Position numbers and translations under genes: made by a program. The notes under the pieces are model-generated. The model searched no databases. It had not been told where the DNA came from and saw only the letters and a program-made list of their open reading frames with translations. Shown in pieces: positions 1-64,000 of a stretch of 64,000 nucleotides of DNA. Positions within the stretch are counted from its first letter, which is position 1; every line of letters begins with the position of its first letter. Source of the DNA: Gammaproteobacteria bacterium (GTDB taxonomy: Bacteria > Pseudomonadota > Gammaproteobacteria > Steroidobacterales > GCA-2729495); assembly GCA_030426355.1 (NCBI GenBank), contig JAUHYQ010000006.1:62001-126000 (forward strand), given 5' to 3'.

Positions 1-835
1 CATTAATCGCGCGCGCTTTCACCCACGCGTAGCGTTCCCAGTCGCGACCGTGCTGCACCAGGTAGTCTTCGAAGGCACCGACGCTGCAAGCCAGCGGACC
101 GCTGTCGCCAAATGGCCTGAGCCGCGCATCAACCCGGTACACAAAACCGTCGGCGGTTTTCTTGCTGAGCAGATTGATCAGACTCTGCGCCAGCCGCCGG
201 AAATACTCTTCGTTGGTCAGCGCGCGATCTCCGTCGGTCTCACCCGACGATGAGTAGATAAAAACCACATCCACATCGGACGAAAAATTGAGCTCGCCGC
301 CGCCGAGCTTGCCCATCGCCACGATAACCAGGGTGGACTCCTCACCGTCCGATCCGCGCGGCACGCCATGACGCTGCTGCAATTGGCTGCTGGCGTACAA
401 ATAGACAGCGCGGACACACGTATCGGCGAGCGCTGACAATTCAGCAAGCATTTCCTGCGTATCGGACCATCCCGCAAGATCCCGAAACAGAATGCGCATT
501 AACTCGCGGTGGCGAAAAATTCTGAGGCGGCGCATAAACGGCGCTTCGCTTTCCGCATCGGGGGCGCCGGATAAAAACAGGGGCTCCAGTTCGCCGGCAT
601 CCAACGGCCTGTGAATGCGGCCAGACTCGATCAGCTCGGCGAAGACCTGCGGGTAACGGGCCAGCACATCGGCAAAGTACTCGCTGCAGACAAGAACACG
701 ATCCAGCTGCGCTGTGACCTTAGCGTCGAGACCTGCGATGCGGGGCCAGTCATCATGCGCGGCCAGACGCTCCCGCGCCTTATTCAGGGCGGGCTGCAAC
801 ACCTGCGGGATACTTTGGCTAACTGGCAACGACAT
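1..835 (-). CDS. glnE: Bifunctional glutamine synthetase adenylyltransferase/adenylyl-removing enzyme, N-terminal part (cut by window edge)
   Basis: GlnE adds AMP to glutamine synthetase and removes it again, tuning ammonia assimilation to the P-II signal. Reading leftward from the ATG at 835, the protein has the GlnE N-terminal arrangement: a segment containing CSEYFADVLARYP, then FRHRELMRILFRDLAGW, then the nucleotidyltransferase signature GKLGGGELNFSSDVDVVF with its paired aspartates. The reading frame is open to the window edge, so about 278 residues of a roughly 900-residue protein are present and the second catalytic half lies outside. No strong Shine-Dalgarno is visible. The gene points the same way as groESL but is separated from it by the groEL terminator. 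Confidence 0.92.
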   Translation of the reverse strand, partial: MSLPVSQSIPQVLQPALNKARERLAAHDDWPRIAGLDAKVTAQLDRVLVCSEYFADVLARYPQVFAELIESGRIHRPLDAGELEPLFLSGAPDAESEAPFMRRLRIFRHRELMRILFRDLAGWSDTQEMLAELSALADTCVRAVYLYASSQLQQRHGVPRGSDGEESTLVIVAMGKLGGGELNFSSDVDVVFIYSSSGETDGDRALTNEEYFRRLAQSLINLLSKKTADGFVYRVDARLRPFGDSGPLACSVGAFEDYLVQHGRDWERYAWVKARAIN

Positions 836-900
836 AGCTGTTAAAGGTGCACGAGTGCGAACCACCATGCAACGTCACTTTTACAATCACTTTCACTTAC

Positions 901-935
901 ACAAAAAACCCCGCGCCGGTATTCCGGGCGGGGTT
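901..935 (-). terminator. Rho-independent terminator of groESL
   Basis: AACCCCGC (907-914) pairs with GCGGGGTT (928-935), and an inner CCGG/CCGG stem closes on a TATT loop. Read on the minus strand, the hairpin is followed directly by a T-run (complement of 903-908). It lies about 27 bases past the groEL stop codon. On the plus strand no T-run follows, so it acts in the groESL direction. Confidence 0.88.
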
Positions 936-961
936 CTTGTGTTTCGCGATGACGAAGCGGC

Positions 962-2614
<1,653 letters not shown>

Positions 2615-2663
2615 TTACGGGTTACCGGGCAAGCCGGCGAAAAAACAGATTCTTTGCGGCGAG

Positions 2664-2951
2664 TTACTCGATAACCGCCATGACGTCGTCTTCTTTCATA
2701 ACCAGAAGCTCTTCGCCATCAACCTTGACCTCGGTGCCGCTGTATTTGCCAAACAACACCGTGTCCCCAACCTTGACGTCCAGCGCACGGATGCTGCCGT
2801 CATCAAGATGCTTGCCGTTGCCGACAGCGATGACTTCGCCTTTGATCGGCTTTTCGGCAGCTGAATCGGGGATCACAATGCCGCCGGCCGACATACGCTC
2901 TTCTTCCATGCGCTTGACGATAATCCGGTCATGAAGCGGACGAATATTCAT
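2664..2951 (-). CDS. groES: Co-chaperonin GroES (10 kDa)
   Basis: GroES caps the GroEL ring. The 95-residue protein begins [14 protein letters not shown] and carries the mobile-loop region (about residues 17-33, [18 protein letters not shown]) and the VAVGNGK-type turn, all standard. The ATG has a reasonable ribosome site (AGGAGTT in the transcript, a few bases upstream). It is the first gene of the groES-groEL operon; the leader between the CIRCE element and the start codon is about 85 bases long. Confidence 0.98.
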
Positions 2952-3035
2952 TTCTGAACTCCTAAAATGGTTCTAAATACTGTGAAAAAATCCGTGGAGA
3001 GCGCGTGAGAAAAGACCTTCAGGCACTTTTTATCT

Positions 3036-3062
3036 TTAGCACTCACCTGCGAGGAGTGCTAA
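3036..3062 (-). promoter_or_regulatory. CIRCE operator (HrcA binding site) of groESL
   Basis: The sequence is a perfect CIRCE inverted repeat, TTAGCACTC-N9-GAGTGCTAA, with half-sites at 3036-3044 and 3054-3062. CIRCE is the operator of the HrcA heat-shock repressor. It sits upstream of groES and starts at the last base of the -10 hexamer, where a bound repressor would block initiation. hrcA itself is not in the window. Confidence 0.95.
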
Positions 3063-3090
3063 TAATAGGGGCGGATTTTGGGATTTCAAG
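3062..3090 (-). promoter_or_regulatory. groESL promoter with overlapping sigma70- and sigma32-type elements
   Basis: On the minus strand TTGAAA (3084-3089) is followed after 16 bases by TATTAT (3062-3067), a good sigma70 pair. The same bases also read CTTGAAA (3084-3090)-N12-CCCCTATT, close to the sigma32 heat-shock pattern. The -10 abuts the CIRCE element. Dual positive (sigma32) and negative (HrcA) heat control is inferred from these overlapping motifs. Confidence 0.75.
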
Positions 3091-3189
3091 GGTTAGAAGC
3101 AGTTCCATGACAGATATTCTGCCGGCGGGTATGCTTGCGGCGCGTGGAATGGCCCGGCAGGCAGTCGGGCGTGGAGGCTGCATCGCAGC

Positions 3190-3525
3190 ATGACGGGCAC
3201 TGAGGCGGGAAAATTGATGCTGGTCTATTGCACCTGCCCGGACGAGCGGGTTGGTGCAGCGCTGGCAACGTATCTGGTTGAGCAAGGCCTGGCAGGCTGC
3301 GTCAACGTATTGCCGGGCATAACCTCTATATACAAGTGGCACGGCGAAATGAAGACCGGCAGCGAAGCGCTGCTGTTGATTAAGTGCACGGCGGAAAAAT
3401 ACGCCGCCGTCGAGGCTGCGATTAAAGACCGCCATCCTTATGAACTCGCTGAGATAATCGCCGTCTCAATAGACGCAGGTTTACCGGCGTACCTGGACTG
3501 GATCCGGGAAGAGACCGATGTTTAG
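3190..3525 (+). CDS. cutA: Divalent-cation tolerance protein CutA
   Basis: This is a small trimeric cytoplasmic protein of the CutA1 family, linked to copper/divalent-metal tolerance although its molecular role is unsettled. The family features are present: LVYCTCPDERVGAALA at the start, GCVNVLPGITSIYKWHGE in the middle, and the DRHPYELAEIIAVSI block followed by YLDWI near the end. The ATG at 3190 gives 111 residues; an internal ATG at 3217 would give a form starting at MLVYC, closer to the usual family start. Its last 8 bases overlap dsbD, implying a cutA-dsbD operon as found in many gammaproteobacteria. Confidence 0.93.
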   Translation: MTGTEAGKLMLVYCTCPDERVGAALATYLVEQGLAGCVNVLPGITSIYKWHGEMKTGSEALLLIKCTAEKYAAVEAAIKDRHPYELAEIIAVSIDAGLPAYLDWIREETDV

Positions 3526-5749
3526 AAAACGTAATATGAATTCGATGATTAACTTTCGGGCGCGACTGCGCACGGCTGCATGGCTGGCCGCGATGCTGTT
3601 CGCGACGACGGTGCAAGCCGAACGCGAAATAAAACGGCCCGAGCAAGTGTTTCTCTATGAAGCAAACACCGTGGGGTCAGAGTTATTCGTCAACTGGACT
3701 ATCGAAGACGGTTACTACCTTTATCGCGACAAAATGAAGTTTATCGCCGATGGCGTTGAATTCGGTGCGCCGGTATGGCCCGCGGGCGAGATCCATGCGG
3801 ATGAGTTTTTCGGCGAACAGGTTGTGTTTCGCGGCAAGATTACGGTGCGTGTTCCGGTAACTGCCGTCAGCACTTCGGCAGACCAAACGGAAGTGGAGAT
3901 TCGTTCGCAGGGCTGCGCCGACTTTGGTTTGTGCTATCCACCCCAAAAGTGGAGAGCCGTCGTCCGCACCCCGTCCGGGCCAACACAAAACAGTTCCTTG
4001 TTATCCGGCACAGCAGGCTCACAGGCTAGCGGCGCGGCAAGCTTGCTAGGCGGCCGCGAAACCGATGAGCCACTGCGCAGCGAAGCGGCCTTTATGCCCA
4101 GTCTCACCGTGGTGGATCCTTTCACTCTGGAGGTGCGCTGGGATATCGCTCCCGGCTACTACCTTTACAAGAAGGACTTTGCAGTTACCGGCCCGGACAA
4201 TGTTCAGGTGGGTGCACTGCAATTACCGCAGGGCACAATGGTCGATGACTTGGAATACGGCGAAGTCGAAGTGTTTTTCGACTCGGTTGTTTTTCGTGCC
4301 CCGCTGTCCAGAAACGCGGATGCGCTGCGCGCAGAATTTGCGCTGGCCTACCAGGGCTGCAAAGAAGACAGCATCTGCTATCCGCCTGATGTCGCTGTGC
4401 TGAGCGTTACATTGCCAGCGGCGACTGCCGCCAGCGTGCCGGATGCGCCGGTCTCGGAGCAGGCGCGGCTGTTTGGCGTGGTGGCCGATGCCAGCCTGGC
4501 CACCGTCACAATGGTTTTTCTGGGGCTTGGCCTGCTGCTGGCCTTCTCGCCCTGCTGCCTGCCGATGGTGCCGATCCTGTCGGGCATCATCGCCGGCCAG
4601 GGCGACAACATCACAACCGCACGTTCATTCCTGCTGTCCCTCAGTTACGTAATGGGTATGGCGCTCACTTATACGATCGCGGGCGCGATTGTGGGTGCCG
4701 CCGGCGGTTCTATCAGCGCAGCCTTGCAAACACCGGTTGTGATCAGCCTGGTGGCGCTGATGTTTGTGGTGCTGTCGCTCGCCATGTTCGGCGTGTATGA
4801 ACTGCAACTTCCGGCTAGCCTGCAAACCCGGCTCACAGCACTCGGCAGCAAGGGTAAAGCGGGCTCCTACATCGGCACTGCGGCCATGGGGGCGGTCTCG
4901 GCTCTGGTTGTCAGTACCTGCGTGGCACCGCCGCTGGTTGCCGCACTTACCGTGATTGCGCAAACCGGTGACGTCGCGCGGGGCGCTTTTGCGCTGTTCG
5001 CGCTGAGTATGGGTATGGGCATTCCGCTGCTGGTGTTTGGCACCTCAGCCGGCAAATTATTACCTAAAGCCGGGCCGTGGATGAACAACATCAAAGCGGT
5101 GTTTGGTTTCATGTTGCTGGGCCTGGCGATTTGGATGCTGGATCGGTTCCTACCGGGCGTTGTCACCATGGCGCTATACGCCGCGCTGGCGGTATTCGCC
5201 GGCGTATGGTTTGGCGCGCTGACCCGGTTGGAAAGCTCCGCCACGCGCGGCGCGCTGATTGGCAAAACCTGCGGCGTAATTATGCTGGGTTACGGTCTGG
5301 CGTTGGGCATAGGCGCGCTCAGCGGTGCGACCAACCCACTGCAGCCGCTCGCGCGCCTTACCGGCGAAGCCCACGAGGAGCGCCACCTGCCCTTTGCAGT
5401 CATAAAATCGGTGGATGACTTCGAAGCCGCGAGACAGCGGGCGGTAGCCAACAATCAACCGTTGATGCTCGATTTCTACGCCGACTGGTGTGTTTCGTGC
5501 AAAGAAATGGAAGCCTGGACCTTCACAGACGATCGCGTGCACGCAGCGCTGGCCGACACATTGCTTGTTCAGGCGGACGTGACCGCGAATGATGAGGTTG
5601 ATCAGGCATTGCTCGAATACTTCGGTATTTTCGGCCCGCCTACCATTGTTTTCTATGGTCGCGACGGGCGCGAAGTCATCGATCAGCGCGTAATTGGCTA
5701 CATGGCTACGGACGATTTTATCGCCCACCTGGACTACGTGTTGCGGTAA
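3518..5749 (+). CDS. dsbD: Thiol:disulfide interchange protein DsbD with duplicated N-terminal domain
   Basis: DsbD carries electrons from cytoplasmic thioredoxin across the inner membrane to periplasmic isomerases and cytochrome-maturation proteins. It has a signal peptide (residues about 15-34), a periplasmic alpha domain with C133-x5-C139, a second alpha-type domain with C281-x5-C287 (both followed by YPP), an eight-helix membrane core with the FSPCCLP and STCVAPP cysteines (C346/C347, C468), and a C-terminal thioredoxin domain with WCVSC (C658, C661). At 743 residues it is much longer than E. coli DsbD (565), mainly because of the duplicated alpha domain. GGGAAGAG lies just before the ATG; the start overlaps cutA by 8 bases. 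Confidence 0.93.
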   Translation: MFRKRNMNSMINFRARLRTAAWLAAMLFATTVQAEREIKRPEQVFLYEANTVGSELFVNWTIEDGYYLYRDKMKFIADGVEFGAPVWPAGEIHADEFFGEQVVFRGKITVRVPVTAVSTSADQTEVEIRSQGCADFGLCYPPQKWRAVVRTPSGPTQNSSLLSGTAGSQASGAASLLGGRETDEPLRSEAAFMPSLTVVDPFTLEVRWDIAPGYYLYKKDFAVTGPDNVQVGALQLPQGTMVDDLEYGEVEVFFDSVVFRAPLSRNADALRAEFALAYQGCKEDSICYPPDVAVLSVTLPAATAASVPDAPVSEQARLFGVVADASLATVTMVFLGLGLLLAFSPCCLPMVPILSGIIAGQGDNITTARSFLLSLSYVMGMALTYTIAGAIVGAAGGSISAALQTPVVISLVALMFVVLSLAMFGVYELQLPASLQTRLTALGSKGKAGSYIGTAAMGAVSALVVSTCVAPPLVAALTVIAQTGDVARGAFALFALSMGMGIPLLVFGTSAGKLLPKAGPWMNNIKAVFGFMLLGLAIWMLDRFLPGVVTMALYAALAVFAGVWFGALTRLESSATRGALIGKTCGVIMLGYGLALGIGALSGATNPLQPLARLTGEAHEERHLPFAVIKSVDDFEAARQRAVANNQPLMLDFYADWCVSCKEMEAWTFTDDRVHAALADTLLVQADVTANDEVDQALLEYFGIFGPPTIVFYGRDGREVIDQRVIGYMATDDFIAHLDYVLR

Positions 5750-5758
5750 TCTGCGCGT

Positions 5759-6556
5759 ATGGAAACCATACGCTTCGAGCCGCTTTGGGATGCTCGCGAG
5801 GCACTGCATAAGCAGTTCATTGCCGCGCGGCCCTTCCCGCATCTGATCATCGAGAATTTTCTCCGCCCCGAACTGCTGCCCGACATTCTTGCGGCAATTC
5901 ACACAGCCAGCCAGACGCGCGTTACCCAAAGCAAAGATCTGGTATTTGCGAAAGAAAAATACGAATTCCCACAGCTGGAAGACGTGCATCCGCTGCTGGC
6001 AAAGCTGCGTGAAGAGTTACTGGATACCCGTTTTAGCGCGTGGCTGGCAGCCCTGGCCGGACAAGAGGTCTTTATTGACCCTGATTTTGTCGGCGGCGGG
6101 GTGCATCAGGGTGGTCGCGGCAGCTATCTGGACATGCATGCCGATTTTAATCTGCATCCCATCAATAACCAGTGGCAACGGCACCTGAATATATTGCTGT
6201 ACCTGAATCCGGAGTGGCGGCCTGACATGGGCGGACAACTGAAATTGCGAAGCGCGGAAACGGGCAACGAAGCGTTGGTTGAACCCGTGCTTAATCGCTG
6301 CGTCATTATGCTTGCACAGGAACACACGCTGCACGGCTATGCGCCGATCAACTTTCCAGCAGGCACCTTCAGAACATCAATTGCCGCTTATGCATACATG
6401 CATCAGGACGGCTCCGCGGCTTACCGTCCAACCGTGTGGCATCCCGAGAACGCACCACTGCACCGGCAATTGCTGGCGCGTATCAGCCCCGGATTGGTGA
6501 AACTCAAAAATAAATGGTTTGGCTCGCGAACGGCGCGAGCTGCCCGGCGAAACTGA
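5759..6556 (+). CDS. 2-oxoglutarate/Fe(II)-dependent oxygenase (prolyl-4-hydroxylase-like)
   Basis: This is a putative 265-residue cytoplasmic dioxygenase. The double-stranded beta-helix iron site is visible: the HxD pair in LDMHADFN (about residues 128-130), a distal histidine in AQEHTLHGY, and the 2-oxoglutarate-binding arginine in GTFRTSIAAY a few residues later. This matches the 2OG-FeII_Oxy_3/proline-hydroxylase-like family. The basic C-terminus (SRTARAARRN) may be flexible. It begins 9 bases after dsbD, so it may be cotranscribed. The substrate is unknown; protein or small-molecule hydroxylation are both possible. Confidence 0.8.
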   Translation: METIRFEPLWDAREALHKQFIAARPFPHLIIENFLRPELLPDILAAIHTASQTRVTQSKDLVFAKEKYEFPQLEDVHPLLAKLREELLDTRFSAWLAALAGQEVFIDPDFVGGGVHQGGRGSYLDMHADFNLHPINNQWQRHLNILLYLNPEWRPDMGGQLKLRSAETGNEALVEPVLNRCVIMLAQEHTLHGYAPINFPAGTFRTSIAAYAYMHQDGSAAYRPTVWHPENAPLHRQLLARISPGLVKLKNKWFGSRTARAARRN

Positions 6557-6616
6557 AGGCCCGGGAAACTCATGTATAGTCTTGCCGTGCATAGTTTAAG
6601 GGCCTAGGGGCACGAC

Positions 6617-7045
6617 ATGTCTTGGTGGGGATGGATGATTTTTGGTGCTCTGATGCTCGGTGCAGAACTGCTGGGCGTGGATGCCGCTTTCTATTTGGTG
6701 TTTCTCGGCGTGGCCGCCCTGCTGACCGGGTTTGTCGATCTCTCGGGTGCGGGTCTGGAACCCTGGGCTGAGTGGCTGCTGTTTTCCGGCCTTTCACTGA
6801 TTACGATGGTGGTATTCAGGCGGCGTCTGTACGAGAAATTTCGCGGGGTCGCTCAGGATTATCCGGAAGGGCCGAGTGCTGACTTCCTGACGCTGGCCCA
6901 CACATTGCAACCCGGCGAATCTGGCAGACAGGAATTCCACGGCTCGGAATGGACCGTGCACAATCAGGGCACTGAAACTTTAGAAAAGGGCAAGCGCGTA
7001 AAAATCATGCGCGTGGAAAGCCTGACGCTGATCGTTGGCGAATAA
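6617..7045 (+). CDS. NfeD-family membrane protein (short form)
   Basis: The 142-residue protein has two or three N-terminal hydrophobic helices (residues 1-70) and a C-terminal beta-barrel OB-like domain ending KRVKIMRVESLTLIVGE, the layout of short NfeD (YbbK/NfeD1b). NfeD proteins pair with SPFH proteins and are thought to help organise membrane microdomains. The SPFH gene follows 36 bases downstream, supporting a two-gene unit. The ATG follows AGGGGCACGAC, an acceptable ribosome site. TATAGT at 6575-6580 could be a -10 element; a convincing -35 was not found. Confidence 0.82.
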   Translation: MSWWGWMIFGALMLGAELLGVDAAFYLVFLGVAALLTGFVDLSGAGLEPWAEWLLFSGLSLITMVVFRRRLYEKFRGVAQDYPEGPSADFLTLAHTLQPGESGRQEFHGSEWTVHNQGTETLEKGKRVKIMRVESLTLIVGE

Positions 7046-7081
7046 TACAAATAAGCACCACTAAGCGGGAGGAGAGACCCT

Positions 7082-8026
7082 ATGGAAAACACTGCTTTCT
7101 TTGTGGCGATTACCGTCGCAGTTATCGTCATCATTGTTCTCGCCAAGACGGCGGTTATTGTCCCCCAGCAAAGTGCTTTTGTTATTGAGAACCTCGGCAA
7201 ATACAGCCGCACACTGCGCGCCGGCTTTCATATACTTATTCCATTTATAGAGCGCGCGGCTTACAGGCATAGCCTGAAAGAACTCGCCATCGATATTCCT
7301 GAACAAGTCTGCATCACCAAAGACAATGTGCAGGTTGGGGTTGACGGGGTTTTGTACATGCAGGTGCTGGACCCTGAAAGGGCCTCATACGGCATTACGG
7401 ATTATGGGTTTGCCATATCGCAGCTCGCGCAAACCACACTGCGTTCGGAGATCGGCAAGATTGATCTCGATCGCACCTTTGAAGAACGCGGCGCCATTAA
7501 CGCCAATGTGGTGCAAGAACTGGACAAAGCTTCGGACCCTTGGGGGGTCAAAGTTCTGCGGTACGAGATTAAAAACATCAATCCGCCGCGGGATGTGATT
7601 ACGGCGATGGAGAAGCAAATGCGCGCGGAGCGTGAAAAACGCGCCGTGGTGCTGACGTCAGAAGGTGAACGCGATGCGAATATCAACGAGGCCGAAGGCG
7701 AAAAGCAACGGGTAATCAAACAATCCGAGGCCGCGAAACAACAGCAGATTAACGAGGCACAAGGTCAGGCTGAAGCCATTCTTGCAGTTGCCACGGCGAC
7801 TGCGGAAGGCCTGAAGCGGGTTGCAACCGCGCTGACCACTGACGGTGGCGATGCCGCGATGAAGCTGCGAATTGCGGAGGACTACGTAAAGCAGTTTGGC
7901 AAACTGGCCAAAGAATCAAATACGCTGATAGTGCCGGCATCGCTTAGTGACCTCTCGTCGATGATTGCGCTGGCCACTACGATTGTTAAAGACAAGCCGG
8001 GCAATCCGCCCGCGACCGTTGGATAA
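7082..8026 (+). CDS. SPFH/Band 7 membrane protein (stomatin/QmcA type)
   Basis: An N-terminal membrane anchor (residues 5-25) is followed by the SPFH domain (about 25-190, containing VIVPQQSAFVIENLGKY and NVQVGVDGVLYMQV) and a long helical, Glu/Gln/Ala-rich coiled coil (about 190-260, EGEKQRVIKQSEAAKQQQ). Stomatin-type proteins oligomerise at the inner membrane and modulate membrane proteases and local lipid order. GGAGGAG lies 8 bases before the ATG. The upstream NfeD partner is the usual neighbour. At 314 residues the length is normal. Confidence 0.9.
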   Translation: MENTAFFVAITVAVIVIIVLAKTAVIVPQQSAFVIENLGKYSRTLRAGFHILIPFIERAAYRHSLKELAIDIPEQVCITKDNVQVGVDGVLYMQVLDPERASYGITDYGFAISQLAQTTLRSEIGKIDLDRTFEERGAINANVVQELDKASDPWGVKVLRYEIKNINPPRDVITAMEKQMRAEREKRAVVLTSEGERDANINEAEGEKQRVIKQSEAAKQQQINEAQGQAEAILAVATATAEGLKRVATALTTDGGDAAMKLRIAEDYVKQFGKLAKESNTLIVPASLSDLSSMIALATTIVKDKPGNPPATVG

Positions 8027-8037
8027 CGGGTTGGGCC

Positions 8038-8652
8038 ATGAACGCCTGGGTCAGAAACACTCTGTTTGGAGTGGCACTAATCTGTTCTGCCGTTCTCGGC
8101 ATGCGGCTGTATCTGGAGCTGCAGGCGCGCGCTACCTCCGATGATGGACTCCCCGAAGCAGGGCAATTACGCGGCGCGCCCGAAAACCTGCCGGCGTTTT
8201 CATTGCACGATGTTGCGGGGAATCTGCGGCGCATAGACGAGTGGTCGGGACAACCGTTGTTAATCAATTTCTGGGCCACCTGGTGTGCGCCGTGCAGACG
8301 CGAGATTCCGTTGTTGCAGGATTTGCACGCGCGGGAATCACTCAGCGGAATACAGGTTGTCGGTGTTGCCATTGATCGACAAAGCGATGTGGAACTGTTT
8401 CTGGCGGAGTACGGCGTAACCTATCCCAATCTGGTGGGCGAAGCCGATGCCATGCAAGTCAGCAGCCTGTTCGGGCTTGATGGTTTGGGCCTGCCTTTTT
8501 CGGCACTGAGCGGCGGGGATGGAAAAATCCTGACCGTGCACATAGGTGAAATCGATGCCCGGCAAATGACCGCTTTGGTAGCCATCTCGCAAGCCTATGA
8601 AAACGGACAGCTGTCACTGGTTGCAGCGCGCCAGAAACTGGCCGGCATCTGA
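8038..8652 (+). CDS. TlpA/ResA-like periplasmic thioredoxin
   Basis: The 204-residue protein is a membrane-anchored thiol-disulfide oxidoreductase. An N-terminal hydrophobic segment (residues 8-25) acts as signal anchor. A TlpA-type fold follows, with LPAFSLHDVAGNLRRIDEW, then NFWATWCAPCRREIPLL holding the CAPC redox pair, and GLPFSALSGGDGKI containing the cis-proline region. It starts 12 bases after the SPFH gene. Such proteins reduce apocytochrome c or other periplasmic thiols, probably drawing electrons from DsbD, also encoded nearby. The exact partner cannot be told from sequence. Confidence 0.87.
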   Translation: MNAWVRNTLFGVALICSAVLGMRLYLELQARATSDDGLPEAGQLRGAPENLPAFSLHDVAGNLRRIDEWSGQPLLINFWATWCAPCRREIPLLQDLHARESLSGIQVVGVAIDRQSDVELFLAEYGVTYPNLVGEADAMQVSSLFGLDGLGLPFSALSGGDGKILTVHIGEIDARQMTALVAISQAYENGQLSLVAARQKLAGI

Positions 8653-8746
8653 CGGGCAACTCATATAAAAAAATCATGGAAAAAGCTTTAAATTGCTGCG
8701 AATTCCGTTAATATTGCGGCTATCTTGCAGTTAATTTTGAGTATTG

Positions 8747-9190
8747 ATGGCCTCCATTCTGCTGCTCAATGGCCCCAACCTGAACCTGCTTGGCACGCGC
8801 GAGCCGGAACTCTATGGAGCCACTACCCTCGCTGACATTGAAACGGGCCTGCGCGACCAGGCCGCCGCGCTTGGCCACGCTTTCGACTGCCTGCAAAGCA
8901 ACGCGGAAGCGGCATTGGTGGATCGCGTGCAGGCCGCTGCCGGCAGGGTCGATTTCATCCTGATCAACCCGGGCGCGTTCACGCACACCAGCGTGGCGCT
9001 GCGTGACGCATTACTGGGCGTCGCCATCCCCTTCATAGAAATTCATATCAGCAACATTCACGCACGCGAAGAGTTTCGCCGCCAATCGTATTTTTCCGAT
9101 GTGGCTGCGGGGGTAATTGCGGGGCTGGGTCCGCAAGGTTATGGCCTTGCGATGCAGGCTGCTGACTCGTTACTAAAATCCAAGGCCTGA
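8747..9190 (+). CDS. aroQ: Type II 3-dehydroquinate dehydratase
   Basis: AroQ converts 3-dehydroquinate to 3-dehydroshikimate in the shikimate pathway and forms dodecamers. The hallmarks are [19 protein letters not shown] with its active-site Asn, Arg and Tyr, [17 protein letters not shown], and [14 protein letters not shown] with the catalytic His. The ATG at 8747 gives 147 residues; a TTG immediately before it is in frame but is a weaker start. No strong Shine-Dalgarno is visible. aroQ upstream of accB-accC is a common gammaproteobacterial order. Confidence 0.96.
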
Positions 9191-9228
9191 CTCGTCGGCC
9201 AGGCCGCTCTTACCAGGAAAGTCGTCAC

Positions 9229-9699
9229 ATGGACATCAGAAAAGTCAAAAAACTGATCGAACTGCTGGAGGAGTCCGGCATCGCGGAAATTGAAATCACC
9301 GAAGGCGAAGAGTCGGTGCGCATCAGCCGTTATCCGCAGGGCAACGGTGGCGCAGTGCAGATGCCTCCAATGTACATGCCGGCGCAGGCACCGTCACATG
9401 TAGCAGCACCCATCGCGCAAGCAGACACCGCGCTGCAATCGCCCGCCGACGCACCCGTTGCCGACGGCCAGGCGGTCGCCTCACCCATGGTCGGCACGTT
9501 TTACCGGGCTGCTTCACCGGAAGCCGACCCCTTTGTTAAGCCGGGGGACAGCGTCGGCGTAGGCGACGTACTTTGCATTATCGAAGCCATGAAAATGATG
9601 AATCAGATTGAATCGGAAGTGGCAGGTACTGTACTCAGCGTAGAAGTGGAGAACGGTGAGGCCGTCGAATTCGGTCAGGTACTGTTCAAAATTGGCTAA
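9229..9699 (+). CDS. accB: Biotin carboxyl carrier protein of acetyl-CoA carboxylase
   Basis: AccB carries the biotin that shuttles CO2 between biotin carboxylase and the carboxyltransferase in the first step of fatty-acid synthesis. The 156-residue protein has an N-terminal helical part ([15 protein letters not shown]), a Pro/Ala-rich linker (about 40-80), and a C-terminal biotinyl domain with [13 protein letters not shown], whose EAMKM lysine is biotinylated. GGAAAG precedes the ATG. It forms an operon with accC 26 bases downstream. Confidence 0.97.
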
Positions 9700-9725
9700 C
9701 ACTCTCAAGAAAAAAAGAACCCGAC

Positions 9726-11066
9726 ATGCTGGATAAAGTCCTTATAGCCAACCGCGGCGAAATTGCGCTGCGCATACAGCGCGCCTGCTTCGAACTCGGC
9801 ATCAAAACCGTGGCAGCGCACTCAACGGTCGATGCCAACCTGAAACACGTGCTTATGGCCGATGAGACAGTGTGCATCGGGCCCGGCCCATCCAAACAAA
9901 GCTATCTGGACATGCCGGCTATTATCAGTGCCGCAGAAGTCACCGACGCGAGCGCCATTCATCCCGGCTACGGCTTTTTGTCGGAAAATGCTGATTTCGC
10001 CGAGCGAGTTGCCAGCAGCGGGTTTACCTTTATCGGGCCACCGCCCGAACTGATCCGCACGATGGGCGACAAGGTCTCGGCCATTAAGGCCATGCAGGCC
10101 GCAGGGGTGCCTTGCGTGCCGGGCTCCAACGGCGAACTGCCGGAAGACCCGAACGAATGCCGGCGCATTGCGCGCGACATTGGCTATCCCGTCATTATTA
10201 AAGCGGCCGGCGGGGGTGGCGGACGCGGCATGCGCGTCGTGCATTCGGAAGGCTCGCTGATTAACTCCATAAATCTGACCAAGTCTGAGGCGGGTGCGGC
10301 CTTTGGCAATGAAGCGGTGTATATGGAGAAATATCTTGAGCGACCGCGGCATATTGAATTTCAGGTTATGGCGGATAACCACGGCAACGCCGTGCACTTA
10401 TTCGAGCGCGACTGTTCGATGCAGCGGCGCCACCAGAAAGTTATCGAAGAAGCGCCTGCTCCCGGTATCAGCCATGAAGTGCGCATGCGGATGGGCGAAA
10501 GGTGCGCTGAAGCATGCCGACAACTGGGCTATACCAATGCGGGGACGTTTGAGTTTCTGTATCAGGACGGTGAGTTTTATTTTATCGAGATGAACACTCG
10601 CCTGCAGGTAGAGCATCCGGTCACAGAGCTGATCACCGGCATAGACATCGTAAAAGAGCAGCTTCTGGTTGCGGGTGGCGCACAACTCAGTTTTACCCAG
10701 GACGACGTACAGTTACGCGGGCACGCCATGGAGTGCCGCATTAACGCCGAGCATCCGCGCACCTTTGTCCCGTCACCCGGTCGGGTGGACACCTGGCACC
10801 CGCCCGGCGGCCCCGGCATTCGCGTCGATAGTCATATATACAGCGGCTATTCGGTTCCGCCTTACTACGATTCCATGATTGGCAAATTGATCGCCTGGGG
10901 AAACACGCGCGAAACAGCTATTGCGCGCATGCGGGGCGCACTGGCCGAACTGGTTGTAGACGGTATCGAAACCAACACGCTGCTGCACCGGGAAATCTTC
11001 CAGCATGCCGCCTTCAAAAAAGGCGGCACCGATATCCACTATCTGGAAAAACGGCTCGGCCTTTGA
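9726..11066 (+). CDS. accC: Biotin carboxylase subunit of acetyl-CoA carboxylase
   Basis: AccC carboxylates the biotin on AccB using ATP and bicarbonate. The 446-residue ATP-grasp enzyme has the expected [16 protein letters not shown] start, the glycine-rich ATP loop [14 protein letters not shown], the [23 protein letters not shown] block and [14 protein letters not shown] catalytic segment. Its stop codon lies 20 bases before the preferred prmA start. Length and motifs are entirely standard. Confidence 0.98.
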
Positions 11067-11086
11067 GCCGGGTGCAGACTGCGCCC

Positions 11087-11965
11087 ATGCCCTGGCTTCA
11101 GGTCGAAACCGCAGCAGGGCAGCGCAACCCGCAAAGCCTTGAAGACACATTCACCGAACTGGGTGCCGTTGCTGTGTGGCTGCGGGATGCAGGCGATGCA
11201 CCGGTGCTTGAACCGGCACCCGGAGAAACGCCAGGATGGCCCGAAACGCTGGTCACGGCCCTCTTTGAAGATAGCGGCTCGGAAGAAGCGCTACGCGGCG
11301 CATTACAGAACGCCTTGCCCGACGTCGAACTGACGGTGCGCCGGGTGGGCGACCGTGACTGGCAATCAGAATGGCAGCAAAACCTGAAGCCACAATGCTT
11401 TGGCAACCGTTTATGGGTGATGCCTGACGATGCCGAAGTTCCCGACAATGCCGCAATCGTTCGCCTGCGACCCGGCCTGGCATTCGGAACGGGCGAACAT
11501 CCAACCACTGCGATGTGCCTGCGATGGCTGACTCGCCAAACGCTGCAAGACTGCACCGTGCTCGATTACGGATGCGGCTCCGGTTTGCTCGTGATAGCCG
11601 CGCTGGCACTGGGTGCCCGCCGCGGCTGTGCGGTCGACATAGACCCGCAAGCACTGGATGCTACGCGGGATAACGCGCGCAACAATGATTGCGAAGCACA
11701 GCTGCTTATCGTCAAACCCGATGCCCTTCCCGCCGACTCGCAGTATGATGTGCTGGTTGCGAATATCCTGAGCGGTATTCTGATCGAACTCGGGCCAGAG
11801 CTGCAACGGTTGTTGCGGCCCGGCGCGCCGCTGGCACTGACCGGCATACTGGCGCATCAGGCCGAAACAGTCTGCAGTGCGTGGGCCCCGTGGGCGGATC
11901 TCCGGGTGGATGATCAGACCGATGACTGGGTGCTGCTCAGTGGAAACAAGCGCGAAACTCAATAG
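11087..11965 (+). CDS. prmA: Ribosomal protein L11 methyltransferase
   Basis: PrmA trimethylates lysines and the N-terminus of ribosomal protein L11 using S-adenosylmethionine. The recognition domain starts MPWLQVETAAG, the linker contains VRLRPGLAFGTGEHPTT, and the methyltransferase domain has VLDYGCGSGLL (SAM loop) and VANILSGILIELGP (NPPY-like NIL region). The ATG at 11087 is chosen because family members start MPW; an in-frame TTG at 11063 overlapping the accC stop would add eight non-conserved residues. The resulting 292 residues match the E. coli enzyme length. Confidence 0.93.
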   Translation: MPWLQVETAAGQRNPQSLEDTFTELGAVAVWLRDAGDAPVLEPAPGETPGWPETLVTALFEDSGSEEALRGALQNALPDVELTVRRVGDRDWQSEWQQNLKPQCFGNRLWVMPDDAEVPDNAAIVRLRPGLAFGTGEHPTTAMCLRWLTRQTLQDCTVLDYGCGSGLLVIAALALGARRGCAVDIDPQALDATRDNARNNDCEAQLLIVKPDALPADSQYDVLVANILSGILIELGPELQRLLRPGAPLALTGILAHQAETVCSAWAPWADLRVDDQTDDWVLLSGNKRETQ

Positions 11966-11979
11966 CGAATTTTATTGCG

Positions 11980-13404
11980 ATGTACACGCAGTGTCCTGAA
12001 TGCGAAACCACGTTCAAGCTAGGTGCCGACGATCTGCGCCGGGCCAAAGGCAAAGTACGCTGCGGCGATTGCAACGCGGTGTTCAATGCGCTTGACTACC
12101 TGGCCGAAGAGGTCGCGGTAACCGCTGAGACCGCTAGTGACATTGCGGCCGGCTGGACCAGCAGCGCGGCGAATCCCTCGGGCGACGTCCACCCCGATCT
12201 TGACGAATATGAAACGTCCGCGTTTACGGATGTTCCCTATACCGGCGCGGATGACGGCGAGGATCAGGATTACGACGACGACAGCGATGATGAGGACGGC
12301 GGGGCAATTCTTTACATTGGCGACGATGACGATGCGGAAGGGCTGCCCGATCCCGATGACACAGACGACAGTGATTTCGATGATACAGACGACAGTGAAT
12401 TCGATGACGCCGTCTGGGAGAGCATTCCGGGGGTAGGCGCTGACGCGCGGCATGACGCGGAGGATGCAGCGGATACGGCCGAGTTTGATGAAACCAGTGC
12501 GCTCGGGCCTCGTGAGCATACGGACGAGAATTCGGACGATCTTGAATTCAACGTGCCGGCAGACAAGTGGACAAACTTCTTCGGGCCGCTACCCAAAGGG
12601 CAGGTGGCATCGGTCTGGCGACCGCCGGCGCTTGCTACAGACGATCAAGAACAAAATCCCGGACTCAATCCCGCTAGCAACAACGAGGCTCACGCCAACA
12701 ATACCGCTGAATCGTCAGAAGCGGCATCCGACGATGCCTGGACCACACTGGCTGCCGGCAGCGATGATGCCGCAGCCGCGCTCGGCGGCAACATTGACGA
12801 GCATGGGAACGATCCGGATACGGATCAGGACGAGGCCGACGACGACGCTTTTACTCCCGTCTGGAAGGAACCGCAGCAACGCTCTGCGCTAGCGCGATTC
12901 ACGCCTGTCGGCGTTACCTTGCTGGCCCTGTTGTTTGTCACCCAACTGATTCATTACAACCGGGATTCCCTGGCCGCGAACCCGGAGTATGGCGCGACGC
13001 TGCGCAGTGTTTACGCAAAACTGGGTAGCGAGCTTTATCCCCTCTGGAACGTTAATGACTATGAAATTCGCGGCTCAGAAGCCATTGCCGGAGAAACCGG
13101 TGTAGACATACTCGATATCCGCGCACAGATTGCCAACATCGGTGAGCACCCCTCGGGCTTGCCGCGGCTGCGCGTAGTGCTGCGTGATCGCTGGGCCAAC
13201 CCGGTGGCGGCACAAGATTTCGGACCGGGCGACTATGCCGACACCCGCTCATTGCCGGACGACCGCTTGCTGCAGCCGGGCGATGTCATTGGCGCCCACG
13301 TCAGCATTCAGGATCCGGGCTCAGGCGCTCAGGGCTTCGAGCTGGAGCTTTGTCTGCCGCGGCGGGACACGGGCCTTGAATGCACGGGGCAACCTTTCAA
13401 GTGA
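11980..13404 (+). CDS. Zinc-ribbon membrane protein with DUF3426 domain and long acidic linker
   Basis: An N-terminal MJ0042-type zinc ribbon (CPEC at residues 5-8 and CGDC about 20 residues later, VRCGDCNAVFNAL) is followed by a very long Asp/Glu-rich low-complexity linker (about residues 55-290), one transmembrane helix (about 310-330, VGVTLLALLFVTQLI) and a C-terminal periplasmic DUF3426 domain ending LELCLPRRDTGLECTGQPF. The family is conserved next to prmA/dusB in gammaproteobacteria, but its function is unknown. The linker makes this 474-residue copy longer than most. It overlaps the dusB start region. Confidence 0.85.
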   Translation: MYTQCPECETTFKLGADDLRRAKGKVRCGDCNAVFNALDYLAEEVAVTAETASDIAAGWTSSAANPSGDVHPDLDEYETSAFTDVPYTGADDGEDQDYDDDSDDEDGGAILYIGDDDDAEGLPDPDDTDDSDFDDTDDSEFDDAVWESIPGVGADARHDAEDAADTAEFDETSALGPREHTDENSDDLEFNVPADKWTNFFGPLPKGQVASVWRPPALATDDQEQNPGLNPASNNEAHANNTAESSEAASDDAWTTLAAGSDDAAAALGGNIDEHGNDPDTDQDEADDDAFTPVWKEPQQRSALARFTPVGVTLLALLFVTQLIHYNRDSLAANPEYGATLRSVYAKLGSELYPLWNVNDYEIRGSEAIAGETGVDILDIRAQIANIGEHPSGLPRLRVVLRDRWANPVAAQDFGPGDYADTRSLPDDRLLQPGDVIGAHVSIQDPGSGAQGFELELCLPRRDTGLECTGQPFK

Positions 13405-14438
13405 ACGGCTTTACGATCGGGCCCCATCGTATTGACGGACGTTCAGTCCTGGCACCGATGGCTGGCCTCACGGATCAGGCATTTCGCAACTTGTGCAGGC
13501 AATATGGCGCGGCCATGGCCATCACTGAAATGACCACTGCAGACACCGCCTTGTGGCGCACCACCAAAAGCCGCAGCCGGTTGCGGCTGGACGGCGAGAA
13601 TGGGCTCCGCATCGTGCAGATTGCGGGAAGCGAACCCGATCAAATGGCAACGGCGGCCGCTGTTGCCACCGAAATGGGAGCCGATGTTGTTGATATCAAC
13701 ATGGGCTGCCCGGCCAAAAAGGTTTGCAACAAATTGTCGGGCTCGGCGCTGCTTAAAGACGAAAAACGCGTGACAGCAATTCTCGAAAGTGTGGTCGCCG
13801 CAACACAGCTGCCGGTGACGCTCAAAATCCGCACCGGTTGGGACAAGCAGCATCGCAATGGGCCTGGCATTGCCCGTATTGCAGAAGCCAGCGGCATCCG
13901 CTCACTGTCAGTGCACGGCCGGACGCGGGCATGCATGTTCAGGGGCGAAGCGGAGTACGAGACCATTCGGCAGATTAAGCAATCAGTGGGCATTCCGGTG
14001 ATTGCAAACGGCGATATCGATTCGCCGCAAAAAGCAGCGCACGTGCTGCGGGAAACAGGTGCTGACGCGATCATGATTGGTCGTGGGGCATTGGGGAGAC
14101 CGTGGATATTCGAGCAGATAAACGAATTTCTTAAGGCAGGCAGCGAACATAGCGAGCCCGATTGCGGCGGCACAATAAATGACCGGAAAACCAGCCAGAG
14201 CGGCTTCCAGAGCCTCCCGGCCAACGCAGTCCGTGATATCATTCTCGCTCACCTCGACGCGCTTCACCGGCTTCACGGAGATAGTCGCGGTGTGCGGATA
14301 GGAAGAAAGCATCTGACCTGGTACTGCAAGTACTTGCGCGGCGCAGAAAATTTTCGCAACGCAGTCGTACGGGCAGAAAGTGCAGCGGATCAGTTGCAAC
14401 TTACAAAAGAATTTTTCGACAAAAAAACAGACTTATGA
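13380..14438 (+). CDS. dusB: tRNA-dihydrouridine synthase B
   Basis: DusB reduces specific uridines in the tRNA D-loop using FMN and NADPH. Motifs present are LAPMAGLTDQAFR (FMN binding), DINMGCPAKKVCNKLSGSALL with the catalytic cysteine, VKTR-type KIRTGWD, SVHGRTR, NGDI and MIGRGALGRPWIF. The ATG at 13380 gives 352 residues, overlapping the previous gene by 25 bases; a GTG at 13401 giving MNGFTIGPHRI fits the E. coli start better and would leave a 4-base GTGA overlap. dusB precedes fis, as in E. coli. A small insertion around residues 255-275 (SEHSEPDCGG) is lineage-specific. Confidence 0.94.
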   Translation: MHGATFQVNGFTIGPHRIDGRSVLAPMAGLTDQAFRNLCRQYGAAMAITEMTTADTALWRTTKSRSRLRLDGENGLRIVQIAGSEPDQMATAAAVATEMGADVVDINMGCPAKKVCNKLSGSALLKDEKRVTAILESVVAATQLPVTLKIRTGWDKQHRNGPGIARIAEASGIRSLSVHGRTRACMFRGEAEYETIRQIKQSVGIPVIANGDIDSPQKAAHVLRETGADAIMIGRGALGRPWIFEQINEFLKAGSEHSEPDCGGTINDRKTSQSGFQSLPANAVRDIILAHLDALHRLHGDSRGVRIGRKHLTWYCKYLRGAENFRNAVVRAESAADQLQLTKEFFDKKTDL

Positions 14439-14477
14439 CGAACGTGCATCCGCGCGTTCGCAGCGGAGCGTTATTCA

Positions 14478-14804
14478 GTGCCTAAAAAAAGCGACCTGGC
14501 TGTATCCCGACAAGCAAAACCCCCCAAGAGCCAAGCCACCGAAACACATTTGCAGAGTCGCAATCGACTGCTAAGCAGTTTTACCGAGGACGCCATGCGT
14601 TCCTACTTTAAGAACCTGAATGGCCATAAACCGGCGGAAATCTATCGCATGGTGCTGGGTGAAGTCGAGCCGCCCCTGCTTCGCGCAGTGATGGAATATA
14701 CTGATGGTAATCAAACACTTGCGGCTGATATGCTGGGGCTTAACCGGGCCACTCTGCGTAAGAAACTCAAGCAGTACGACCTGCGCGGTTGCTCTACACA
14801 ATGA
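14478..14804 (+). CDS. fis: DNA-binding protein Fis
   Basis: Fis is the nucleoid-associated, growth-phase-dependent DNA-bending regulator. The conserved core is complete: [14 protein letters not shown], then [43 protein letters not shown] with the helix-turn-helix at the C-terminus. The start is GTG at 14478, giving 108 residues, about ten more than E. coli Fis; the first 40 residues are variable. The stop codon overlaps the purH ATG by 4 bases (ATGA), implying translational coupling within a dusB-fis-purHD unit. Confidence 0.95.
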
Positions 14805-16354
14805 GCCGAGCAATCAGGGCGCTGCTCAGCGTTTCGGACAAAACCGGTGTTATTGAATTCGCACGAGCGCTTGCCGAACAGGGTGCAGAGTTGTTGTCCA
14901 CCGGCGGAACCGCCAAGGCACTACGCGAGGCAGGGCTGAAAGTCACCGATGTGTCGAGCGTAACCGGGTTTCCCGAAATCATGGACGGCCGGGTAAAAAC
15001 ATTACACCCGCGTATACACGGCGGGTTGCTCGGGCGGGGCGATCAGGATGCCGAGGTGATGCGTGAGCACGGTATTGGCCAAATCGACGTTCTGGCGGTC
15101 AACCTCTACCCGTTTGAACAAACGATAGCGCGCGCCGATTGCACGCCAGAAATGGCTATTGAAAACATTGATATCGGCGGCCCCGGGATGATTCGGGCGG
15201 CTGCAAAGAATCATGCTCATGTCGCAGTCGTTGTGGATCCGACCGATTACGCAGGCGTTGCCGAAGAACTGAAGAACAACGGTGAACTGTCGTTGGTGAA
15301 ACGTCGTGCGCTGGCTAAAAAGGCCTTTGGTCACACCGCTTGCTACGATGCCGCCATCTGGAATTATTTTCAGAGTCAGGACAACGATAGTGAATTCCCG
15401 GAGCGCATGCCGTTGGGTCTGACGCTTCGAAACACACTGCGTTACGGCGAGAATCCGCATCAAGCCGCCGCGCTTTATGCCACTGCCGGCAATGCCGCCG
15501 GCACCTTGCTTGGTTCGAAGCAACACCAGGGCAAGGAACTTTCTTTCAACAATATCGCGGACGCCAACGCCGCGCTGGAATGCGCAAAGGCGCTGGACGG
15601 CAACGGCTGTGTGATCGTGAAGCATGCCAACCCCTGCGGTGTGGCGCTCGATAGCGACAGTGAGCGCGCTTATCAAAAAGCCTATGCCTGCGATCCAACT
15701 TCCGCCTTTGGCGGAATCATTGCGTTTAACGGCGAACTCAGTAAAGCCGCTGCCGAGGCGATCGTTGCGCAACAATTTGTCGAGGTGGTGGTAGCACCCG
15801 CCTATGCCGAAGGCGCGATTGCGGCATTCAGCGGCAAGCCAAATGTGCGGGTGCTGGAATGCGGGCATTGGGATAACGCTGCAACAGGCGGTCGCGTGGT
15901 GCAACAAATCGAAGCGGGCATGCTGGTGCAGGATAAAGACATCGAAGACGTGTCGCGCGCGGACCTCAAGGTTGTGACCAAACGCCAACCCAGCGCGCAG
16001 GAAATTGATGATGCCCTGCTGGCATGGCGCGTCTGCCGCTACGTAAAATCCAATGCCATTGTGTACGGCAAAGATAATGCCACTCTGGGTATCGGTGCCG
16101 GCCAGATGAGCCGCATCATGAGCGCCGAGATTGCGGGTCAGAAAGCCGCCGAAGCCGGGCTTCACCTGAGCGGCGCCGCCATGGCGTCGGATGCTTTTTT
16201 TCCGTTTCGTGACGGTATCGATGTGGCCGCCAAATTTGGCATCAAAGTGATCATTCAACCCGGTGGTTCTATGCGCGATCAGGAAGTGATTGATGCCGCC
16301 GATGAGCATGACATCGCCATGCTGTTTACCGGCATGCGGCACTTCAGGCACTAA
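14801..16354 (+). CDS. purH: Bifunctional AICAR formyltransferase/IMP cyclohydrolase
   Basis: PurH performs the last two steps of IMP synthesis. The N-terminal cyclohydrolase domain has [27 protein letters not shown] and [15 protein letters not shown]. The C-terminal formyltransferase domain has [37 protein letters not shown] and [12 protein letters not shown]. The ATG at 14801 overlaps the fis stop; an in-frame TTG at 14789 is rejected because it adds four residues not found in the family. 517 residues is normal. Confidence 0.97.
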
Positions 16355-16358
16355 GCTA

Positions 16359-17645
16359 ATGAGAGTTCTTGTTGTCGGCAGCGGCGGTCGCGAACATGCA
16401 CTGGCATGGGCACTGGCCAAATCGGATCGGGTGGCCAGTGTGTTGGTCGCGCCGGGTAACGCCGGCACTGCAGCGGAACCCGGTGTTGAGAATGTACCGG
16501 TCGGTGCCGAAGACATAGACGGCCTGCTGGAACTGGCCAAAACAGCCCAAATTGACCTGACGGTAATCGGGCCGGAAGCGCCGCTTGTTGCGGGCATTGT
16601 GGATCGCTTCAAAAAACATGGCTTGCGTTGTTTCGGGCCCACCGCATCGGGTGCGCGCCTGGAAGGCTCCAAGGCATACACCAAGGATTTCTTGCAGCGT
16701 TACAACATCCCCACGGCGGCGTACAAGAATTTCACCGACATTGAAGCCGCGCTGGCATATGCCGAGACCTGCACGCTCCCTACCGTCGTAAAAGCTGACG
16801 GTCTGGCGGCCGGTAAAGGCGTGATTATTGCCCATACACGCGAAGAAGCCATTGCCGCGGTCAACAGGGTTATGAATGACCGCGCGTTTGGCGAAGCCGG
16901 TAACGAGATAGTCATCGAGGATTTTCTGGATGGCGAAGAAGCGAGCTTCATGGCCATTGTTGACGGTGAAGCCATTCTGCCGCTGGCAACCTCGCAGGAT
17001 CACAAAGCGCGCGACGATGGCGACAAAGGCCCTAACACCGGCGGCATGGGTGCCTATTCACCGGCTCCGGTGATTGACGCAGCCATGACTGATCGTGTCA
17101 TGAACGAGGTAATGCGTCCTACCGTGGAAGGTTTAAAGCAAGACGGCGAGCATTACACAGGCTTTCTATACGCCGGCCTGATGATCGGTGCAGACGGCGT
17201 GCCGCGCGTACTCGAATTCAACTGCCGCATGGGTGACCCGGAAACACAGCCCATTTTGTTCAGGCTGAAAACGGAACTGGTCGATCTTATCGATGCAGCG
17301 CTTGACGGGAAACTCAATGAGGTTTCGGCCGACTGGGATCCGCGACCCTCGCTGGGGGTGGTGCTGGCTGCAGGTGGTTATCCGGACAGCTATAACAAAG
17401 GCGACATCATCACCGGTCTGGATGCTGACGAATCCGACGACGTAAAAATATTCCATGCCGGCACCAAAACCACTTCAGCGGGCGTCGCCACAAATGGCGG
17501 GCGCGTACTGTGCGCTGTCGCGCTCGGCAACGACGTGGCCGACGCACAGGCCAAAGCCTACGAATTGGTGAAACGCATCAACTGGGACAACGTGTATTAC
17601 CGCAACGACATCGGGTACCGGGCCGTTGCGCGGGAACGCCACTAA
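16359..17645 (+). CDS. purD: Phosphoribosylamine--glycine ligase (GAR synthetase)
   Basis: PurD catalyses the second step of purine synthesis, an ATP-grasp ligation of glycine to phosphoribosylamine. It starts MRVLVVGSGGREHALAW and contains VIGPEAPLVAGIVD, GSKAYTKDFL, VVKADGLAAGKGVI, the DHKARDDGDKGPNTGGMGAYSPAP signature and EFNCRMGDPETQPIL. The ATG at 16359 (4 bases past the purH stop) is chosen over longer frames extending back into purH. 428 residues matches the family. It ends the operon; a convergent gene follows after 16 bases. Confidence 0.97.
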   Translation: MRVLVVGSGGREHALAWALAKSDRVASVLVAPGNAGTAAEPGVENVPVGAEDIDGLLELAKTAQIDLTVIGPEAPLVAGIVDRFKKHGLRCFGPTASGARLEGSKAYTKDFLQRYNIPTAAYKNFTDIEAALAYAETCTLPTVVKADGLAAGKGVIIAHTREEAIAAVNRVMNDRAFGEAGNEIVIEDFLDGEEASFMAIVDGEAILPLATSQDHKARDDGDKGPNTGGMGAYSPAPVIDAAMTDRVMNEVMRPTVEGLKQDGEHYTGFLYAGLMIGADGVPRVLEFNCRMGDPETQPILFRLKTELVDLIDAALDGKLNEVSADWDPRPSLGVVLAAGGYPDSYNKGDIITGLDADESDDVKIFHAGTKTTSAGVATNGGRVLCAVALGNDVADAQAKAYELVKRINWDNVYYRNDIGYRAVARERH

Positions 17646-17661
17646 ACCGTCCGTCGGCTTG

Positions 17662-18486
17662 CTATTTCCATTTACCGCGATCGGCGTCCATTTGTACGTG
17701 GCCGCCACGACGATCCAGCATGAACTTGCCTTGCTCGGCGCCAAACACCCGCTCCGCGAGCACGTTCATCGGGTCGGAACGGTTGGTGTAATCGCGGTAG
17801 GTGAAATCGTAGGTTTGCAAGGCGTCACGTTCGTCCATCGGCACCTCTTCCGCCTCGTCTACCCAGCGGAACCAGCGATCGACAAACTTATCCAGATAAG
17901 CTTCGCACTGATCAATGTGCTCATCTGTCAACTCGGTGATGTAGCTCGAACATACCGGTGATTGCATAGCGCGAATAACGGGGCCGTGACTGGCTGACCA
18001 GACAAAATCGGTATTCGCACGGAAAGCAAGGTAATCTGCGTTAGCTTCGCCTTCGTAGTACTTATTCACATACGGTTCGTCAACTTTCAGATCGGTGCGC
18101 GCGACGTAATCCGCGTAAAACAGAAGGTTCGGTACCGTACCAAAAATAATCATCAGATTCGGTACTTTAATGTGCTGGCTCAACGTGACGTTGATATTCA
18201 TATCAATGATGCTGGCCTTGCGGTTGCCAATCCATGACCGCACATACCAGTCGATACCGCCGCCGGTATAACCGAAGAACGAGCCTTCCATCTGCTTGTC
18301 CGCAGATGTGTAGTACTCAGCACCCTCAGAAATCGGATGCAGCTTGGCGTCACCGAACCGGGCAAGAATGCGCTCATGAATTTTGCCGTGAATGTTCCAG
18401 CAACGCTCCCATTGCTTGGATACATCTACATTAGGATTATCAGCGAGAAATTCATGAATGGTTTTTACATCACTTTGTTGCGACAT
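17662..18486 (-). CDS. Red chlorophyll catabolite reductase-like (bilin-reductase superfamily) protein
   Basis: The 274-residue protein has no signal peptide. Its central and C-terminal parts resemble plant red chlorophyll catabolite reductase: DWYVRSWIGNRKASIIDMNI, then VPNLMIIFG followed by a hydrophobic strand and YVARTDLKVDEPYVNKYYEGE, then PVIRAMQSPVCSSYITEL, an Asp/Glu-rich helical stretch and TYRDYTNRSDPMN. RCCR and ferredoxin-dependent bilin reductases share one fold and reduce open-chain tetrapyrroles. The match is from recalled motif order, not a search. The ATG at 18486 follows AAGGAAAA and lies 10 bases after the formaldehyde dehydrogenase stop, implying one operon. An in-frame extension to 18534 overlaps that gene and is less likely. 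Confidence 0.55.
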   Translation of the reverse strand: MSQQSDVKTIHEFLADNPNVDVSKQWERCWNIHGKIHERILARFGDAKLHPISEGAEYYTSADKQMEGSFFGYTGGGIDWYVRSWIGNRKASIIDMNINVTLSQHIKVPNLMIIFGTVPNLLFYADYVARTDLKVDEPYVNKYYEGEANADYLAFRANTDFVWSASHGPVIRAMQSPVCSSYITELTDEHIDQCEAYLDKFVDRWFRWVDEAEEVPMDERDALQTYDFTYRDYTNRSDPMNVLAERVFGAEQGKFMLDRRGGHVQMDADRGKWK

Positions 18487-18496
18487 CTTTTTTTCC

Positions 18497-19609
<1,113 letters not shown>

Positions 19610-21052
19610 TTACCTTTTCATAGCATCAAAAAACTTAGCGTTGGTCTTCGTATCCTGCATCTTGCTGGTCAGGAACTCGATGGCCGCAACCTCGTCCATG
19701 GGGTGCAGCACTTTGCGCAGTACCCATATTTTCTGCAGCTCATCCGGTTCAATCAGCAAGTCTTCTTTACGCGTGCCAGACCGATTGATATTGATCGCAG
19801 GATAAATACGCTTTTCAGCAATACGGCGATCCAGATGGATTTCCATGTTGCCCGTACCCTTGAATTCCTCGTAGATCACATCGTCCATCTTTGAGCCAGT
19901 GTCCACCAGTGCAGTGGCGATGATCGTCAGACTGCCGCCTTCTTCAATGTTGCGAGCTGCACCGAAGAAACGCTTCGGGCGATGCAACGCATTGGCGTCC
20001 ACGCCGCCGGTCAAGACTTTACCGCTGGAAGGCACGACGGTGTTGTAAGCACGCGCCAGACGGGTGATTGAATCAAGCAGAATGACAACATCCTTCTTGT
20101 GTTCAACCAGTCGCTTGGCCTTCTCAATCACCATCTCGGCCACCTGCACGTGCCGGCTGGCCGGCTCGTCGAAGGTGCTGGACACCACTTCACCGCGAAC
20201 GGTGCGCTCCATGTCAGTCACTTCTTCCGGGCGCTCGTCAATCAGCAACACCATCAACACTACGTCCGGGTTATTGGCCGTTATAGCGGTGGCAATGTGC
20301 TGCAACAGCATGGTTTTACCGGCCTTCGGTGGCGACACAATAAGACCCCGCTGCCCCTTGCCAATGGGCGCGACCATGTCGATGACGCGAGCGGTCAAAT
20401 CCTCGGAACTGCCGGTACCCTGCTCCAGCTTGAGGACTTCGCGCGGAAACAGTGGCGTGAGGTTTTCAAACAGAACCTTGCGCCGCGCGTTCTCGGGATC
20501 GTCCAGGTTGATCTCCGCGACTTTGAGCAACGCAAAATAGCGCTCGCCGTCGCTGGGCGGGCGAACCAAACCGCCAACCGTGTCGCCGGTACGCAAATTG
20601 AAGCGCCTGATCTGGCTCGGAGAAACGTAAATATCATCAGGGCCGGCCAGAAAGGAACTGTCCGCGGAGCGCAAAAAGCCGAAGCCATCCTGCAGGATCT
20701 CCAGCGTGCCGTCACCGTAGATAGCCTCGCCCTTGGCACCGTGCGCCTTGAGAACCTCAAAAATAATGTCCTGCTTGCGTGAGCGGGCGAGATTTTCCAG
20801 CCCGACCGCCTCCGCCATGGCAACCAGTTCGGATGCCTGCATCATTTTCAGTTCATTCAGGTGAAGCAGCTCGCCGTTTGCCTCGAGCTCCTCCTTACTG
20901 ACAATGTCGTCGGCAGTAAAATTGCCGGTCTCTTCAGAACCCGGCCTGCCACCACGGCGGCGGGATTTTTTCTTCCCCTGACCGCCTCCCGAATTTCCGC
21001 GATTTCCAGGTTTGGATCGCGTACGCGCTTGATTACCCAAGAAGCCTCTCAC
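19610..21052 (-). CDS. rho: Transcription termination factor Rho with basic N-terminal extension
   Basis: Rho is the hexameric RNA helicase that terminates transcription. The conserved core runs from [17 protein letters not shown] to the C-terminus: [14 protein letters not shown], the cold-shock RNA-binding [20 protein letters not shown], Walker [12 protein letters not shown], Walker [15 protein letters not shown] and the R-loop [25 protein letters not shown]. About 65 residues rich in Gly, Arg, Lys and Ser precede the core, making 480 residues against 419 in E. coli. The start is a GTG at 21052 that overlaps the trxA stop as GTGA. A shorter start inside cannot be excluded but would lie without a clear ribosome site. 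Confidence 0.95.
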
Positions 21053-21369
21053 AAGTTACTGTCCAAAAAATCTTTTAGTTGCTGCTTCGACGCTGCCCCT
21101 ACATGTTGCGCGCCGACGTCGCCGTCCTTGAAAAGGATCAGGGTCGGAATACTGCGCACATTGAACTGCCTTGCAGTCTGGGGGTTGGAATCCACGTCGA
21201 GCTTTGCGATCTTGAGCTTACCGTCATATTCGCCGGCCAGCTCGTCTAATACGGGTGCAATCGCCTTACAGGGGCCGCACCACTCTGCCCAGAAATCCAC
21301 CAAAACCGGTGTCTCTGACTTCATCACGTCTGCGTCAAAACTGTCATCGCTGATATGTAAAAGGCTCAT
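21049..21369 (-). CDS. trxA: Thioredoxin 1
   Basis: TrxA is the main cytoplasmic disulfide reductase and the electron source for DsbD. The 106-residue protein has [18 protein letters not shown] with the WCGPC site, the [28 protein letters not shown] segment with the cis-proline after SI, and a C-terminal helix. trxA upstream of rho and divergent from rhlB is the conserved gammaproteobacterial arrangement. Its stop codon overlaps the rho GTG by 4 bases. Confidence 0.97.
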
Positions 21370-21679
21370 AGAAATCGCTTCTGCTGTTAGTTGTTGAAAA
21401 ATGAAGTGTTGATTAAAAAGCGTGGAAACAGTAAAAAGGTCGCCGCCCCGCCTGTGTCGGGCTCGCCTGGGTCTGGAACACAGACGTATTTATGTCCTGG
21501 CCAACTACCGCGCATTATTCAGGCGCTTGGCAAGCTTCCTCTGGTTAAGTAACAGGTGAGCTGGTAGAAGATCTGCGGGCGCGATGGGCGCCGCTGGGTT
21601 GACTCATTTTGAACCGCTTCCGCTGCAGATTGCAAGTACCATATAGCACTTTTTTTAAACACCTAAAATAAGCACATAC
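21370..21679. other. Divergent trxA/rhlB intergenic region (310 bases)
   Basis: This region must carry the promoters for trxA-rho (leftward) and rhlB (rightward). No convincing small gene was seen. TTGACT occurs at 21599-21604 and TATAGC near the rhlB side, but their spacing does not make a good sigma70 pair. The GC-rich middle (about 21440-21480) has short inverted segments without a T-run. No attenuator or operator could be supported. Confidence 0.4.
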
Positions 21680-22954
21680 ATGACAGAAGACAACGTAGTC
21701 CGATTTGACTCACTGGACCTGCCAGAAGAGCTGCAGGCCGGAATCCGGAAAGCCGGGTTCGAGCGCTGTACACCCATACAAGCGGCCACTCTGCCGCGAG
21801 CCCTGGCCGGTCTCGACATCGCCGGGCAGGCGCAAACCGGCACCGGCAAAACAGCGGCTTTTCTGCTGGCAGCCCTGAACCGGTTGCTCACCAGCAACAA
21901 GGAATCAGATGGCAAGAACCCGCGCGCAATAATGCTGGCACCTACCCGCGAACTGGCCATACAAATATTCGAGGACGCCAAAGTCCTTGCCAGCGGCACT
22001 GACTTTAATGTTCAAGTAGTTTTCGGAGGGGCTGACTATGACAAGCAGCGCGACAAACTCGACAAGGGTGTGGACATACTGATCGGCACTCCGGGTCGAT
22101 TCATCGATTACTTTAAGCAAGGCGTATTTAATCTTAAGAACGTCGAAGTCGTTGTGCTGGACGAAGCCGACCGCATGTTCGACCTGGGCTTTATAAAGGA
22201 CATACGCTATATCCTGCGGCGCCTGCCGGATGCCGATCAACGACTCAACCTGTTGTTCTCGGCGACACTCAGCCAGAAAGTTCTGGAGCTTGCCTACGAG
22301 CACATGAACGACCCCGAGTCGGTGCAGATTGAACCGGAAAAACTGACGGCCGATCTGGTTACCGAAGCAGTCTACTTTCCCGGCAACCTGGAAAAAATTC
22401 CTCTGTTGATCGGTCTGCTGAAGAAGACCGATGCCCGCCGCACGATGGTCTTTGTGAACACCAAACGCGAGGCCGAGAAACTTGAGCGATTCTTGCCGTT
22501 TAATGGCATTGACGCGAAGGCTATCTCCGGTGACGTGCCGCAAAACAAACGCATGCGCATGCTGAAAAGCTTTCAGGATGGCGAACTGCCGGTGCTCATT
22601 TGTACAGACGTTGCCTCGCGCGGACTGCACGTGCCCGATGTCAGCCATGTTATTAACTACGACTTGCCAACTGACTGCGAAGACTATGTGCACCGCATAG
22701 GTCGAACGGCGCGTGCCGGCGCTGCCGGCGACTCGATCAGTTTTGCTTGCGAAAATTTCGCCATGTCGCTGCCCGACATCGAGAAGTACATCGGCCACTC
22801 GCTGCCCGTACAATCCATTAGCGATGACCTGCTATACAAGATAAAGATTCCGCCCAAGCCCGAACGGCGTGAGCAAAGCGGCGGCAGAGGCGGCCCCCGC
22901 AAAGGCGGTAATCGCAGTGGCGGCAATCGCAGTGGCGGTGCCCGCCGACGCTAA
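21680..22954 (+). CDS. rhlB: ATP-dependent DEAD-box RNA helicase RhlB
   Basis: RhlB unwinds RNA for the degradosome. The motifs occur in order: Q motif region GFERCTPIQAATLP, Walker A AQTGTGKTAAFLL, APTRELAIQ, TPGR, VVLDEADRMFDLGF, LLFSATLS, and the C-terminal VFVNTKREAEKLERFL, ICTDVASRGLHVPDVSHVINYDLP and YVHRIGRTARAG. The extended DEADRMFDLGFIKDIRYILRR wording and divergence from trxA-rho point to RhlB rather than another DEAD-box protein. The C-terminal tail is Gly/Arg/Asn-rich with a repeated GGNRS unit (about residues 395-424), likely an RNA-binding tail. Confidence 0.94.
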   Translation: MTEDNVVRFDSLDLPEELQAGIRKAGFERCTPIQAATLPRALAGLDIAGQAQTGTGKTAAFLLAALNRLLTSNKESDGKNPRAIMLAPTRELAIQIFEDAKVLASGTDFNVQVVFGGADYDKQRDKLDKGVDILIGTPGRFIDYFKQGVFNLKNVEVVVLDEADRMFDLGFIKDIRYILRRLPDADQRLNLLFSATLSQKVLELAYEHMNDPESVQIEPEKLTADLVTEAVYFPGNLEKIPLLIGLLKKTDARRTMVFVNTKREAEKLERFLPFNGIDAKAISGDVPQNKRMRMLKSFQDGELPVLICTDVASRGLHVPDVSHVINYDLPTDCEDYVHRIGRTARAGAAGDSISFACENFAMSLPDIEKYIGHSLPVQSISDDLLYKIKIPPKPERREQSGGRGGPRKGGNRSGGNRSGGARRR

Positions 22955-22974
22955 ACTCAACCCCCACCGGGCCT

Positions 22975-23661
22975 TCAGTGGCCGGTCGTCAAATGCTCCA
23001 CCCCGTCCACGAAGGCGTGGCCTGCCACTTCCCGTAACGGCTGCCTCGAATCCGGCCGTCGAATCGCGATAACACCGGCCAGACCGTATTCCGTAGCGGC
23101 CTCAATGACCGGCAAACTGTCATCAACGAACAACGTGGTGTCAGGATCAAACTGCAGCTGCTTGTGGAGTGCTGCCCAGAAATCCTGTTGCTCTTTAGGA
23201 GCACCAATATCGTGCGAGCTGACAAACTCTTTTATCCAGTAGTGCAGCCCGGTCACGTCTTTTTTTATCGACAGCGTAAGCTGGTGCGCGTTGGTCACCA
23301 GCACCAGCCGCTTCCCGCTCAGCCGGGCGCGCTGCAAGAATTCCCGAGCGCCCGGAAGAAAGCGTATGCGGTGACTGCTTGCCTGCTTCAGTGCAGGCAA
23401 ATCCAGCTGTAGCTGCCGTGCCCAGAAGTCCAGACAATACCAGTCAAGCGTGCCCTCCCGACCGGCGTACAACTCATATATATGGGTTCTCGCCGCATGG
23501 TGCGTTATGTCTTGCTGACGCGCATAAACGCGCGGCACCAGCTCCCGCCAGAAATAGTTGTCAAAGGCCAAATCGAGCAAAGTGCCATCCATATCGAGGA
23601 GGATCGTCTCATAGCGATCAACCGCGACAGGGTCGCTAAGACCTGAGATTTTTTCCGTCAT
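22975..23661 (-). CDS. yrfG: HAD-family GMP/IMP nucleotidase (YrfG-like)
   Basis: The 228-residue HAD phosphatase has motif I LLDMDGTLLDLAFDN, motif II VLVTNAHQ, a lysine in GAPKEQQDFW and motif IV LFVDDSLPVIEAA. The cap contains GREGTLDWYCLDFWARQL, which is characteristic of E. coli YrfG, a purine mononucleotide phosphatase. The gene is convergent with rhlB and divergent from cysQ. Substrate assignment rests on this family resemblance. Confidence 0.85.
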   Translation of the reverse strand: MTEKISGLSDPVAVDRYETILLDMDGTLLDLAFDNYFWRELVPRVYARQQDITHHAARTHIYELYAGREGTLDWYCLDFWARQLQLDLPALKQASSHRIRFLPGAREFLQRARLSGKRLVLVTNAHQLTLSIKKDVTGLHYWIKEFVSSHDIGAPKEQQDFWAALHKQLQFDPDTTLFVDDSLPVIEAATEYGLAGVIAIRRPDSRQPLREVAGHAFVDGVEHLTTGH

Positions 23662-23724
23662 AGCCTATACTTGCGCCCCGCCTACCAGCGGCGACAGCCG
23701 CGATAATTACTGAACGATATATTA

Positions 23725-24528
23725 ATGCACCAGCACCTCGAAAAACTTGTAGCCCCGGTGGTCGACATCGCTGACAAGGCCAGCGACGCCATACTCGAAA
23801 TCTACAACAGCAACGACTTTGGCGTCGAAACCAAGGACGATGCATCGCCGCTTACCCTGGCCGACAAAGCGTCACACAATGTCATTGTTGCGGCGCTGTC
23901 AGCACTGACACCGGACATTCCCATACTGTCTGAAGAATCCAGAACAGTGGCGTGGGAGCAACGGTCGCAGTGGAATGAGTACTGGTTAATCGACCCGCTG
24001 GACGGAACCAAGGAATTCATCAAGCGCAACGGCGAGTTTACGGTCAATATCGCACTCATTCAGGGTAACAAGGCCGTGCTGGGCGTTGTCCATGTGCCTG
24101 TGCAGGGCCGCTGTTTTTACGGCTATCAGGGTGGCGGCTCGTTTGAAAAGAACGCCGCCGGCGAAGTTCGCGGTATTGGCGTCAACGAGCATGCCGAGAA
24201 CCCCGTGCGGGTGGTCGGCAGCCGCTCACACCGCGGGGAATTACTGGATGCCTACCTCGAGCGCCTGGGCGAGTACGAAATGGTACCGATGGGCAGCTCA
24301 CTTAAACTCTGTCTGGTTGCGCTGGGTGAAGCCGATGTTTATCCGAGACTGGGTCTAACTTCGGAGTGGGATACCGCTGCTGCTCAGGCCGTGGTGGAAT
24401 GCGCGGGCGGCAAAGTGGTGCAGACCGATGGCTCACCGCTGCTTTACAACACCAAGGACGACATCCTGAATCCGTTTTTTATTGTCTACGGCGACCGCAG
24501 CCGAGACTGGACGGCTTATCTGGAGTAG
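23725..24528 (+). CDS. cysQ: 3'(2'),5'-bisphosphate nucleotidase CysQ
   Basis: CysQ hydrolyses adenosine 3',5'-bisphosphate formed during sulfate assimilation and other sulfotransfer reactions. The inositol-monophosphatase fold signature is clear: DDASPLTLADKASH, ILSEES, the metal site WLIDPLDGTKEFIKRNGEFTVNIALI and the late EWDTAAAQAVVECAGG block. 267 residues is normal. It starts 63 bases from the divergent yrfG start and is followed by a small YdcH-like gene. Confidence 0.94.
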   Translation: MHQHLEKLVAPVVDIADKASDAILEIYNSNDFGVETKDDASPLTLADKASHNVIVAALSALTPDIPILSEESRTVAWEQRSQWNEYWLIDPLDGTKEFIKRNGEFTVNIALIQGNKAVLGVVHVPVQGRCFYGYQGGGSFEKNAAGEVRGIGVNEHAENPVRVVGSRSHRGELLDAYLERLGEYEMVPMGSSLKLCLVALGEADVYPRLGLTSEWDTAAAQAVVECAGGKVVQTDGSPLLYNTKDDILNPFFIVYGDRSRDWTAYLE

Positions 24529-24575
24529 AATGCTCCTTAACATGCTCGAAACAGAGTAATAAGAACAACAACATC

Positions 24576-24791
24576 ATGACTGCCAGTATTGAAACCAACA
24601 TTTTCAAGAGCCGGATGCGCCTGAAAGAGCTGCGGGTTGCCCACCACGACCTCGATCACGAGATCACCGCGCTTCGCGACAACCCCTCGGCGGATCAGCT
24701 GCTGGTAAAACGCCTGAAAAAGCGCAAGCTGCTTATCAAGGACATGATCGTTAAGCTCGAGAGCGCCCTCATCCCCAACCTGAACGCCTGA
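24576..24791 (+). CDS. DUF465 (YdcH-like) small coiled-coil protein
   Basis: This 71-residue protein is almost entirely helical, with the DUF465 pattern of a HHDLDHEI motif followed by RLKKRKLLIKDMIVKLE. Such proteins are abundant in proteobacteria and have no assigned molecular role. The ATG at 24576 is used because family members begin within ten residues of this point; an upstream in-frame extension runs antiphase through the end of cysQ and is not credible. No strong Shine-Dalgarno is seen. Confidence 0.85.
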   Translation: MTASIETNIFKSRMRLKELRVAHHDLDHEITALRDNPSADQLLVKRLKKRKLLIKDMIVKLESALIPNLNA

Positions 24792-24980
24792 AACCCTTTG
24801 ATTTACAAGGGCGCTCGGCCAACAGTCGGGAATTCTTACAGGCGCAAATAAACGCTATATTATTGTTTTAATTAAGGTTTCCATTCTGATTGTGAAGTGC
24901 GTCACATTCTGAATCGCATTCAGTGTCGTCAGGATTGACACTCATGCCGGCGACACCAATTTTCGTGCCAACACCGGAAT

Positions 24981-25010
24981 CCGCATGCCAGTTCGCATGC
25001 GGGTTTTTTC
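24981..25010 (+). terminator. Rho-independent terminator downstream of the YdcH-like gene
   Basis: CCGCATGC (24981-24988) and GCATGCGG (24995-25002) form a perfect 8-bp stem with a 6-base loop, followed by GTTTTTTC. It lies 190 bases past the YdcH-like stop. A possible promoter (TTCTTA-N17, then TATATT at about 24860) in between could make this the end of a separate short RNA; that is speculative. Confidence 0.85.
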
Positions 25011-25079
25011 GTGACTCCCGTCACACAATTTTCGGGTTTGCCAGGCTTATGTCAAAGCACAGCCACTTTGGCATCAAGC

Positions 25080-25095
25080 TGGCACAAGACCTGCA
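25080..25095 (+). promoter_or_regulatory. Sigma54 (RpoN) promoter of candidate sRNA
   Basis: TGGCACAAGACCTGCA matches the sigma54 pattern TGGCACg-N4-tTGCA with the invariant GG and GC exactly ten bases apart. Predicted transcription starts near 25106. A GTGAC-TCCC-GTCAC inverted repeat at 25011-25024 and a CTGAAT-CGC-ATTCAG repeat at about 24912-24926 lie upstream, where an enhancer-binding activator would sit; neither site is assigned. Confidence 0.6.
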
Positions 25096-25105
25096 ACATA
25101 CAGGG

Positions 25106-25278
25106 CAAGTCGAAACAACAACGACTACGCCCAAAGCAACACCTATAACAATAATAAAAACCAGCACGCACGACGCAGCAACTAAAGAGTCGCAATGACT
25201 CATACAACAACAAATGCAGCATCGAGCGTGACAACAATTCCGCGCCCATCCAGCCGCCCTTCGGGGCGGCTTTTTTTT
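25106..25278 (+). ncRNA. Candidate CrcZ/CrcY-type Hfq/Crc-titrating small RNA
   Basis: Between the sigma54 promoter and a strong terminator lies about 170 bases rich in A and C with no plausible ORF. It holds several Hfq/Crc-type AAnAAnAA motifs: AACAACAA near 25116, AACAATAATAA near 25147, AACAACAAA near 25205 and GACAACAATT near 25230. In pseudomonads, CrcZ/CrcY are CbrAB- and RpoN-activated RNAs with repeated CA motifs that sequester Hfq/Crc and relieve catabolite repression. This one is shorter than known CrcZ (about 400 nt). The identification is inference from promoter, composition and terminator. Confidence 0.45.
25252..25278 (+). terminator. Rho-independent terminator of candidate sRNA
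   Basis: AGCCGCCC (25252-25259), a TTCG tetraloop and GGGCGGCT (25264-25271) are followed by an eight-T run. This is a textbook intrinsic terminator on the plus strand, 40 bases short of the convergent alkyltransferase-like gene. Confidence 0.92.
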
Positions 25279-25300
25279 GGCTCGATTATGGTTGGCGCGG

Positions 25301-25681
25301 TCACTGGTTCGGGTCAAGCAAATGCGGATCATGCAAGCGCCCGGGCCCCCAGACCAGTTCATCCAGCGTTGGCTCCCAGCGGTAGACATCCATGTTCAGT
25401 TTCCCGTCCCGGACATCTACACCTTCCGCTCGCAGCAACTCCTGCTGCCGCTCATAGCCACGCGTACCTTTAGGAATAGCAATCTCGCCCTGCGCATTAA
25501 CGATGCGATGCCAGGGCAATTGCAGATCTTTAGGTGCGGCGCCCAGAGCACGCCCGACCATTCGTGCACCCCTTCTAGACAGACCTGCAAGCCTGGCGAT
25601 CTGGCCATAGGTGGCAACCGAACCTTCGGGGATTAGCGCCGCCTGCTCCCAAATTCTTCGATAACTCTCACTGCCTGACAT
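25301..25681 (-). CDS. Alkyltransferase-like protein (MGMT fold, PWHR motif)
   Basis: The 126-residue protein has the C-terminal fold of O6-alkylguanine-DNA alkyltransferase: ATYGQIARLAGLSRRGARMVGRAL (recognition helix) and LPWHRIVNAQGEIAIPKG. The catalytic PCHR cysteine is replaced by Trp (PWHR), as in E. coli YbaZ and Atl1. Such proteins bind O6-alkylguanine without removing it and flag the lesion for nucleotide excision repair. The C-terminal tail (LVWGPGRLHDPHLLDPNQ) extends beyond the core domain. It is divergent from the SLC13 transporter. Confidence 0.88.
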   Translation of the reverse strand: MSGSESYRRIWEQAALIPEGSVATYGQIARLAGLSRRGARMVGRALGAAPKDLQLPWHRIVNAQGEIAIPKGTRGYERQQELLRAEGVDVRDGKLNMDVYRWEPTLDELVWGPGRLHDPHLLDPNQ

Positions 25682-25742
25682 GCATTCAGTATACTTCGTT
25701 ACTACGAATGTTCACCGACCATCATCCCTTCCCTGTGCTTCG

Positions 25743-28112
25743 ATGACGTACGAAATCGCCCTCGTACTGGGCATACTTGGCGTCGCGCTGATTCTGTTTG
25801 TCACAGAAGTACTGCGCATGGATCTGGTGGCACTACTCGTGCTGGTTGCCCTGGCGATTACCGGGCTGGTCGATACCGAATCGGCGCTGTCGGGATTCAG
25901 TAATCCCGCCGTGGTGACGGTATGGGCCATGTTTATTCTGAGCGATGGCCTGACACGCACCGGTATCGCCGATATTCTGGGCACCCTGGTACTGCGTATT
26001 GCGGGCTATCGTGAATTCTTGCTGATTGTCGTCATCATGCTGACGGCTGGCAGCCTCTCGTTTTTCATGAGCAATATTGGCGTGGCTGCGCTGATGTTGC
26101 CTGTAGTCATGGACGTCGCGCGTCGAACGGACGTACCCGCATCGCGGCTGCTTATGCCCATGGCCTATGGTGCGCTACTGGGCGGCTTAACCACGTTAGT
26201 CGGCACGCCACCCAACCTGCTGGTCGCGAGCGCACTCACGGCCGCGGGCGAACGCTCATTCAACATGTTCGACTTTGCGCCGGTTGGCCTGGGGGCGCTG
26301 CTGATGGGCACCTTGTTTATCGCGCTTGCGGGTCGCTTTCTGTTGCCGCGAGAGACTCGTGTTCATGGTGAGAAGCAGCGCAGCCAGCGCAATCTCCGAC
26401 AACTGTATGGGTTGCAGGAACGTACGTTTACACTGACGGTTCCGAAAAACTCGATTCTCGCTGGTAAAAGCCTGGCGGCTTCCCGCATCGGTTCAGCACT
26501 CGGTCTGATCGTTGTAGCGCTCGACCGCAACGGGCGCATTGAGGCGCTGCCTTCCGCCAAAACTCTTCTGCAGGGCGGCGACAAACTGCTGGTGCAAGGC
26601 CGGCTCGATCGTTTTGAAGAACTGCGACGTTGGGGCGAGGTGGTTATCGAGCGCGAAGCGCCTTTGCTGCAGTCACTGGTCAGCGAGCGAGTGCAGCTGG
26701 TCGAAGCCACGGTTGCCAGGGATTCGGCGCTGATCAAATCACTGGTCAATCACACCGACTACCGGCGCAGGTTTGGCACCAACGTACTGGCCATCCGGCG
26801 TGATGAGCTGATCCGCCGGGTAGGCATCAATAAGGTGCCGCTGCGAGCAGGCGATAAACTGCTGATGCAGGGAAATCAGGATGCCCTGGCCGATCTGGAT
26901 CGTTCACCCGAATTCAGTGAGGTGGAAACCGTGGACGAGGACACCCTTACGGACGTCTACCGCATGCAGGAAAGCGTCTTCGTGATCCGTATCCCGCGTG
27001 ACTCGCAACTCGGCGGCAAGAGTCTGGCCGAAACCCGGCTTGGTGAAGCCTTTGATTTCCGCTTGCTCGCTACTTTTCGCGAGAACACGCTGCAACTGAT
27101 GCCCGAGCCGGACGAATTGCTGCTGGGTGGCGATTTGCTGTTGCTGCAAGGCCGGCCGGAGGATTTCGATGAACTGCGGGGCTTGCAGGAACTCGAGATA
27201 AGCAGCGCGGTCTCGGCGCAATTTTCGAGCTATGAGTCTGATCGACTCGCCATGCTGGAAGTGACGCTGGCACCGCAGTCGGAGATGGTCGGAAGATCTA
27301 TCAGCGACATAAACTTTCGCGAAAAATACGGCCTTGAGCTGGTCGCATTGTGGCGTTCGGGTGAAACCATCCGCTCTGATCTGAACCAATTGCGGCTGGA
27401 ATTCGGCGACGCGCTGGTGCTGCTCGGGCCGCGCACCAAAATCAATGTATTCAGTGAAGACTCCGATTTCATCACCATGACACCGGCGCCCAAAGCCCCA
27501 CCCGACATCAAGCGGGCACCGCTGGCAGCGCTGATTATGCTGGCTGTTGTGGTGACGGTACTGCTCGACATACTCCCGATTGCAATAGCCGCCATTCTGG
27601 GAGCCGCGGCGATGGTAACCACCGGTTGCCTGTCAATGGAGAATGCCTATCGCGCCATTGACTGGCGCGCGGTATTTCTCATTGCCGGTATGCTGCCATT
27701 GGGCATAGCGATGGCGGACACCGGCGCTGCCGGATTTATAGCCGGCGAAGTGATGAACCTGCTCGGTGATCTTGGGCCATGGCCGGTCATTGCGGGGCTG
27801 TATGCGCTTACGGCGCTCGCCACCATGATCATTCCTACCGCGGCTTTGGTGGTGCTGATGTCGCCCATTGTCTTATCGGCCTCGGCAGAGATGGGCATCA
27901 TGCCGCAGACGGCTATGATGGCCGTCGCCATGGCTGCATCAGCGAGTTTTACCAGTCCGATTTCACATCCGGCAAATGTTCTGGTTATGGGTCCTGGCGG
28001 TTATCGCTTTGTGGATTACATCAAGCTCGGCGTGCCGCTCACGCTGGTCATCTTTGTGGCGGTGATGTTTTTATTACCGCTGTTCTGGCCGATCAGTTAC
28101 GTCAACCCCTGA
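25743..28112 (+). CDS. SLC13-family permease with four internal TrkA-C-like domains
   Basis: The 789-residue inner-membrane transporter of the divalent anion:Na+ symporter superfamily has N-terminal helices (about 1-195, with GGLTTLVGTPPNLLVASAL), a large cytoplasmic insertion, and C-terminal helices (about 595-789, with PTAALVVLMSPIVLSA and SFTSPISHPANVLVMGPGGY). The insertion holds about four RCK_C-like repeats, recognisable by LLQGGDKLLVQG, PLRAGDKLLMQG, LLGGDLLLLQG and LEFGDALVLLG. SLC13 proteins usually carry two such domains. The ATG at 25743 (MTYEIALVLG) is chosen over an earlier in-frame start whose extra residues are not family-like. The substrate (sulfate, dicarboxylate or other) is not predictable. 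Confidence 0.85.
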   Translation: MTYEIALVLGILGVALILFVTEVLRMDLVALLVLVALAITGLVDTESALSGFSNPAVVTVWAMFILSDGLTRTGIADILGTLVLRIAGYREFLLIVVIMLTAGSLSFFMSNIGVAALMLPVVMDVARRTDVPASRLLMPMAYGALLGGLTTLVGTPPNLLVASALTAAGERSFNMFDFAPVGLGALLMGTLFIALAGRFLLPRETRVHGEKQRSQRNLRQLYGLQERTFTLTVPKNSILAGKSLAASRIGSALGLIVVALDRNGRIEALPSAKTLLQGGDKLLVQGRLDRFEELRRWGEVVIEREAPLLQSLVSERVQLVEATVARDSALIKSLVNHTDYRRRFGTNVLAIRRDELIRRVGINKVPLRAGDKLLMQGNQDALADLDRSPEFSEVETVDEDTLTDVYRMQESVFVIRIPRDSQLGGKSLAETRLGEAFDFRLLATFRENTLQLMPEPDELLLGGDLLLLQGRPEDFDELRGLQELEISSAVSAQFSSYESDRLAMLEVTLAPQSEMVGRSISDINFREKYGLELVALWRSGETIRSDLNQLRLEFGDALVLLGPRTKINVFSEDSDFITMTPAPKAPPDIKRAPLAALIMLAVVVTVLLDILPIAIAAILGAAAMVTTGCLSMENAYRAIDWRAVFLIAGMLPLGIAMADTGAAGFIAGEVMNLLGDLGPWPVIAGLYALTALATMIIPTAALVVLMSPIVLSASAEMGIMPQTAMMAVAMAASASFTSPISHPANVLVMGPGGYRFVDYIKLGVPLTLVIFVAVMFLLPLFWPISYVNP

Positions 28113-28134
28113 TAGCCGGCCCCTTGCGCCGGGC

Positions 28135-29109
28135 CTAAGGTAACAACACCGTTGAACCCGTGGTCTTGCGTGCTTCCAGGGCACGGTGCGCTTCAGCTGC
28201 CTGTTCCAGCGGCCAGGTCTGGTTAATTTCGATACTGACCCGGCCGTTTTCCAGCACGATAAACAGTTCTTCTGCGGCGGCGCGCAATTCTGCCGGGGTA
28301 CGCACAAAATCAAATACTGCGGGTCGCGTTAAAAACAATGAACCGCGTTTACCCAGTTCCAGCGGGGATATCGGATCCACCGGCCCGGACGCATTGCCGA
28401 ACGACACCATGGTTCCGTGCGGACGAATGCAATCAAGTGACTGTATGAAGGTGTTCTTGCCGACCGAGTCGTAGGCCGCTGCCACACCCTCGCCGCCGGT
28501 CAATGCGCGCACCTGTTCGACAAAATCAGGGGTATCGGCCATGACAATGGCAGCAGCACCGTGCTGTTTGGCCAGCGCAGCTTTTGCGGGCGTACTGACC
28601 ACACCGATGACGTTAACGCCCAGCGCTTTGGCCCACTGGCAGACAATCAGTCCGACCCCGCCGGCTGCCGCGTAAAGCAGCACATGATCGCCGGACTGCG
28701 CCTTGTAAGAACGATGCAGCAGGTACCAGGCGGTCAGCCCCTTGAGCATGGCCGCCGCCGCAGTTTGGTCAGCTATGCCATCGGGCAGTTTCACCAGCTT
28801 GTCCGCTGCATAGACCCGCTGCTCGGCATAGGCCCCGGGCGGCATACTGGTATAGGCCACGCGGTCTCCGGGTTGCACGTAGTCCACGCCCTGGCCGACG
28901 GCCTGAACCACTCCTGCAGCCTCCAGACCCAGCCCGCTTGGCAATTCCAGGGGATAAAGCCCTGACCGCTGGTAGGTGTCGATAAAATTGAGCCCGACGG
29001 CGGTGTGCTTTAGTAACACTTCTCCCGCACCGGGCTCGGGGACCGTAACATCCTGCCACTGCAGAACCTCAGGGCCGCCGAATTCATTTATGACTATCGC
29101 TTTAGACAT
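28135..29109 (-). CDS. qor: NADPH:quinone reductase, zinc-free MDR family
   Basis: This cytoplasmic MDR enzyme begins SKAIVINEFGGPEVLQWQDV, typical of quinone oxidoreductase 1, and has GVGLIVCQWAKALG as the nucleotide-binding turn, GLGLEAAGVV and PLEQAAEAHRALEARKTTGSTVL at the C-terminus. Zinc-binding cysteines are absent, as expected. The ATG at 29109 is preferred; an in-frame GTG at 29121 lacks a ribosome site. It is divergent from the flavoprotein reductase at 29194 with an 84-base gap. Confidence 0.88.
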   Translation of the reverse strand: MSKAIVINEFGGPEVLQWQDVTVPEPGAGEVLLKHTAVGLNFIDTYQRSGLYPLELPSGLGLEAAGVVQAVGQGVDYVQPGDRVAYTSMPPGAYAEQRVYAADKLVKLPDGIADQTAAAAMLKGLTAWYLLHRSYKAQSGDHVLLYAAAGGVGLIVCQWAKALGVNVIGVVSTPAKAALAKQHGAAAIVMADTPDFVEQVRALTGGEGVAAAYDSVGKNTFIQSLDCIRPHGTMVSFGNASGPVDPISPLELGKRGSLFLTRPAVFDFVRTPAELRAAAEELFIVLENGRVSIEINQTWPLEQAAEAHRALEARKTTGSTVLLP

Positions 29110-29193
29110 TTGCTCGCTCACTTGCTGCGCTGGTGTGTAAGTATTTTTGCCGTCTTGTCAGACGACCCGCTAGCGCCAGTATAATCCCTCGCC

Positions 29194-30444
29194 ATGACTG
29201 AACGAGTAATCATCGTCGGCGCAGGTCATGCGGCCGGCCAGGCAGCCACATCGCTGCGACAAAAAAAGTACGCCGGTGAGATCGTTATGATCGGCGATGA
29301 GGCCTACGTGCCCTATCAGCGACCACCGCTATCGAAAGCCTTTCTGGCCGGAGAACTGACGGTAGAGCGACTGTACTTCAAACCTGCGCATTATTACCCC
29401 GACCACAACGTCACGCTTAAACTCAGCACCCGGGCAGAAAGCATTAACCCGTCGGCGCACACCGTGACCACCGCTGACGGTGAATCTCTGGAATACAGCA
29501 AGCTGATTCTGGCAACCGGCAGCCGGGTGCGCGAGCTGCCGATTCCGGGCAACGACCTCGACGGTGTCCACTATTTGCGAAGCATTGCCGACGTCGAAGC
29601 CATGCACAAAGACTTCGTGGCGGGCAAAAGAATTGTTGTCGTTGGCGGCGGTTATATCGGTCTGGAAGTGGCTGCGGTGGCGGTCAAAACCGGGCTGGAT
29701 GTGACCATTCTGGAAACTGAATCACGGGTTATGAACCGGGTGGTGGCTCGCGAAATATCGCAGTTCTTTCAGAACATGCATCGGGAAGAAGGTGCCACTC
29801 TGGAACTCGGCCGCCGCGTACAGGAAATCAACGGTGCTGATGGCAAAGTCACATCAGTCATCTGCGCGGACGGATTCACAGTGCCGGCAGACATGGTGGT
29901 TATTGGCATTGGCATCATCCCCAACGTAGAACTGGCCGAAGCTGCCGGACTGAAATGCTCCAACGGAATTGTCGTGGATGAATATTGCCAGACGACGGAT
30001 GCCGATATTCTTGCCATTGGGGACTGCACACGACATCCCAACAAATTGCTGGGTCGGCACTTGCGGCTTGAATCAGTGCACAACGCCATCGAACAGGGGA
30101 AGACGGCGGCCGCGAATATCATCGGTGAGCCGATCGCCTACAATCAGGTACCGTGGTTCTGGTCGGATCAGTACAACGTCAAAATGCAGATTGCCGGCAT
30201 GAGCGATGTGCACGAACAGTTCGTCATGCGCGGCGACCCGAGCACGCGTTCGTTTGCGGCCTTTTATTTACAGCAAGGAAAAATTGTTGCCGTGGATGCC
30301 ATCAACAGTCCGCGCGAATTCATGCTCGGCAAAAAACTGGTAGCGGCCGGTGCCAAAATACCCATCAAAGATCTGGCCGACACCAGCAAAGATTTTAAAG
30401 AGATGGCGACAGCGGCAATAGCAGCAGCAAGCGCTCAGGCATAG
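29194..30444 (+). CDS. FAD-dependent ferredoxin/rubredoxin reductase family protein
   Basis: The 416-residue flavoprotein has the FAD motif VIIVGAGHAAGQAATSLR, the PYQRPPLSKAFL loop, ILATGSRVRELP, the NAD motif VVVGGGYIGLEVAAVAV and DILAIGDCTRHPN. This is the layout of putidaredoxin, rubredoxin or oxygenase-type ferredoxin reductases (CamA/ThcD type). It could supply electrons to the Rieske oxygenases encoded 8-20 kb away, which have no reductase of their own nearby; that link is inference. Its last 10 bases overlap gshA, which is convergent. Confidence 0.85.
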   Translation: MTERVIIVGAGHAAGQAATSLRQKKYAGEIVMIGDEAYVPYQRPPLSKAFLAGELTVERLYFKPAHYYPDHNVTLKLSTRAESINPSAHTVTTADGESLEYSKLILATGSRVRELPIPGNDLDGVHYLRSIADVEAMHKDFVAGKRIVVVGGGYIGLEVAAVAVKTGLDVTILETESRVMNRVVAREISQFFQNMHREEGATLELGRRVQEINGADGKVTSVICADGFTVPADMVVIGIGIIPNVELAEAAGLKCSNGIVVDEYCQTTDADILAIGDCTRHPNKLLGRHLRLESVHNAIEQGKTAAANIIGEPIAYNQVPWFWSDQYNVKMQIAGMSDVHEQFVMRGDPSTRSFAAFYLQQGKIVAVDAINSPREFMLGKKLVAAGAKIPIKDLADTSKDFKEMATAAIAAASAQA

Positions 30445-32012
30445 TACATGTCCAGAAAATCGTCGAGGCTCAGCGAATCGGAAGCTTCGATGTCTTTCTG
30501 TCGCTGCAGTGACTCGCGACTTTCAGTTTCGAGCATTGCGAGATGCTGATTGAAATCATCGTGAATGCTCAGGAAATAATCGCGGTAGTTGTTTGCTAAC
30601 TGCAAACCGAAGTGCGCAAACGCCTCTCCTGATTCTCTCTGCTCCCGCAGCAATCGCGCCGAATAAGTTGCTTCAGAGTCTGCGAGCGCCTCGGTTGCGG
30701 CTGCATGGGCTGCAAGATACTCACCCCCATCGGTTGCTTCCAGCATCGCGCAAATAGGCTGCATTTCTTCAAGAATTTCGCGGCCCCAAACATCGCGACT
30801 GATCGGTTTGCCTGCCCGCTGCAGCGTTAGGCCCGGCTCCCTGCCGCGGCGTGCCACATCCAGATGATTGGCTTTGTTACCCTCTGCTTCGATGTCACTG
30901 ATGGGCGGGCTGGGGCTCACCAGACAATATATAAGAAATGCCTCGAGAAATAATTGCTGAGAATGGCTGATCCCGACCGGGTCAAAGGGGCTCAAGTCCA
31001 GCGCACGCAGCTCAACATACTCGATACCCCCCCGCTGTAAAGCCGCCGTGGGGCGCTCGCCGGAGTGAGCTACCCGCTTCGGGCGAATGGTGCTGTAGAA
31101 CTCATTCTCAATTTGCAGCTGATTATCGTTCAGCTGCATGTACTGATTGCCGCGCCTGACGCCCAAAACGGCGTAGTCAGGGTTGGGGCGCGAAATGGCA
31201 CTGCTGAGATCCCGAATGTACTCGTTAAGGCTATTGGCAGAAACAACCACCGCTGACTGATTGGAATTCTGATAACCCAGATCACTCATGCGCAGCGAGG
31301 TCGCATATTTTCCGTACCGCGTACCGTGGTCGAGCTCGTCCAGCCCGGCGTCTTTGCCAAGCAGGAAACTTTTACACACCGCTGGCGATGCGCCGAACAG
31401 ATACAAAATCAGCCAATCCAGGCGCCGCACGTTCCTGACTACACCGAGGTAGTAATCGGACTTTAGTTGCTGATTGTGGTCGCGCCCGACAATCCCGGCC
31501 CAGGCGGGCCAGAAAGGCTCAGGCAGTGAATAATTGTAATGTATGCCGGCAATGGCCTGCATATAACGGCCGTAACGATTGCCAAGCCCCTGGCGGTAAA
31601 TGGTCTTCATTCGCCCGATGTTAGATACGCCATATTGAGCAATCGGTATGTCTTCTTCACCGCGCAAACGGCACGGCATACTGAGTGGCCACAGCATTTC
31701 GTCGCCGATACGGGCGTAAGTAAACTGGTGAATATCACAGAGCAACTGCGCGACAGCCCATGCGGTCGTCTCGGGCGTCGTCACGAACTCCGGCAGTGCT
31801 TCCGAGTAATCGGTAGTAATGAACTGATGGGTTAATGCTGAACCCAACGCCACCGGATGCGGCTCACGCGAAATCAGGCCCTCGGGCGTGATACGCAGGC
31901 TCTCTTTCTCGACGCCACGGCGGCCACCCGCAAGTAAATCGCCACCGCCGTGTTCCGACAGTGCCGCTAAACGTTGTTCGTAGGAATTTTTCACAGGCTT
32001 TGCCGGCGCCAC
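30435..32012 (-). CDS. gshA: Glutamate--cysteine ligase
   Basis: GshA makes gamma-glutamylcysteine, the first step of glutathione synthesis. The 525-residue protein matches the E. coli-type family: RRGVEKESLRITPEG near residue 30, TDYSEALPEFVT, MPCRL, IAGIHYNYSLPEPFW, DLGYQNSNQS and RGGIEYVELRALDLSPFDPVGIS. Glutathione supply fits the frmA pathway encoded at 18.5 kb. It overlaps the convergent flavoprotein gene by 10 bases. Confidence 0.95.
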   Translation of the reverse strand: MAPAKPVKNSYEQRLAALSEHGGGDLLAGGRRGVEKESLRITPEGLISREPHPVALGSALTHQFITTDYSEALPEFVTTPETTAWAVAQLLCDIHQFTYARIGDEMLWPLSMPCRLRGEEDIPIAQYGVSNIGRMKTIYRQGLGNRYGRYMQAIAGIHYNYSLPEPFWPAWAGIVGRDHNQQLKSDYYLGVVRNVRRLDWLILYLFGASPAVCKSFLLGKDAGLDELDHGTRYGKYATSLRMSDLGYQNSNQSAVVVSANSLNEYIRDLSSAISRPNPDYAVLGVRRGNQYMQLNDNQLQIENEFYSTIRPKRVAHSGERPTAALQRGGIEYVELRALDLSPFDPVGISHSQQLFLEAFLIYCLVSPSPPISDIEAEGNKANHLDVARRGREPGLTLQRAGKPISRDVWGREILEEMQPICAMLEATDGGEYLAAHAAATEALADSEATYSARLLREQRESGEAFAHFGLQLANNYRDYFLSIHDDFNQHLAMLETESRESLQRQKDIEASDSLSLDDFLDMYYA

Positions 32013-32127
32013 AATGCAGAGTGGATTGGAACCTCTGGCCCGTGCTCTGTCAAATGGCTTTAGGCTATTGCCTTAGTACCTTTATAACCGTTCATGCCAC
32101 GCAGGTTCGATAATGCCCTGTGACAAT

Positions 32128-32940
32128 CTACCAAGGCAGCGGGGTGCCGTCGTATTCGACGAAAGAACCCGTGGTTTCAACCGTAAGATTGTCAATATTT
32201 CGGATCACATCCGCGGCAGCCACCACCGGATCCCTGAGTTCCATACGCCCCTTCATTGCCGCCATCATGTCGGTGGCCACAGCGCCCGGATTCACCAGCC
32301 CCACTATGATCCCCTTTTTGCGCTTTTCCTTCGCCAGAGTTGCCATCATCATGTTGAGCGCTGATTTGCTGGAACGGTAAAAATATCCGGTACCAAAGGT
32401 CGTGGCAATTGAGCCCATGCTGCTGGATACCGTGATAATTTTCTTCTGCTGACTGCTCAGAACATGGTCATAGAATGCCTCAGCCATTTTCAGTGGCGCG
32501 AGCGCGTTCACATGCATGATCTGGTCGTAAACGCTGTAATCGATCTTGCCGAACACCTGCGTCTTAAATGGATCTCCGGTTATTCCAGCGTTGTTCAATA
32601 AAATATCAATCGGCTGCCCGCGGTATTTTTCTGCCAATAGATCAATCTGCTCAAAATCGGTCACGTCCAGAGCTTCGATTGCGATGAGGGGGTAATTGGC
32701 GGCGAGCGCCTGAAGCTCGTCAGCAGAATCAGGACGACGAGCAGTGGCGATAATCCGATAACCTCGATCCGCATATTGCCGCGCGAATTCAAGCCCTAAA
32801 CCACGGTTTGCACCCGTAATCAATATTGTCGGGGGCGCCGCGACGGATTCGGCGCCATCGGTTTGCGCGCCAAGTTGCAGCGGTGCGATCAGGCAGAGGC
32901 TCAATATCGTCGTGAGCAAAAGACCAGGCAATCGGTTCAT
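32128..32940 (-). CDS. SDR-family oxidoreductase with N-terminal signal/anchor
   Basis: The 270-residue classical short-chain dehydrogenase has TILITGANRGLGLEFARQYA (cofactor loop), NNAG, an SSSMGSI serine block and the YRSSKSALN catalytic Tyr-Lys pair. Unusually it begins with a hydrophobic segment (residues 5-25, ending LGAQ) that looks like a signal peptide or membrane anchor, placing the enzyme outside or at the membrane. It is the last gene of a leftward unit with tetR, an NTF2-like gene, a secreted protein and DoxX. The substrate is unknown. Confidence 0.82.
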   Translation of the reverse strand: MNRLPGLLLTTILSLCLIAPLQLGAQTDGAESVAAPPTILITGANRGLGLEFARQYADRGYRIIATARRPDSADELQALAANYPLIAIEALDVTDFEQIDLLAEKYRGQPIDILLNNAGITGDPFKTQVFGKIDYSVYDQIMHVNALAPLKMAEAFYDHVLSSQQKKIITVSSSMGSIATTFGTGYFYRSSKSALNMMMATLAKEKRKKGIIVGLVNPGAVATDMMAAMKGRMELRDPVVAAADVIRNIDNLTVETTGSFVEYDGTPLPW

Positions 32941-32964
32941 GTGAAATATCCTGTTGAAGCTTAT

Positions 32965-33483
32965 CTAGCGGAACCAGCGAACATCCGGGTAGCGCTTCGC
33001 CAGCGGACGATCCAGGCCCAGCCACAAGCCGGACGGCCACCATAGAAATGCCGCGGTTAGCAAAAAGAAGGGGATCAGGGAGGCGTCGTAATAGCCCCCG
33101 ATGGCCAGACCAATCAGAATAAATAAACTTACCCCGGCGGCGGTTCGGGTCAGCACGCCCAACAACAGGCCAACGGCAGAAAATATTTCGCCCCAGGTGA
33201 TAACCCATGCAACCAGCACGTAGAGTGGAATCGCAAAATTCTGCAAAAACAGTGACGCAAAAGCGTCGGGCGGCATCTCGGTCAAACGGTCAAGAAATAT
33301 TTGTTTCAGAATATCGCTGCTTAGCCAGTCCTTGTTAATTTTGTTAATGCCGGCTGCCAGCCAGAACAAGGCAAACAACGTGCGCAATAACAAGTGCAAA
33401 ACAATGCCGGTGAAGCGAACCGGATGGGCTTTGATCCACATCCATTTCCAGACCTGCTGAAACTCCTGAATCGCGAGACTCAT
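32965..33483 (-). CDS. DoxX-family membrane protein
   Basis: The 172-residue integral membrane protein has about four helices and the DoxX-like segments LFALFWLAAGINKINKDW, VLVAWVITWGEIFSAVGLLLG and LTRTAAGVSLFI. DoxX proteins act near terminal oxidases, thiol-redox or stress systems, with no single defined activity. Its start overlaps the end of the upstream secreted-protein gene by 4 bases (ATGA), so the two are translationally coupled. Confidence 0.78.
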   Translation of the reverse strand: MSLAIQEFQQVWKWMWIKAHPVRFTGIVLHLLLRTLFALFWLAAGINKINKDWLSSDILKQIFLDRLTEMPPDAFASLFLQNFAIPLYVLVAWVITWGEIFSAVGLLLGVLTRTAAGVSLFILIGLAIGGYYDASLIPFFLLTAAFLWWPSGLWLGLDRPLAKRYPDVRWFR

Positions 33484-34049
33484 GATTCACCCCCCTGCGC
33501 ATTTGCTGCAATCGTATCCAAGGCATCCCAAAGCGGCAGGCGGGAGCAATAACCCACTGTTTCGCCGCTGCCGGCTTTTTGCCAGGCACGGTTAATGCGA
33601 TCAATTTTGTAATCGCCAAATTCGAGTACGCCCGGGTCGAGAACCAGACGAGCTTCAACAATTTCCGGCCCTGACCAACTGCCTGAATTAGCGGTGTAGA
33701 CATGCACCGGTCGCGTGTGCCCCCGCGCGGCGAGTGCGTCAGCGGTGAAATTGCTAATAAACCACTCCCAGATTGTGCTGACCTGGGACCAAAATGTGCG
33801 CGTTTGCAGGTGATACAAAGTGAAGTCGCCCGCGTCCGGCACGCCCTCGTCTGACGGCATTTCCGTGCCGGCTTCACAAAGCACGACAATCTCGCACATG
33901 GTGCAGACCTCGCCGAACTGCCCCACAAGAAAATAATCGCGATAGGCATCGATATTCACCTGCGCCGTTGCCGACCCTGCCCACAGCACAATAAGCATCA
34001 AGGGCAAAACACCCGATAATCTGAACCCACGACCCGTCGAATGTTTCAT
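33480..34049 (-). CDS. Secreted protein of unknown function with clustered cysteines
   Basis: The 189-residue protein has a clear signal peptide (residues 1-29, ending SATA). The mature part contains a cysteine cluster (CTMCEIVVLC) and one further Cys near the C-terminus (VGYCSRLPLWD). I do not recognise the family. The tight ATGA coupling with DoxX and position after an NTF2-like gene suggest an extracytoplasmic partner of the membrane protein; the CxxC-type cluster could bind metal or form a redox pair. Function remains unassigned. Confidence 0.72.
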   Translation of the reverse strand: MKHSTGRGFRLSGVLPLMLIVLWAGSATAQVNIDAYRDYFLVGQFGEVCTMCEIVVLCEAGTEMPSDEGVPDAGDFTLYHLQTRTFWSQVSTIWEWFISNFTADALAARGHTRPVHVYTANSGSWSGPEIVEARLVLDPGVLEFGDYKIDRINRAWQKAGSGETVGYCSRLPLWDALDTIAANAQGGES

Positions 34050-34591
34050 TCTGACTCCTTTTTGTTCCGCGGACCCGATGGCGGATCCGTCAGCTTTTTA
34101 CCCGCAGCGAAACGTGCTTTGAATTCCGGCGATGCCATATTGGCGTAAAGATCCTGCATGTAAGCCATCGCCGATTTGGGGGCTTCCGCGTAATAGATAA
34201 AACGCCAGCCGTTACTCGTGTTCCGCATGATCGCGTTGGCACGCAGCCTTTCGCCCAATGGCGCACCGTGACGAAACTTCATTTCCGCATGCACATCCCA
34301 GGTAGCAAGCACCAGTTCGTCGGTCAGTGAGCGCACGCGTATATTTGATGGGTGGTAGTCCATGGCATCAATCATGGCGAACCGCTCGGGCGTCTCGAAA
34401 TACCATTTAAGCGCATCCCAGCCAATCATCCAGTCGTCCATTTCTTCGCCCAGGTACTGGGGCGCGGGTTCATCGGGATCGAACAGGGTAATTGGCTGCG
34501 GGCCGTGAATGTCCGTGAAGCACTCGCCCATCTTTTGAATGATTGCCGTTACTTCGCTGACAATTGCCACATCGGCAAGCGGCAGTGACAT
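34046..34591 (-). CDS. NTF2/SnoaL-like protein
   Basis: The 181-residue cytoplasmic protein has the cone-shaped NTF2-like layout: an N-terminal helix (VSEVTAIIQKMGECF), WDALKWYFETPERF, VLATWDVHAEMKFRHG and GWRFIYYAEAP. Members include ketosteroid-isomerase-like enzymes, small hydratases and binding proteins. The ATG at 34591 gives the family start; the longer frame upstream runs through tetR out of phase. It overlaps the downstream secreted-protein gene by 4 bases and follows tetR by 16 bases, so it belongs to the tetR operon. Confidence 0.75.
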   Translation of the reverse strand: MSLPLADVAIVSEVTAIIQKMGECFTDIHGPQPITLFDPDEPAPQYLGEEMDDWMIGWDALKWYFETPERFAMIDAMDYHPSNIRVRSLTDELVLATWDVHAEMKFRHGAPLGERLRANAIMRNTSNGWRFIYYAEAPKSAMAYMQDLYANMASPEFKARFAAGKKLTDPPSGPRNKKESE

Positions 34592-34607
34592 GGTCTGATC
34601 ACGCGTT

Positions 34608-35225
34608 TTAGTCACGAGCGATGTCCTCCACCATGGCCATTGCTTCGTTCCATCCCGCCGCCGTATCCAGCCGCAAACCCATAAACGCGGGTGCACGACA
34701 GGCACGCATGGCCAGATAGTGAATCGCTGCGTTAAGAATAATGATCCGGCCGCGTATAGCCGGATCAACGTAGCGGTTGTCGTTAAGCATGGCACGCAGA
34801 TAAGGCCGACTTTGACGGCGGCGCACATCGCGCAGGATTTCTGACAACTCCGAGTCTGCGGTTAACTCCTCGGCCAGAATCTCCAGCATGATCGGCTGAT
34901 TCCGCAAGGTTGTGGCCATGGCCACCAGTTCGGCCGCAATGCGTTGACGAAACTCGTCGTCATCTTCCGGCTCTCTGCCGTCACCAGTATCGCCATAACT
35001 TGCTTGCAGCGACCCGCGGCGCTCGGCCCAGGCCGCGAGCAAGCCTGGCAGATTGTCAAAATATCTGTACAGCAGCGGCTTGCCGACGCCGGCCTCGTCG
35101 ACAATGGCATTAACCGACAGTTTGCGCACGCCGTCACGAATAAGCACGACCTCCAGCGCATCCAGCAAACGCTCTTCGGTCAACTGACGTCGTTTACTGG
35201 TTGATTGCATAGATACTGAATTCAT
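34608..35225 (-). CDS. TetR-family transcriptional regulator
   Basis: The 205-residue repressor has an N-terminal helix-turn-helix, LTEERLLDALEVVLIRDGVRKLSVNAIVDEAGVGKPLLYRYFDN, and an all-helical ligand domain. The ATG at 35225 is preferred to a TTG at 35231. It is divergent from the large TonB receptor with a 94-base gap holding a GTTAC-N6-GTAAC inverted repeat, the likely operator. It heads the leftward unit NTF2-like/secreted/DoxX/SDR, so it probably controls both directions. Confidence 0.88.
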   Translation of the reverse strand: MNSVSMQSTSKRRQLTEERLLDALEVVLIRDGVRKLSVNAIVDEAGVGKPLLYRYFDNLPGLLAAWAERRGSLQASYGDTGDGREPEDDDEFRQRIAAELVAMATTLRNQPIMLEILAEELTADSELSEILRDVRRRQSRPYLRAMLNDNRYVDPAIRGRIIILNAAIHYLAMRACRAPAFMGLRLDTAAGWNEAMAMVEDIARD

Positions 35226-35263
35226 GGACAAATAGGCAGACGGTGGACTTGGCTTGGCGTAAT

Positions 35264-35279
35264 GTTACTATCAGGTAAC
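35264..35279. promoter_or_regulatory. Candidate TetR operator between tetR and TonB receptor
   Basis: GTTAC (35264-35268)-TATCAG-GTAAC (35275-35279) is a perfect inverted repeat. A possible rightward -10, TACTAT (35266-35271), lies inside it, with TGGACT 16 bases upstream as a weak -35. Binding here would block transcription of the TonB receptor gene. The assignment rests on position and symmetry. Confidence 0.55.
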
Positions 35280-35319
35280 TTTCAATGCCAGTGAAACAAT
35301 TTTTTGGGGGAAGAATCTA

Positions 35320-38300
35320 ATGAGGCGTTTCCATATGATGCTGGCTGCTGCAACTGCAGCGGCTCCGTTTGCAATGAGCATTCCGATGGCCGCGCAAGCT
35401 GCAGCGCTGGACGAGGTCACGGTGTTCGCCCGTAAAACTGCAGAAAATTTGCAGGAGGTGCCGCTCGCCGTTACCGCGGTTGATGCCGAGCAGATCGATC
35501 GACTCGGCATCAAAAGCCTCGATGATCTGGCTACGCAGGATTCCAGCGTGCAGTTTGATCTGGGCTTTGCCGAGTCTGACACGCGCATCACAATTCGCGG
35601 TTTGTCGCCGACGCGCGGCCGTCCGAATGCCGCCACGCTGATTGACGGCATCGATATTTCGTCAGAAGCCGTGACCAACGCCGGCGGCTCCGTGTTGATT
35701 GACCCCCGCATGATCGACATTGAACGCATCGAAATCGTTAAAGGCCCGCAAAGCGCACTCTACGGCCGCAGTGCTTTTGCGGGTGCCATCCAGTACGTCA
35801 CCAAGGATCCGGATGACACCTTCGGTGGCGGCGTATTCGTGGACTGGAACGTCGAAGGCGATGAGGAGATTCGCGGCAACATCAGCATTCCGTTGGGCGA
35901 AACGGTGGGTATGCGGATAAACGGCTTAACCTGGAGAAAGGACGGTTATTACGAGAACGCAGCCACCGGCAATCCGCTCGGTGGGGGCGACGGCTCCGGC
36001 ATCACATTGACGTTCAAGTGGGAACCCAGCGATAACTTTAACGCCAAGTGGCGTACCGACTATTCTGACGACGCGTTCGATCAGGCTGCGCAGGCGCTGC
36101 TACAGGATTTCAACACCTTGTATGATCTTGGCACCAGCGGCGGCCTGAGCGGCACCGACTCCGAAGGGCGACCCGTCAGCAATGTGGCGCCCATCACCAA
36201 CAAGTGCAACGCCACCCCCGGCCCGATTGGCAGCTATGACTGCGGCCCCGGGCAAGCGCTGGATCAGTATCTGCGTGATGTCCCCGGTGTTGGGCCCAGT
36301 TCTTCCTTTATTTACACTGCGTTTGGCAACACCTATCCCGACGGCTTCGGTCTTTATGATGCCAACGACCCCTGGATACGCAATATTTACAACCAGCAGG
36401 TTGTACAGCTGTTTTCGGGACGCATTCCTGATGCCAAACACCTGCAGGCCAGCCTGATGCCCGATTACCGCCATTCGAGCAATCCGCTGGATGCGACAGA
36501 TTTTGTCGGCAGCACACGGGAGGTGTTTCGCAATTCGCTGGTTATGGAATGGACAATCAGTGATTCACTGGTGGCGAATTCTTATACGGGTTACACAGAG
36601 GCCAAGGCCTCGTCACAGCAGGATCTTGGCAAATGGTATGTAGACCGTTGCCGACCCGGCGCGGATCAGGCCGGCAAAATAACCGAACTGCGCCAACAGA
36701 ATGACTGCACGGCTGGCGATGGGATCCATGATGGCGGTACTACTTTCTATCAGGATCAGTTAACCGACACGACACAACTAAGTCAGGAATTCCGGCTGGC
36801 CTGGGATGTCACGGACAGTCTGACGTTTACGCAAGGCCTGCAATACTGGCGCGAGCGTGTGGTTCAGGATCAACGCAACCAGATCACGGTCACTTCCGAT
36901 GCGTTTTGCTTTTTGTCTTATGGCAATCCTGCGCTTGGCACGCCATATGACTTTGCGTTCGGACCGCTGGGCCCTAATTTCCAATGCGGTTTAACCACTG
37001 TTCCGGCCGCTTACTTCGCCAGTAAAACCTACGCGGAACTGGATCAGCCCGTTATTTTTGCCCGCGGTACCAACCACTATTCCTGGTACGGCAACCTGAA
37101 GTGGAACATCACCGACAAGTTCCGCAGCACCCTTGAGGCGCGCCTCACCCGTGAGGACAATTCGGTGACAGGCCCGGACATGAATGTCTGCCTGAACGGG
37201 TTGTCACAGGACTACCTTGATAATCCTGACAACCCGGAGGCAGGCACGGTATCGCCGTTTCGCGATGCTTACACCGGCTATGCGCTTTGCCAGAACTACC
37301 TGACCAACCCGCTTGACGGCGGCGCGTACTGGAATTTGCCGGGTGAGACAAACGCGCCCGCTACATCTTTGGTGCTGGATCCGAACTCTCCGGACTGGAC
37401 GGGCGGCCCCATGAGTGGTCGCATAGACGGCCCAAGCTCTTACATCATTTGCGGCTTCGGTGGTCGCTGCGACCGGCTGGAATTCGCACCGGGCGGCTCG
37501 CCGGGTGTGCCAGGCTCCTTTAATGCTTTCGGCTACGGTCAGGCCAATTTTACGAGCCGGACCTTGCGTAAAAAGGATCGTTACTGGGCACCCAAAGCGA
37601 CCCTGGAATACTTCTGGACCGACGACATCATGACGTACTTCTCATGGTCGCGAGGCATCAAACCGGGCGGGTTCAGTTTGCTGACCGCGGGTTCTTTCGG
37701 TCTGGACGGCAACGGCGACGGCCGCTATGACGAAATCGAATTTACGCCTGAGCGGCTCGACGTCTGGGAACTCGGCGCCAAAACGACGTTGATGGACGGT
37801 CGTGTACGACTGAACGGCGCCCTGTTCTTCCAGGACTTCAAAGACAAGCAAATCAGCGTGCAGGAAGTCATCGGCAACACCACCGGCACCCGCATTCGAA
37901 ATATCAGCGGCTCCGAGGTTAAGGGCCTGGAAATGGATGTCACCTTTCAGGCCACGGACAATTTGCGCTTGTCGGGCGGTTACACCTTCCTGGATAGCGA
38001 GTACACCGATTACACCACCATCACGCAAAGCGCCAACGATGTTGCCCGCGGGCAACTGGGCAATGGCATGGGCTGTATTGAGGTTAACGAGGTTCCGGCT
38101 GGCAGCGGCGATGTCTTCTGCACCATCAGCTTTAACGGCAATGAACTCGAGCGGGCGCCCAAACATGCCGTCCTGCTGGACGCCAATTACACCAACAACC
38201 TGATGGATACGGGCCTGGAATGGTTCGGACAAATAAACTTTCTTTATCAGGATTCGCGCTGGCTGGAGGCATTCAATCTGGTCGAACTGCCTTCCTACAC

Positions 38301-38544
38301 CCGCACCAACATCAGCGCCGGCATTCTGGCCGAGGAATGGGACTTGCAGTTTTATATCAACAACGTGCTGGACGATGACACCGTCACCAGTGGCGGTTCC
38401 AACCCCGGCATTTCCACGGCGCAGTGGCGACTCGGTCTGGCGGACGGCGCGGTTGCAGGGCCAAAACTGCCCAGTGACGTCTATGCGAACCTGCCGGCAC
38501 CGCGCATTGTCGGAGCGCGCTTTAACTGGCGCTTCGGCCAGTGA
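35320..38544 (+). CDS. TonB-dependent outer-membrane receptor
   Basis: The 1074-residue receptor has a signal peptide (about 1-28), a plug domain (about 30-170, with LDEVTVFARKTAENLQEVPLAV as TonB-box region and IEIVKGPQSALYGRSAFAGAIQYVTK) and a large beta-barrel ending in the outer-membrane signature RFNWRFGQ. GGGGGAAG lies before the ATG. The plug style (LQEVPLAVTAV, RGLSPTRG) is that of carbohydrate/aromatic receptors common in sphingomonads and marine gammaproteobacteria rather than classic siderophore receptors. It probably imports the substrate of the adjoining island. It is longer than most (700-900) because of extended barrel loops. Confidence 0.92.
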   Translation: MRRFHMMLAAATAAAPFAMSIPMAAQAAALDEVTVFARKTAENLQEVPLAVTAVDAEQIDRLGIKSLDDLATQDSSVQFDLGFAESDTRITIRGLSPTRGRPNAATLIDGIDISSEAVTNAGGSVLIDPRMIDIERIEIVKGPQSALYGRSAFAGAIQYVTKDPDDTFGGGVFVDWNVEGDEEIRGNISIPLGETVGMRINGLTWRKDGYYENAATGNPLGGGDGSGITLTFKWEPSDNFNAKWRTDYSDDAFDQAAQALLQDFNTLYDLGTSGGLSGTDSEGRPVSNVAPITNKCNATPGPIGSYDCGPGQALDQYLRDVPGVGPSSSFIYTAFGNTYPDGFGLYDANDPWIRNIYNQQVVQLFSGRIPDAKHLQASLMPDYRHSSNPLDATDFVGSTREVFRNSLVMEWTISDSLVANSYTGYTEAKASSQQDLGKWYVDRCRPGADQAGKITELRQQNDCTAGDGIHDGGTTFYQDQLTDTTQLSQEFRLAWDVTDSLTFTQGLQYWRERVVQDQRNQITVTSDAFCFLSYGNPALGTPYDFAFGPLGPNFQCGLTTVPAAYFASKTYAELDQPVIFARGTNHYSWYGNLKWNITDKFRSTLEARLTREDNSVTGPDMNVCLNGLSQDYLDNPDNPEAGTVSPFRDAYTGYALCQNYLTNPLDGGAYWNLPGETNAPATSLVLDPNSPDWTGGPMSGRIDGPSSYIICGFGGRCDRLEFAPGGSPGVPGSFNAFGYGQANFTSRTLRKKDRYWAPKATLEYFWTDDIMTYFSWSRGIKPGGFSLLTAGSFGLDGNGDGRYDEIEFTPERLDVWELGAKTTLMDGRVRLNGALFFQDFKDKQISVQEVIGNTTGTRIRNISGSEVKGLEMDVTFQATDNLRLSGGYTFLDSEYTDYTTITQSANDVARGQLGNGMGCIEVNEVPAGSGDVFCTISFNGNELERAPKHAVLLDANYTNNLMDTGLEWFGQINFLYQDSRWLEAFNLVELPSYTRTNISAGILAEEWDLQFYINNVLDDDTVTSGGSNPGISTAQWRLGLADGAVAGPKLPSDVYANLPAPRIVGARFNWRFGQ

Positions 38545-38558
38545 TGACAGAAACAGGA

Positions 38559-38600
38559 CAGACGCGGCAAGCCATTTGCAGGAATGGCATGCCGCGTCTG
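38559..38600. terminator. Long inverted repeat between convergent genes
   Basis: CAGACGCGGCA (38559-38569) pairs with TGCCGCGTCTG (38590-38600), and an inner GCCATT/AATGGC stem continues it, making a hairpin of about 17 pairs with one symmetric mismatch. It sits between the convergent ends of the TonB receptor and Rieske genes. No T-run follows on either strand, so it is more likely an mRNA 3'-end stabiliser or Rho-assisted bidirectional stop than a canonical terminator. Confidence 0.5.
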
Positions 38601-38628
38601 CCGGCCACGCAAGGTCAATGGTCTGTCT

Positions 38629-39780
38629 CTATGCCACATTGGCGGATTTTTTATCGCCCGAAATGAGCGGCACGCTGTCTAATGGGAAATTGTGCCCTTC
38701 CCGACGCGCCGGACTCGGTATTGCGTAGGCGACCCTGCCCTTATTCTCGTCAACCTGCTTACTATCGATACGCCAGCCGCGAGCCTGCCATTGCTTAATG
38801 TATCGGCGGTATTCACCCAGCTGGGTATCAGCGGGCACGAACACTTCCTTGGTATTGGATTCGGGGAAAATCATCGGATCCACGTCTTCGACAATTACCC
38901 GGTCCTCTTCGGCAACAAACAGATTTCGCTGATTAAATGACTTGTCGTAGTCGGGACTGATAATAATGGAGCGCACACTCACCAGGTGTTTGGCGACATT
39001 GAATTCATCCACCGGTGTTTCCCACATGTATTGGCACACTTGATCTGTGTCGCTGAACTGAATACGCGTGACGGTGTGATTAGGACCGATAAACTTTGAT
39101 GTCACTTTGGTTTCCATGGCCGCAGGCTTGACGGCCGAAATATCGGCATTCCCGAGTTCGGCGCGCTGCGGCAGCGCAACGGTATTCAGCGCGGCGTGCA
39201 AGGTGGTGCCCCATTCTTCCTTGATGTGATCCAGATCGGACGGAATCTGGTATTCCTCATCCGCGCCCGCAAATTTCATGCCGGTGTGCACAAACTCGGC
39301 ATGGGCCGGATCCAGAGCTGCTTCAATCGAACGTTCCCAGCCTGCCTTCCAGCTGTATTCAAGGTTAATGCAGCGCCAGCCCTCCTGACCCCATTCGGGA
39401 ATTTCCGGAAGCGGCGGCCGCTCCCCTTCAGGCAAGTCGCCCAGAAAAGCGAACACCAGCCCATAGCGCTCTTCAGTCGGGTAACCATCGATCTTGGCCC
39501 GTGCGGGTATCTTGGCGTTGACACCCATCGATGGAATGCGGGTGCATGCGCCGTTACCGTCGAACTGCCAGCCGTGATAGGGGCACTCGACGCAATCGCC
39601 TTTGACCTTGCCACCCGCCAGCGATGCGCAGCGATGGATACAGATATCACTGACGCAGCGTGCCACGCCCTTGCTGTCGCGGAACAGCGCAAAATTCTGT
39701 CCAAGCATTTTTACTTTAATGGGTTTTTCCGCTGTCACTTCGCTGCCCAGCGCCGCCGCATACCAAAAATTGATAAACAT
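38629..39780 (-). CDS. Rieske non-heme iron oxygenase, terminal oxygenase subunit (copy 1)
   Basis: The 383-residue protein has an N-terminal Rieske [2Fe-2S] domain with CIH and CPYHGWQFDG, and a catalytic domain with the mononuclear iron site in LDPAHAEFVH. The IPARAKIDGYPTEERYGLVFAFLGD block and the C-terminal AIPSPARREG wording place it in the VanA/LigX-like O-demethylase and aryl-oxygenase group. AGGAGG lies before the ATG at 39780. An operator-like repeat lies upstream. No ferredoxin or reductase gene is adjacent. The probable reaction is oxidation or O-demethylation of an aromatic or cyclic substrate. Confidence 0.88.
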   Translation of the reverse strand: MFINFWYAAALGSEVTAEKPIKVKMLGQNFALFRDSKGVARCVSDICIHRCASLAGGKVKGDCVECPYHGWQFDGNGACTRIPSMGVNAKIPARAKIDGYPTEERYGLVFAFLGDLPEGERPPLPEIPEWGQEGWRCINLEYSWKAGWERSIEAALDPAHAEFVHTGMKFAGADEEYQIPSDLDHIKEEWGTTLHAALNTVALPQRAELGNADISAVKPAAMETKVTSKFIGPNHTVTRIQFSDTDQVCQYMWETPVDEFNVAKHLVSVRSIIISPDYDKSFNQRNLFVAEEDRVIVEDVDPMIFPESNTKEVFVPADTQLGEYRRYIKQWQARGWRIDSKQVDENKGRVAYAIPSPARREGHNFPLDSVPLISGDKKSANVA

Positions 39781-39840
39781 CACTGCCTCCTGAATAACCC
39801 TGTCAGACACCTGCTAAAAATGGCCAACATTCGGTTCACT

Positions 39841-39858
39841 TGTATTACTATTGATACA
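39841..39858. promoter_or_regulatory. Candidate GntR operator O2 (Rieske 1 / M24 intergenic)
   Basis: TGTAT-TACTATTG-ATACA has the same 18-base outer repeat and 8-base spacer as the site overlapping the gntR start. It lies in the divergent promoter region between the Rieske gene and the M24 gene. Confidence 0.55.
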
Positions 39859-39922
39859 TCAAGGGCGACGGTAGCACGCGTGCCCGTCATCGACTCTAGG
39901 TAATTACCGCAGGAAACTTTCT

Positions 39923-41152
39923 ATGCTTCTGAATCGCGAACGCGCGACTGAAATCATGCAGCGCGAAACTCTTGACGGGCTGATCGCTCAGTTACCCATC
40001 AACCTGTACTACCTCAGCGACTACTGGGGTCTGTTTAATACCGCCGGCGGTTACGATGCTGCCTATTTCGCGCTGCTGCCGCGCGACACCGCGGCACCGG
40101 CAAGCCTGATTGTTCCGGCACTGGAACTGCGTCGCGTCGAAAGCAAAGGCACCTGGATGCAGCAGATCTTTGGCCATTCCGCGCCGAACGGTGACGCGGT
40201 TCTGGCAGACGGCACACTCAAGGGTGCGGACTACAGTGGCTGGCCGGCTCGACCCGGCAAAAATCTGGGCGATCTGGAGCAACGCTGGGTGGATATCATC
40301 CGGCGTCATGGCAACGACATGTCCGCAGATGCGTTCTGGGCGGTGGTGCGTGCAATCAAAGCGGCCGGGCTGGCAAAGGGACACATCGCCACGGACGAGC
40401 CACGTTTACAAGGTTGGCTGGCGGCCTGCGGTCTGAACGATATCAGGGTCAGCTACCGCGTCGACCTGTTCAATGAAATACGGCTGATTAAGACTGCTGA
40501 CGAATTGCGACTTCTCAGGCAAGCCGCGGTCATGAATGAAAACAGTTTGCTGGCGGCCGCTGACGCAATGGCGGAGGGAATCAGCTGGAAAGAGCTGGAG
40601 AATGTTTACATGATTACCATGGCACAACAGGGCGCACGCGGCGTTTACCTGAACTGTGGCGTCGGCGAATTGCCCGGCGAAAAAATCCGCCGGGGCGAGC
40701 CGGTGATGTTTGATGCCCTCGGACATTTTGAGCACTACCACGGTGACTTCGGCCGCTGCGCCGTATTGGGGGAACCTGCCGCTGAGCATCGCCGGCGACA
40801 CGCGGCCATCTGCAAGGGCTGGGAAGCTGCACAAGACTATTTGAAACCAGGCGTCCGCTACAGCGAGCTCGCCGCAGCCGTCGGCAAAGTTGTGCGTAAC
40901 GAGGGCTTCAGCGGTTTCCGCGATCCGGTCGTGCACAGCCTGGGATTGGAGCACACCGATGACCCGAAGTCGCCCGGTGTGCAGCCACAGGACAAGCCCG
41001 ATCAGATGCTGCAGAGAGGGATGGTCGTGAACGTCGACATGCCGCACACCGAGATTGGCTGGGGCTCCGTACATATGGAGGACACGGTGGTGATCACTGC
41101 CGACGGCTGCGAACGACTGGCGACCGCGGATTTCAGCATGCGGATTATCTGA
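39923..41152 (+). CDS. M24-family metallohydrolase (creatinase/Xaa-Pro aminopeptidase fold)
   Basis: The 409-residue protein has an N-terminal creatinase-like domain (about 1-180, with LIAQLPINLYYLSDYWG) and a C-terminal pita-bread domain. Metal ligands: the two aspartates in MFDALGHFEHYHGDFGRC, His in PVVHSLGLEHTD, and the last Glu in VHMEDTVVI. The usual first Glu (VEP in aminopeptidase P) is Asp here (VNVDMPH). M24 members include peptidases, creatinase, ectoine hydrolase and the DMSP lyase DddP, so the reaction is uncertain. It is divergent from Rieske 1 and shares the candidate GntR site. Confidence 0.82.
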   Translation: MLLNRERATEIMQRETLDGLIAQLPINLYYLSDYWGLFNTAGGYDAAYFALLPRDTAAPASLIVPALELRRVESKGTWMQQIFGHSAPNGDAVLADGTLKGADYSGWPARPGKNLGDLEQRWVDIIRRHGNDMSADAFWAVVRAIKAAGLAKGHIATDEPRLQGWLAACGLNDIRVSYRVDLFNEIRLIKTADELRLLRQAAVMNENSLLAAADAMAEGISWKELENVYMITMAQQGARGVYLNCGVGELPGEKIRRGEPVMFDALGHFEHYHGDFGRCAVLGEPAAEHRRRHAAICKGWEAAQDYLKPGVRYSELAAAVGKVVRNEGFSGFRDPVVHSLGLEHTDDPKSPGVQPQDKPDQMLQRGMVVNVDMPHTEIGWGSVHMEDTVVITADGCERLATADFSMRII

Positions 41153-41158
41153 ATGCCG

Positions 41159-41824
41159 TTACCAGAACGGCTTCACCTTACCCATAAACGCAACGGTCAG
41201 CACCACGAGGTAAAGCAGCACAGCCCATGCCATCGTGAGATGAGTCTGCCGGGTAACCTCGGCCTCTTTTGCGGGCGTGGAACCGTGCTCCCCCATTCTC
41301 AGAATCGTCGTGAACGGCTGAAAGACCGTATCGATACCCAATATGATCCAGAAAATCAGGCCGAACAAAAACAGTTTCATCGCGAACCAGCCTGCAGCAA
41401 TGGGGCTGTCATTGAGCAAGGACCAGCCCCCAACGGCAATAAACAAACCGCCCATCAGCAATTCATAGGCCTTGTTAATCTGCAGCAAACGGCTTGCCAG
41501 CGGGGTGCCTTTGAACCTGACGATGGCCAGATGCATCAGACTCCAGACAATGCCAATTACCCACGCAAATACCAGCAGGCTATTACTTATTGGGAAAAGG
41601 TTCAGGTCCTGTGCCAATTGCAGACCCACCGGCAACATCAATGCAAAGGTCACACGCGGAAACTGATCAATATAGAACGCCATCATGATCAGCGTTTTGC
41701 GGGTTTCATAGCTAAGCTTCGGGTTTTTCACCAGGATCATTACTGCGTAAAGACCGACATCGGCGCCAAGCCAATACACCAGCAAGACAATGTGTACGAA
41801 TAACCAGATCGAATGCGAATCCAA
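41159..41824 (-). CDS. Polytopic inner-membrane protein, possibly CopD/DUF2269-like
   Basis: The 221-residue protein has about five or six hydrophobic helices, the first containing WLFVHIVLLVYWLGADVGLYAVMIL with a membrane-embedded histidine. Histidines in helices 1 and 4 (LMHLAIVRF) could bind heme or metal, as in CopD-like proteins, but I cannot assign a family firmly. It ends 6 bases past the convergent M24 gene. Upstream lies the third candidate GntR site, shared with the divergent CoA-transferase. Confidence 0.65.
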   Translation of the reverse strand: MDSHSIWLFVHIVLLVYWLGADVGLYAVMILVKNPKLSYETRKTLIMMAFYIDQFPRVTFALMLPVGLQLAQDLNLFPISNSLLVFAWVIGIVWSLMHLAIVRFKGTPLASRLLQINKAYELLMGGLFIAVGGWSLLNDSPIAAGWFAMKLFLFGLIFWIILGIDTVFQPFTTILRMGEHGSTPAKEAEVTRQTHLTMAWAVLLYLVVLTVAFMGKVKPFW

Positions 41825-41887
41825 AATATGCCCCTTCAGTGGCCGACCACCCGTGGATCTTCCCCGCCATCATGCGGTATAGCTGCC

Positions 41888-41905
41888 CGTATTCATTGAG
41901 ATACC
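41888..41905. promoter_or_regulatory. Candidate GntR operator O3 (membrane protein / CoA-transferase intergenic)
   Basis: CGTAT-TCATTGAG-ATACC keeps the GTAT-N8-ATAC core of the other two sites. It is placed between divergent starts, 72 bases before the CoA-transferase ATG. It is weaker than O1 and O2 because the outermost bases do not pair. Confidence 0.42.
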
Positions 41906-41976
41906 GCAAAGCGAACCGCGAAAAAATTGCCTTCAATACCCCGTAAATCACCACCAATAATGCAACAGGAAACAAC

Positions 41977-43188
41977 ATGAGCGACACAACTTCTCTGCCA
42001 CTGGCCGGCCTGCGCGTCATCGAATTCACGCACATGCTGATGGGCCCTGCAGTCGGTTCGATACTCGCCGACATGGGTGCTGATGTGGTGAAAATTGAGC
42101 CCATAGGCGGTGATAAGACCCGCTGGTTGCCTGGCTCTGGCGCGGGATTCTTCCTCATGTTCAACCGCAACAAGCGGAGCATTTCCATCAACCTCAAGTC
42201 GCCGGAAGGCAAGCAAGTGGCCATGGATTTGGTCAAGGGCGCGGATGTCGTGGTCGAGAATTTCCGCCCCGGCACGATGGAACGGCTCGGCTTTGGTTAC
42301 GACGAATTGTCTGCGTTAAACCCCCGCATTATCTATTGCTCGCAGAAAGGCTTTCTCAAGGGCCCCTACGAGAACCGCGCCGCACTCGACGAGGTCGCCC
42401 AGATGATGGGCGGCCTCGCGTACATGACCGGTCCTCCCGGGCGACCCTTGCGCGCAGGCTCATCCGTCATCGACATCATGGGCGGCATGTTCGGAGTCAT
42501 CGGGATACTCGCTGCTGTTGAAGAACGGCATACCACCGGGCTCGGACAGAAAATAAAAAGCGCCCTGTATGAGGATGTGGTGTACCTGATGAGTCAGCAT
42601 ATGGCGCAACAGGCGATTACCGGCAACCCGGCTCCGCCGATGTCGAATCGGATTGCAGCGTGGGCCATCTATGAGATATTTGAGACCGGCGATGACGAAC
42701 AGGTCTTCGTCGGCGTCGTCAGCGATGCGCAATGGCAGGCGTTCTGCAAAGCCTTTGGCCTGGATGACTTTGCCAATGATGCAAGCATGGCCGACAACAC
42801 CGGGCGCGTAAATCAGCGCCCCACGATCATTCCGGTGATCACCGCGCTGTTCAAGCGCTTCAGCAAAGCCGAGCTGATGGCCAAACTCGAGTCCACCGGC
42901 ATGCCGTTTGCCCCCATTACCAAACCGCAGGATCTATGGGACGACCCGCACCTGAATGCGACCCCCGACGCCTTGCTGGAGATGGACCTGCCAGATGGCA
43001 GCGGCACTACGCGGCTACCGGGATTACCCATCGAAATGAAAGACCGGCGGTTTGGGCTGCATCGACAGGCACCCAAAATAGGCGAACACACTGCAGAACT
43101 GCTCAGGAACCTGGGCTACGACGACGCGCGTATAGAGCAGCTGTTTGCCAAAGGAGTCGTCATGAGCAAAACCACGGCGCCTGACTGA
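41977..43188 (+). CDS. Class III (CaiB/BaiF) CoA-transferase
   Basis: The 403-residue enzyme moves CoA between acyl-CoA and a free acid. Family features: LAGLRVIEFTHMLMGPAVGSILADMGADVVKIEP at the start, NRNKRSISINLKSPEGK, ENFRPGTMERLGFGYDEL and the nucleophile Asp in ENRAALDEVAQMMGG. The C-terminal part is shorter than the duplicated DddD-type. In this island it would activate a carboxylated intermediate. The gene is followed by gntR, 88 bases downstream, in the same direction. Confidence 0.9.
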   Translation: MSDTTSLPLAGLRVIEFTHMLMGPAVGSILADMGADVVKIEPIGGDKTRWLPGSGAGFFLMFNRNKRSISINLKSPEGKQVAMDLVKGADVVVENFRPGTMERLGFGYDELSALNPRIIYCSQKGFLKGPYENRAALDEVAQMMGGLAYMTGPPGRPLRAGSSVIDIMGGMFGVIGILAAVEERHTTGLGQKIKSALYEDVVYLMSQHMAQQAITGNPAPPMSNRIAAWAIYEIFETGDDEQVFVGVVSDAQWQAFCKAFGLDDFANDASMADNTGRVNQRPTIIPVITALFKRFSKAELMAKLESTGMPFAPITKPQDLWDDPHLNATPDALLEMDLPDGSGTTRLPGLPIEMKDRRFGLHRQAPKIGEHTAELLRNLGYDDARIEQLFAKGVVMSKTTAPD

Positions 43189-43227
43189 TTGCGAATGGCG
43201 TCTGGAGGCATCAGGGGAATCCCTTAA

Positions 43228-43255
43228 TTGCGTGTAGCAAGAGTGGCACTATAAT
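43228..43255 (+). promoter_or_regulatory. Sigma70 promoter of gntR
   Basis: TTGCGT (43228-43233) and TATAAT (43250-43255) are separated by 16 bases, a strong sigma70 pair. Predicted transcription starts near 43262, inside the operator at 43260-43277, so the regulator should repress itself. Confidence 0.72.
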
Positions 43256-43259
43256 CGCC

Positions 43260-43277
43260 TGTATTGATTGCAATACA
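43260..43277. promoter_or_regulatory. Candidate GntR operator O1 (autoregulatory)
   Basis: TGTATTGATTGCAATACA contains perfect 7-base inverted half-sites (TGTATTG and CAATACA) around 4 bases. It covers the predicted transcription start of gntR. The GTAT-N8-ATAC core recurs at 39841 and 41888. Confidence 0.65.
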
Positions 43278-44089
43278 TGTTTCGATTGAATGCCATGGCC
43301 AAAGCGCGCCGCAAAACCGATATCGAGCAGGAATCGAACCCACGCAAAGTAACGCCGCTGTATCACCAGGTGTATGTCGTCCTGCGCGACAAGATTCAGC
43401 ACGGCGAGTACCCCGCAGATCAACCTTTGCCCGGCGAACACCAGCTGGCAGAAGAGTTCGGCATTTCCCGGGTAACCCTGCGCCACACGCTAAAAAACCT
43501 CGAAGTCGATGGCTACGTCGTGCGCAAACGCGGCGTGGGTACTTTCCCACTTGCGCGGCCTGCCGACCTGCCCGACCGCTATAATATCGGAGGCATGCTC
43601 GAACCGGGCAGGTTTCATGACGCTCCCGCCAAAGTCAGAACCCTGTCAGTGCGACGAATCGATTGCCCTGCGCATATAGCAAAACTGTTAGATAGCGATG
43701 ACGATGTGCTGCGCCTGCAGCGCCTGCGCAGTGTCAACGGCAACCCGTTCACGGTGCTGACGGTTTACCTGCCAATATCCATCGCGCAACAACTTGATCG
43801 CGCCAAACTTCGTAAGAAAGCAGCTCTGGTGGTTCTGGAGCAGGCGGGATTTGTGCTGGCAAGGGCTGACCAGTCCATTACTGCAGTAGCTGCCGACGAT
43901 TCTGCCGCCCAGCTGCTTAAAGTGCCCGTCGGTGCACCGCTGATTGCCATGTCAGCCCTATTCACCGGCAAAGACGAAGAATCGCTGGCGGTGCTCGAAG
44001 GCCTGTTCAGGCCTGAGCTTTATGAGTATCAGACTGCGGCCTTGCGAGAAGGTAATGGTGCAAAATCGCGCTGGGTGACGATCTCCTGA
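43277..44089 (+). CDS. GntR/HutC-family transcriptional regulator with UTRA domain
   Basis: The 270-residue repressor has a winged helix-turn-helix (TPLYHQVYVVLRDKIQHGEYPADQPLPGE, then LAEEFGISRVTLRHTLKNLEVDGYVVRKRGVGTF) and a C-terminal UTRA effector domain (about 100-255). ATGs at 43277 and 43295 are both possible, with no clear Shine-Dalgarno at either; the first sits at the end of the operator, so the leader would be very short. Three similar inverted repeats nearby suggest it controls Rieske 1, the M24 gene, the membrane protein, the CoA-transferase and itself. Confidence 0.87.
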   Translation: MFRLNAMAKARRKTDIEQESNPRKVTPLYHQVYVVLRDKIQHGEYPADQPLPGEHQLAEEFGISRVTLRHTLKNLEVDGYVVRKRGVGTFPLARPADLPDRYNIGGMLEPGRFHDAPAKVRTLSVRRIDCPAHIAKLLDSDDDVLRLQRLRSVNGNPFTVLTVYLPISIAQQLDRAKLRKKAALVVLEQAGFVLARADQSITAVAADDSAAQLLKVPVGAPLIAMSALFTGKDEESLAVLEGLFRPELYEYQTAALREGNGAKSRWVTIS

Positions 44090-44092
44090 GCC

Positions 44093-45457
44093 CTAATTCC
44101 AAGCCTGAGCCGCATCCACTGCTTTGCGGTATGCGCGCCTGAACAGCAGCGGTGAAGCGACCGCGAGCAACCCCGCCAGCACACCGATGATCGACAACGA
44201 ATAGCGCAAAGATGCCTCGTCGGCAAAAACATAATCGGTGAGCAACGCGACAGATGTTGGCCCGACCGTCAGGCCAAAAATACTGATAATGAAGTAGTAG
44301 ATTGCCGAAATCTGACCGCGCAGCTGGTTCGGTGTAATCAGCATCAGTGCGGCGGTGGACAACGCGGTAATGCCGGCCGAACCCAGTATGTTGATAAACA
44401 ACACGCCCGCCGCCGTCCAGCCGTCCGGCATCAACGGTAACAACACTGCCGACACCATCATCACCGCGCTGAACGCGGAAAATATCACCAGATGAGCGTC
44501 TTTCCGGCCCGCCCGGTAACTGCGGTCGGCCAGCCACCCGGCCAGCGTAACGCTGATCGGACCAGCAATCAGCATCACCGTGCCCTGCACGGTCGCGACG
44601 GTACTGATGTCCCAGGACCAGGTCCGGATAAAAAGCGCGGGCAGCCACGACAACAAACCGTATCCCAATATGGTACCGCCGCTCATGCCGAGAAACACGC
44701 CGGCATAAGCTTTCCAGCGTTGCGCAAGAAACCCGGCGGCGACGCGAACCGAGGGCGCGTCGGATCGGGCTCCGGACGCGTCGACAAACTGCATTTTCCC
44801 GTGACGCTGCGGCTCACGCACCGTCGCCATGAGCAATGCGATCAATAATCCTGGTAAACCCACAAGTAAAAAAACGGTTTGCCATGCATACAATTCGCCC
44901 ACCACCGGCAGCGTAAGCGGCGGCGATTGCTTGACCAGACGAATAACCTGCCCGCCCAGCAACAAGGCAACGCCGGCGCCGACCGACACGCCCATGCCGT
45001 AGAAACCGAGCGGTCGCGCACGTCGTTCGGGCGGAAAATAATCGCTGATGAGCGACAAGGCGCTCGGACCAAGTGTCGCCTCACCGACACCGACACCGAT
45101 GCGGGCGAGAAACAGCTGCGCGTAGTTGCGTGCCAGCCCGCACATTACAGTCATCAGACACCACACGGAAATACCGATGGCAATGATCTTGCGTCGCGAA
45201 GCGCTGTCGGCGAGTCGCCCTATGGGTATACCCATCAGCGTATAAAAAATTCCGAACGCCAGGCCCAACAACAGGCTCATTTGGGTATCGCTGATACCGA
45301 GATCGGCCTTGATCGGTTCGACCAACAACGCCAGGATTTGTCGGTCGAGAAACGACACAATGTAGGCAAGCGTCAGGACGACAGTAACGTACCAGGCGTA
45401 ACCGGCGGATGGGTAGCCGTTGCCTTGCTTTGTGCCCGCCGTAAAGCCGCTCGCCAT
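44093..45457 (-). CDS. MFS transporter, spinster-like (copy 1)
   Basis: The 454-residue, 12-helix inner-membrane transporter has YIVSFLDRQILALLVEPIKADLGISDTQMSLLLGLAFGIFYT, the motif GIPIGRLADSASRRKIIAIG between helices 2 and 3, and RIGVGVGEATLGPSALSLISDYFPPERRARPLG, wording typical of the spinster-like MFS proteins common in hydrocarbon- and aromatic-degrading proteobacteria. It ends 3 bases from the convergent gntR. It likely moves the island's substrate or an intermediate. Confidence 0.87.
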   Translation of the reverse strand: MASGFTAGTKQGNGYPSAGYAWYVTVVLTLAYIVSFLDRQILALLVEPIKADLGISDTQMSLLLGLAFGIFYTLMGIPIGRLADSASRRKIIAIGISVWCLMTVMCGLARNYAQLFLARIGVGVGEATLGPSALSLISDYFPPERRARPLGFYGMGVSVGAGVALLLGGQVIRLVKQSPPLTLPVVGELYAWQTVFLLVGLPGLLIALLMATVREPQRHGKMQFVDASGARSDAPSVRVAAGFLAQRWKAYAGVFLGMSGGTILGYGLLSWLPALFIRTWSWDISTVATVQGTVMLIAGPISVTLAGWLADRSYRAGRKDAHLVIFSAFSAVMMVSAVLLPLMPDGWTAAGVLFINILGSAGITALSTAALMLITPNQLRGQISAIYYFIISIFGLTVGPTSVALLTDYVFADEASLRYSLSIIGVLAGLLAVASPLLFRRAYRKAVDAAQAWN

Positions 45458-45466
45458 AAGGTCAGC

Positions 45467-46435
45467 TTAGTCTATCAACGCCGGGGCCGGCTTTTGCTTG
45501 CGGGCATAGTCCTCGATGCTCGACAAACTCGGGCCGGTATCCTCTTCAGGTGCGTTGAGGAATTTCGGAAAATGCTTCTTGATGTAAGCCAATACCGGCG
45601 GCGATACTTCATCCACTGATTCGGCACTGTGCATGACACCTACGTACAGTACATGGCCAGGTTTATCGCCCAGCAACATCCATGGCAGCCAGGGCGTCAC
45701 ACGGTTCCAGGTACCGTGCCAACTGACGGCAGTTTTACTCGGGTCTACAAGGTCGGCAACGGGGACAAAATAGCGGAACATTTCAGATACCTGGACCATC
45801 GGACCGGATGACTCGCGCGGCCATTGGGCCGGTTGCAGTGCGTTCGGGTAGAACAGGTGCATATCGGTTTCCAGCGCCAGAGTATCCTCGCCAATTTTGC
45901 TCCAGGGCAAAATCAGCGGGATTTTTACCGGTGTCGCCGGCTTTTCGCCGCCGATATCTTCCGGTGCGATGTACATCTCGGTGGCAATATTGTAGTTGAA
46001 AGGATCGTTATCAACGTGCACGACATTAACGACTTCGCCGGTCCACGGATTGGTCCATTTATCAATGACCTCCCCGGTCCGCGGATCGGTATAAATAATG
46101 GTCTCGCGGTTTAAACGGCGGTAATTACCGTCTTCGGTCGGTATCAGTCGTGATACCGCAAAGCCCTCGAAGCCGCAAAGCACCCGAATCTTTTCACCGT
46201 CAACCACCGCCATAACCTGGCCGCGATAGCGACCAATGGCCTGATTGGATGAATCGACATCGCTGGCAATACGAGCCCAGGCATCACGGTTCCATACGGG
46301 TGATGCAAAATCTATCGTTGTTTCAAAACTCATTGATTCACCGTCCATCAGTTCACCCGCTGCCATGGCTGGCTGCATGCTGCCCAATAACAACAGGGCA
46401 GCAAGTCGTCTGTTGGCAGAATTCAGAAAAGTCAT
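45467..46435 (-). CDS. DUF1838 family exported protein
   Basis: The 322-residue protein has a signal peptide (RRLAALLLLGSMQPAMAAGE) and the DUF1838 pattern: RVLCGFEGFAVSRLIP, ETIIYTDPRTGEVIDKWTNPWTGEVVNVVHVDNDPFNYN and SWHGTWNRVTPWLPWMLLGDKPGHVLY. No biochemical role is established for the family. AGGGAG lies before the ATG at 46435; a longer frame to 46516 would run through the FNR-like box and lacks the signal start, so it is rejected. It ends 9 bases before the spinster-like MFS start, so the two are probably cotranscribed. Confidence 0.78.
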   Translation of the reverse strand: MTFLNSANRRLAALLLLGSMQPAMAAGELMDGESMSFETTIDFASPVWNRDAWARIASDVDSSNQAIGRYRGQVMAVVDGEKIRVLCGFEGFAVSRLIPTEDGNYRRLNRETIIYTDPRTGEVIDKWTNPWTGEVVNVVHVDNDPFNYNIATEMYIAPEDIGGEKPATPVKIPLILPWSKIGEDTLALETDMHLFYPNALQPAQWPRESSGPMVQVSEMFRYFVPVADLVDPSKTAVSWHGTWNRVTPWLPWMLLGDKPGHVLYVGVMHSAESVDEVSPPVLAYIKKHFPKFLNAPEEDTGPSLSSIEDYARKQKPAPALID

Positions 46436-46493
46436 ATGCTTTGCTCCCTTTAAAGTTTGCGTGAATGTTCGGTGCCACAACCCAGACGCGGCA

Positions 46494-46507
46494 TTGATCC
46501 ACATCAA
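46494..46507. promoter_or_regulatory. FNR-type box 1 (DUF1838 / MDR1 intergenic)
   Basis: TTGAT-CCAC-ATCAA is a perfect FNR/ANR half-site pair. On the minus strand an AACATT -10-like hexamer (46464-46469) puts the box near -43, a class II position for the DUF1838-MFS unit. On the plus side TATATT (46542-46547) would place it near -53. Confidence 0.7.
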
Positions 46508-46602
46508 TGAGTGCACCGGCGAATTGCTGGAAAACCACTGCTATATTTAGCACTTGAACTCACTGTGCCGCGACGCATCGGCAACACCAGGGCCAGTCAC
46601 CA

Positions 46603-47613
46603 ATGAGCAGCATCAACCGGAAAGTCGTCCTTGCATCACCCATCAACGGCATTCCGCGCGCGGACAATTTTCGACTGGTCGAAAGCCCAAGGCCGGAGCC
46701 GGGTGACGGCGAGATCCTGGTTCGACACATTTATCTTTCTCTGGATCCCTATCAGCGACCGGCCATAGCCGGCATCCATATCAGCGCGAAAAAAGCGCTC
46801 GAACAAGAAGAGGCGCCGTCTGCCGAGACGGTAGGCCAGGTGATTGCTTCGCGCCACCCCGATTTTGCGGTCGGAGACTATGTACGACACTTCGGAGGCT
46901 GGCAGGAATATTCCTTATCAGACGGACAGCAGACTTATAAGGTTGATCCCGCACTTGCACCGCTGTCGACTTATCTCGGCATACTCGGCATGCCCGGACT
47001 GACAGCTTTTGCCAGCATGATCAAACTGGCCGATGTGCAGCCGGGTCAGTCCGTACTGGTGTCGTCGGCGTCCGGGCCGGTGGGCTCCATGGTTGGTCAG
47101 ATCGCCATGCAAAAAGGCGCTACCGCATATGGCGTTGCGGGGTCCGATGACAAGTGCCGCTTTGTGGTCGACGAATTGGGCTTCGCTCAGTGTGTGAACT
47201 ACAAGGCTGCAGGGTATCCCGGGACGCTGCAGGCGGGTCTTCCCGACGGCGTCGATATCTACCACGATAACGTGGGCGGGCAGATGTTGCTCGATGCGCT
47301 GACGGTATTACGAAACTACGGCACGGTAATACTGTGCGGGCTCATCAGCCAGTACAACGAGGCCAATAAAGGGCAAAACTTCAACCTCGGGCCAGCCATT
47401 ATTAAACGGGCGGTGCTCAAAGGGCTGGTGGTCTACGACTATGAAGATCGCCGTCAGGAGTTTTTTGACCTGGTCGCGCCCTGGGTGCGAGACGGCAGAA
47501 TCAAATACCGGGAAGATCGTGCCGTTGGAATCGAAAACACCGGCGCACACTTTGAAAAGTTGATGAGCGGCCAGAACTTTGGCAAAGCACTGGTCGTGCT
47601 GGGTGACGAATAG
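46603..47613 (+). CDS. Zinc-free MDR oxidoreductase, PTGR/CurA type (copy 1)
   Basis: The 336-residue NADP-dependent reductase has SPRPEPGDGEILVRHIYLSLDPYQRP, GMPGLTAFASMIKLADVQPGQSVLVSSASGPVGSMVGQIA (nucleotide loop), GVAGSDDKCRFVVDELGF and DIYHDNVGG, the hallmarks of prostaglandin reductase/leukotriene dehydrogenase-like enzymes. They reduce activated double bonds of enones. A paralogue is at 58.7 kb. The HemF-like gene follows 48 bases downstream, so they are likely cotranscribed. Confidence 0.87.
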   Translation: MSSINRKVVLASPINGIPRADNFRLVESPRPEPGDGEILVRHIYLSLDPYQRPAIAGIHISAKKALEQEEAPSAETVGQVIASRHPDFAVGDYVRHFGGWQEYSLSDGQQTYKVDPALAPLSTYLGILGMPGLTAFASMIKLADVQPGQSVLVSSASGPVGSMVGQIAMQKGATAYGVAGSDDKCRFVVDELGFAQCVNYKAAGYPGTLQAGLPDGVDIYHDNVGGQMLLDALTVLRNYGTVILCGLISQYNEANKGQNFNLGPAIIKRAVLKGLVVYDYEDRRQEFFDLVAPWVRDGRIKYREDRAVGIENTGAHFEKLMSGQNFGKALVVLGDE

Positions 47614-47661
47614 CGCTCACTTAAGCTCAACCACGTGGTAATTAATCAGGGGGAATCCATC

Positions 47662-48594
47662 ATGAAAAGAAATGAGCCCATAGTTGCAAACCTCAACCGT
47701 CGAGAACTGCTGCACCTTGCTGCCGCGAGCGGCCTGACACTCTCGGCTGGCAGCGCATCTTCGCGCAGTCACTTTACCGCCGAAGACTCCGGCCGCGATT
47801 GGACCATTGACGATCTGACTCCGGAACAACGCGCCTTTGCGGAGCGCATGTTGGAAAAAACGGCTGAGCGCGAAGGCTTTTTTCTTGATCTGGTAAACAA
47901 ATTCAACGGCAGCCGCGATGTGGAAACCCTGAATTATGAAGACGAGAAAGCCGCGCACACTGTTCATGTGTCACGTGGTGATGTACTGGAAAAAACATCC
48001 TTCTATATTAACTACAGCAAAATGGCCTTTCCTCCCTATGTTCCGGAGGCCATTTGGGATCGCTATTACGAGTTCAATTTTCACTCTAGAACCCCGTTGC
48101 TTGGGCAACTGCATGCCACCGTGTACTTTACCTATATGGCCAGTGGGAAAAGCGCCATGGCCGGTTACATGGATTACACGCCCGCCACGTGGATCGAGGA
48201 AGACAACGCTTACCTGAAAAACATAGTCGATCAGCACTTTACGGAATATGGCCGCGATATAAAAAAGTATCGCTTGATGCTTAATTTGCCCGCTCACAAA
48301 GACAAGCTAAAGGCCGCTGCAGTAGGTGCCGCCTTTTATGTACCTCCTCTGATGGAAATCAACGAAGAGAATTTCAATTTTGTCATCGAGGCAAATCAAA
48401 AATTCGTTAACGGCTATCTCGACCTGCTGGAAAAGCGCAAAGATCAGCCCTATACCAAACAGGATCTGGAAAACCAGGCGTCCATGCGTAAACGCTGGCT
48501 GGAAGATCATCTGTTCGAGGATCCGCTGCCAATGTACGTCGTGCCTTACAAGGTATGGAGCTTTGCCGATGCGCCGCCAGTGGTCAGATTTTAA
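47662..48594 (+). CDS. Tat-exported relative of aerobic coproporphyrinogen III oxidase (HemF-like)
   Basis: The 310-residue protein starts with a twin-arginine signal (NLNRRELLHLAAASGLTL, residues 10-27). The rest follows the HemF fold in order: VSRGDVLEKTSFYIN (HemF: GGVFEKAG), PLLGQLHATVYFTYM (VPTVHxNVRYF, keeping the His), GYMDYTPATWIEEDN (GGxxDLTPxYxxEED), YGRDIKKYRLML, VGAAFYVPP (GIGGxFFDD) and a long ENFNFVIEANQKFVNGYLDLLEKRKDQPYT stretch. The arginine-rich RRGRYVEFN segment is degenerate (MRKRWLEDHLF) and the RRGIGG arginine is lost. Classic HemF is cytoplasmic, so export and altered active site suggest a new role. Resemblance is from recalled motifs, not a search. GGGGGAA precedes the ATG. 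Confidence 0.6.
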   Translation: MKRNEPIVANLNRRELLHLAAASGLTLSAGSASSRSHFTAEDSGRDWTIDDLTPEQRAFAERMLEKTAEREGFFLDLVNKFNGSRDVETLNYEDEKAAHTVHVSRGDVLEKTSFYINYSKMAFPPYVPEAIWDRYYEFNFHSRTPLLGQLHATVYFTYMASGKSAMAGYMDYTPATWIEEDNAYLKNIVDQHFTEYGRDIKKYRLMLNLPAHKDKLKAAAVGAAFYVPPLMEINEENFNFVIEANQKFVNGYLDLLEKRKDQPYTKQDLENQASMRKRWLEDHLFEDPLPMYVVPYKVWSFADAPPVVRF

Positions 48595-49711
48595 ACTCCC
48601 GGCCAACAAGTGGGACCGCGTCGAGTATCCAGTTTTTTTCCTGACGTCGGGCAGGACAGGGTATGGCTACAGCCACATCGCCACGAATTTCACGCAGCTT
48701 CTTGAGGTCGATGCGCCAGCCACGCTTCTCCCAGTCTTTCAGGTATTCGCGATAGCGCACGACCGGCTTGTCGGCCGGCACCAGTAATTCCTTGGTGGTG
48801 GTTTCCGGGGTCCGCACCGGATTAAGAACCACAAGCAGGTCGATGTCTTCCTGCGCGATTTCCATGTTTACATCTGTAATGCTCTTGTCGTGCTTGGGAT
48901 CAAGCATAAAGTGGCGCATGTTGACGAAGAAGATGCGGGTGCGGTTTTCATCAATAGGCGCTTCATAAAAGTACTGATGAAAATCGTTGCCGTTGCCAAG
49001 TAACAACCAGGTTATAAGCGCATTCGGTCCAAAATGGCCGGAGCCCCCCTGCAACTGACTGGCATCGCGTTGAATCTTGTCCGCCATCAGCCCTTGTTCT
49101 TCATGTGCCTGCGCAAATGGCATCATGAACTTGCTGCCGTAGTCGCCGATATCTGCGACATCAATCGGCTTATTGCGAAAGTCCTGCATCATGCCGGGAG
49201 TGCCCTGCTTGGGATGCACGAACTCATTGTGCGCAGGGTCCAAACCGTTTTCGACAGATCGCTCGTAATAGTAATCAACCTCGAACACCACCAGTTCATT
49301 GGCGCGCCAGGCTTCGTCTTCGAACTCGGGAATTTCATAAAGCGGGGGGCGCTCCTCTTCCGGCAGGTCCCCAAGAAAGGCAAACACGATCCCGTATTTT
49401 TCCTGCGTGGGATAACTGTCAACCTTGGCACGTGCGGGCGGCATTTCTTCTTTGCCCAGAGAGGGGATCACCGTACAACGGCCATCGCCGTTGAACTGCC
49501 AGCCGTGATAGGGGCATTCAACACAATCTTTTTTAATTTTGCCGTTACCCAGGGCACCGCCACGGTGAATACAGGTATCGCTTAGCACATGAGCGTGGCC
49601 GTCCGTGTCGCGAAAGGCAACAAAATCCAGCGACATGATGCGAGTGCGCTTCGGCGCCTCGTTAGTCACTTCATCAGAGCGGGCAACGGGATACCAGAAA
49701 TTTATGTACAT
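48584..49711 (-). CDS. Rieske non-heme iron oxygenase, terminal oxygenase subunit (copy 2)
   Basis: The 375-residue protein shares its plan with copy 1: FINFWYP-type start, CIHRGGALG and CPYHGWQFNGDGRCTVIPS Rieske motifs, then NGLDPAHNEFVHPKQG as the iron site, and VAIPCPARRQEKNWILDAVP at the C-terminus. The start at 49711 follows TTGGAG; the longer frame to 49774 lacks a ribosome site. It overlaps the convergent HemF-like gene by 11 bases. Copies 1 and 2 likely act on different intermediates of the same pathway. Confidence 0.88.
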   Translation of the reverse strand: MYINFWYPVARSDEVTNEAPKRTRIMSLDFVAFRDTDGHAHVLSDTCIHRGGALGNGKIKKDCVECPYHGWQFNGDGRCTVIPSLGKEEMPPARAKVDSYPTQEKYGIVFAFLGDLPEEERPPLYEIPEFEDEAWRANELVVFEVDYYYERSVENGLDPAHNEFVHPKQGTPGMMQDFRNKPIDVADIGDYGSKFMMPFAQAHEEQGLMADKIQRDASQLQGGSGHFGPNALITWLLLGNGNDFHQYFYEAPIDENRTRIFFVNMRHFMLDPKHDKSITDVNMEIAQEDIDLLVVLNPVRTPETTTKELLVPADKPVVRYREYLKDWEKRGWRIDLKKLREIRGDVAVAIPCPARRQEKNWILDAVPLVGREFKI

Positions 49712-49828
49712 GAAAACTCCAAAAGTTCTAGTTATTGCAGGCCCGCAACCAAAATGCGGTTCGATACCTGTCAATTGTGGATTCGCCAGGCCGATACTTC
49801 CGGTTAATTGGCACTTGCAAGAATATAG

Positions 49829-50845
49829 TCATGAGAACGCTGGCACCACGCGTTCCCCGATCAGTTTGATCGCCTCAATCGGATTGTTGTGTATTTTTAG
49901 CGCCACCTCATCTAAACCGGCCTCCTCATATGAATGTAACTTATTGATAGCTTGATCAATATCGCTCACATCACCGGCCAGTGTGAGATTCCTGACCAGA
50001 GCGTCGACAATATTGTCAGGTACATTTTCAATACGATCACTTTGCTGCAGGAAGGTTGCCAGAAACGATTCGCGATTTGCCTGCACCAATGCGCATTCTT
50101 CCGGCTCCAGAAACGTAGATATATGCCAATCCTGCAAGAAGCCTCGCCAAATCAAGCCTTGACGGGCTTCGGCCAGGGAATCACCGCGATCGGCCTTGAT
50201 ATGCCACGCAAAGAAATTGTTCACCCGGAATGCGTCTCGCGACCTGCCCGCTGCCTGCAAACCATCCTTGATATAAGTGTTAACTTCTACCATGCGCGAT
50301 AACGGCACATCGCCCATCATGGTGCCATCCGCCACACTGGCCGCCATGCGCAGCATGTTGGGCCCGGTTGCACCAGCGTATATCAGCGGTGGGGTCGCCT
50401 CTGCCCACTCCGGGCGGTAGTCAGTCAGGCTGTACCGCGGACCGGAATAGTTTAGGGGCGCGTCCGGGGAAATCTGTTTGAGTATCGCAATGCAGTCGCG
50501 AACAGAATCCAGCCGATGCTCCGGCAGCAAACCCGTAACGCGACTGGTGGAATGCCCCAACCCGCCGATCAGTATTGACGACCGACCGCCGCACAACTCA
50601 TTGACGGTCAGCAACGCATCGGCAATGCGCAGCGGGTGCACTTCGTACGGACTTACAGGCAACGTACCGAGTCGCACCTTGCTGGTGGTTCGAAGCAACC
50701 CTGCCATGGTCAGCATCGGATCGCGACGCGATGCAAAAGCGGAGCCCCAAAAAGTGTGTATGCCATAGCCATCGGCAAGCCGGCCAAGCTCCTCAACCAG
50801 ACTCGCTGGCAGACCCGCATCAAGTATGACGTCAATTTTTAGCAT
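49829..50845 (-). CDS. Luciferase-like (LLM) flavin-dependent protein
   Basis: The 338-residue TIM-barrel protein of the bacterial luciferase/F420 reductase superfamily has LADGYGIHTFWGSAFASRRDPMLTMAGLLRTTSKVRLGTLPVSPYEVHPLRIADALLTVNELCGGRSSILIGGLG in the first third and PPLIYAGATGPNMLRMAASVADGTMMGDVP in the middle. It could be an FMN monooxygenase or F420-type reductase. No F420 genes are seen, which favours FMN. It lies upstream of the Rieske 2 gene in the same direction, 117 bases apart, and is divergent from a small basic gene. Confidence 0.78.
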   Translation of the reverse strand: MLKIDVILDAGLPASLVEELGRLADGYGIHTFWGSAFASRRDPMLTMAGLLRTTSKVRLGTLPVSPYEVHPLRIADALLTVNELCGGRSSILIGGLGHSTSRVTGLLPEHRLDSVRDCIAILKQISPDAPLNYSGPRYSLTDYRPEWAEATPPLIYAGATGPNMLRMAASVADGTMMGDVPLSRMVEVNTYIKDGLQAAGRSRDAFRVNNFFAWHIKADRGDSLAEARQGLIWRGFLQDWHISTFLEPEECALVQANRESFLATFLQQSDRIENVPDNIVDALVRNLTLAGDVSDIDQAINKLHSYEEAGLDEVALKIHNNPIEAIKLIGERVVPAFS

Positions 50846-50879
50846 CGGCGTATGAAGCCAGTTCGTGGCAAGCGACTAA

Positions 50880-50893
50880 TTGACATAGATCAA
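50880..50893. promoter_or_regulatory. FNR-type box 2 (LLM / small basic protein intergenic)
   Basis: TTGAC-ATAG-ATCAA matches the FNR consensus with one changed base in the left half-site. TAGACT (50917-50922) lies about where a class II -10 would be for the rightward unit. For the leftward LLM gene the box would sit very close to the start codon. Confidence 0.6.
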
Positions 50894-50960
50894 ACACAAC
50901 AACGCGAACCCTAATTTAGACTGGTTCAAATTTTATACGGTTGTTTCCGGAGGAGCAGTG

Positions 50961-51227
50961 ATGGCCAAACGTGTACAGGACAAGAAACCCAAACGCAGCA
51001 AGTCTGCCATGGCATGGCTGGAAGAAAATATCGCGGAGCAAAAACTTCGCTACAAAGCCATCGTCAAGGAAATGGATGAACTCGCGCCGACCCGGGCCCG
51101 ATGGTACAAGGAATTTCTGGAAATCTGCCAGACCCGCGGCACCAATGTCACCGGTGACATGCGGCGCAAAATTGCCAAGCACGAAGTCCCCAAGAAGCCT
51201 AAACGCAAAGATCGCGTTGTCTATTAA
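50961..51227 (+). CDS. Small basic helical protein of unknown function
   Basis: The 88-residue protein is very rich in Lys and Arg at both ends (RVQDKKPKRSK and KKPKRKDRVVY) around a helical middle (AWLEENIAEQKLRYKAIVKEMDELAPTRARWYKEFLEIC). I do not recognise a family. The ATG at 50961 follows CGGAGGAG and an FNR-type box lies upstream, so it is a real, expressed gene. The first cupin gene follows 25 bases downstream; the three are likely one operon. Confidence 0.68.
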   Translation: MAKRVQDKKPKRSKSAMAWLEENIAEQKLRYKAIVKEMDELAPTRARWYKEFLEICQTRGTNVTGDMRRKIAKHEVPKKPKRKDRVVY

Positions 51228-51252
51228 TTGATTTCGTCAAGGAGAAAATACT

Positions 51253-52194
51253 GTGGCCAGACCTCATATTGAGCCCTATGTCGAACTGAATCAGCCCTTC
51301 AAAAAGCTGGATCTGAACGGCTTCAAGGGCAGCGAATACAAAGTGCTGTCACTGGACGTCGATACCGGTGCCTGCACACTGAAAGTGCAGTTCAAAAACG
51401 GCTTCAAGCGTAACCCAGGCCTGAGCTATTCGGACATGGAGCTCTTCGTGCTGGAAGGGCGCGTCAAGGTTGGCAAGGAAACCTGGGGACGGGGGCATTA
51501 CGCCTTTATCCCTGCCGGCATGGCGATCGGTGCCATGAGCTCAGCGCAAGGCGCCGAAGTGCTGCTGATGTTTAACGACAGCGAGCCCAGCTTTTACGAA
51601 TCCGACAAAAACCATCAGCTGGCACTTACTCAAGCACATGTGTCCATGAATTCTTATCTGGATGCGCCGTGGACTTCAGGCGCCATCGTGCAGCCTGCGG
51701 CATCAAATGGCTGCATGATCAAGTTGCTGCACTATGACCCGCTCAGCGAAGCCATCACTTTTTTATACACGCTGACACCTGAGTTCATGCAGGACAACAT
51801 TTCCTATCACGACTGTTGTGAAGAGAGTTATCACATCTGGGGTACCTCCTGGATGATGCAGTTCGGCGATTTGCCAACCGGGGGTTATTTCTGGCGTCCG
51901 CCCTACATTAACCATGGATCGTTCCGCAGCAAGCGTGGCTGTATAGCATTCGGCCGCACGGATTCAAAAATACACAACTACTTCCATTTCAATCCGTGGT
52001 CTTCGCAGGCCGAGAACATGGCCCGTTCGGCTGCTCATTTGTACCGCCAGCGACCCATGATGTACGACTGGGTTGCCTCGGACGGGCACAACCACCCGCA
52101 CGGCCCGGAGGACTTTGAGCATGCTCACTACCATGACGATGCCCAGATTCGCCATCTGCATGGTCATCCGCCGAGCCCGATCAAAAGTAAATAA
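51253..52194 (+). CDS. Double-cupin (DUF4437-like) protein A
   Basis: The 313-residue protein has two cupin barrels: YSDMELFVLEGRVKVGKETWGRGHYAFIPAGM (about 58-90) and a second containing YHDCCEESYHIWGTSWMMQFGDLPTGGYFWRPPYINHGSF (about 190-230). The C-terminal tail is very rich in His (HNHPHGPEDFEHAHYHDD, then HLHGH), a probable metal-binding segment. The start is GTG after AAGGAG. The next gene is a close tandem paralogue. The reaction is unknown; metal-dependent isomerase, lyase or sensor roles are possible. Confidence 0.75.
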   Translation: MARPHIEPYVELNQPFKKLDLNGFKGSEYKVLSLDVDTGACTLKVQFKNGFKRNPGLSYSDMELFVLEGRVKVGKETWGRGHYAFIPAGMAIGAMSSAQGAEVLLMFNDSEPSFYESDKNHQLALTQAHVSMNSYLDAPWTSGAIVQPAASNGCMIKLLHYDPLSEAITFLYTLTPEFMQDNISYHDCCEESYHIWGTSWMMQFGDLPTGGYFWRPPYINHGSFRSKRGCIAFGRTDSKIHNYFHFNPWSSQAENMARSAAHLYRQRPMMYDWVASDGHNHPHGPEDFEHAHYHDDAQIRHLHGHPPSPIKSK

Positions 52195-52229
52195 TTTTTG
52201 GACCTTAGAGTGTTTCAGGAGAACGGCAA

Positions 52230-53165
52230 GTGGCACGACCACACATCGAACCTTATGTGGAGCTAGACACTCCCTATAAAAAACTGGATCTGAACGGCTT
52301 CAAAGGCAGCGAATATAAAGCGCTGTCGCTGGATATCGATACCGGTGCCTGCACACTGAAAGTGCAGTTCAATAACGGCTTCAAGCGCAAACCCGGCCTG
52401 AGCTATTCCGACATGGAGATCTTCGTGCTGGAAGGGCGTATCAAGGTGGGTAAGGAGGTCTGGGGACGTGGCCACCACGCGTTTGTCCCGGCGGGCATGG
52501 CTCTGGGCGCGATGCAGTCGGAACCCGGGGCCGAAGTGCTGCTGATGTTCAACGACAGCGAGCCCAGCTTTTACGAATCGGACAAGAATCATCAGCTGGC
52601 ACTTACCGCAGCCTTTACGTCGCTGAACAGTTATCAGGATGCGCCCTGGGCGCCCGCTACCCTTGCCAATCCGTCGGTGGCATCTGGCTGCATGCTAAAG
52701 GTGCTGCGGTACGACCCGATTACCGAAGCCTGCAGTTTTCTGTACTGCATGTCACCGGAGTATGCACAGGACAATATCTCGTACCACGACTGTGCCGAAG
52801 AGAGTTATCACATTTGGGGGACGTCATGGATGATGCAGTTCGGCGATCTGCCAACCGGTGGCTATTTCTGGCGCCCACCGTGGATCAACCACGGCGCATT
52901 CCGTTGTGAACGAGGCACCATTGCATTCGGACGCACTGACTCGAAGTTGCACAATTACTTCCACTTTAATCCGTGGTCGAACCCGGATGAGAATCTTCAC
53001 CGGGCAGCCGCGCATCTTTACCGGCAACGTCCCACGTTGTTCCAGTGGGTAGCCACGGATGGCCACAATCATCCGCACGGTCCGGACGATTTCGAGTATC
53101 CGCATTACCACGACGATGCCCAGGTGCGGCATTTGCATGGCCATACGCCCAACGAGATTAAGTAG
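52230..53165 (+). CDS. Double-cupin (DUF4437-like) protein B
   Basis: The 311-residue paralogue of protein A is alike over its whole length, with long runs identical in both, including KKLDLNGFKGSEYK and NISYHDC. It has the same two cupins and the same His-rich tail (HNHPHGPDDFEYPHYHDD). GTG start after AGGAGAA. The two genes are 35 bases apart and probably arose by tandem duplication; retention of both suggests a hetero-oligomer or distinct substrates. Confidence 0.75.
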   Translation: MARPHIEPYVELDTPYKKLDLNGFKGSEYKALSLDIDTGACTLKVQFNNGFKRKPGLSYSDMEIFVLEGRIKVGKEVWGRGHHAFVPAGMALGAMQSEPGAEVLLMFNDSEPSFYESDKNHQLALTAAFTSLNSYQDAPWAPATLANPSVASGCMLKVLRYDPITEACSFLYCMSPEYAQDNISYHDCAEESYHIWGTSWMMQFGDLPTGGYFWRPPWINHGAFRCERGTIAFGRTDSKLHNYFHFNPWSNPDENLHRAAAHLYRQRPTLFQWVATDGHNHPHGPDDFEYPHYHDDAQVRHLHGHTPNEIK

Positions 53166-53175
53166 TCGGATAAGT

Positions 53176-53207
53176 AAAAACTTCTGCCGCACTTGCGCGG
53201 CAGAAGT
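53176..53207 (-). terminator. Rho-independent terminator of the MFS2 gene
   Basis: ACTTCTGCCGC (53180-53190) and GCGGCAGAAGT (53197-53207) make a perfect 11-bp stem with a 6-base loop. Read leftward it is followed by TTTTTAC (complement of 53173-53179), ending transcription coming from 54534. On the plus strand it follows the second cupin gene but has no T-run. Confidence 0.85.
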
Positions 53208-53223
53208 ACTTGCGGCATGTGAC

Positions 53224-54534
53224 TCAGGTACGGGACTTTATTGCGGGCTCGGGGGCTGCTATCCAGACTAGCGTCGCCATAACGCATATCACTGCATTTG
53301 CCATACCAACGAGCACGTAAGGTCCGGCAGGCATCCAGCTGTCGAACAACTGCCCGCCAACACTGGTGGCAAACAGTATCCCGGCAGCGCCACAAACGCC
53401 GAACATGCCAATGACCGCACCGCGCTCTTTGACTGCCGCTTCCTGGCCGATCAGCGCCTGCGAGGTGAAAAAGCAACTAGTCTGACCGACGCCCAAGAGG
53501 GCAAACCAGGGCAATGCTTCCGTACTCAGCGGGTTATCAACAAACCACATTCCGGAAAACGCAAAGGCAGCAATAAAGGCGCCGATTGCCACCGCGGCGG
53601 TGCGCCTGATGCGGTCGATCAATATGCCCATCACGGGCATCCACAACATCGCAGAACCGTTCGCCACAACAATCAGTATGGCCCCCTGCTTAACCGCGTC
53701 GGCAGTGCTCACGCCCTGCTCGGCACCGGCAACCGATGCCCACAACACGGTAAAGGTTCCTATAACAACAAAATCACTCCGCGAAACAAAAGATGAGCAA
53801 TAGGCCAACGCGATGCGCAAATTCTTTGCCGCGCGTAAACCACCCATCACCAATTCCCGCGTTTCGGGCCGTTCATCGTGGCGCACCATCGTGCCCCCTT
53901 TGAGGCCTTTAGCCATTAACAGCGCACAAGGCACAAGCACGGCCGCAATCACCCAGTGTGAATACCGTCCGGCTGCAACCATATCCGCGCCTTGGGCAGC
54001 AAAGAACTCCGGAGAACGACCAAAAACGCCGTTCACGAATACCACACCGATACCGTTGAACAAGCCGGTCAGTGCAATCATTTTGCCGCGCGAGAAATCG
54101 TCCGGATAATCCTGAATAAGCGTTCCCATCATGCCGATCATGGCGGCGATACCAACCGCATAAACACTGCGGGAGAAAAACAAATGCCACTCCGCACCTG
54201 CCAGGGGATAGATGACGTACGAGGTCGCCATTACCAGCACGCCGGCAACAACGATAGGCCGCCGCCCCACACGGTCTGACAACACGCCGAAAACGCCAAT
54301 CAGCAACAACACAACCACCTCGGACCATGCGGCCAGAAAGCCCGAGAGACCCCCCTGTTCGTTACCCGGTATGCCGAGATTGGCGGTCAGTACATACGCC
54401 TGCCCGATATTGACGAAGGTCAGAAAACCGATACTGACAAACGACGCAAACAACAAAGTCCACGCGTTGATTTTTGAGATACCCGGAGCCAGCAATACTG
54501 GGCCAAAGCGTTGCTTCGTTTGGTTATCGCTCAC
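53224..54534 (-). CDS. MFS transporter (copy 2)
   Basis: The 436-residue, 12-helix transporter has the MFS motif GVLSDRVGRRPIVVAGVLVM after helix 2 and a second-half copy, MGILIDRIRRTAAVAIGAFI. I cannot give a subfamily with confidence. Its start overlaps the end of the acyl-CoA synthetase gene by 4 bases, so the leftward unit hydrolase fusion/acyl-CoA synthetase/MFS is translationally coupled and ends at the terminator at 53176-53207. It probably imports or exports the acid activated by the synthetase. Confidence 0.85.
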   Translation of the reverse strand: MSDNQTKQRFGPVLLAPGISKINAWTLLFASFVSIGFLTFVNIGQAYVLTANLGIPGNEQGGLSGFLAAWSEVVVLLLIGVFGVLSDRVGRRPIVVAGVLVMATSYVIYPLAGAEWHLFFSRSVYAVGIAAMIGMMGTLIQDYPDDFSRGKMIALTGLFNGIGVVFVNGVFGRSPEFFAAQGADMVAAGRYSHWVIAAVLVPCALLMAKGLKGGTMVRHDERPETRELVMGGLRAAKNLRIALAYCSSFVSRSDFVVIGTFTVLWASVAGAEQGVSTADAVKQGAILIVVANGSAMLWMPVMGILIDRIRRTAAVAIGAFIAAFAFSGMWFVDNPLSTEALPWFALLGVGQTSCFFTSQALIGQEAAVKERGAVIGMFGVCGAAGILFATSVGGQLFDSWMPAGPYVLVGMANAVICVMATLVWIAAPEPAIKSRT

Positions 54535-55991
54535 AACGCTGGCAGCATAGAGGCCAAATCAGCCTTTTTTATTTTGCCAAAATTAGTCTTAGGCAGCTCG
54601 TTCATAACGATGATCTCTCGGGGAACTTTGTAAGGCGCAAGTTGTGTCCTGCAGTATTCGAGCAGCACTTGCGGAAGGACGCCAGGCTCACCTACTACAA
54701 AGGCCGCGATGTCCTCTCCCAGCATTGGCGACGGCCACCCCACCACAGCGGCCTCGGTAATCTGAGGGTGCGCACGCAGTGTACTTTCAATCTCTGCCGG
54801 ATACACATTGACACCGCCGCGAATAATCATTTCCTTTTCACGACCGCGCAGGCTCACGTAGCCTTCCGCATCGATACACGCCAGATCGCCCGGACAAAAC
54901 CAGCCGTCAGCGGAATGCTCTTCCACGTCCCCGGCTTCATTAAGAAACGCGGTTGCAACACCCGGGCCGCGATAGCGCAAACGGCCGGTTGCTCCCGGCG
55001 GAACCGGCCGGTCATCGGCATCGACCACATCCACTTCAATGCGGAAAGCCGGTCGGCCGACGGTATCGCCGTGCAGCTCAATATCTGCAGGCTGTAATAC
55101 ACTGATGCCACCGCCCTCGCTGGTCGCGTAATAGCTGGCCAGATTCGGAGTCAACCTGGCTTGCATTGCCAGCGCCTCCTGACCGTGAACAATGGAACCG
55201 CCAAACACCAGCAAATCAAGATCGGGGAACATCGGGGATGGGTCAGTTGCCAGCGGTAAAAGCCGATGCATCAATGTCGGTACGAGAAAAGTTATATTGG
55301 CGCTGGATTTCTGAATGGCCGCTGCCAGTTGCGGGGGCTTATGCGGTGGCGGATCGAGAATAACCGTGGCACCCGCGGCAAGAAAGCCCATGCAGAAAGA
55401 CCGCGCGGCACCAAAATACAGAGGCGTAACCGACAGAAAGCGATCATTTGCACCCAGACCTAATGTGACCCACTGATTGACAAAACGCTCATACATTTGA
55501 CGATGCGTAACAAGCGCGCCCTTGGGACGGCCGGTTGTGCCTGAGGAAAGCGACACCAACAGAGGACTGTCGGTATCACTGCCCAACTCAGCGAGCCGTA
55601 TGATCCTCGAGCCCTGATCACACCAGCCTCGACCGACTATCTCATTTTCAGCGCCGGCCACAGCCTCGTCGCCAGGTTCGCGCAGTATCAATCGGGCGTT
55701 GAATGCTCGTGCCACCTGCTCTTTCTCGGATGCTGTCCAACGATGATCCATTGGCAAAATCGTCGCGCCCGCCGCCGCCACGGCAAAGTGCAGAACCAGA
55801 TGGTCAATGCGATCGCCCAGACAAAGACCGACGCGGTCGCCCGCGACGATACCGAGACCTTGTAATCTGCAGGCACTGGCTTCAACACGGCTCCAGAACA
55901 TGCGGTAGGTGAGTTGTTCATCACCGTGAACTGCCGCAACGGCACCCGGACGATTGCGCGCATGACCGCGAATCAATGAAGCAAGGTTCAT
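54531..55991 (-). CDS. AMP-forming acyl-CoA synthetase/ligase
   Basis: The 486-residue ANL-family enzyme activates a carboxylic acid with ATP and CoA. Motifs: VSLSSGTTGRPKGALVTHRQMY (A3), YYATSEGGGISVL (A5), DGWFCPGDLACIDAEGYVSLRGREKEMIIRGGVNVYPAEIES (A7-A8) and LPKTNFGKIKK with the catalytic lysine (A10). It is coupled by 4-base overlaps to both the hydrolase fusion upstream and the MFS downstream. The substrate may be an aromatic or medium-chain acid; the pocket cannot be read reliably. Confidence 0.9.
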   Translation of the reverse strand: MNLASLIRGHARNRPGAVAAVHGDEQLTYRMFWSRVEASACRLQGLGIVAGDRVGLCLGDRIDHLVLHFAVAAAGATILPMDHRWTASEKEQVARAFNARLILREPGDEAVAGAENEIVGRGWCDQGSRIIRLAELGSDTDSPLLVSLSSGTTGRPKGALVTHRQMYERFVNQWVTLGLGANDRFLSVTPLYFGAARSFCMGFLAAGATVILDPPPHKPPQLAAAIQKSSANITFLVPTLMHRLLPLATDPSPMFPDLDLLVFGGSIVHGQEALAMQARLTPNLASYYATSEGGGISVLQPADIELHGDTVGRPAFRIEVDVVDADDRPVPPGATGRLRYRGPGVATAFLNEAGDVEEHSADGWFCPGDLACIDAEGYVSLRGREKEMIIRGGVNVYPAEIESTLRAHPQITEAAVVGWPSPMLGEDIAAFVVGEPGVLPQVLLEYCRTQLAPYKVPREIIVMNELPKTNFGKIKKADLASMLPAL

Positions 55992-57610
55992 GGTGTCTTG
56001 TGCAGACCTGTTAGTCGGGTGCCTGGGTACTCGGCACTGTAGTCAATGGTCACCGGAACCTGCAGGCTTGTCAGCTGCTGCTGCAACGGATACTCCAGCT
56101 CGCTTGCCAGCAATGCCTGCCATGCACCTTCGGCTTTCAGATACTCAGCAACTTCGAGCTGAATACGCTCATCATCGAGCTGCGGCTCGCACCAGCGGAT
56201 GCCCTCCCGGTCACGCCTGAACCAGGGCGCGAATAAGCGTCCGTCGCGAACCATGTGCCAGCAACGCAGCAAATGCCCGCCGGACCACTCTGGCTGCATG
56301 GTTGGCATGCCCTGTGCACGCCACAACCCTTTGTCAGCTTCTGAGTAAACCCGCGCGTCCTGCAAGGTCACCGCCGTCACCCGCTGCGGATAAAGCTGCG
56401 CCAGTTCTGCGGCAACCGCTCCGCCGCCTTCAACGCCCAGCAGCGATACCTGGCCCAAGCCCAGTGCGTCGAGCCCGTCGTGCACCATAGCAGCACAGTC
56501 AGTAACCGTCGGACCATGCGCTTTGACCTGCACGGCGGTTTCACCATGCCCCGGTAAGTCAAAAACGACTACATGAAAATGTTCGGCCAGCGGCTCGACC
56601 CATGCTTCCAGCGTTGCGCCGGATGCACCAGCACCGTGCAGCACAACCTTAACCGGTGCCTCCGGATTACCACCGCGACGCACGTGCAGAATGCCTTGAT
56701 CAATATCCACCAGCTGACGCCAGAGCCGTCCGGGCACTGCAGCGGTGCGCGGTGCTTCGGCGGCGCGGCCGCCGGGATGCGCCTGCAGCAGAGCAAGGCA
56801 CTTCGCTAACACCTCTGTCGGCGTTGCCGATGTCTCTACCAACACCTTGGGAGCCCGGTCAGGGTCAACCACCAACCGCTGCAAATGTGGCTGCAGGGGA
56901 TCCCAGTCCGCGGCTGTGATCAGGCTCGGCACCTTTAGCCGGGGCACAATGTTTTCGGCATGAAAAACGAACGCCGCCCGGTACGCAATGAGGTAATGCT
57001 TGCCTGCCCTGAAAAACTCCAGAACGCTATTCTGCTGATGTTCCGGTGACGGCATGGGGAAATCCATACGGCCGGCCCGGGTGCGGTTGTGCCAGGGGAA
57101 AAATACAGTTTGCTCACGAGTCTTGGCCCACAACCAGGCGAGGTGACCGGCGTCCCAGCGTGGCTCAAACGGCGGCAAATAAAGGCGCAGAATATCTTCC
57201 AGTTCGGCATCGGTTGGCACCGCAATGCCGTTGCATGCCAGCGCAGTCACCCTGTCAGGGTAGCCATCTGCAATAGCGGTACCGATCATGCCTCCCGTGT
57301 GAAACCCATAAATGGCAAATCGCTCAGCGCCGATGGCATCCATGAATTCGATGCTCGCATCGGCAAATGTTTTAAGGGTGGCGCCCACCAAATGCAGCGG
57401 ATCCGACAGGCCGTAACCCGGCGAGTCCGGCGCTACGATCGTAAAGTGTTTCGCCCACTGCAGCATTAGCGGCTCAAGTTCGCGTGACGACTGCGGCGAC
57501 TGGTGCAACATTAATAACAGCGGGCCGTTGCCGGTGCGCCGATAGTGCACCTGCCGCGTTCCCCAACGGCTCTCAAATGTTACGAAATGTCGTTCGATGC
57601 GATATTCCAC
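55988..57610 (-). CDS. Tandem alpha/beta-hydrolase fusion with non-canonical nucleophile positions
   Basis: The 540-residue protein contains two alpha/beta-hydrolase folds: residues 1-275 (LLLMLHQSPQSSREL, PDSPGYGLSDP, YGFHTGGMIG) and 300-540 (VVLHGAGASGATLE, FDLPGHGETAV, LLGVEGGGAVA). The nucleophile elbow GxSxG reads G102-FHT-G106 in the first, with His104 at the Ser position, and G392-VEG-G396 in the second, with Glu394 there. Neither has a serine, so classic esterase chemistry is unlikely; cofactor-independent C-C bond hydrolysis, lyase or binding roles are possible. It overlaps the acyl-CoA synthetase by 4 bases. Confidence 0.8.
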   Translation of the reverse strand: MEYRIERHFVTFESRWGTRQVHYRRTGNGPLLLMLHQSPQSSRELEPLMLQWAKHFTIVAPDSPGYGLSDPLHLVGATLKTFADASIEFMDAIGAERFAIYGFHTGGMIGTAIADGYPDRVTALACNGIAVPTDAELEDILRLYLPPFEPRWDAGHLAWLWAKTREQTVFFPWHNRTRAGRMDFPMPSPEHQQNSVLEFFRAGKHYLIAYRAAFVFHAENIVPRLKVPSLITAADWDPLQPHLQRLVVDPDRAPKVLVETSATPTEVLAKCLALLQAHPGGRAAEAPRTAAVPGRLWRQLVDIDQGILHVRRGGNPEAPVKVVLHGAGASGATLEAWVEPLAEHFHVVVFDLPGHGETAVQVKAHGPTVTDCAAMVHDGLDALGLGQVSLLGVEGGGAVAAELAQLYPQRVTAVTLQDARVYSEADKGLWRAQGMPTMQPEWSGGHLLRCWHMVRDGRLFAPWFRRDREGIRWCEPQLDDERIQLEVAEYLKAEGAWQALLASELEYPLQQQLTSLQVPVTIDYSAEYPGTRLTGLHKTP

Positions 57611-57660
57611 GGTTTGCCGTCAGCTGCTCTGTAATTCACCTAACTATAGAATTCGATTTT

Positions 57661-58536
57661 CTAGACCCAGTCTTCGAGCCCATAAACCCGGATAGCGTTG
57701 TCACGCAGCAGTTTTTGCTTCGAACCCTCGCGCAAACCCAGCGCTTCAATTTCATTGATGGCGCGCTCAAAGCCTATGATCGGCCAGTCGGTGCCAAAAA
57801 GCACCTTATCCTGACCGCGCCCGTTCAGGAAGCGAACCAGTGACGGATCCCAATACTGTGGCGCATGCGCATCGGTGCCGATAAAGACGTTCTTGTGCTT
57901 CCAGGCCATTGAGATCATCTCTTCGGTCCACGGGTGTCCGGTATGGATGCCGATTATCTTAAGCTTGGGAAAATCTATCGCTAGTCGATCGAGCAGGATT
58001 GGCGGCGCGACAGTTTCCAGAAACCACTGCATCGAATGGCCCACCTGAATCTGCACCGGGACACCCAATTGCTCGCAGCGCGCATAGAAGGGATAGTAAA
58101 CAGCGTGATTAGGTGCTTTGCCAAACCAGTGCGGGTAAATGTGTGCGCCGACAAACCCGTATTCCTGAACACCCCGGTCGAGCTTTCCGAGCCATTCGCC
58201 AATCTTCGAGGGGTTAATTCCAACGATGCCCTTGAATCGCTCTGGATACTCCTGACAAACGCGATGAATAATATCGATATGTTTTTCGAAAAAAATGGAC
58301 GAACCCACGTCACCACCGGTGGTGGCCAGCAGCAGACCTTTTTCGACACCGGCCTTGTCCATCTCTGCGATTTCCATCTCGATCGGGATACCCTTCTGAG
58401 TTGTTTCATTGCCGGAGAATTTGTCCAGGCCCCGGGAGGACGCCATCAAATCCCAGAATTCATCCAGATGTTCCGGATAGTTTTCAGTCACTTCAGTCGT
58501 CCAAAGATTAACGACAATATCGATGGCCTTGACCAT
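57661..58536 (-). CDS. Amidohydrolase-2 family protein (decarboxylase/hydrolase-like) with altered N-terminal metal site
   Basis: The 291-residue TIM-barrel protein resembles ACMSD/gamma-resorcylate decarboxylase enzymes: EMDKAGVEKGLLLAT, PSKIGEWLGKL, VGAHIYPHWFG, IIGIHTGHPWTEEM and VLFGTDWPIIGFE near the end, with C-terminal DNAIRVYGL. The family's N-terminal HxH is replaced (AIDIVVNLWT), so part of the usual metal site is missing. An FNR-type box lies upstream at 58611. It ends 51 bases before the hydrolase fusion start, in the same direction. Decarboxylation or ring hydrolysis is plausible but unproven. Confidence 0.8.
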   Translation of the reverse strand: MVKAIDIVVNLWTTEVTENYPEHLDEFWDLMASSRGLDKFSGNETTQKGIPIEMEIAEMDKAGVEKGLLLATTGGDVGSSIFFEKHIDIIHRVCQEYPERFKGIVGINPSKIGEWLGKLDRGVQEYGFVGAHIYPHWFGKAPNHAVYYPFYARCEQLGVPVQIQVGHSMQWFLETVAPPILLDRLAIDFPKLKIIGIHTGHPWTEEMISMAWKHKNVFIGTDAHAPQYWDPSLVRFLNGRGQDKVLFGTDWPIIGFERAINEIEALGLREGSKQKLLRDNAIRVYGLEDWV

Positions 58537-58610
58537 GATGATTCTTCCTTAAGCAAAATCATTGGTGAAATACAGCGTTACAGTGTCCCGCGCCAGTAAA
58601 ATGACGGGCA

Positions 58611-58624
58611 TTGATTCACATCAA
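58611..58624. promoter_or_regulatory. FNR-type box 3 (amidohydrolase side)
   Basis: TTGAT-TCAC-ATCAA is a perfect FNR/ANR palindrome. It lies 75 bases before the amidohydrolase ATG. TGTAAC (58577-58582, minus strand) could be the -10. Its centre is exactly 33 bases, about three helical turns, from box 4. Confidence 0.7.
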
Positions 58625-58643
58625 TATGGAAGCAGCAACGCGC

Positions 58644-58657
58644 TTGACATACATCAA
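58644..58657. promoter_or_regulatory. FNR-type box 4 (MDR2 side)
   Basis: TTGAC-ATAC-ATCAA, one base from consensus. The rightward -10 TAGAAT (58681-58686) places the box centre close to -42, the classic class II activator position, for transcription of MDR2. Confidence 0.72.
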
Positions 58658-58680
58658 TGGTTGCTCGCAAACGCTAACCA

Positions 58681-58686
58681 TAGAAT
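58681..58686 (+). promoter_or_regulatory. -10 element of the MDR2 promoter
   Basis: TAGAAT differs from TATAAT by one base and lies about 33 bases after the centre of FNR-type box 4, with predicted start near 58693. No -35 hexamer is needed or visible, as expected for a class II FNR-activated promoter. Confidence 0.55.
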
Positions 58687-58746
58687 GCTTGCTCGAGTCT
58701 GATCGCGATTTCGGCTGTGCCGGACACGCAATTACGGAACAAGGCA

Positions 58747-59802
58747 ATGACAACTAATTTGAATCGTCAATGGCGTGTAGCGCGTTACCCCAAACCGGAG
58801 GAAATCATCGGGCCGGAGCACTTTGAATGGGTTAGCGAGCCGGTCACCGAGCCCGGTGACGGCGAGTTCCTGGTGCGGACCATTTGTCTTGCCCCGGTGC
58901 CGGCCCAGCGAGGTTATCTGGAAAAGAGCCACGATTCCTTTCTGGAGAACCTCCCGATCGGCGAGGTGATGCGCGGCCGGGGGGTTGGCCAAATCGTCAA
59001 ATCAAGGCACCCCGACTACCAGGCCGGAGAAATTTTTGTCGGCTCTTTGGGCTGGCAAGATTATTCAATCCAGCGTCCGCGGGGGTCTGAGTTTGTCTTC
59101 AGCACCAAAAAGGTCAAAAACCCCATCCGCCCATTGTCGACCGAATTGAGTCTGCTCGGCCAGGCCGGCGCAACAGCGTATTTTGGCCTGCTGGAAACCG
59201 GGAAAATGAAGGCCGGTGACTGTGTGCTGGTTTCAGCAGCAGCAGGTGGGGTGGGTTCTGCGGCCGGGCAAATTGCCCGAATCAAAGGCGCAAAAAAGGT
59301 GGTTGGCATCGCCGGGTCTGACGAAAAATGCCGATGGCTGATCGACACCTTGCGTTACGACGATGCCATCAATTACAAAACCGAGAACGTTGGTGACCGC
59401 ATCAAGGAACTATTTCCCGACGGCATTGACGTGTTTTTCGACAATGTCGGTGGCGGAATCCTCAATGCTGGGCTTGCCAATCTGGCGATGCACGCCCGGA
59501 TTGTGATCTGCGGGTTTATCTCGACCGACTATTCACCGGGGCCGCACCACGGCCCCATTAACTATCAGTGCATTGTTTACAAACGGGCGCGTATCGAAGG
59601 CTTTGTGGTCTTTGATTACTGGGAACAATATGAAAAGGCTGAGCGTGATTTGTTCGAGTGGTATCGCAGCGGCGAACTGATTAATGCCGAAGACGAAGAT
59701 AAGGGCCTTGAAATGATGCCCGATTCACTTGCCAGCCTGTTTCGCGGCGGCAACACCGGAGTCAAGATCTGCCGGGTAAGCCCGGATCCGGATATATTCT
59801 AA
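58747..59802 (+). CDS. Zinc-free MDR oxidoreductase, PTGR/CurA type (copy 2)
   Basis: The 351-residue paralogue of the 46.6 kb reductase has EPGDGEFLVRTICLAPVPAQRGYLE, LLGQAGATAYFGLLETGKMKAGDCVLVSAAAGGVGSAAGQIARIKGA, GIAGSDEKCRWLIDTL and DVFFDNVGGGILNAGL. It likely reduces an enone or unsaturated acyl intermediate with NADPH. The ATG at 58747 follows AAGG; an in-frame start at 58717 is less likely. Its stop overlaps the convergent FNR-like gene by 4 bases. Confidence 0.87.
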   Translation: MTTNLNRQWRVARYPKPEEIIGPEHFEWVSEPVTEPGDGEFLVRTICLAPVPAQRGYLEKSHDSFLENLPIGEVMRGRGVGQIVKSRHPDYQAGEIFVGSLGWQDYSIQRPRGSEFVFSTKKVKNPIRPLSTELSLLGQAGATAYFGLLETGKMKAGDCVLVSAAAGGVGSAAGQIARIKGAKKVVGIAGSDEKCRWLIDTLRYDDAINYKTENVGDRIKELFPDGIDVFFDNVGGGILNAGLANLAMHARIVICGFISTDYSPGPHHGPINYQCIVYKRARIEGFVVFDYWEQYEKAERDLFEWYRSGELINAEDEDKGLEMMPDSLASLFRGGNTGVKICRVSPDPDIF

Positions 59803-60557
59803 TCAGCCTTGTGCGGATAGTAGTCGGGATCATTGCGTTCATAAGGCGCCGGCTCGGCAACAACCACCCCGATCGAACGCAGTCGATCCATATCCACAAT
59901 CTCAACCTCGTATGCACCGCGCAAACGGATAACATCCATGCCCTTTAGAACGGTAAACGCGCGGCTAACCGTTTCTATGGTCAGCCCCATGAAATCAGCG
60001 ATGTCGGAACGCCGCATTGGCAAATGAATGGGGTTACTGGGTTGTGCCAATTTCTTGTGACGGTAACTGACATACCAGATAAAAGATGCCACCTTCTGCA
60101 GAGAGTCCTTTCTGCCCAATGAAAATAACAACTCATAGGAAGCATCCATCGCTCGGGTCAGAGTAAACCGCAACTTGCGATCCATCACCGGGTATTTCTC
60201 AACCAATGCTTCGAGTTCGGCGCGTCCGAAACGACAGGCATTCACGGGAGCAATGGCACTGACGCCATAGTGATAGTTATCTTCCGACGTAAATCCTACA
60301 AAATCACCCGGAAACAAAAAGGCCAGAATCTGACGCTTGCCGTCCGAGGTCAACCGCACCATAGCGGCATAACCGCGGCGAATACTGAATACATAATCGG
60401 CACTCTGCTCCTCCCGCAATATGATATCGCCCGTGTTGTAGCTCCGCTCGACAGCCAGTTCGTAAAGGCGATGCATGTCATTGTCCGCGAGACTTGCACA
60501 CAACGTGCTATGGCGGGCAATACACTCACTGCAGGGCAATTCTGAATAGCGGGTCAC
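59799..60557 (-). CDS. Crp/Fnr-family regulator of the oxygen-sensing FNR type
   Basis: The 252-residue regulator has N-terminal cysteines in ELPCSECIARHSTLC (C9, C12, C20) and a fourth in VNACRF (C108), the arrangement of [4Fe-4S] ligands in FNR, although the spacing C-x2-C-x7-C is wider than E. coli (C-x2-C-x5-C). The effector domain has LFPGDFVGF and the recognition helix GLTIETVSRAF with the ExxSR residues (E195, S198, R199) that read TTGAT. The start is a GTG at 60557; the longer frame to 60740 covers an FNR-type box and is rejected. It probably activates the neighbouring oxidative genes in response to oxygen. Confidence 0.87.
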   Translation of the reverse strand: MTRYSELPCSECIARHSTLCASLADNDMHRLYELAVERSYNTGDIILREEQSADYVFSIRRGYAAMVRLTSDGKRQILAFLFPGDFVGFTSEDNYHYGVSAIAPVNACRFGRAELEALVEKYPVMDRKLRFTLTRAMDASYELLFSLGRKDSLQKVASFIWYVSYRHKKLAQPSNPIHLPMRRSDIADFMGLTIETVSRAFTVLKGMDVIRLRGAYEVEIVDMDRLRSIGVVVAEPAPYERNDPDYYPHKAD

Positions 60558-60587
60558 GTATTTGAGGGTCTCTCGCAATCTGCAATC

Positions 60588-60601
60588 TTGATATACATCA
60601 A
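60588..60601. promoter_or_regulatory. FNR-type box 5 (fnr-like / FAD-oxidase intergenic)
   Basis: TTGAT-ATAC-ATCAA is a perfect FNR half-site pair. TAGTAT (60624-60629) puts it at about -41.5 for the rightward FAD-oxidase/UbiD unit. It lies 31 bases upstream of the regulator's GTG, where bound protein would more likely repress, suggesting autoregulation. Confidence 0.72.
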
Positions 60602-60678
60602 TGGCCGAAAAATAGCCGCTCCATAGTATAAACGTCGTGATTCGGGGCGCTCCTGAATTTTCTCTCGCGAGTTGATAT

Positions 60679-62259
60679 ATGACCAACAAAGACTTGGAAA
60701 ACCGCCTGTTTTCGGCTGTCGGCCCCGATCGGCTTATCACCGAACAGGCCGAGCGCGCTTACTTGTCGCAAGACGCTTTCTGGGATGATGCAGTGGCCGA
60801 ATTCGTGGTCCGTCCGGCCGACAAATATCAGGTCAGCGAGGTATGCGCCGCCGCGAGTGAAGCCGGGTATGCAATCGTTCCACGCGGCGGCGGAATGTCG
60901 TACACGCGGGGCTATGTGCCAAATCGCGAAAAAACGGTGATGGTGGACTGCCGCGACCTGAATCGCATTGTCGAAATCAACGAACAGGACATGTACATCA
61001 CGGCGGAGTCGGGCTGCACGTGGATGCAGGTTTACGAAGCCTTGCAAGCAAGGGGTCTGCGAACACCCTACTTCGGACCGATGTCGGGCATGCTGGCGAC
61101 GGTAGGTGGCGCATTGTCACAAAACTCCATGCTGTATGGTTCAGCACAATACGGAACGGTTGCAGAGAGCGTTCTGGGGCTGGAAGTTGCCCTGTCGGAT
61201 GGGCGACTGATCTCGACCGGGTCACGCGCGAACCGCGGCGGGAAGCCGTTCTTTCGTCACTATGGACCCGACCTGACAGGCCTGTTTCTTTCCGATACCG
61301 GCGCGCTGGGCCTCAAAACAGAAGCAACCATCCGTGTGATACGCACGCCCCAATTTACTGAATATGCCTCGTTTGCGTTTGACAGTTTTTATGACCTTGC
61401 GCAAGCGCAAACCGAGATCGGGCGTGCCGGGCTGGCTGCTGAATGCTATGGACTGGATCCTTACCTGAACGGTAAACGCACCATGGTCAAGGATATGAAA
61501 AGCGGCCTCGAGGCTGTCGGCAAAGTGATGCAATCGCAAGGGTCGCTGGGCAAAGGCCTAAAGGAAGCGGCAAAGTTGGCGCTGGCCGGTGCAACCGGTT
61601 TTGCCGACGACGTCGACTACTCCATGCACCTTACATTCGACTCTAATAACGCCGACGACGCACGCTGGAGACTTGAAGAAGCACGCAGGATTGTTGCGAT
61701 TACAGCGAGCGGCAGAGAAATGGAGCCGGTAATTCCGAAAGTGGTTCGGGCTCAACCCTTCAAGCACGTTGGTGAATTCATAGTCGGACACGATGGCGAA
61801 CGCTGGATTCCCATTCACGCCTGCCTGCCCGCGTCGAAGCTGATAGAAGTTTACGAGGCGACCGTCACTTATTTCGAATCCAAACGCCACATTCTGAACA
61901 AATACCGGATCAATACTTCGCATCTGACCGGGTCATCCGGAACGGACATTGTTTTCGAGCCGGCCTTTTATTACCCGGATGCACTAAAGGAATTTCATTT
62001 GCGCAATCTGGAACCGGCTGACGCTAAAAAATACAAAGACCTTCCTGCTGTCCCGGGCGCGACCGCTGCCGTGATCAATATGCTGAGTGATTTGGCGCAA
62101 ATATTCATGGAGCACGGTGCCGTCAATCAGCAACTGGGCAAGTTCTATCCCTACAAGGATGCCTTGAATCAAGAAACCTGGCAGGTATTGGAAGGGATTA
62201 AACAGATTGTAGACCCAAAAGGCTTAATGAACCCCGGCAGCCTCGGCCTAGGAGATTAG
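60679..62259 (+). CDS. FAD-linked oxidase (VAO/PCMH family)
   Basis: The 526-residue flavoprotein has the PCMH FAD domain (about 40-220, with AIVPRGGGMSYTRGYVP, MVDCRDLNRIVEI and SDTGALGLKTEATIRV) and a C-terminal substrate cap ending QIVDPKGLMNPGSLGLGD. Such oxidases act on phenolic alcohols, 2-hydroxy acids or sugars. The gene is 4 bases from the UbiD-like gene, and FNR box 5 sits at a class II position upstream. A role in oxidising an alcohol or hydroxy acid before decarboxylation is inferred. Confidence 0.85.
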   Translation: MTNKDLENRLFSAVGPDRLITEQAERAYLSQDAFWDDAVAEFVVRPADKYQVSEVCAAASEAGYAIVPRGGGMSYTRGYVPNREKTVMVDCRDLNRIVEINEQDMYITAESGCTWMQVYEALQARGLRTPYFGPMSGMLATVGGALSQNSMLYGSAQYGTVAESVLGLEVALSDGRLISTGSRANRGGKPFFRHYGPDLTGLFLSDTGALGLKTEATIRVIRTPQFTEYASFAFDSFYDLAQAQTEIGRAGLAAECYGLDPYLNGKRTMVKDMKSGLEAVGKVMQSQGSLGKGLKEAAKLALAGATGFADDVDYSMHLTFDSNNADDARWRLEEARRIVAITASGREMEPVIPKVVRAQPFKHVGEFIVGHDGERWIPIHACLPASKLIEVYEATVTYFESKRHILNKYRINTSHLTGSSGTDIVFEPAFYYPDALKEFHLRNLEPADAKKYKDLPAVPGATAAVINMLSDLAQIFMEHGAVNQQLGKFYPYKDALNQETWQVLEGIKQIVDPKGLMNPGSLGLGD

Positions 62260-62263
62260 AACC

Positions 62264-63763
62264 ATGCCATACAAAGACATGCGAGACTTCCTCGCGCATC
62301 TGCGCAAAGACGGGCAGCTTAAAGATATCAATATACCGCTGAAGGCCGGACGCGATACCAATGATTTGCAGGCACTTATGCGGCACCTTGCCGAGACCGA
62401 TGGCCCGGCATTGATTCTGAACAATCTGACGGACTACAACACTCCGGACATTCCGGTCATTTTCAACCCGTTTGGCACGCGCGAGCGCACCGCCATGACC
62501 ATTGGTGAGCGTGACCCGCTGGAAATGAAAAAAAAGCACGCCAGAGTTTTGGCTGATCAATCACTTTGGCACGAGCCGGTCATCGTTGAGCGCGACGCTG
62601 CTCCTTGCAAGGAGGTGGTGATCGATGAAGCGGACATTGCCTTGGACAAACAGCTGCCGCACGTGTGGTTTGGCGAAGAAGGCTCGTCATTCATTTGTGG
62701 CGGCGTCGTCACCACTCGTGATCCCGAAACCGGCGAGCGCAATGTGGGCTGGTACCGTCTGACCCAGTTCTGGAATGCCCGCCACGGCACCGGCGGCGAC
62801 TACTCTGAAAAGCGTCAGACCAGACAGTTGTCGATATTTGCTTTCTGGAACCCCCCAATGAGCCATATTGGCCTGCACCTGGCAAAAGCGCAGGCTATGG
62901 GAAAGCCGCTCGAGATCGCCATAGCGTGCCAGTGCGACCCGGCCATCCATTTGGCAGCCTGTACGTCAGTGCCTTTTGGGCAGGACGAGTTTGCGTACGC
63001 CGGCGGGCTGCGGGGCGAAGCTATCGAGCTTGTAAAGTGCGACACCGTCGATCTGGAAGTTCCTGCATCGGCAGAGTTTGTCATTGAGGGCGTATTCCAG
63101 CCGAACGTTGAGCAGGAAATCATCGGCTGGCATTCCAACACAGTGGGTTACTACGACAAGGTGCAATTGTTCCCTGTTCTGGACGTTACGCGCATTACAC
63201 ATCGGAAGAATCCGCTGTGGTATGCGACGATCGAGATGCTCCCGCCGTTTGATCACAACTATCTGGCGATCATTCCCATAGAGGGTGAATTGCTGGCCGA
63301 CCTGCAACGCAAGATTCCCGAAGTGCGGGATGTGGTCGTGACGCCTAACCTGACCTACATCGTGCAGCTAACGGTTGACGGCCAAAGGAAACCGCATGCC
63401 GAATTTGGCAAGTATGTGCTGCATGCCGTGTGGGGTGCATCCGGGCGCTGGGGGCGCACTGCCAAGTGGGTCATTGTGGTGGGGCCGGACGTAGACCCCT
63501 ATGACCTGACCTCAGTGGAATGGGCTTTGCAAACACGGGTACAACCCTATAGCGATACCATTATTAACAAGAGCGGGCAGGCCATGGTGCTGGATCCGTC
63601 GGCACCAAAAGGCGATCAGGGCTTTGCGGTGGTCGGGGAGCAAATTGGCATTGATGCCACTATCAAAATTCCCGAACGTTTCGACGACTATGCGCCCGTC
63701 AGCAAACCCGATCCGGCGCACGTCGATAAGATAGCGGAATTGCTTAAAGACGCATTGCTATAA
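62264..63763 (+). CDS. UbiD-family prenyl-FMN decarboxylase
   Basis: The 499-residue protein has the UbiD layout: YKDMRDFLAHLRKDGQLKDI at the start, LPHVWFGEEGSSFICGGVVTTRDPETGERNVGWYR, EIAIACQCDPAIHLAACTSVPFGQDEFAYAGGLRGEAIELVKC and the mid-domain EFVIEGVFQPNVEQEIIGWHS. UbiD enzymes decarboxylate aromatic or unsaturated acids using prenylated FMN made by UbiX; no ubiX is seen here. Being 4 bases after the FAD oxidase, it is cotranscribed. Length matches the 480-500 typical of UbiD. Substrate unknown; a housekeeping ubiquinone role is less likely in this context. Confidence 0.88.
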   Translation: MPYKDMRDFLAHLRKDGQLKDINIPLKAGRDTNDLQALMRHLAETDGPALILNNLTDYNTPDIPVIFNPFGTRERTAMTIGERDPLEMKKKHARVLADQSLWHEPVIVERDAAPCKEVVIDEADIALDKQLPHVWFGEEGSSFICGGVVTTRDPETGERNVGWYRLTQFWNARHGTGGDYSEKRQTRQLSIFAFWNPPMSHIGLHLAKAQAMGKPLEIAIACQCDPAIHLAACTSVPFGQDEFAYAGGLRGEAIELVKCDTVDLEVPASAEFVIEGVFQPNVEQEIIGWHSNTVGYYDKVQLFPVLDVTRITHRKNPLWYATIEMLPPFDHNYLAIIPIEGELLADLQRKIPEVRDVVVTPNLTYIVQLTVDGQRKPHAEFGKYVLHAVWGASGRWGRTAKWVIVVGPDVDPYDLTSVEWALQTRVQPYSDTIINKSGQAMVLDPSAPKGDQGFAVVGEQIGIDATIKIPERFDDYAPVSKPDPAHVDKIAELLKDALL

Positions 63764-63772
63764 CAATACCCT

Positions 63773-64000
63773 TTACTCACCGAAACGATATAGCAACTCC
63801 ACGCCCCAGTTGCGGCCGCGGTTGGGGTTGAGTGTCCATAGATTGGCATAGACCGGAGCCAGCCCGGTGCTGTTGTCCAGTTCCTCGAGGAAGTTGATAA
63901 AGCTGGAAGCCGCCGTCGGTGTGTCGTCGTCCAGCAGATTGGTCACATACGCGGTTACTTTCCATTGCTCGGTTTCAACACCGACACGCCAATTTAACAA
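63773..64000 (-). CDS. TonB-dependent receptor, C-terminal fragment (cut by window edge)
   Basis: The last 75 residues of a barrel are visible: LNWRVGVETEQWKVTAYVTNLLDDDTP and the terminal NRGRNWGVELLYRFGE, typical of the final beta-strands of a TonB receptor. The 5' part lies beyond the window. The gene is convergent with the UbiD-like gene. It is a second receptor for the island. Confidence 0.82.
   Translation of the reverse strand: MLNWRVGVETEQWKVTAYVTNLLDDDTPTAASSFINFLEELDNSTGLAPVYANLWTLNPNRGRNWGVELLYRFGE

Follow-up and report, generated by a model that had tools for sequence, protein, structure and literature searches.

The window analysed here, a 64,000-nucleotide stretch of a gammaproteobacterial contig, carries at 47662..48594 on the forward strand a gene for a 310-residue protein that combines a HemF fold, recognised by Pfam, a PDB profile search and a structural model, with a Tat-type signal. 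We refer to the new family that contains it as HFL. The reading frame called in the preliminary description is a genuine gene, which opens with an ATG at 47662 behind a good ribosome-binding site that can be read directly from the sequence (AGGGGGA, 47648..47654, forward strand). The N-terminal Tat-type signal region, NRRELLHLAAASGLTLSAG, spans residues 1-44 (47662..47793, forward strand) and has a pLDDT below 50 in the model. Promoter and terminator signals in the flanks of the gene do not rise above chance, and a scan of the window for tRNA and Rfam families found none.

Upstream of HFL, in the same direction and separated from it by 48 nucleotides, lies an enone-reductase gene for a curcumin-reductase-like protein of the MDR family (MDR1; 46603..47613, forward strand). 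MDR1 stands between HFL and a gene on the reverse strand, about 1.2 kb from HFL, that encodes a DUF1838 protein with an export-like N-terminus (45467..46435, ATG start taken in a frame that opens at 46516). On the other side, a Rieske oxygenase gene (VanA_C; 48584..49774, reverse strand) converges with HFL and is not conserved as its neighbour. The island holds a second MDR-family reductase, MDR2 (58747..59802, forward strand, ATG start taken). Both MDR proteins are curcumin-reductase-like, although neither, at 327 and 272 bits, reaches the equivalog cut-off of 440. The other genes of the island, which include Rieske, CaiB, acyl-CoA ligase and UbiD genes, look like general aromatic/terpenoid catabolism. 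At 51253-53165, the window also encodes a tandem pair of closely similar proteins, the first of which matches DUF4437 and a cupin domain.

The preliminary description had proposed a HemF-like fold, and the profile search and model comparison that it suggested both lead to HemF. The Pfam family Coprogen_oxidas (PF01218) matches residues 140-286 with 37.5 bits, above its cut-off of 31.8 (E 1.4e-9), whereas the NCBIfam HemF equivalog PRK05330.1 reaches only 41.2 bits, about one-seventh of its cut-off of 297. A phmmer search of the PDB at E up to 10 returned 13 distinct sequences, the top nine of which are all HemF (best E 2.6e-7) and the remaining four unrelated (E 0.14 to 0.96). Likewise, a profile of 37 homologues searched against the PDB at E up to 1 gave ten matches, nine of them HemF (E 9.4e-15 to 3.2e-5) and one unrelated (E 0.19), and hhalign scored the alignment of HFL with 12 canonical HemF proteins at 96.9% (E 1.6e-10).

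The AlphaFold2 model of the window protein, built from 37 rows, has a mean pLDDT of 83.6 and a pTM of 0.81, and DSSP assigns it six strands of at least three residues, plus helices. In Foldseek, the first 19 chains are HemF (E 1.6e-9 to 4e-6), followed from about 1e-4 by RCCR, PcyA and phytochromobilin synthase. VIA-align places the best HemF structure at Z 26.9 (rmsd 2.5 over 246 residues); ten HemF entries lie at Z 24-27 with 244-255 aligned residues, two partial ones at Z 18-19 with 199-210, the bilin reductases at Z about 12-17 and RCCR at 14.5. Among the best 50 VIA-align entries, 44 score Z above 5; two of these are the chloroplast FtsHi-motor entries 8xks and 8xqw (Z about 16), and all others belong to HemF, the bilin reductases or RCCR. 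The next entry scores 4.6; for both Foldseek and VIA-align, the absence of a family from the results is no test of that family. Neither the profile searches nor the structure searches placed the protein in an unrelated family, and we conclude with high confidence that it is a member of the HemF superfamily bearing an export signal.

We compared 37 HFL rows with 16 canonical HemF proteins of the same order, using the numbering of the window protein. At the following positions, one residue is common to both sets and reaches a frequency of 85% or more in each: G106, G113, P124, H141, P145, V147, H151, G167, G168, D181, G222, Y252, R259, Q272, R276, L284, D287, P305 and P306, with the window protein itself deviating at three of these columns (S113, L147 and A167). 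Conversely, the columns of the HemF residues R114, H148, K167, D171, R183, R239, Y243, F246, N247 and R263 are changed in most or all HFL members, and the last ~30 residues of HemF are missing from the family. R105, M275, W279, D282, P295 and W299 are shared by all 37 HFL rows but not by HemF; K111 is likewise invariant in HFL and occurs in 8 of the 16 canonical proteins. Of the HemF residues R114, H148, R183, R239, R242 and N247, all invariant in the canonical set, the window protein retains only the equivalent of R242, its R278. HemF R114 and D133 presumably correspond to human Arg262 and Asp282, respectively. The alignment bears out the earlier claim that the arginine of the RRGIGG motif has been lost. 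The companion claim for the RRGRYVEFN motif holds only in part, since its second arginine is retained as R276, a residue present in 36 of 37 homologues, and R278 of the window protein stands at the third. The aspartate column of the DLTP motif (D171 in the window protein) is aspartate in 20 of 37 HFL members and glycine in the other 17, which makes a single chemistry across the family doubtful. With the columns of HemF R114, H148, R183 and R239 changed, HFL probably does not bind coproporphyrinogen in the manner of HemF. Since the defining HemF features that we tested are absent, HFL is, with high confidence, not HemF proper.

The N-terminus of the window protein, MKRNEPIVANLNRRELLHLAAASGLTLSAG, is of the twin-arginine type, in line with the Tat signal proposed earlier, and its closest homologue (G008/L005, 55-56% identity) begins with NRRDLIHLATGTG. 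Both show the Tat pattern, in which a weakly hydrophobic stretch comes after a twin arginine, and the best 12-mer of the window protein has a mean hydropathy of 1.61. A simple hydropathy test, which looks upstream of the domain for a 12-residue hydrophobic segment without D, E, K or R, detected an export-like segment in 42 of 43 distinct HFL proteins; the single failure, L009, has a segment of 11 residues. Only 2 of the 16 canonical HemF proteins pass the same test, both in extensions that precede a later ATG. An RR pair lies ahead of the segment in ten HFL proteins and a lipobox-like motif occurs in six, by loose tests of which some hits are unconvincing by eye; clear Tat-type signals are seen by eye in the window protein, L005, L072 and L098. 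Computation shows predicted export-type N-termini to be a family-wide trait of HFL.

Searching 60 genomes, namely 37 from the bacterial family to which the window belongs (f1, with the source genome included) and 23 others of the order, we obtained matches to the window protein in 30. Twenty-three of these fall among the 37 f1 genomes, so that 14 f1 genomes are without HFL; the other seven are weak (E 3e-5 to 7e-4) and correspond to canonical HemF genes, leaving HFL proper in none of the 23 genomes outside f1. Across 369 genomes drawn from the class, HFL was found at E 1e-15 in one, the source genome itself. Accordingly, among the sampled genomes the export-signal-bearing HFL family is confined to one bacterial family. 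The source genome holds two copies, that of the window (C3) and one at C4:431567-432295, which has a Sec-type start and shares 34% identity with the first. A single-protein scan of the GTDB contig collection with the window protein found nothing, and a pattern-based alignment scan, which can miss members, recovered 37 HFL loci there. Thirty-six of these were used in alignment A2, from which L100 (a 138-base fragment) and the second copies in L064 and L070 were omitted. The loci are labelled mostly as gammaproteobacterial, Chromatiales or Nevskiales MAGs, together with one Woeseia sp., several Alphaproteobacteria and one Marinimicrobia. In a phylogenetic tree, 40 HFL rows are parted from the 16 canonical HemF proteins by one branch with 100/100 support; L072 and L098 form long branches, and L072 is possibly drawn falsely to canonical HemF. 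A mobile origin of HFL was considered and rejected, relatives being absent from the viral_contigs and plasmids collections. Elsewhere in the order, another family carries a further divergent HemF-like protein (L050:1267-2376 and L051:1414-2496, in G044 and G057), with 97 and 92 bits to PF01218 and, by eye, no obvious export signal.

The gene neighbourhoods of HFL homologues vary and are, by eye, often catabolic. In G008, the closest HFL (55% identity) sits between two MDR genes, the preceding one orthologous to MDR1 (67% identity) and the following one to MDR2 (65%). On the strength of this one relative, the gene order ties the window HFL to a putative catabolic pathway and not to heme supply alone. 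A Rieske motif was detected at 1 of 36 homologue loci from the GTDB contig collection and near both HFL copies of the source genome; the test, being based on a motif, may overlook divergent Rieske domains, and the flanks of many loci are short. As a general rule, a Rieske oxygenase as the fixed partner of HFL, in a pair like PaO/RCCR, is thereby rejected. The preliminary description had envisaged a Tat-exported HemF paralogue in a catabolic island with Rieske oxygenases; the profile, model and signal data uphold the paralogue and its signal, and the Rieske link does not extend to the family.

The late steps of heme biosynthesis are largely missing from f1. Canonical HemF is found in 0 of 37 f1 genomes versus 16 of 23 other genomes of the order, HemN over its cut-off in 2 versus 13, HemE at 270 bits or more in 6 (five over the cut-off, with a seventh, weak match at 27 bits) versus 20, and ferrochelatase above 200 bits in 4 versus 20. 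Twenty-eight of the 37 f1 genomes lack all four of HemE, canonical HemF, HemN and canonical-level HemH, as do 23 of the 28 f1 genomes whose completeness reaches 90% or more. HemB is retained in 32 of 37, and COX1 genes are present in 35. In the source genome, which is 99.69% complete, searches recovered neither canonical HemF nor HemE, no HemN above the cut-off and no HemH at canonical level, which also answers the earlier call to look for a canonical hemF or hemN elsewhere in it. Canonical HemF and HemN can therefore be set aside as the coproporphyrinogen oxidase of this cell; its one match to the HemN profile (146 bits versus a cut-off of 325) is, judging by its motif, presumably HemW, and the only match to ferrochelatase, at 34 bits, is a distant protein with a membrane anchor. 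The genome also encodes CysG (570 bits, cut-off 400), beside which lies a hydroxymethylbilane synthase match just below cut-off (152.7 versus 164). A match to glutamyl-tRNA reductase is very weak (22 bits). The siroheme route is thus at least partly present. Since COX1 and, in the source genome, a heme O synthase over its cut-off persist despite the missing HemE, HemF, HemN and HemH, the f1 bacteria likely depend on heme, as judged from searches for these four enzymes. One study describes heme auxotrophy as common among uncultured bacteria (PMC11139205).

Other relatives of heme enzymes in f1 also carry export-type N-termini. HemE proteins lie behind twin-arginine-type signals in three genomes (G030, L125:4825-5964; G033, L133:6443-7675; G034, L149:5959-7164); they score 354-370 bits against an NCBIfam equivalog cut-off of 303, and the alignment shows intact RQAGR and SD motifs, which we take to be the catalytic motifs of HemE. 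HemD-like proteins with a Sec-type start are found in G030 (73 bits to HemD, cut-off 275) and in G034, the latter placed solely by its likeness to the G030 protein. In G030, the HemE and HemD-like genes adjoin one for a protein that reads by eye as a TonB receptor. No signals were seen on the HemE and HemD-like proteins encoded by G010 and G022; in these two genomes a HemB search gave no match, and clusters at L130 and L131 combine three HemE paralogues with HemD-like proteins and geranylgeranyl-reductase-like flavoproteins.

A ferrochelatase-like family of ~490 residues is present in 17 of 37 f1 genomes and 1 of 23 other genomes of the order, with an N-terminal hydrophobic segment in 17 of 18 sequences, the remaining frame being overlong. 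The member in the source genome (L121:2721-4376, alignment A3) exceeds the Pfam cut-off (32.5 versus 27 bits). A 17-row profile of the family had no match in the PDB at E up to 1, hhalign scored it at 9.3% against five canonical HemH proteins, and the family is only weakly tied to HemH. It keeps the histidine motif SVHGMP and close variants, and forms tandem pairs in some genomes. A Tat-type DUF1838 gene adjoins 2 of 15 ferrochelatase-like loci (L121 of the source genome and L137 of G004) and lies about 3 kb off at a third (L144 of G033); DUF1838 had no meaningful match in the PDB (three at E 0.84-0.88), and a search for viral relatives found none. HFL and the ferrochelatase-like protein occur together in 11 of 37 f1 genomes and are both lacking in 8. 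This co-occurrence does not exceed chance (Fisher p = 1), and it lends no support within f1 to the two as one obligate system.

The window protein appears to be a HemF relative turned exported protein, its active site rebuilt, in a lineage that has mostly lost the late heme enzymes; the HemF fold thus seems to have taken on a new extracytoplasmic job. The reading that we favour, to which we give an even chance, is that the window protein belongs to a new HemF-fold family, is exported to the periplasm, most likely to bind or oxidise a tetrapyrrole-like compound there, and does not serve as the cell's own coproporphyrinogen oxidase. A tetrapyrrole-type ligand can be proposed with moderate confidence from the fold, the lineage and the other exported enzymes. 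HFL would fold in the cytoplasm, be carried by Tat to the periplasm, and hold a tetrapyrrole or a linear-tetrapyrrole-like ligand in a pocket between the sheet and the C-terminal helices. The kept residues H141, H151, D171, D181 and R276, along with the family-typical R105, R134, W279, D282 and W299, may act in this putative pocket. The reaction would probably be a cofactor-free, oxygen-using oxidation or decarboxylation like that of HemF, whose product might be imported and handed to the island reductases MDR1 and MDR2.

A new enzymatic function could also concern a different kind of substrate. The catabolic island around HFL, the MDR1-HFL-MDR2 linkage in G008, the replaced HemF residues and the varied, often catabolic-looking neighbourhoods of homologues would all suit an exported enzyme that uses the HemF scaffold on an aromatic, enone or terpenoid compound, although the high-Z structural neighbours are nearly all tetrapyrrole-binding and the lineage is mostly without the late heme route; we regard such a substrate as possible, yet clearly less probable than a tetrapyrrole. 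That a lineage with COX1 in 35 of 37 genomes and, in the source genome, its own heme O synthase makes do without the route also agrees with a non-catalytic heme- or porphyrin-binding protein of the periplasm or surface that aids tetrapyrrole scavenging. Lipoprotein-type members and the 17 of 37 proteins without the DLTP aspartate fit such a binder, but HFL is absent from 14 of 37 f1 genomes, 8 of which lack the ferrochelatase-like protein as well, which means that HFL is not required for heme supply everywhere, and we consider a pure binder improbable. The HemF fold, the kept H141, H151 and D171, and the Tat-type HemE of three relatives could even point to a true coproporphyrinogen oxidase that acts outside the cytoplasm on exogenous coproporphyrinogen. 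Against this stand the HemF equivalog score of 41 versus 297, the replaced HemF arginines and the lack of HemE in the source genome, and we judge it very unlikely.

Beyond the favoured reading of a periplasmic tetrapyrrole-binding or -oxidising HFL, f1 may have relocated part of its tetrapyrrole metabolism outside the cytoplasm. Exported HemD-like (Sec), HemE (Tat) and HemF-like (Sec, Tat or lipoprotein) proteins, together with the membrane-anchored ferrochelatase-like proteins, would then salvage, remodel or degrade environmental porphyrins and related pigments, as a substitute for the late heme steps lost from the cytosol. The independent occurrence of HFL and the ferrochelatase-like family in f1, the 8 of 37 f1 genomes that contain neither of them, and the signal-free HemE and HemD-like proteins of G010 and G022 speak against such an integrated system, which we put forward tentatively and hold to be rather doubtful.

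Compared with known systems, HFL resembles HemF/CgdC, the oxygen-dependent coproporphyrinogen III oxidase (PF01218), in its full fold, its collinear motifs and the shared H141, H151, D181, G222, R259, Q272, R276, D287 and P305-P306; it differs in the export-like N-terminus, the replaced R114, H148, R183 and R239 columns and its own invariant residues. HemF enzymes are known as cytoplasmic or organellar enzymes of the heme pathway. The model also shares its overall fold with PcyA, PebA, PebB, PebS, phytochromobilin synthase and RCCR (Z about 12-17), but the bilin reductases and RCCR show only 6-11% identity to HFL and do not appear among the PDB profile matches with E up to 1; the bilin reductases are ferredoxin-driven. 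According to one review, the exact mechanism of HemF is unknown and an added cofactor is apparently not needed (PMC7242693). HemF2 of the tolyporphin clusters is described in the available parts of two reports as a paralogue of HemF that acts on a different tetrapyrrole (PMC10548856, PMC10459692). By description, its changed pocket and other tetrapyrrole substrate parallel what is proposed for HFL; unlike HFL, it is biosynthetic and belongs to a cyanobacterial hem/tol cluster, and those parts mention no export signal. The accessible portion of PMC10740692 gave no match for HemF or export, and a literature search for an exported HemF or ferrochelatase, with most subscription papers outside its reach, found none.

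A whole family of HemF-fold proteins bearing export signals would put this fold to a new use. It raises the question of where the f1 bacteria, which have heme-copper oxidase genes but are mostly without HemE, HemF, HemN and HemH, obtain their heme, and, further, whether porphyrins or chlorophyll-type pigments are processed in their periplasm.
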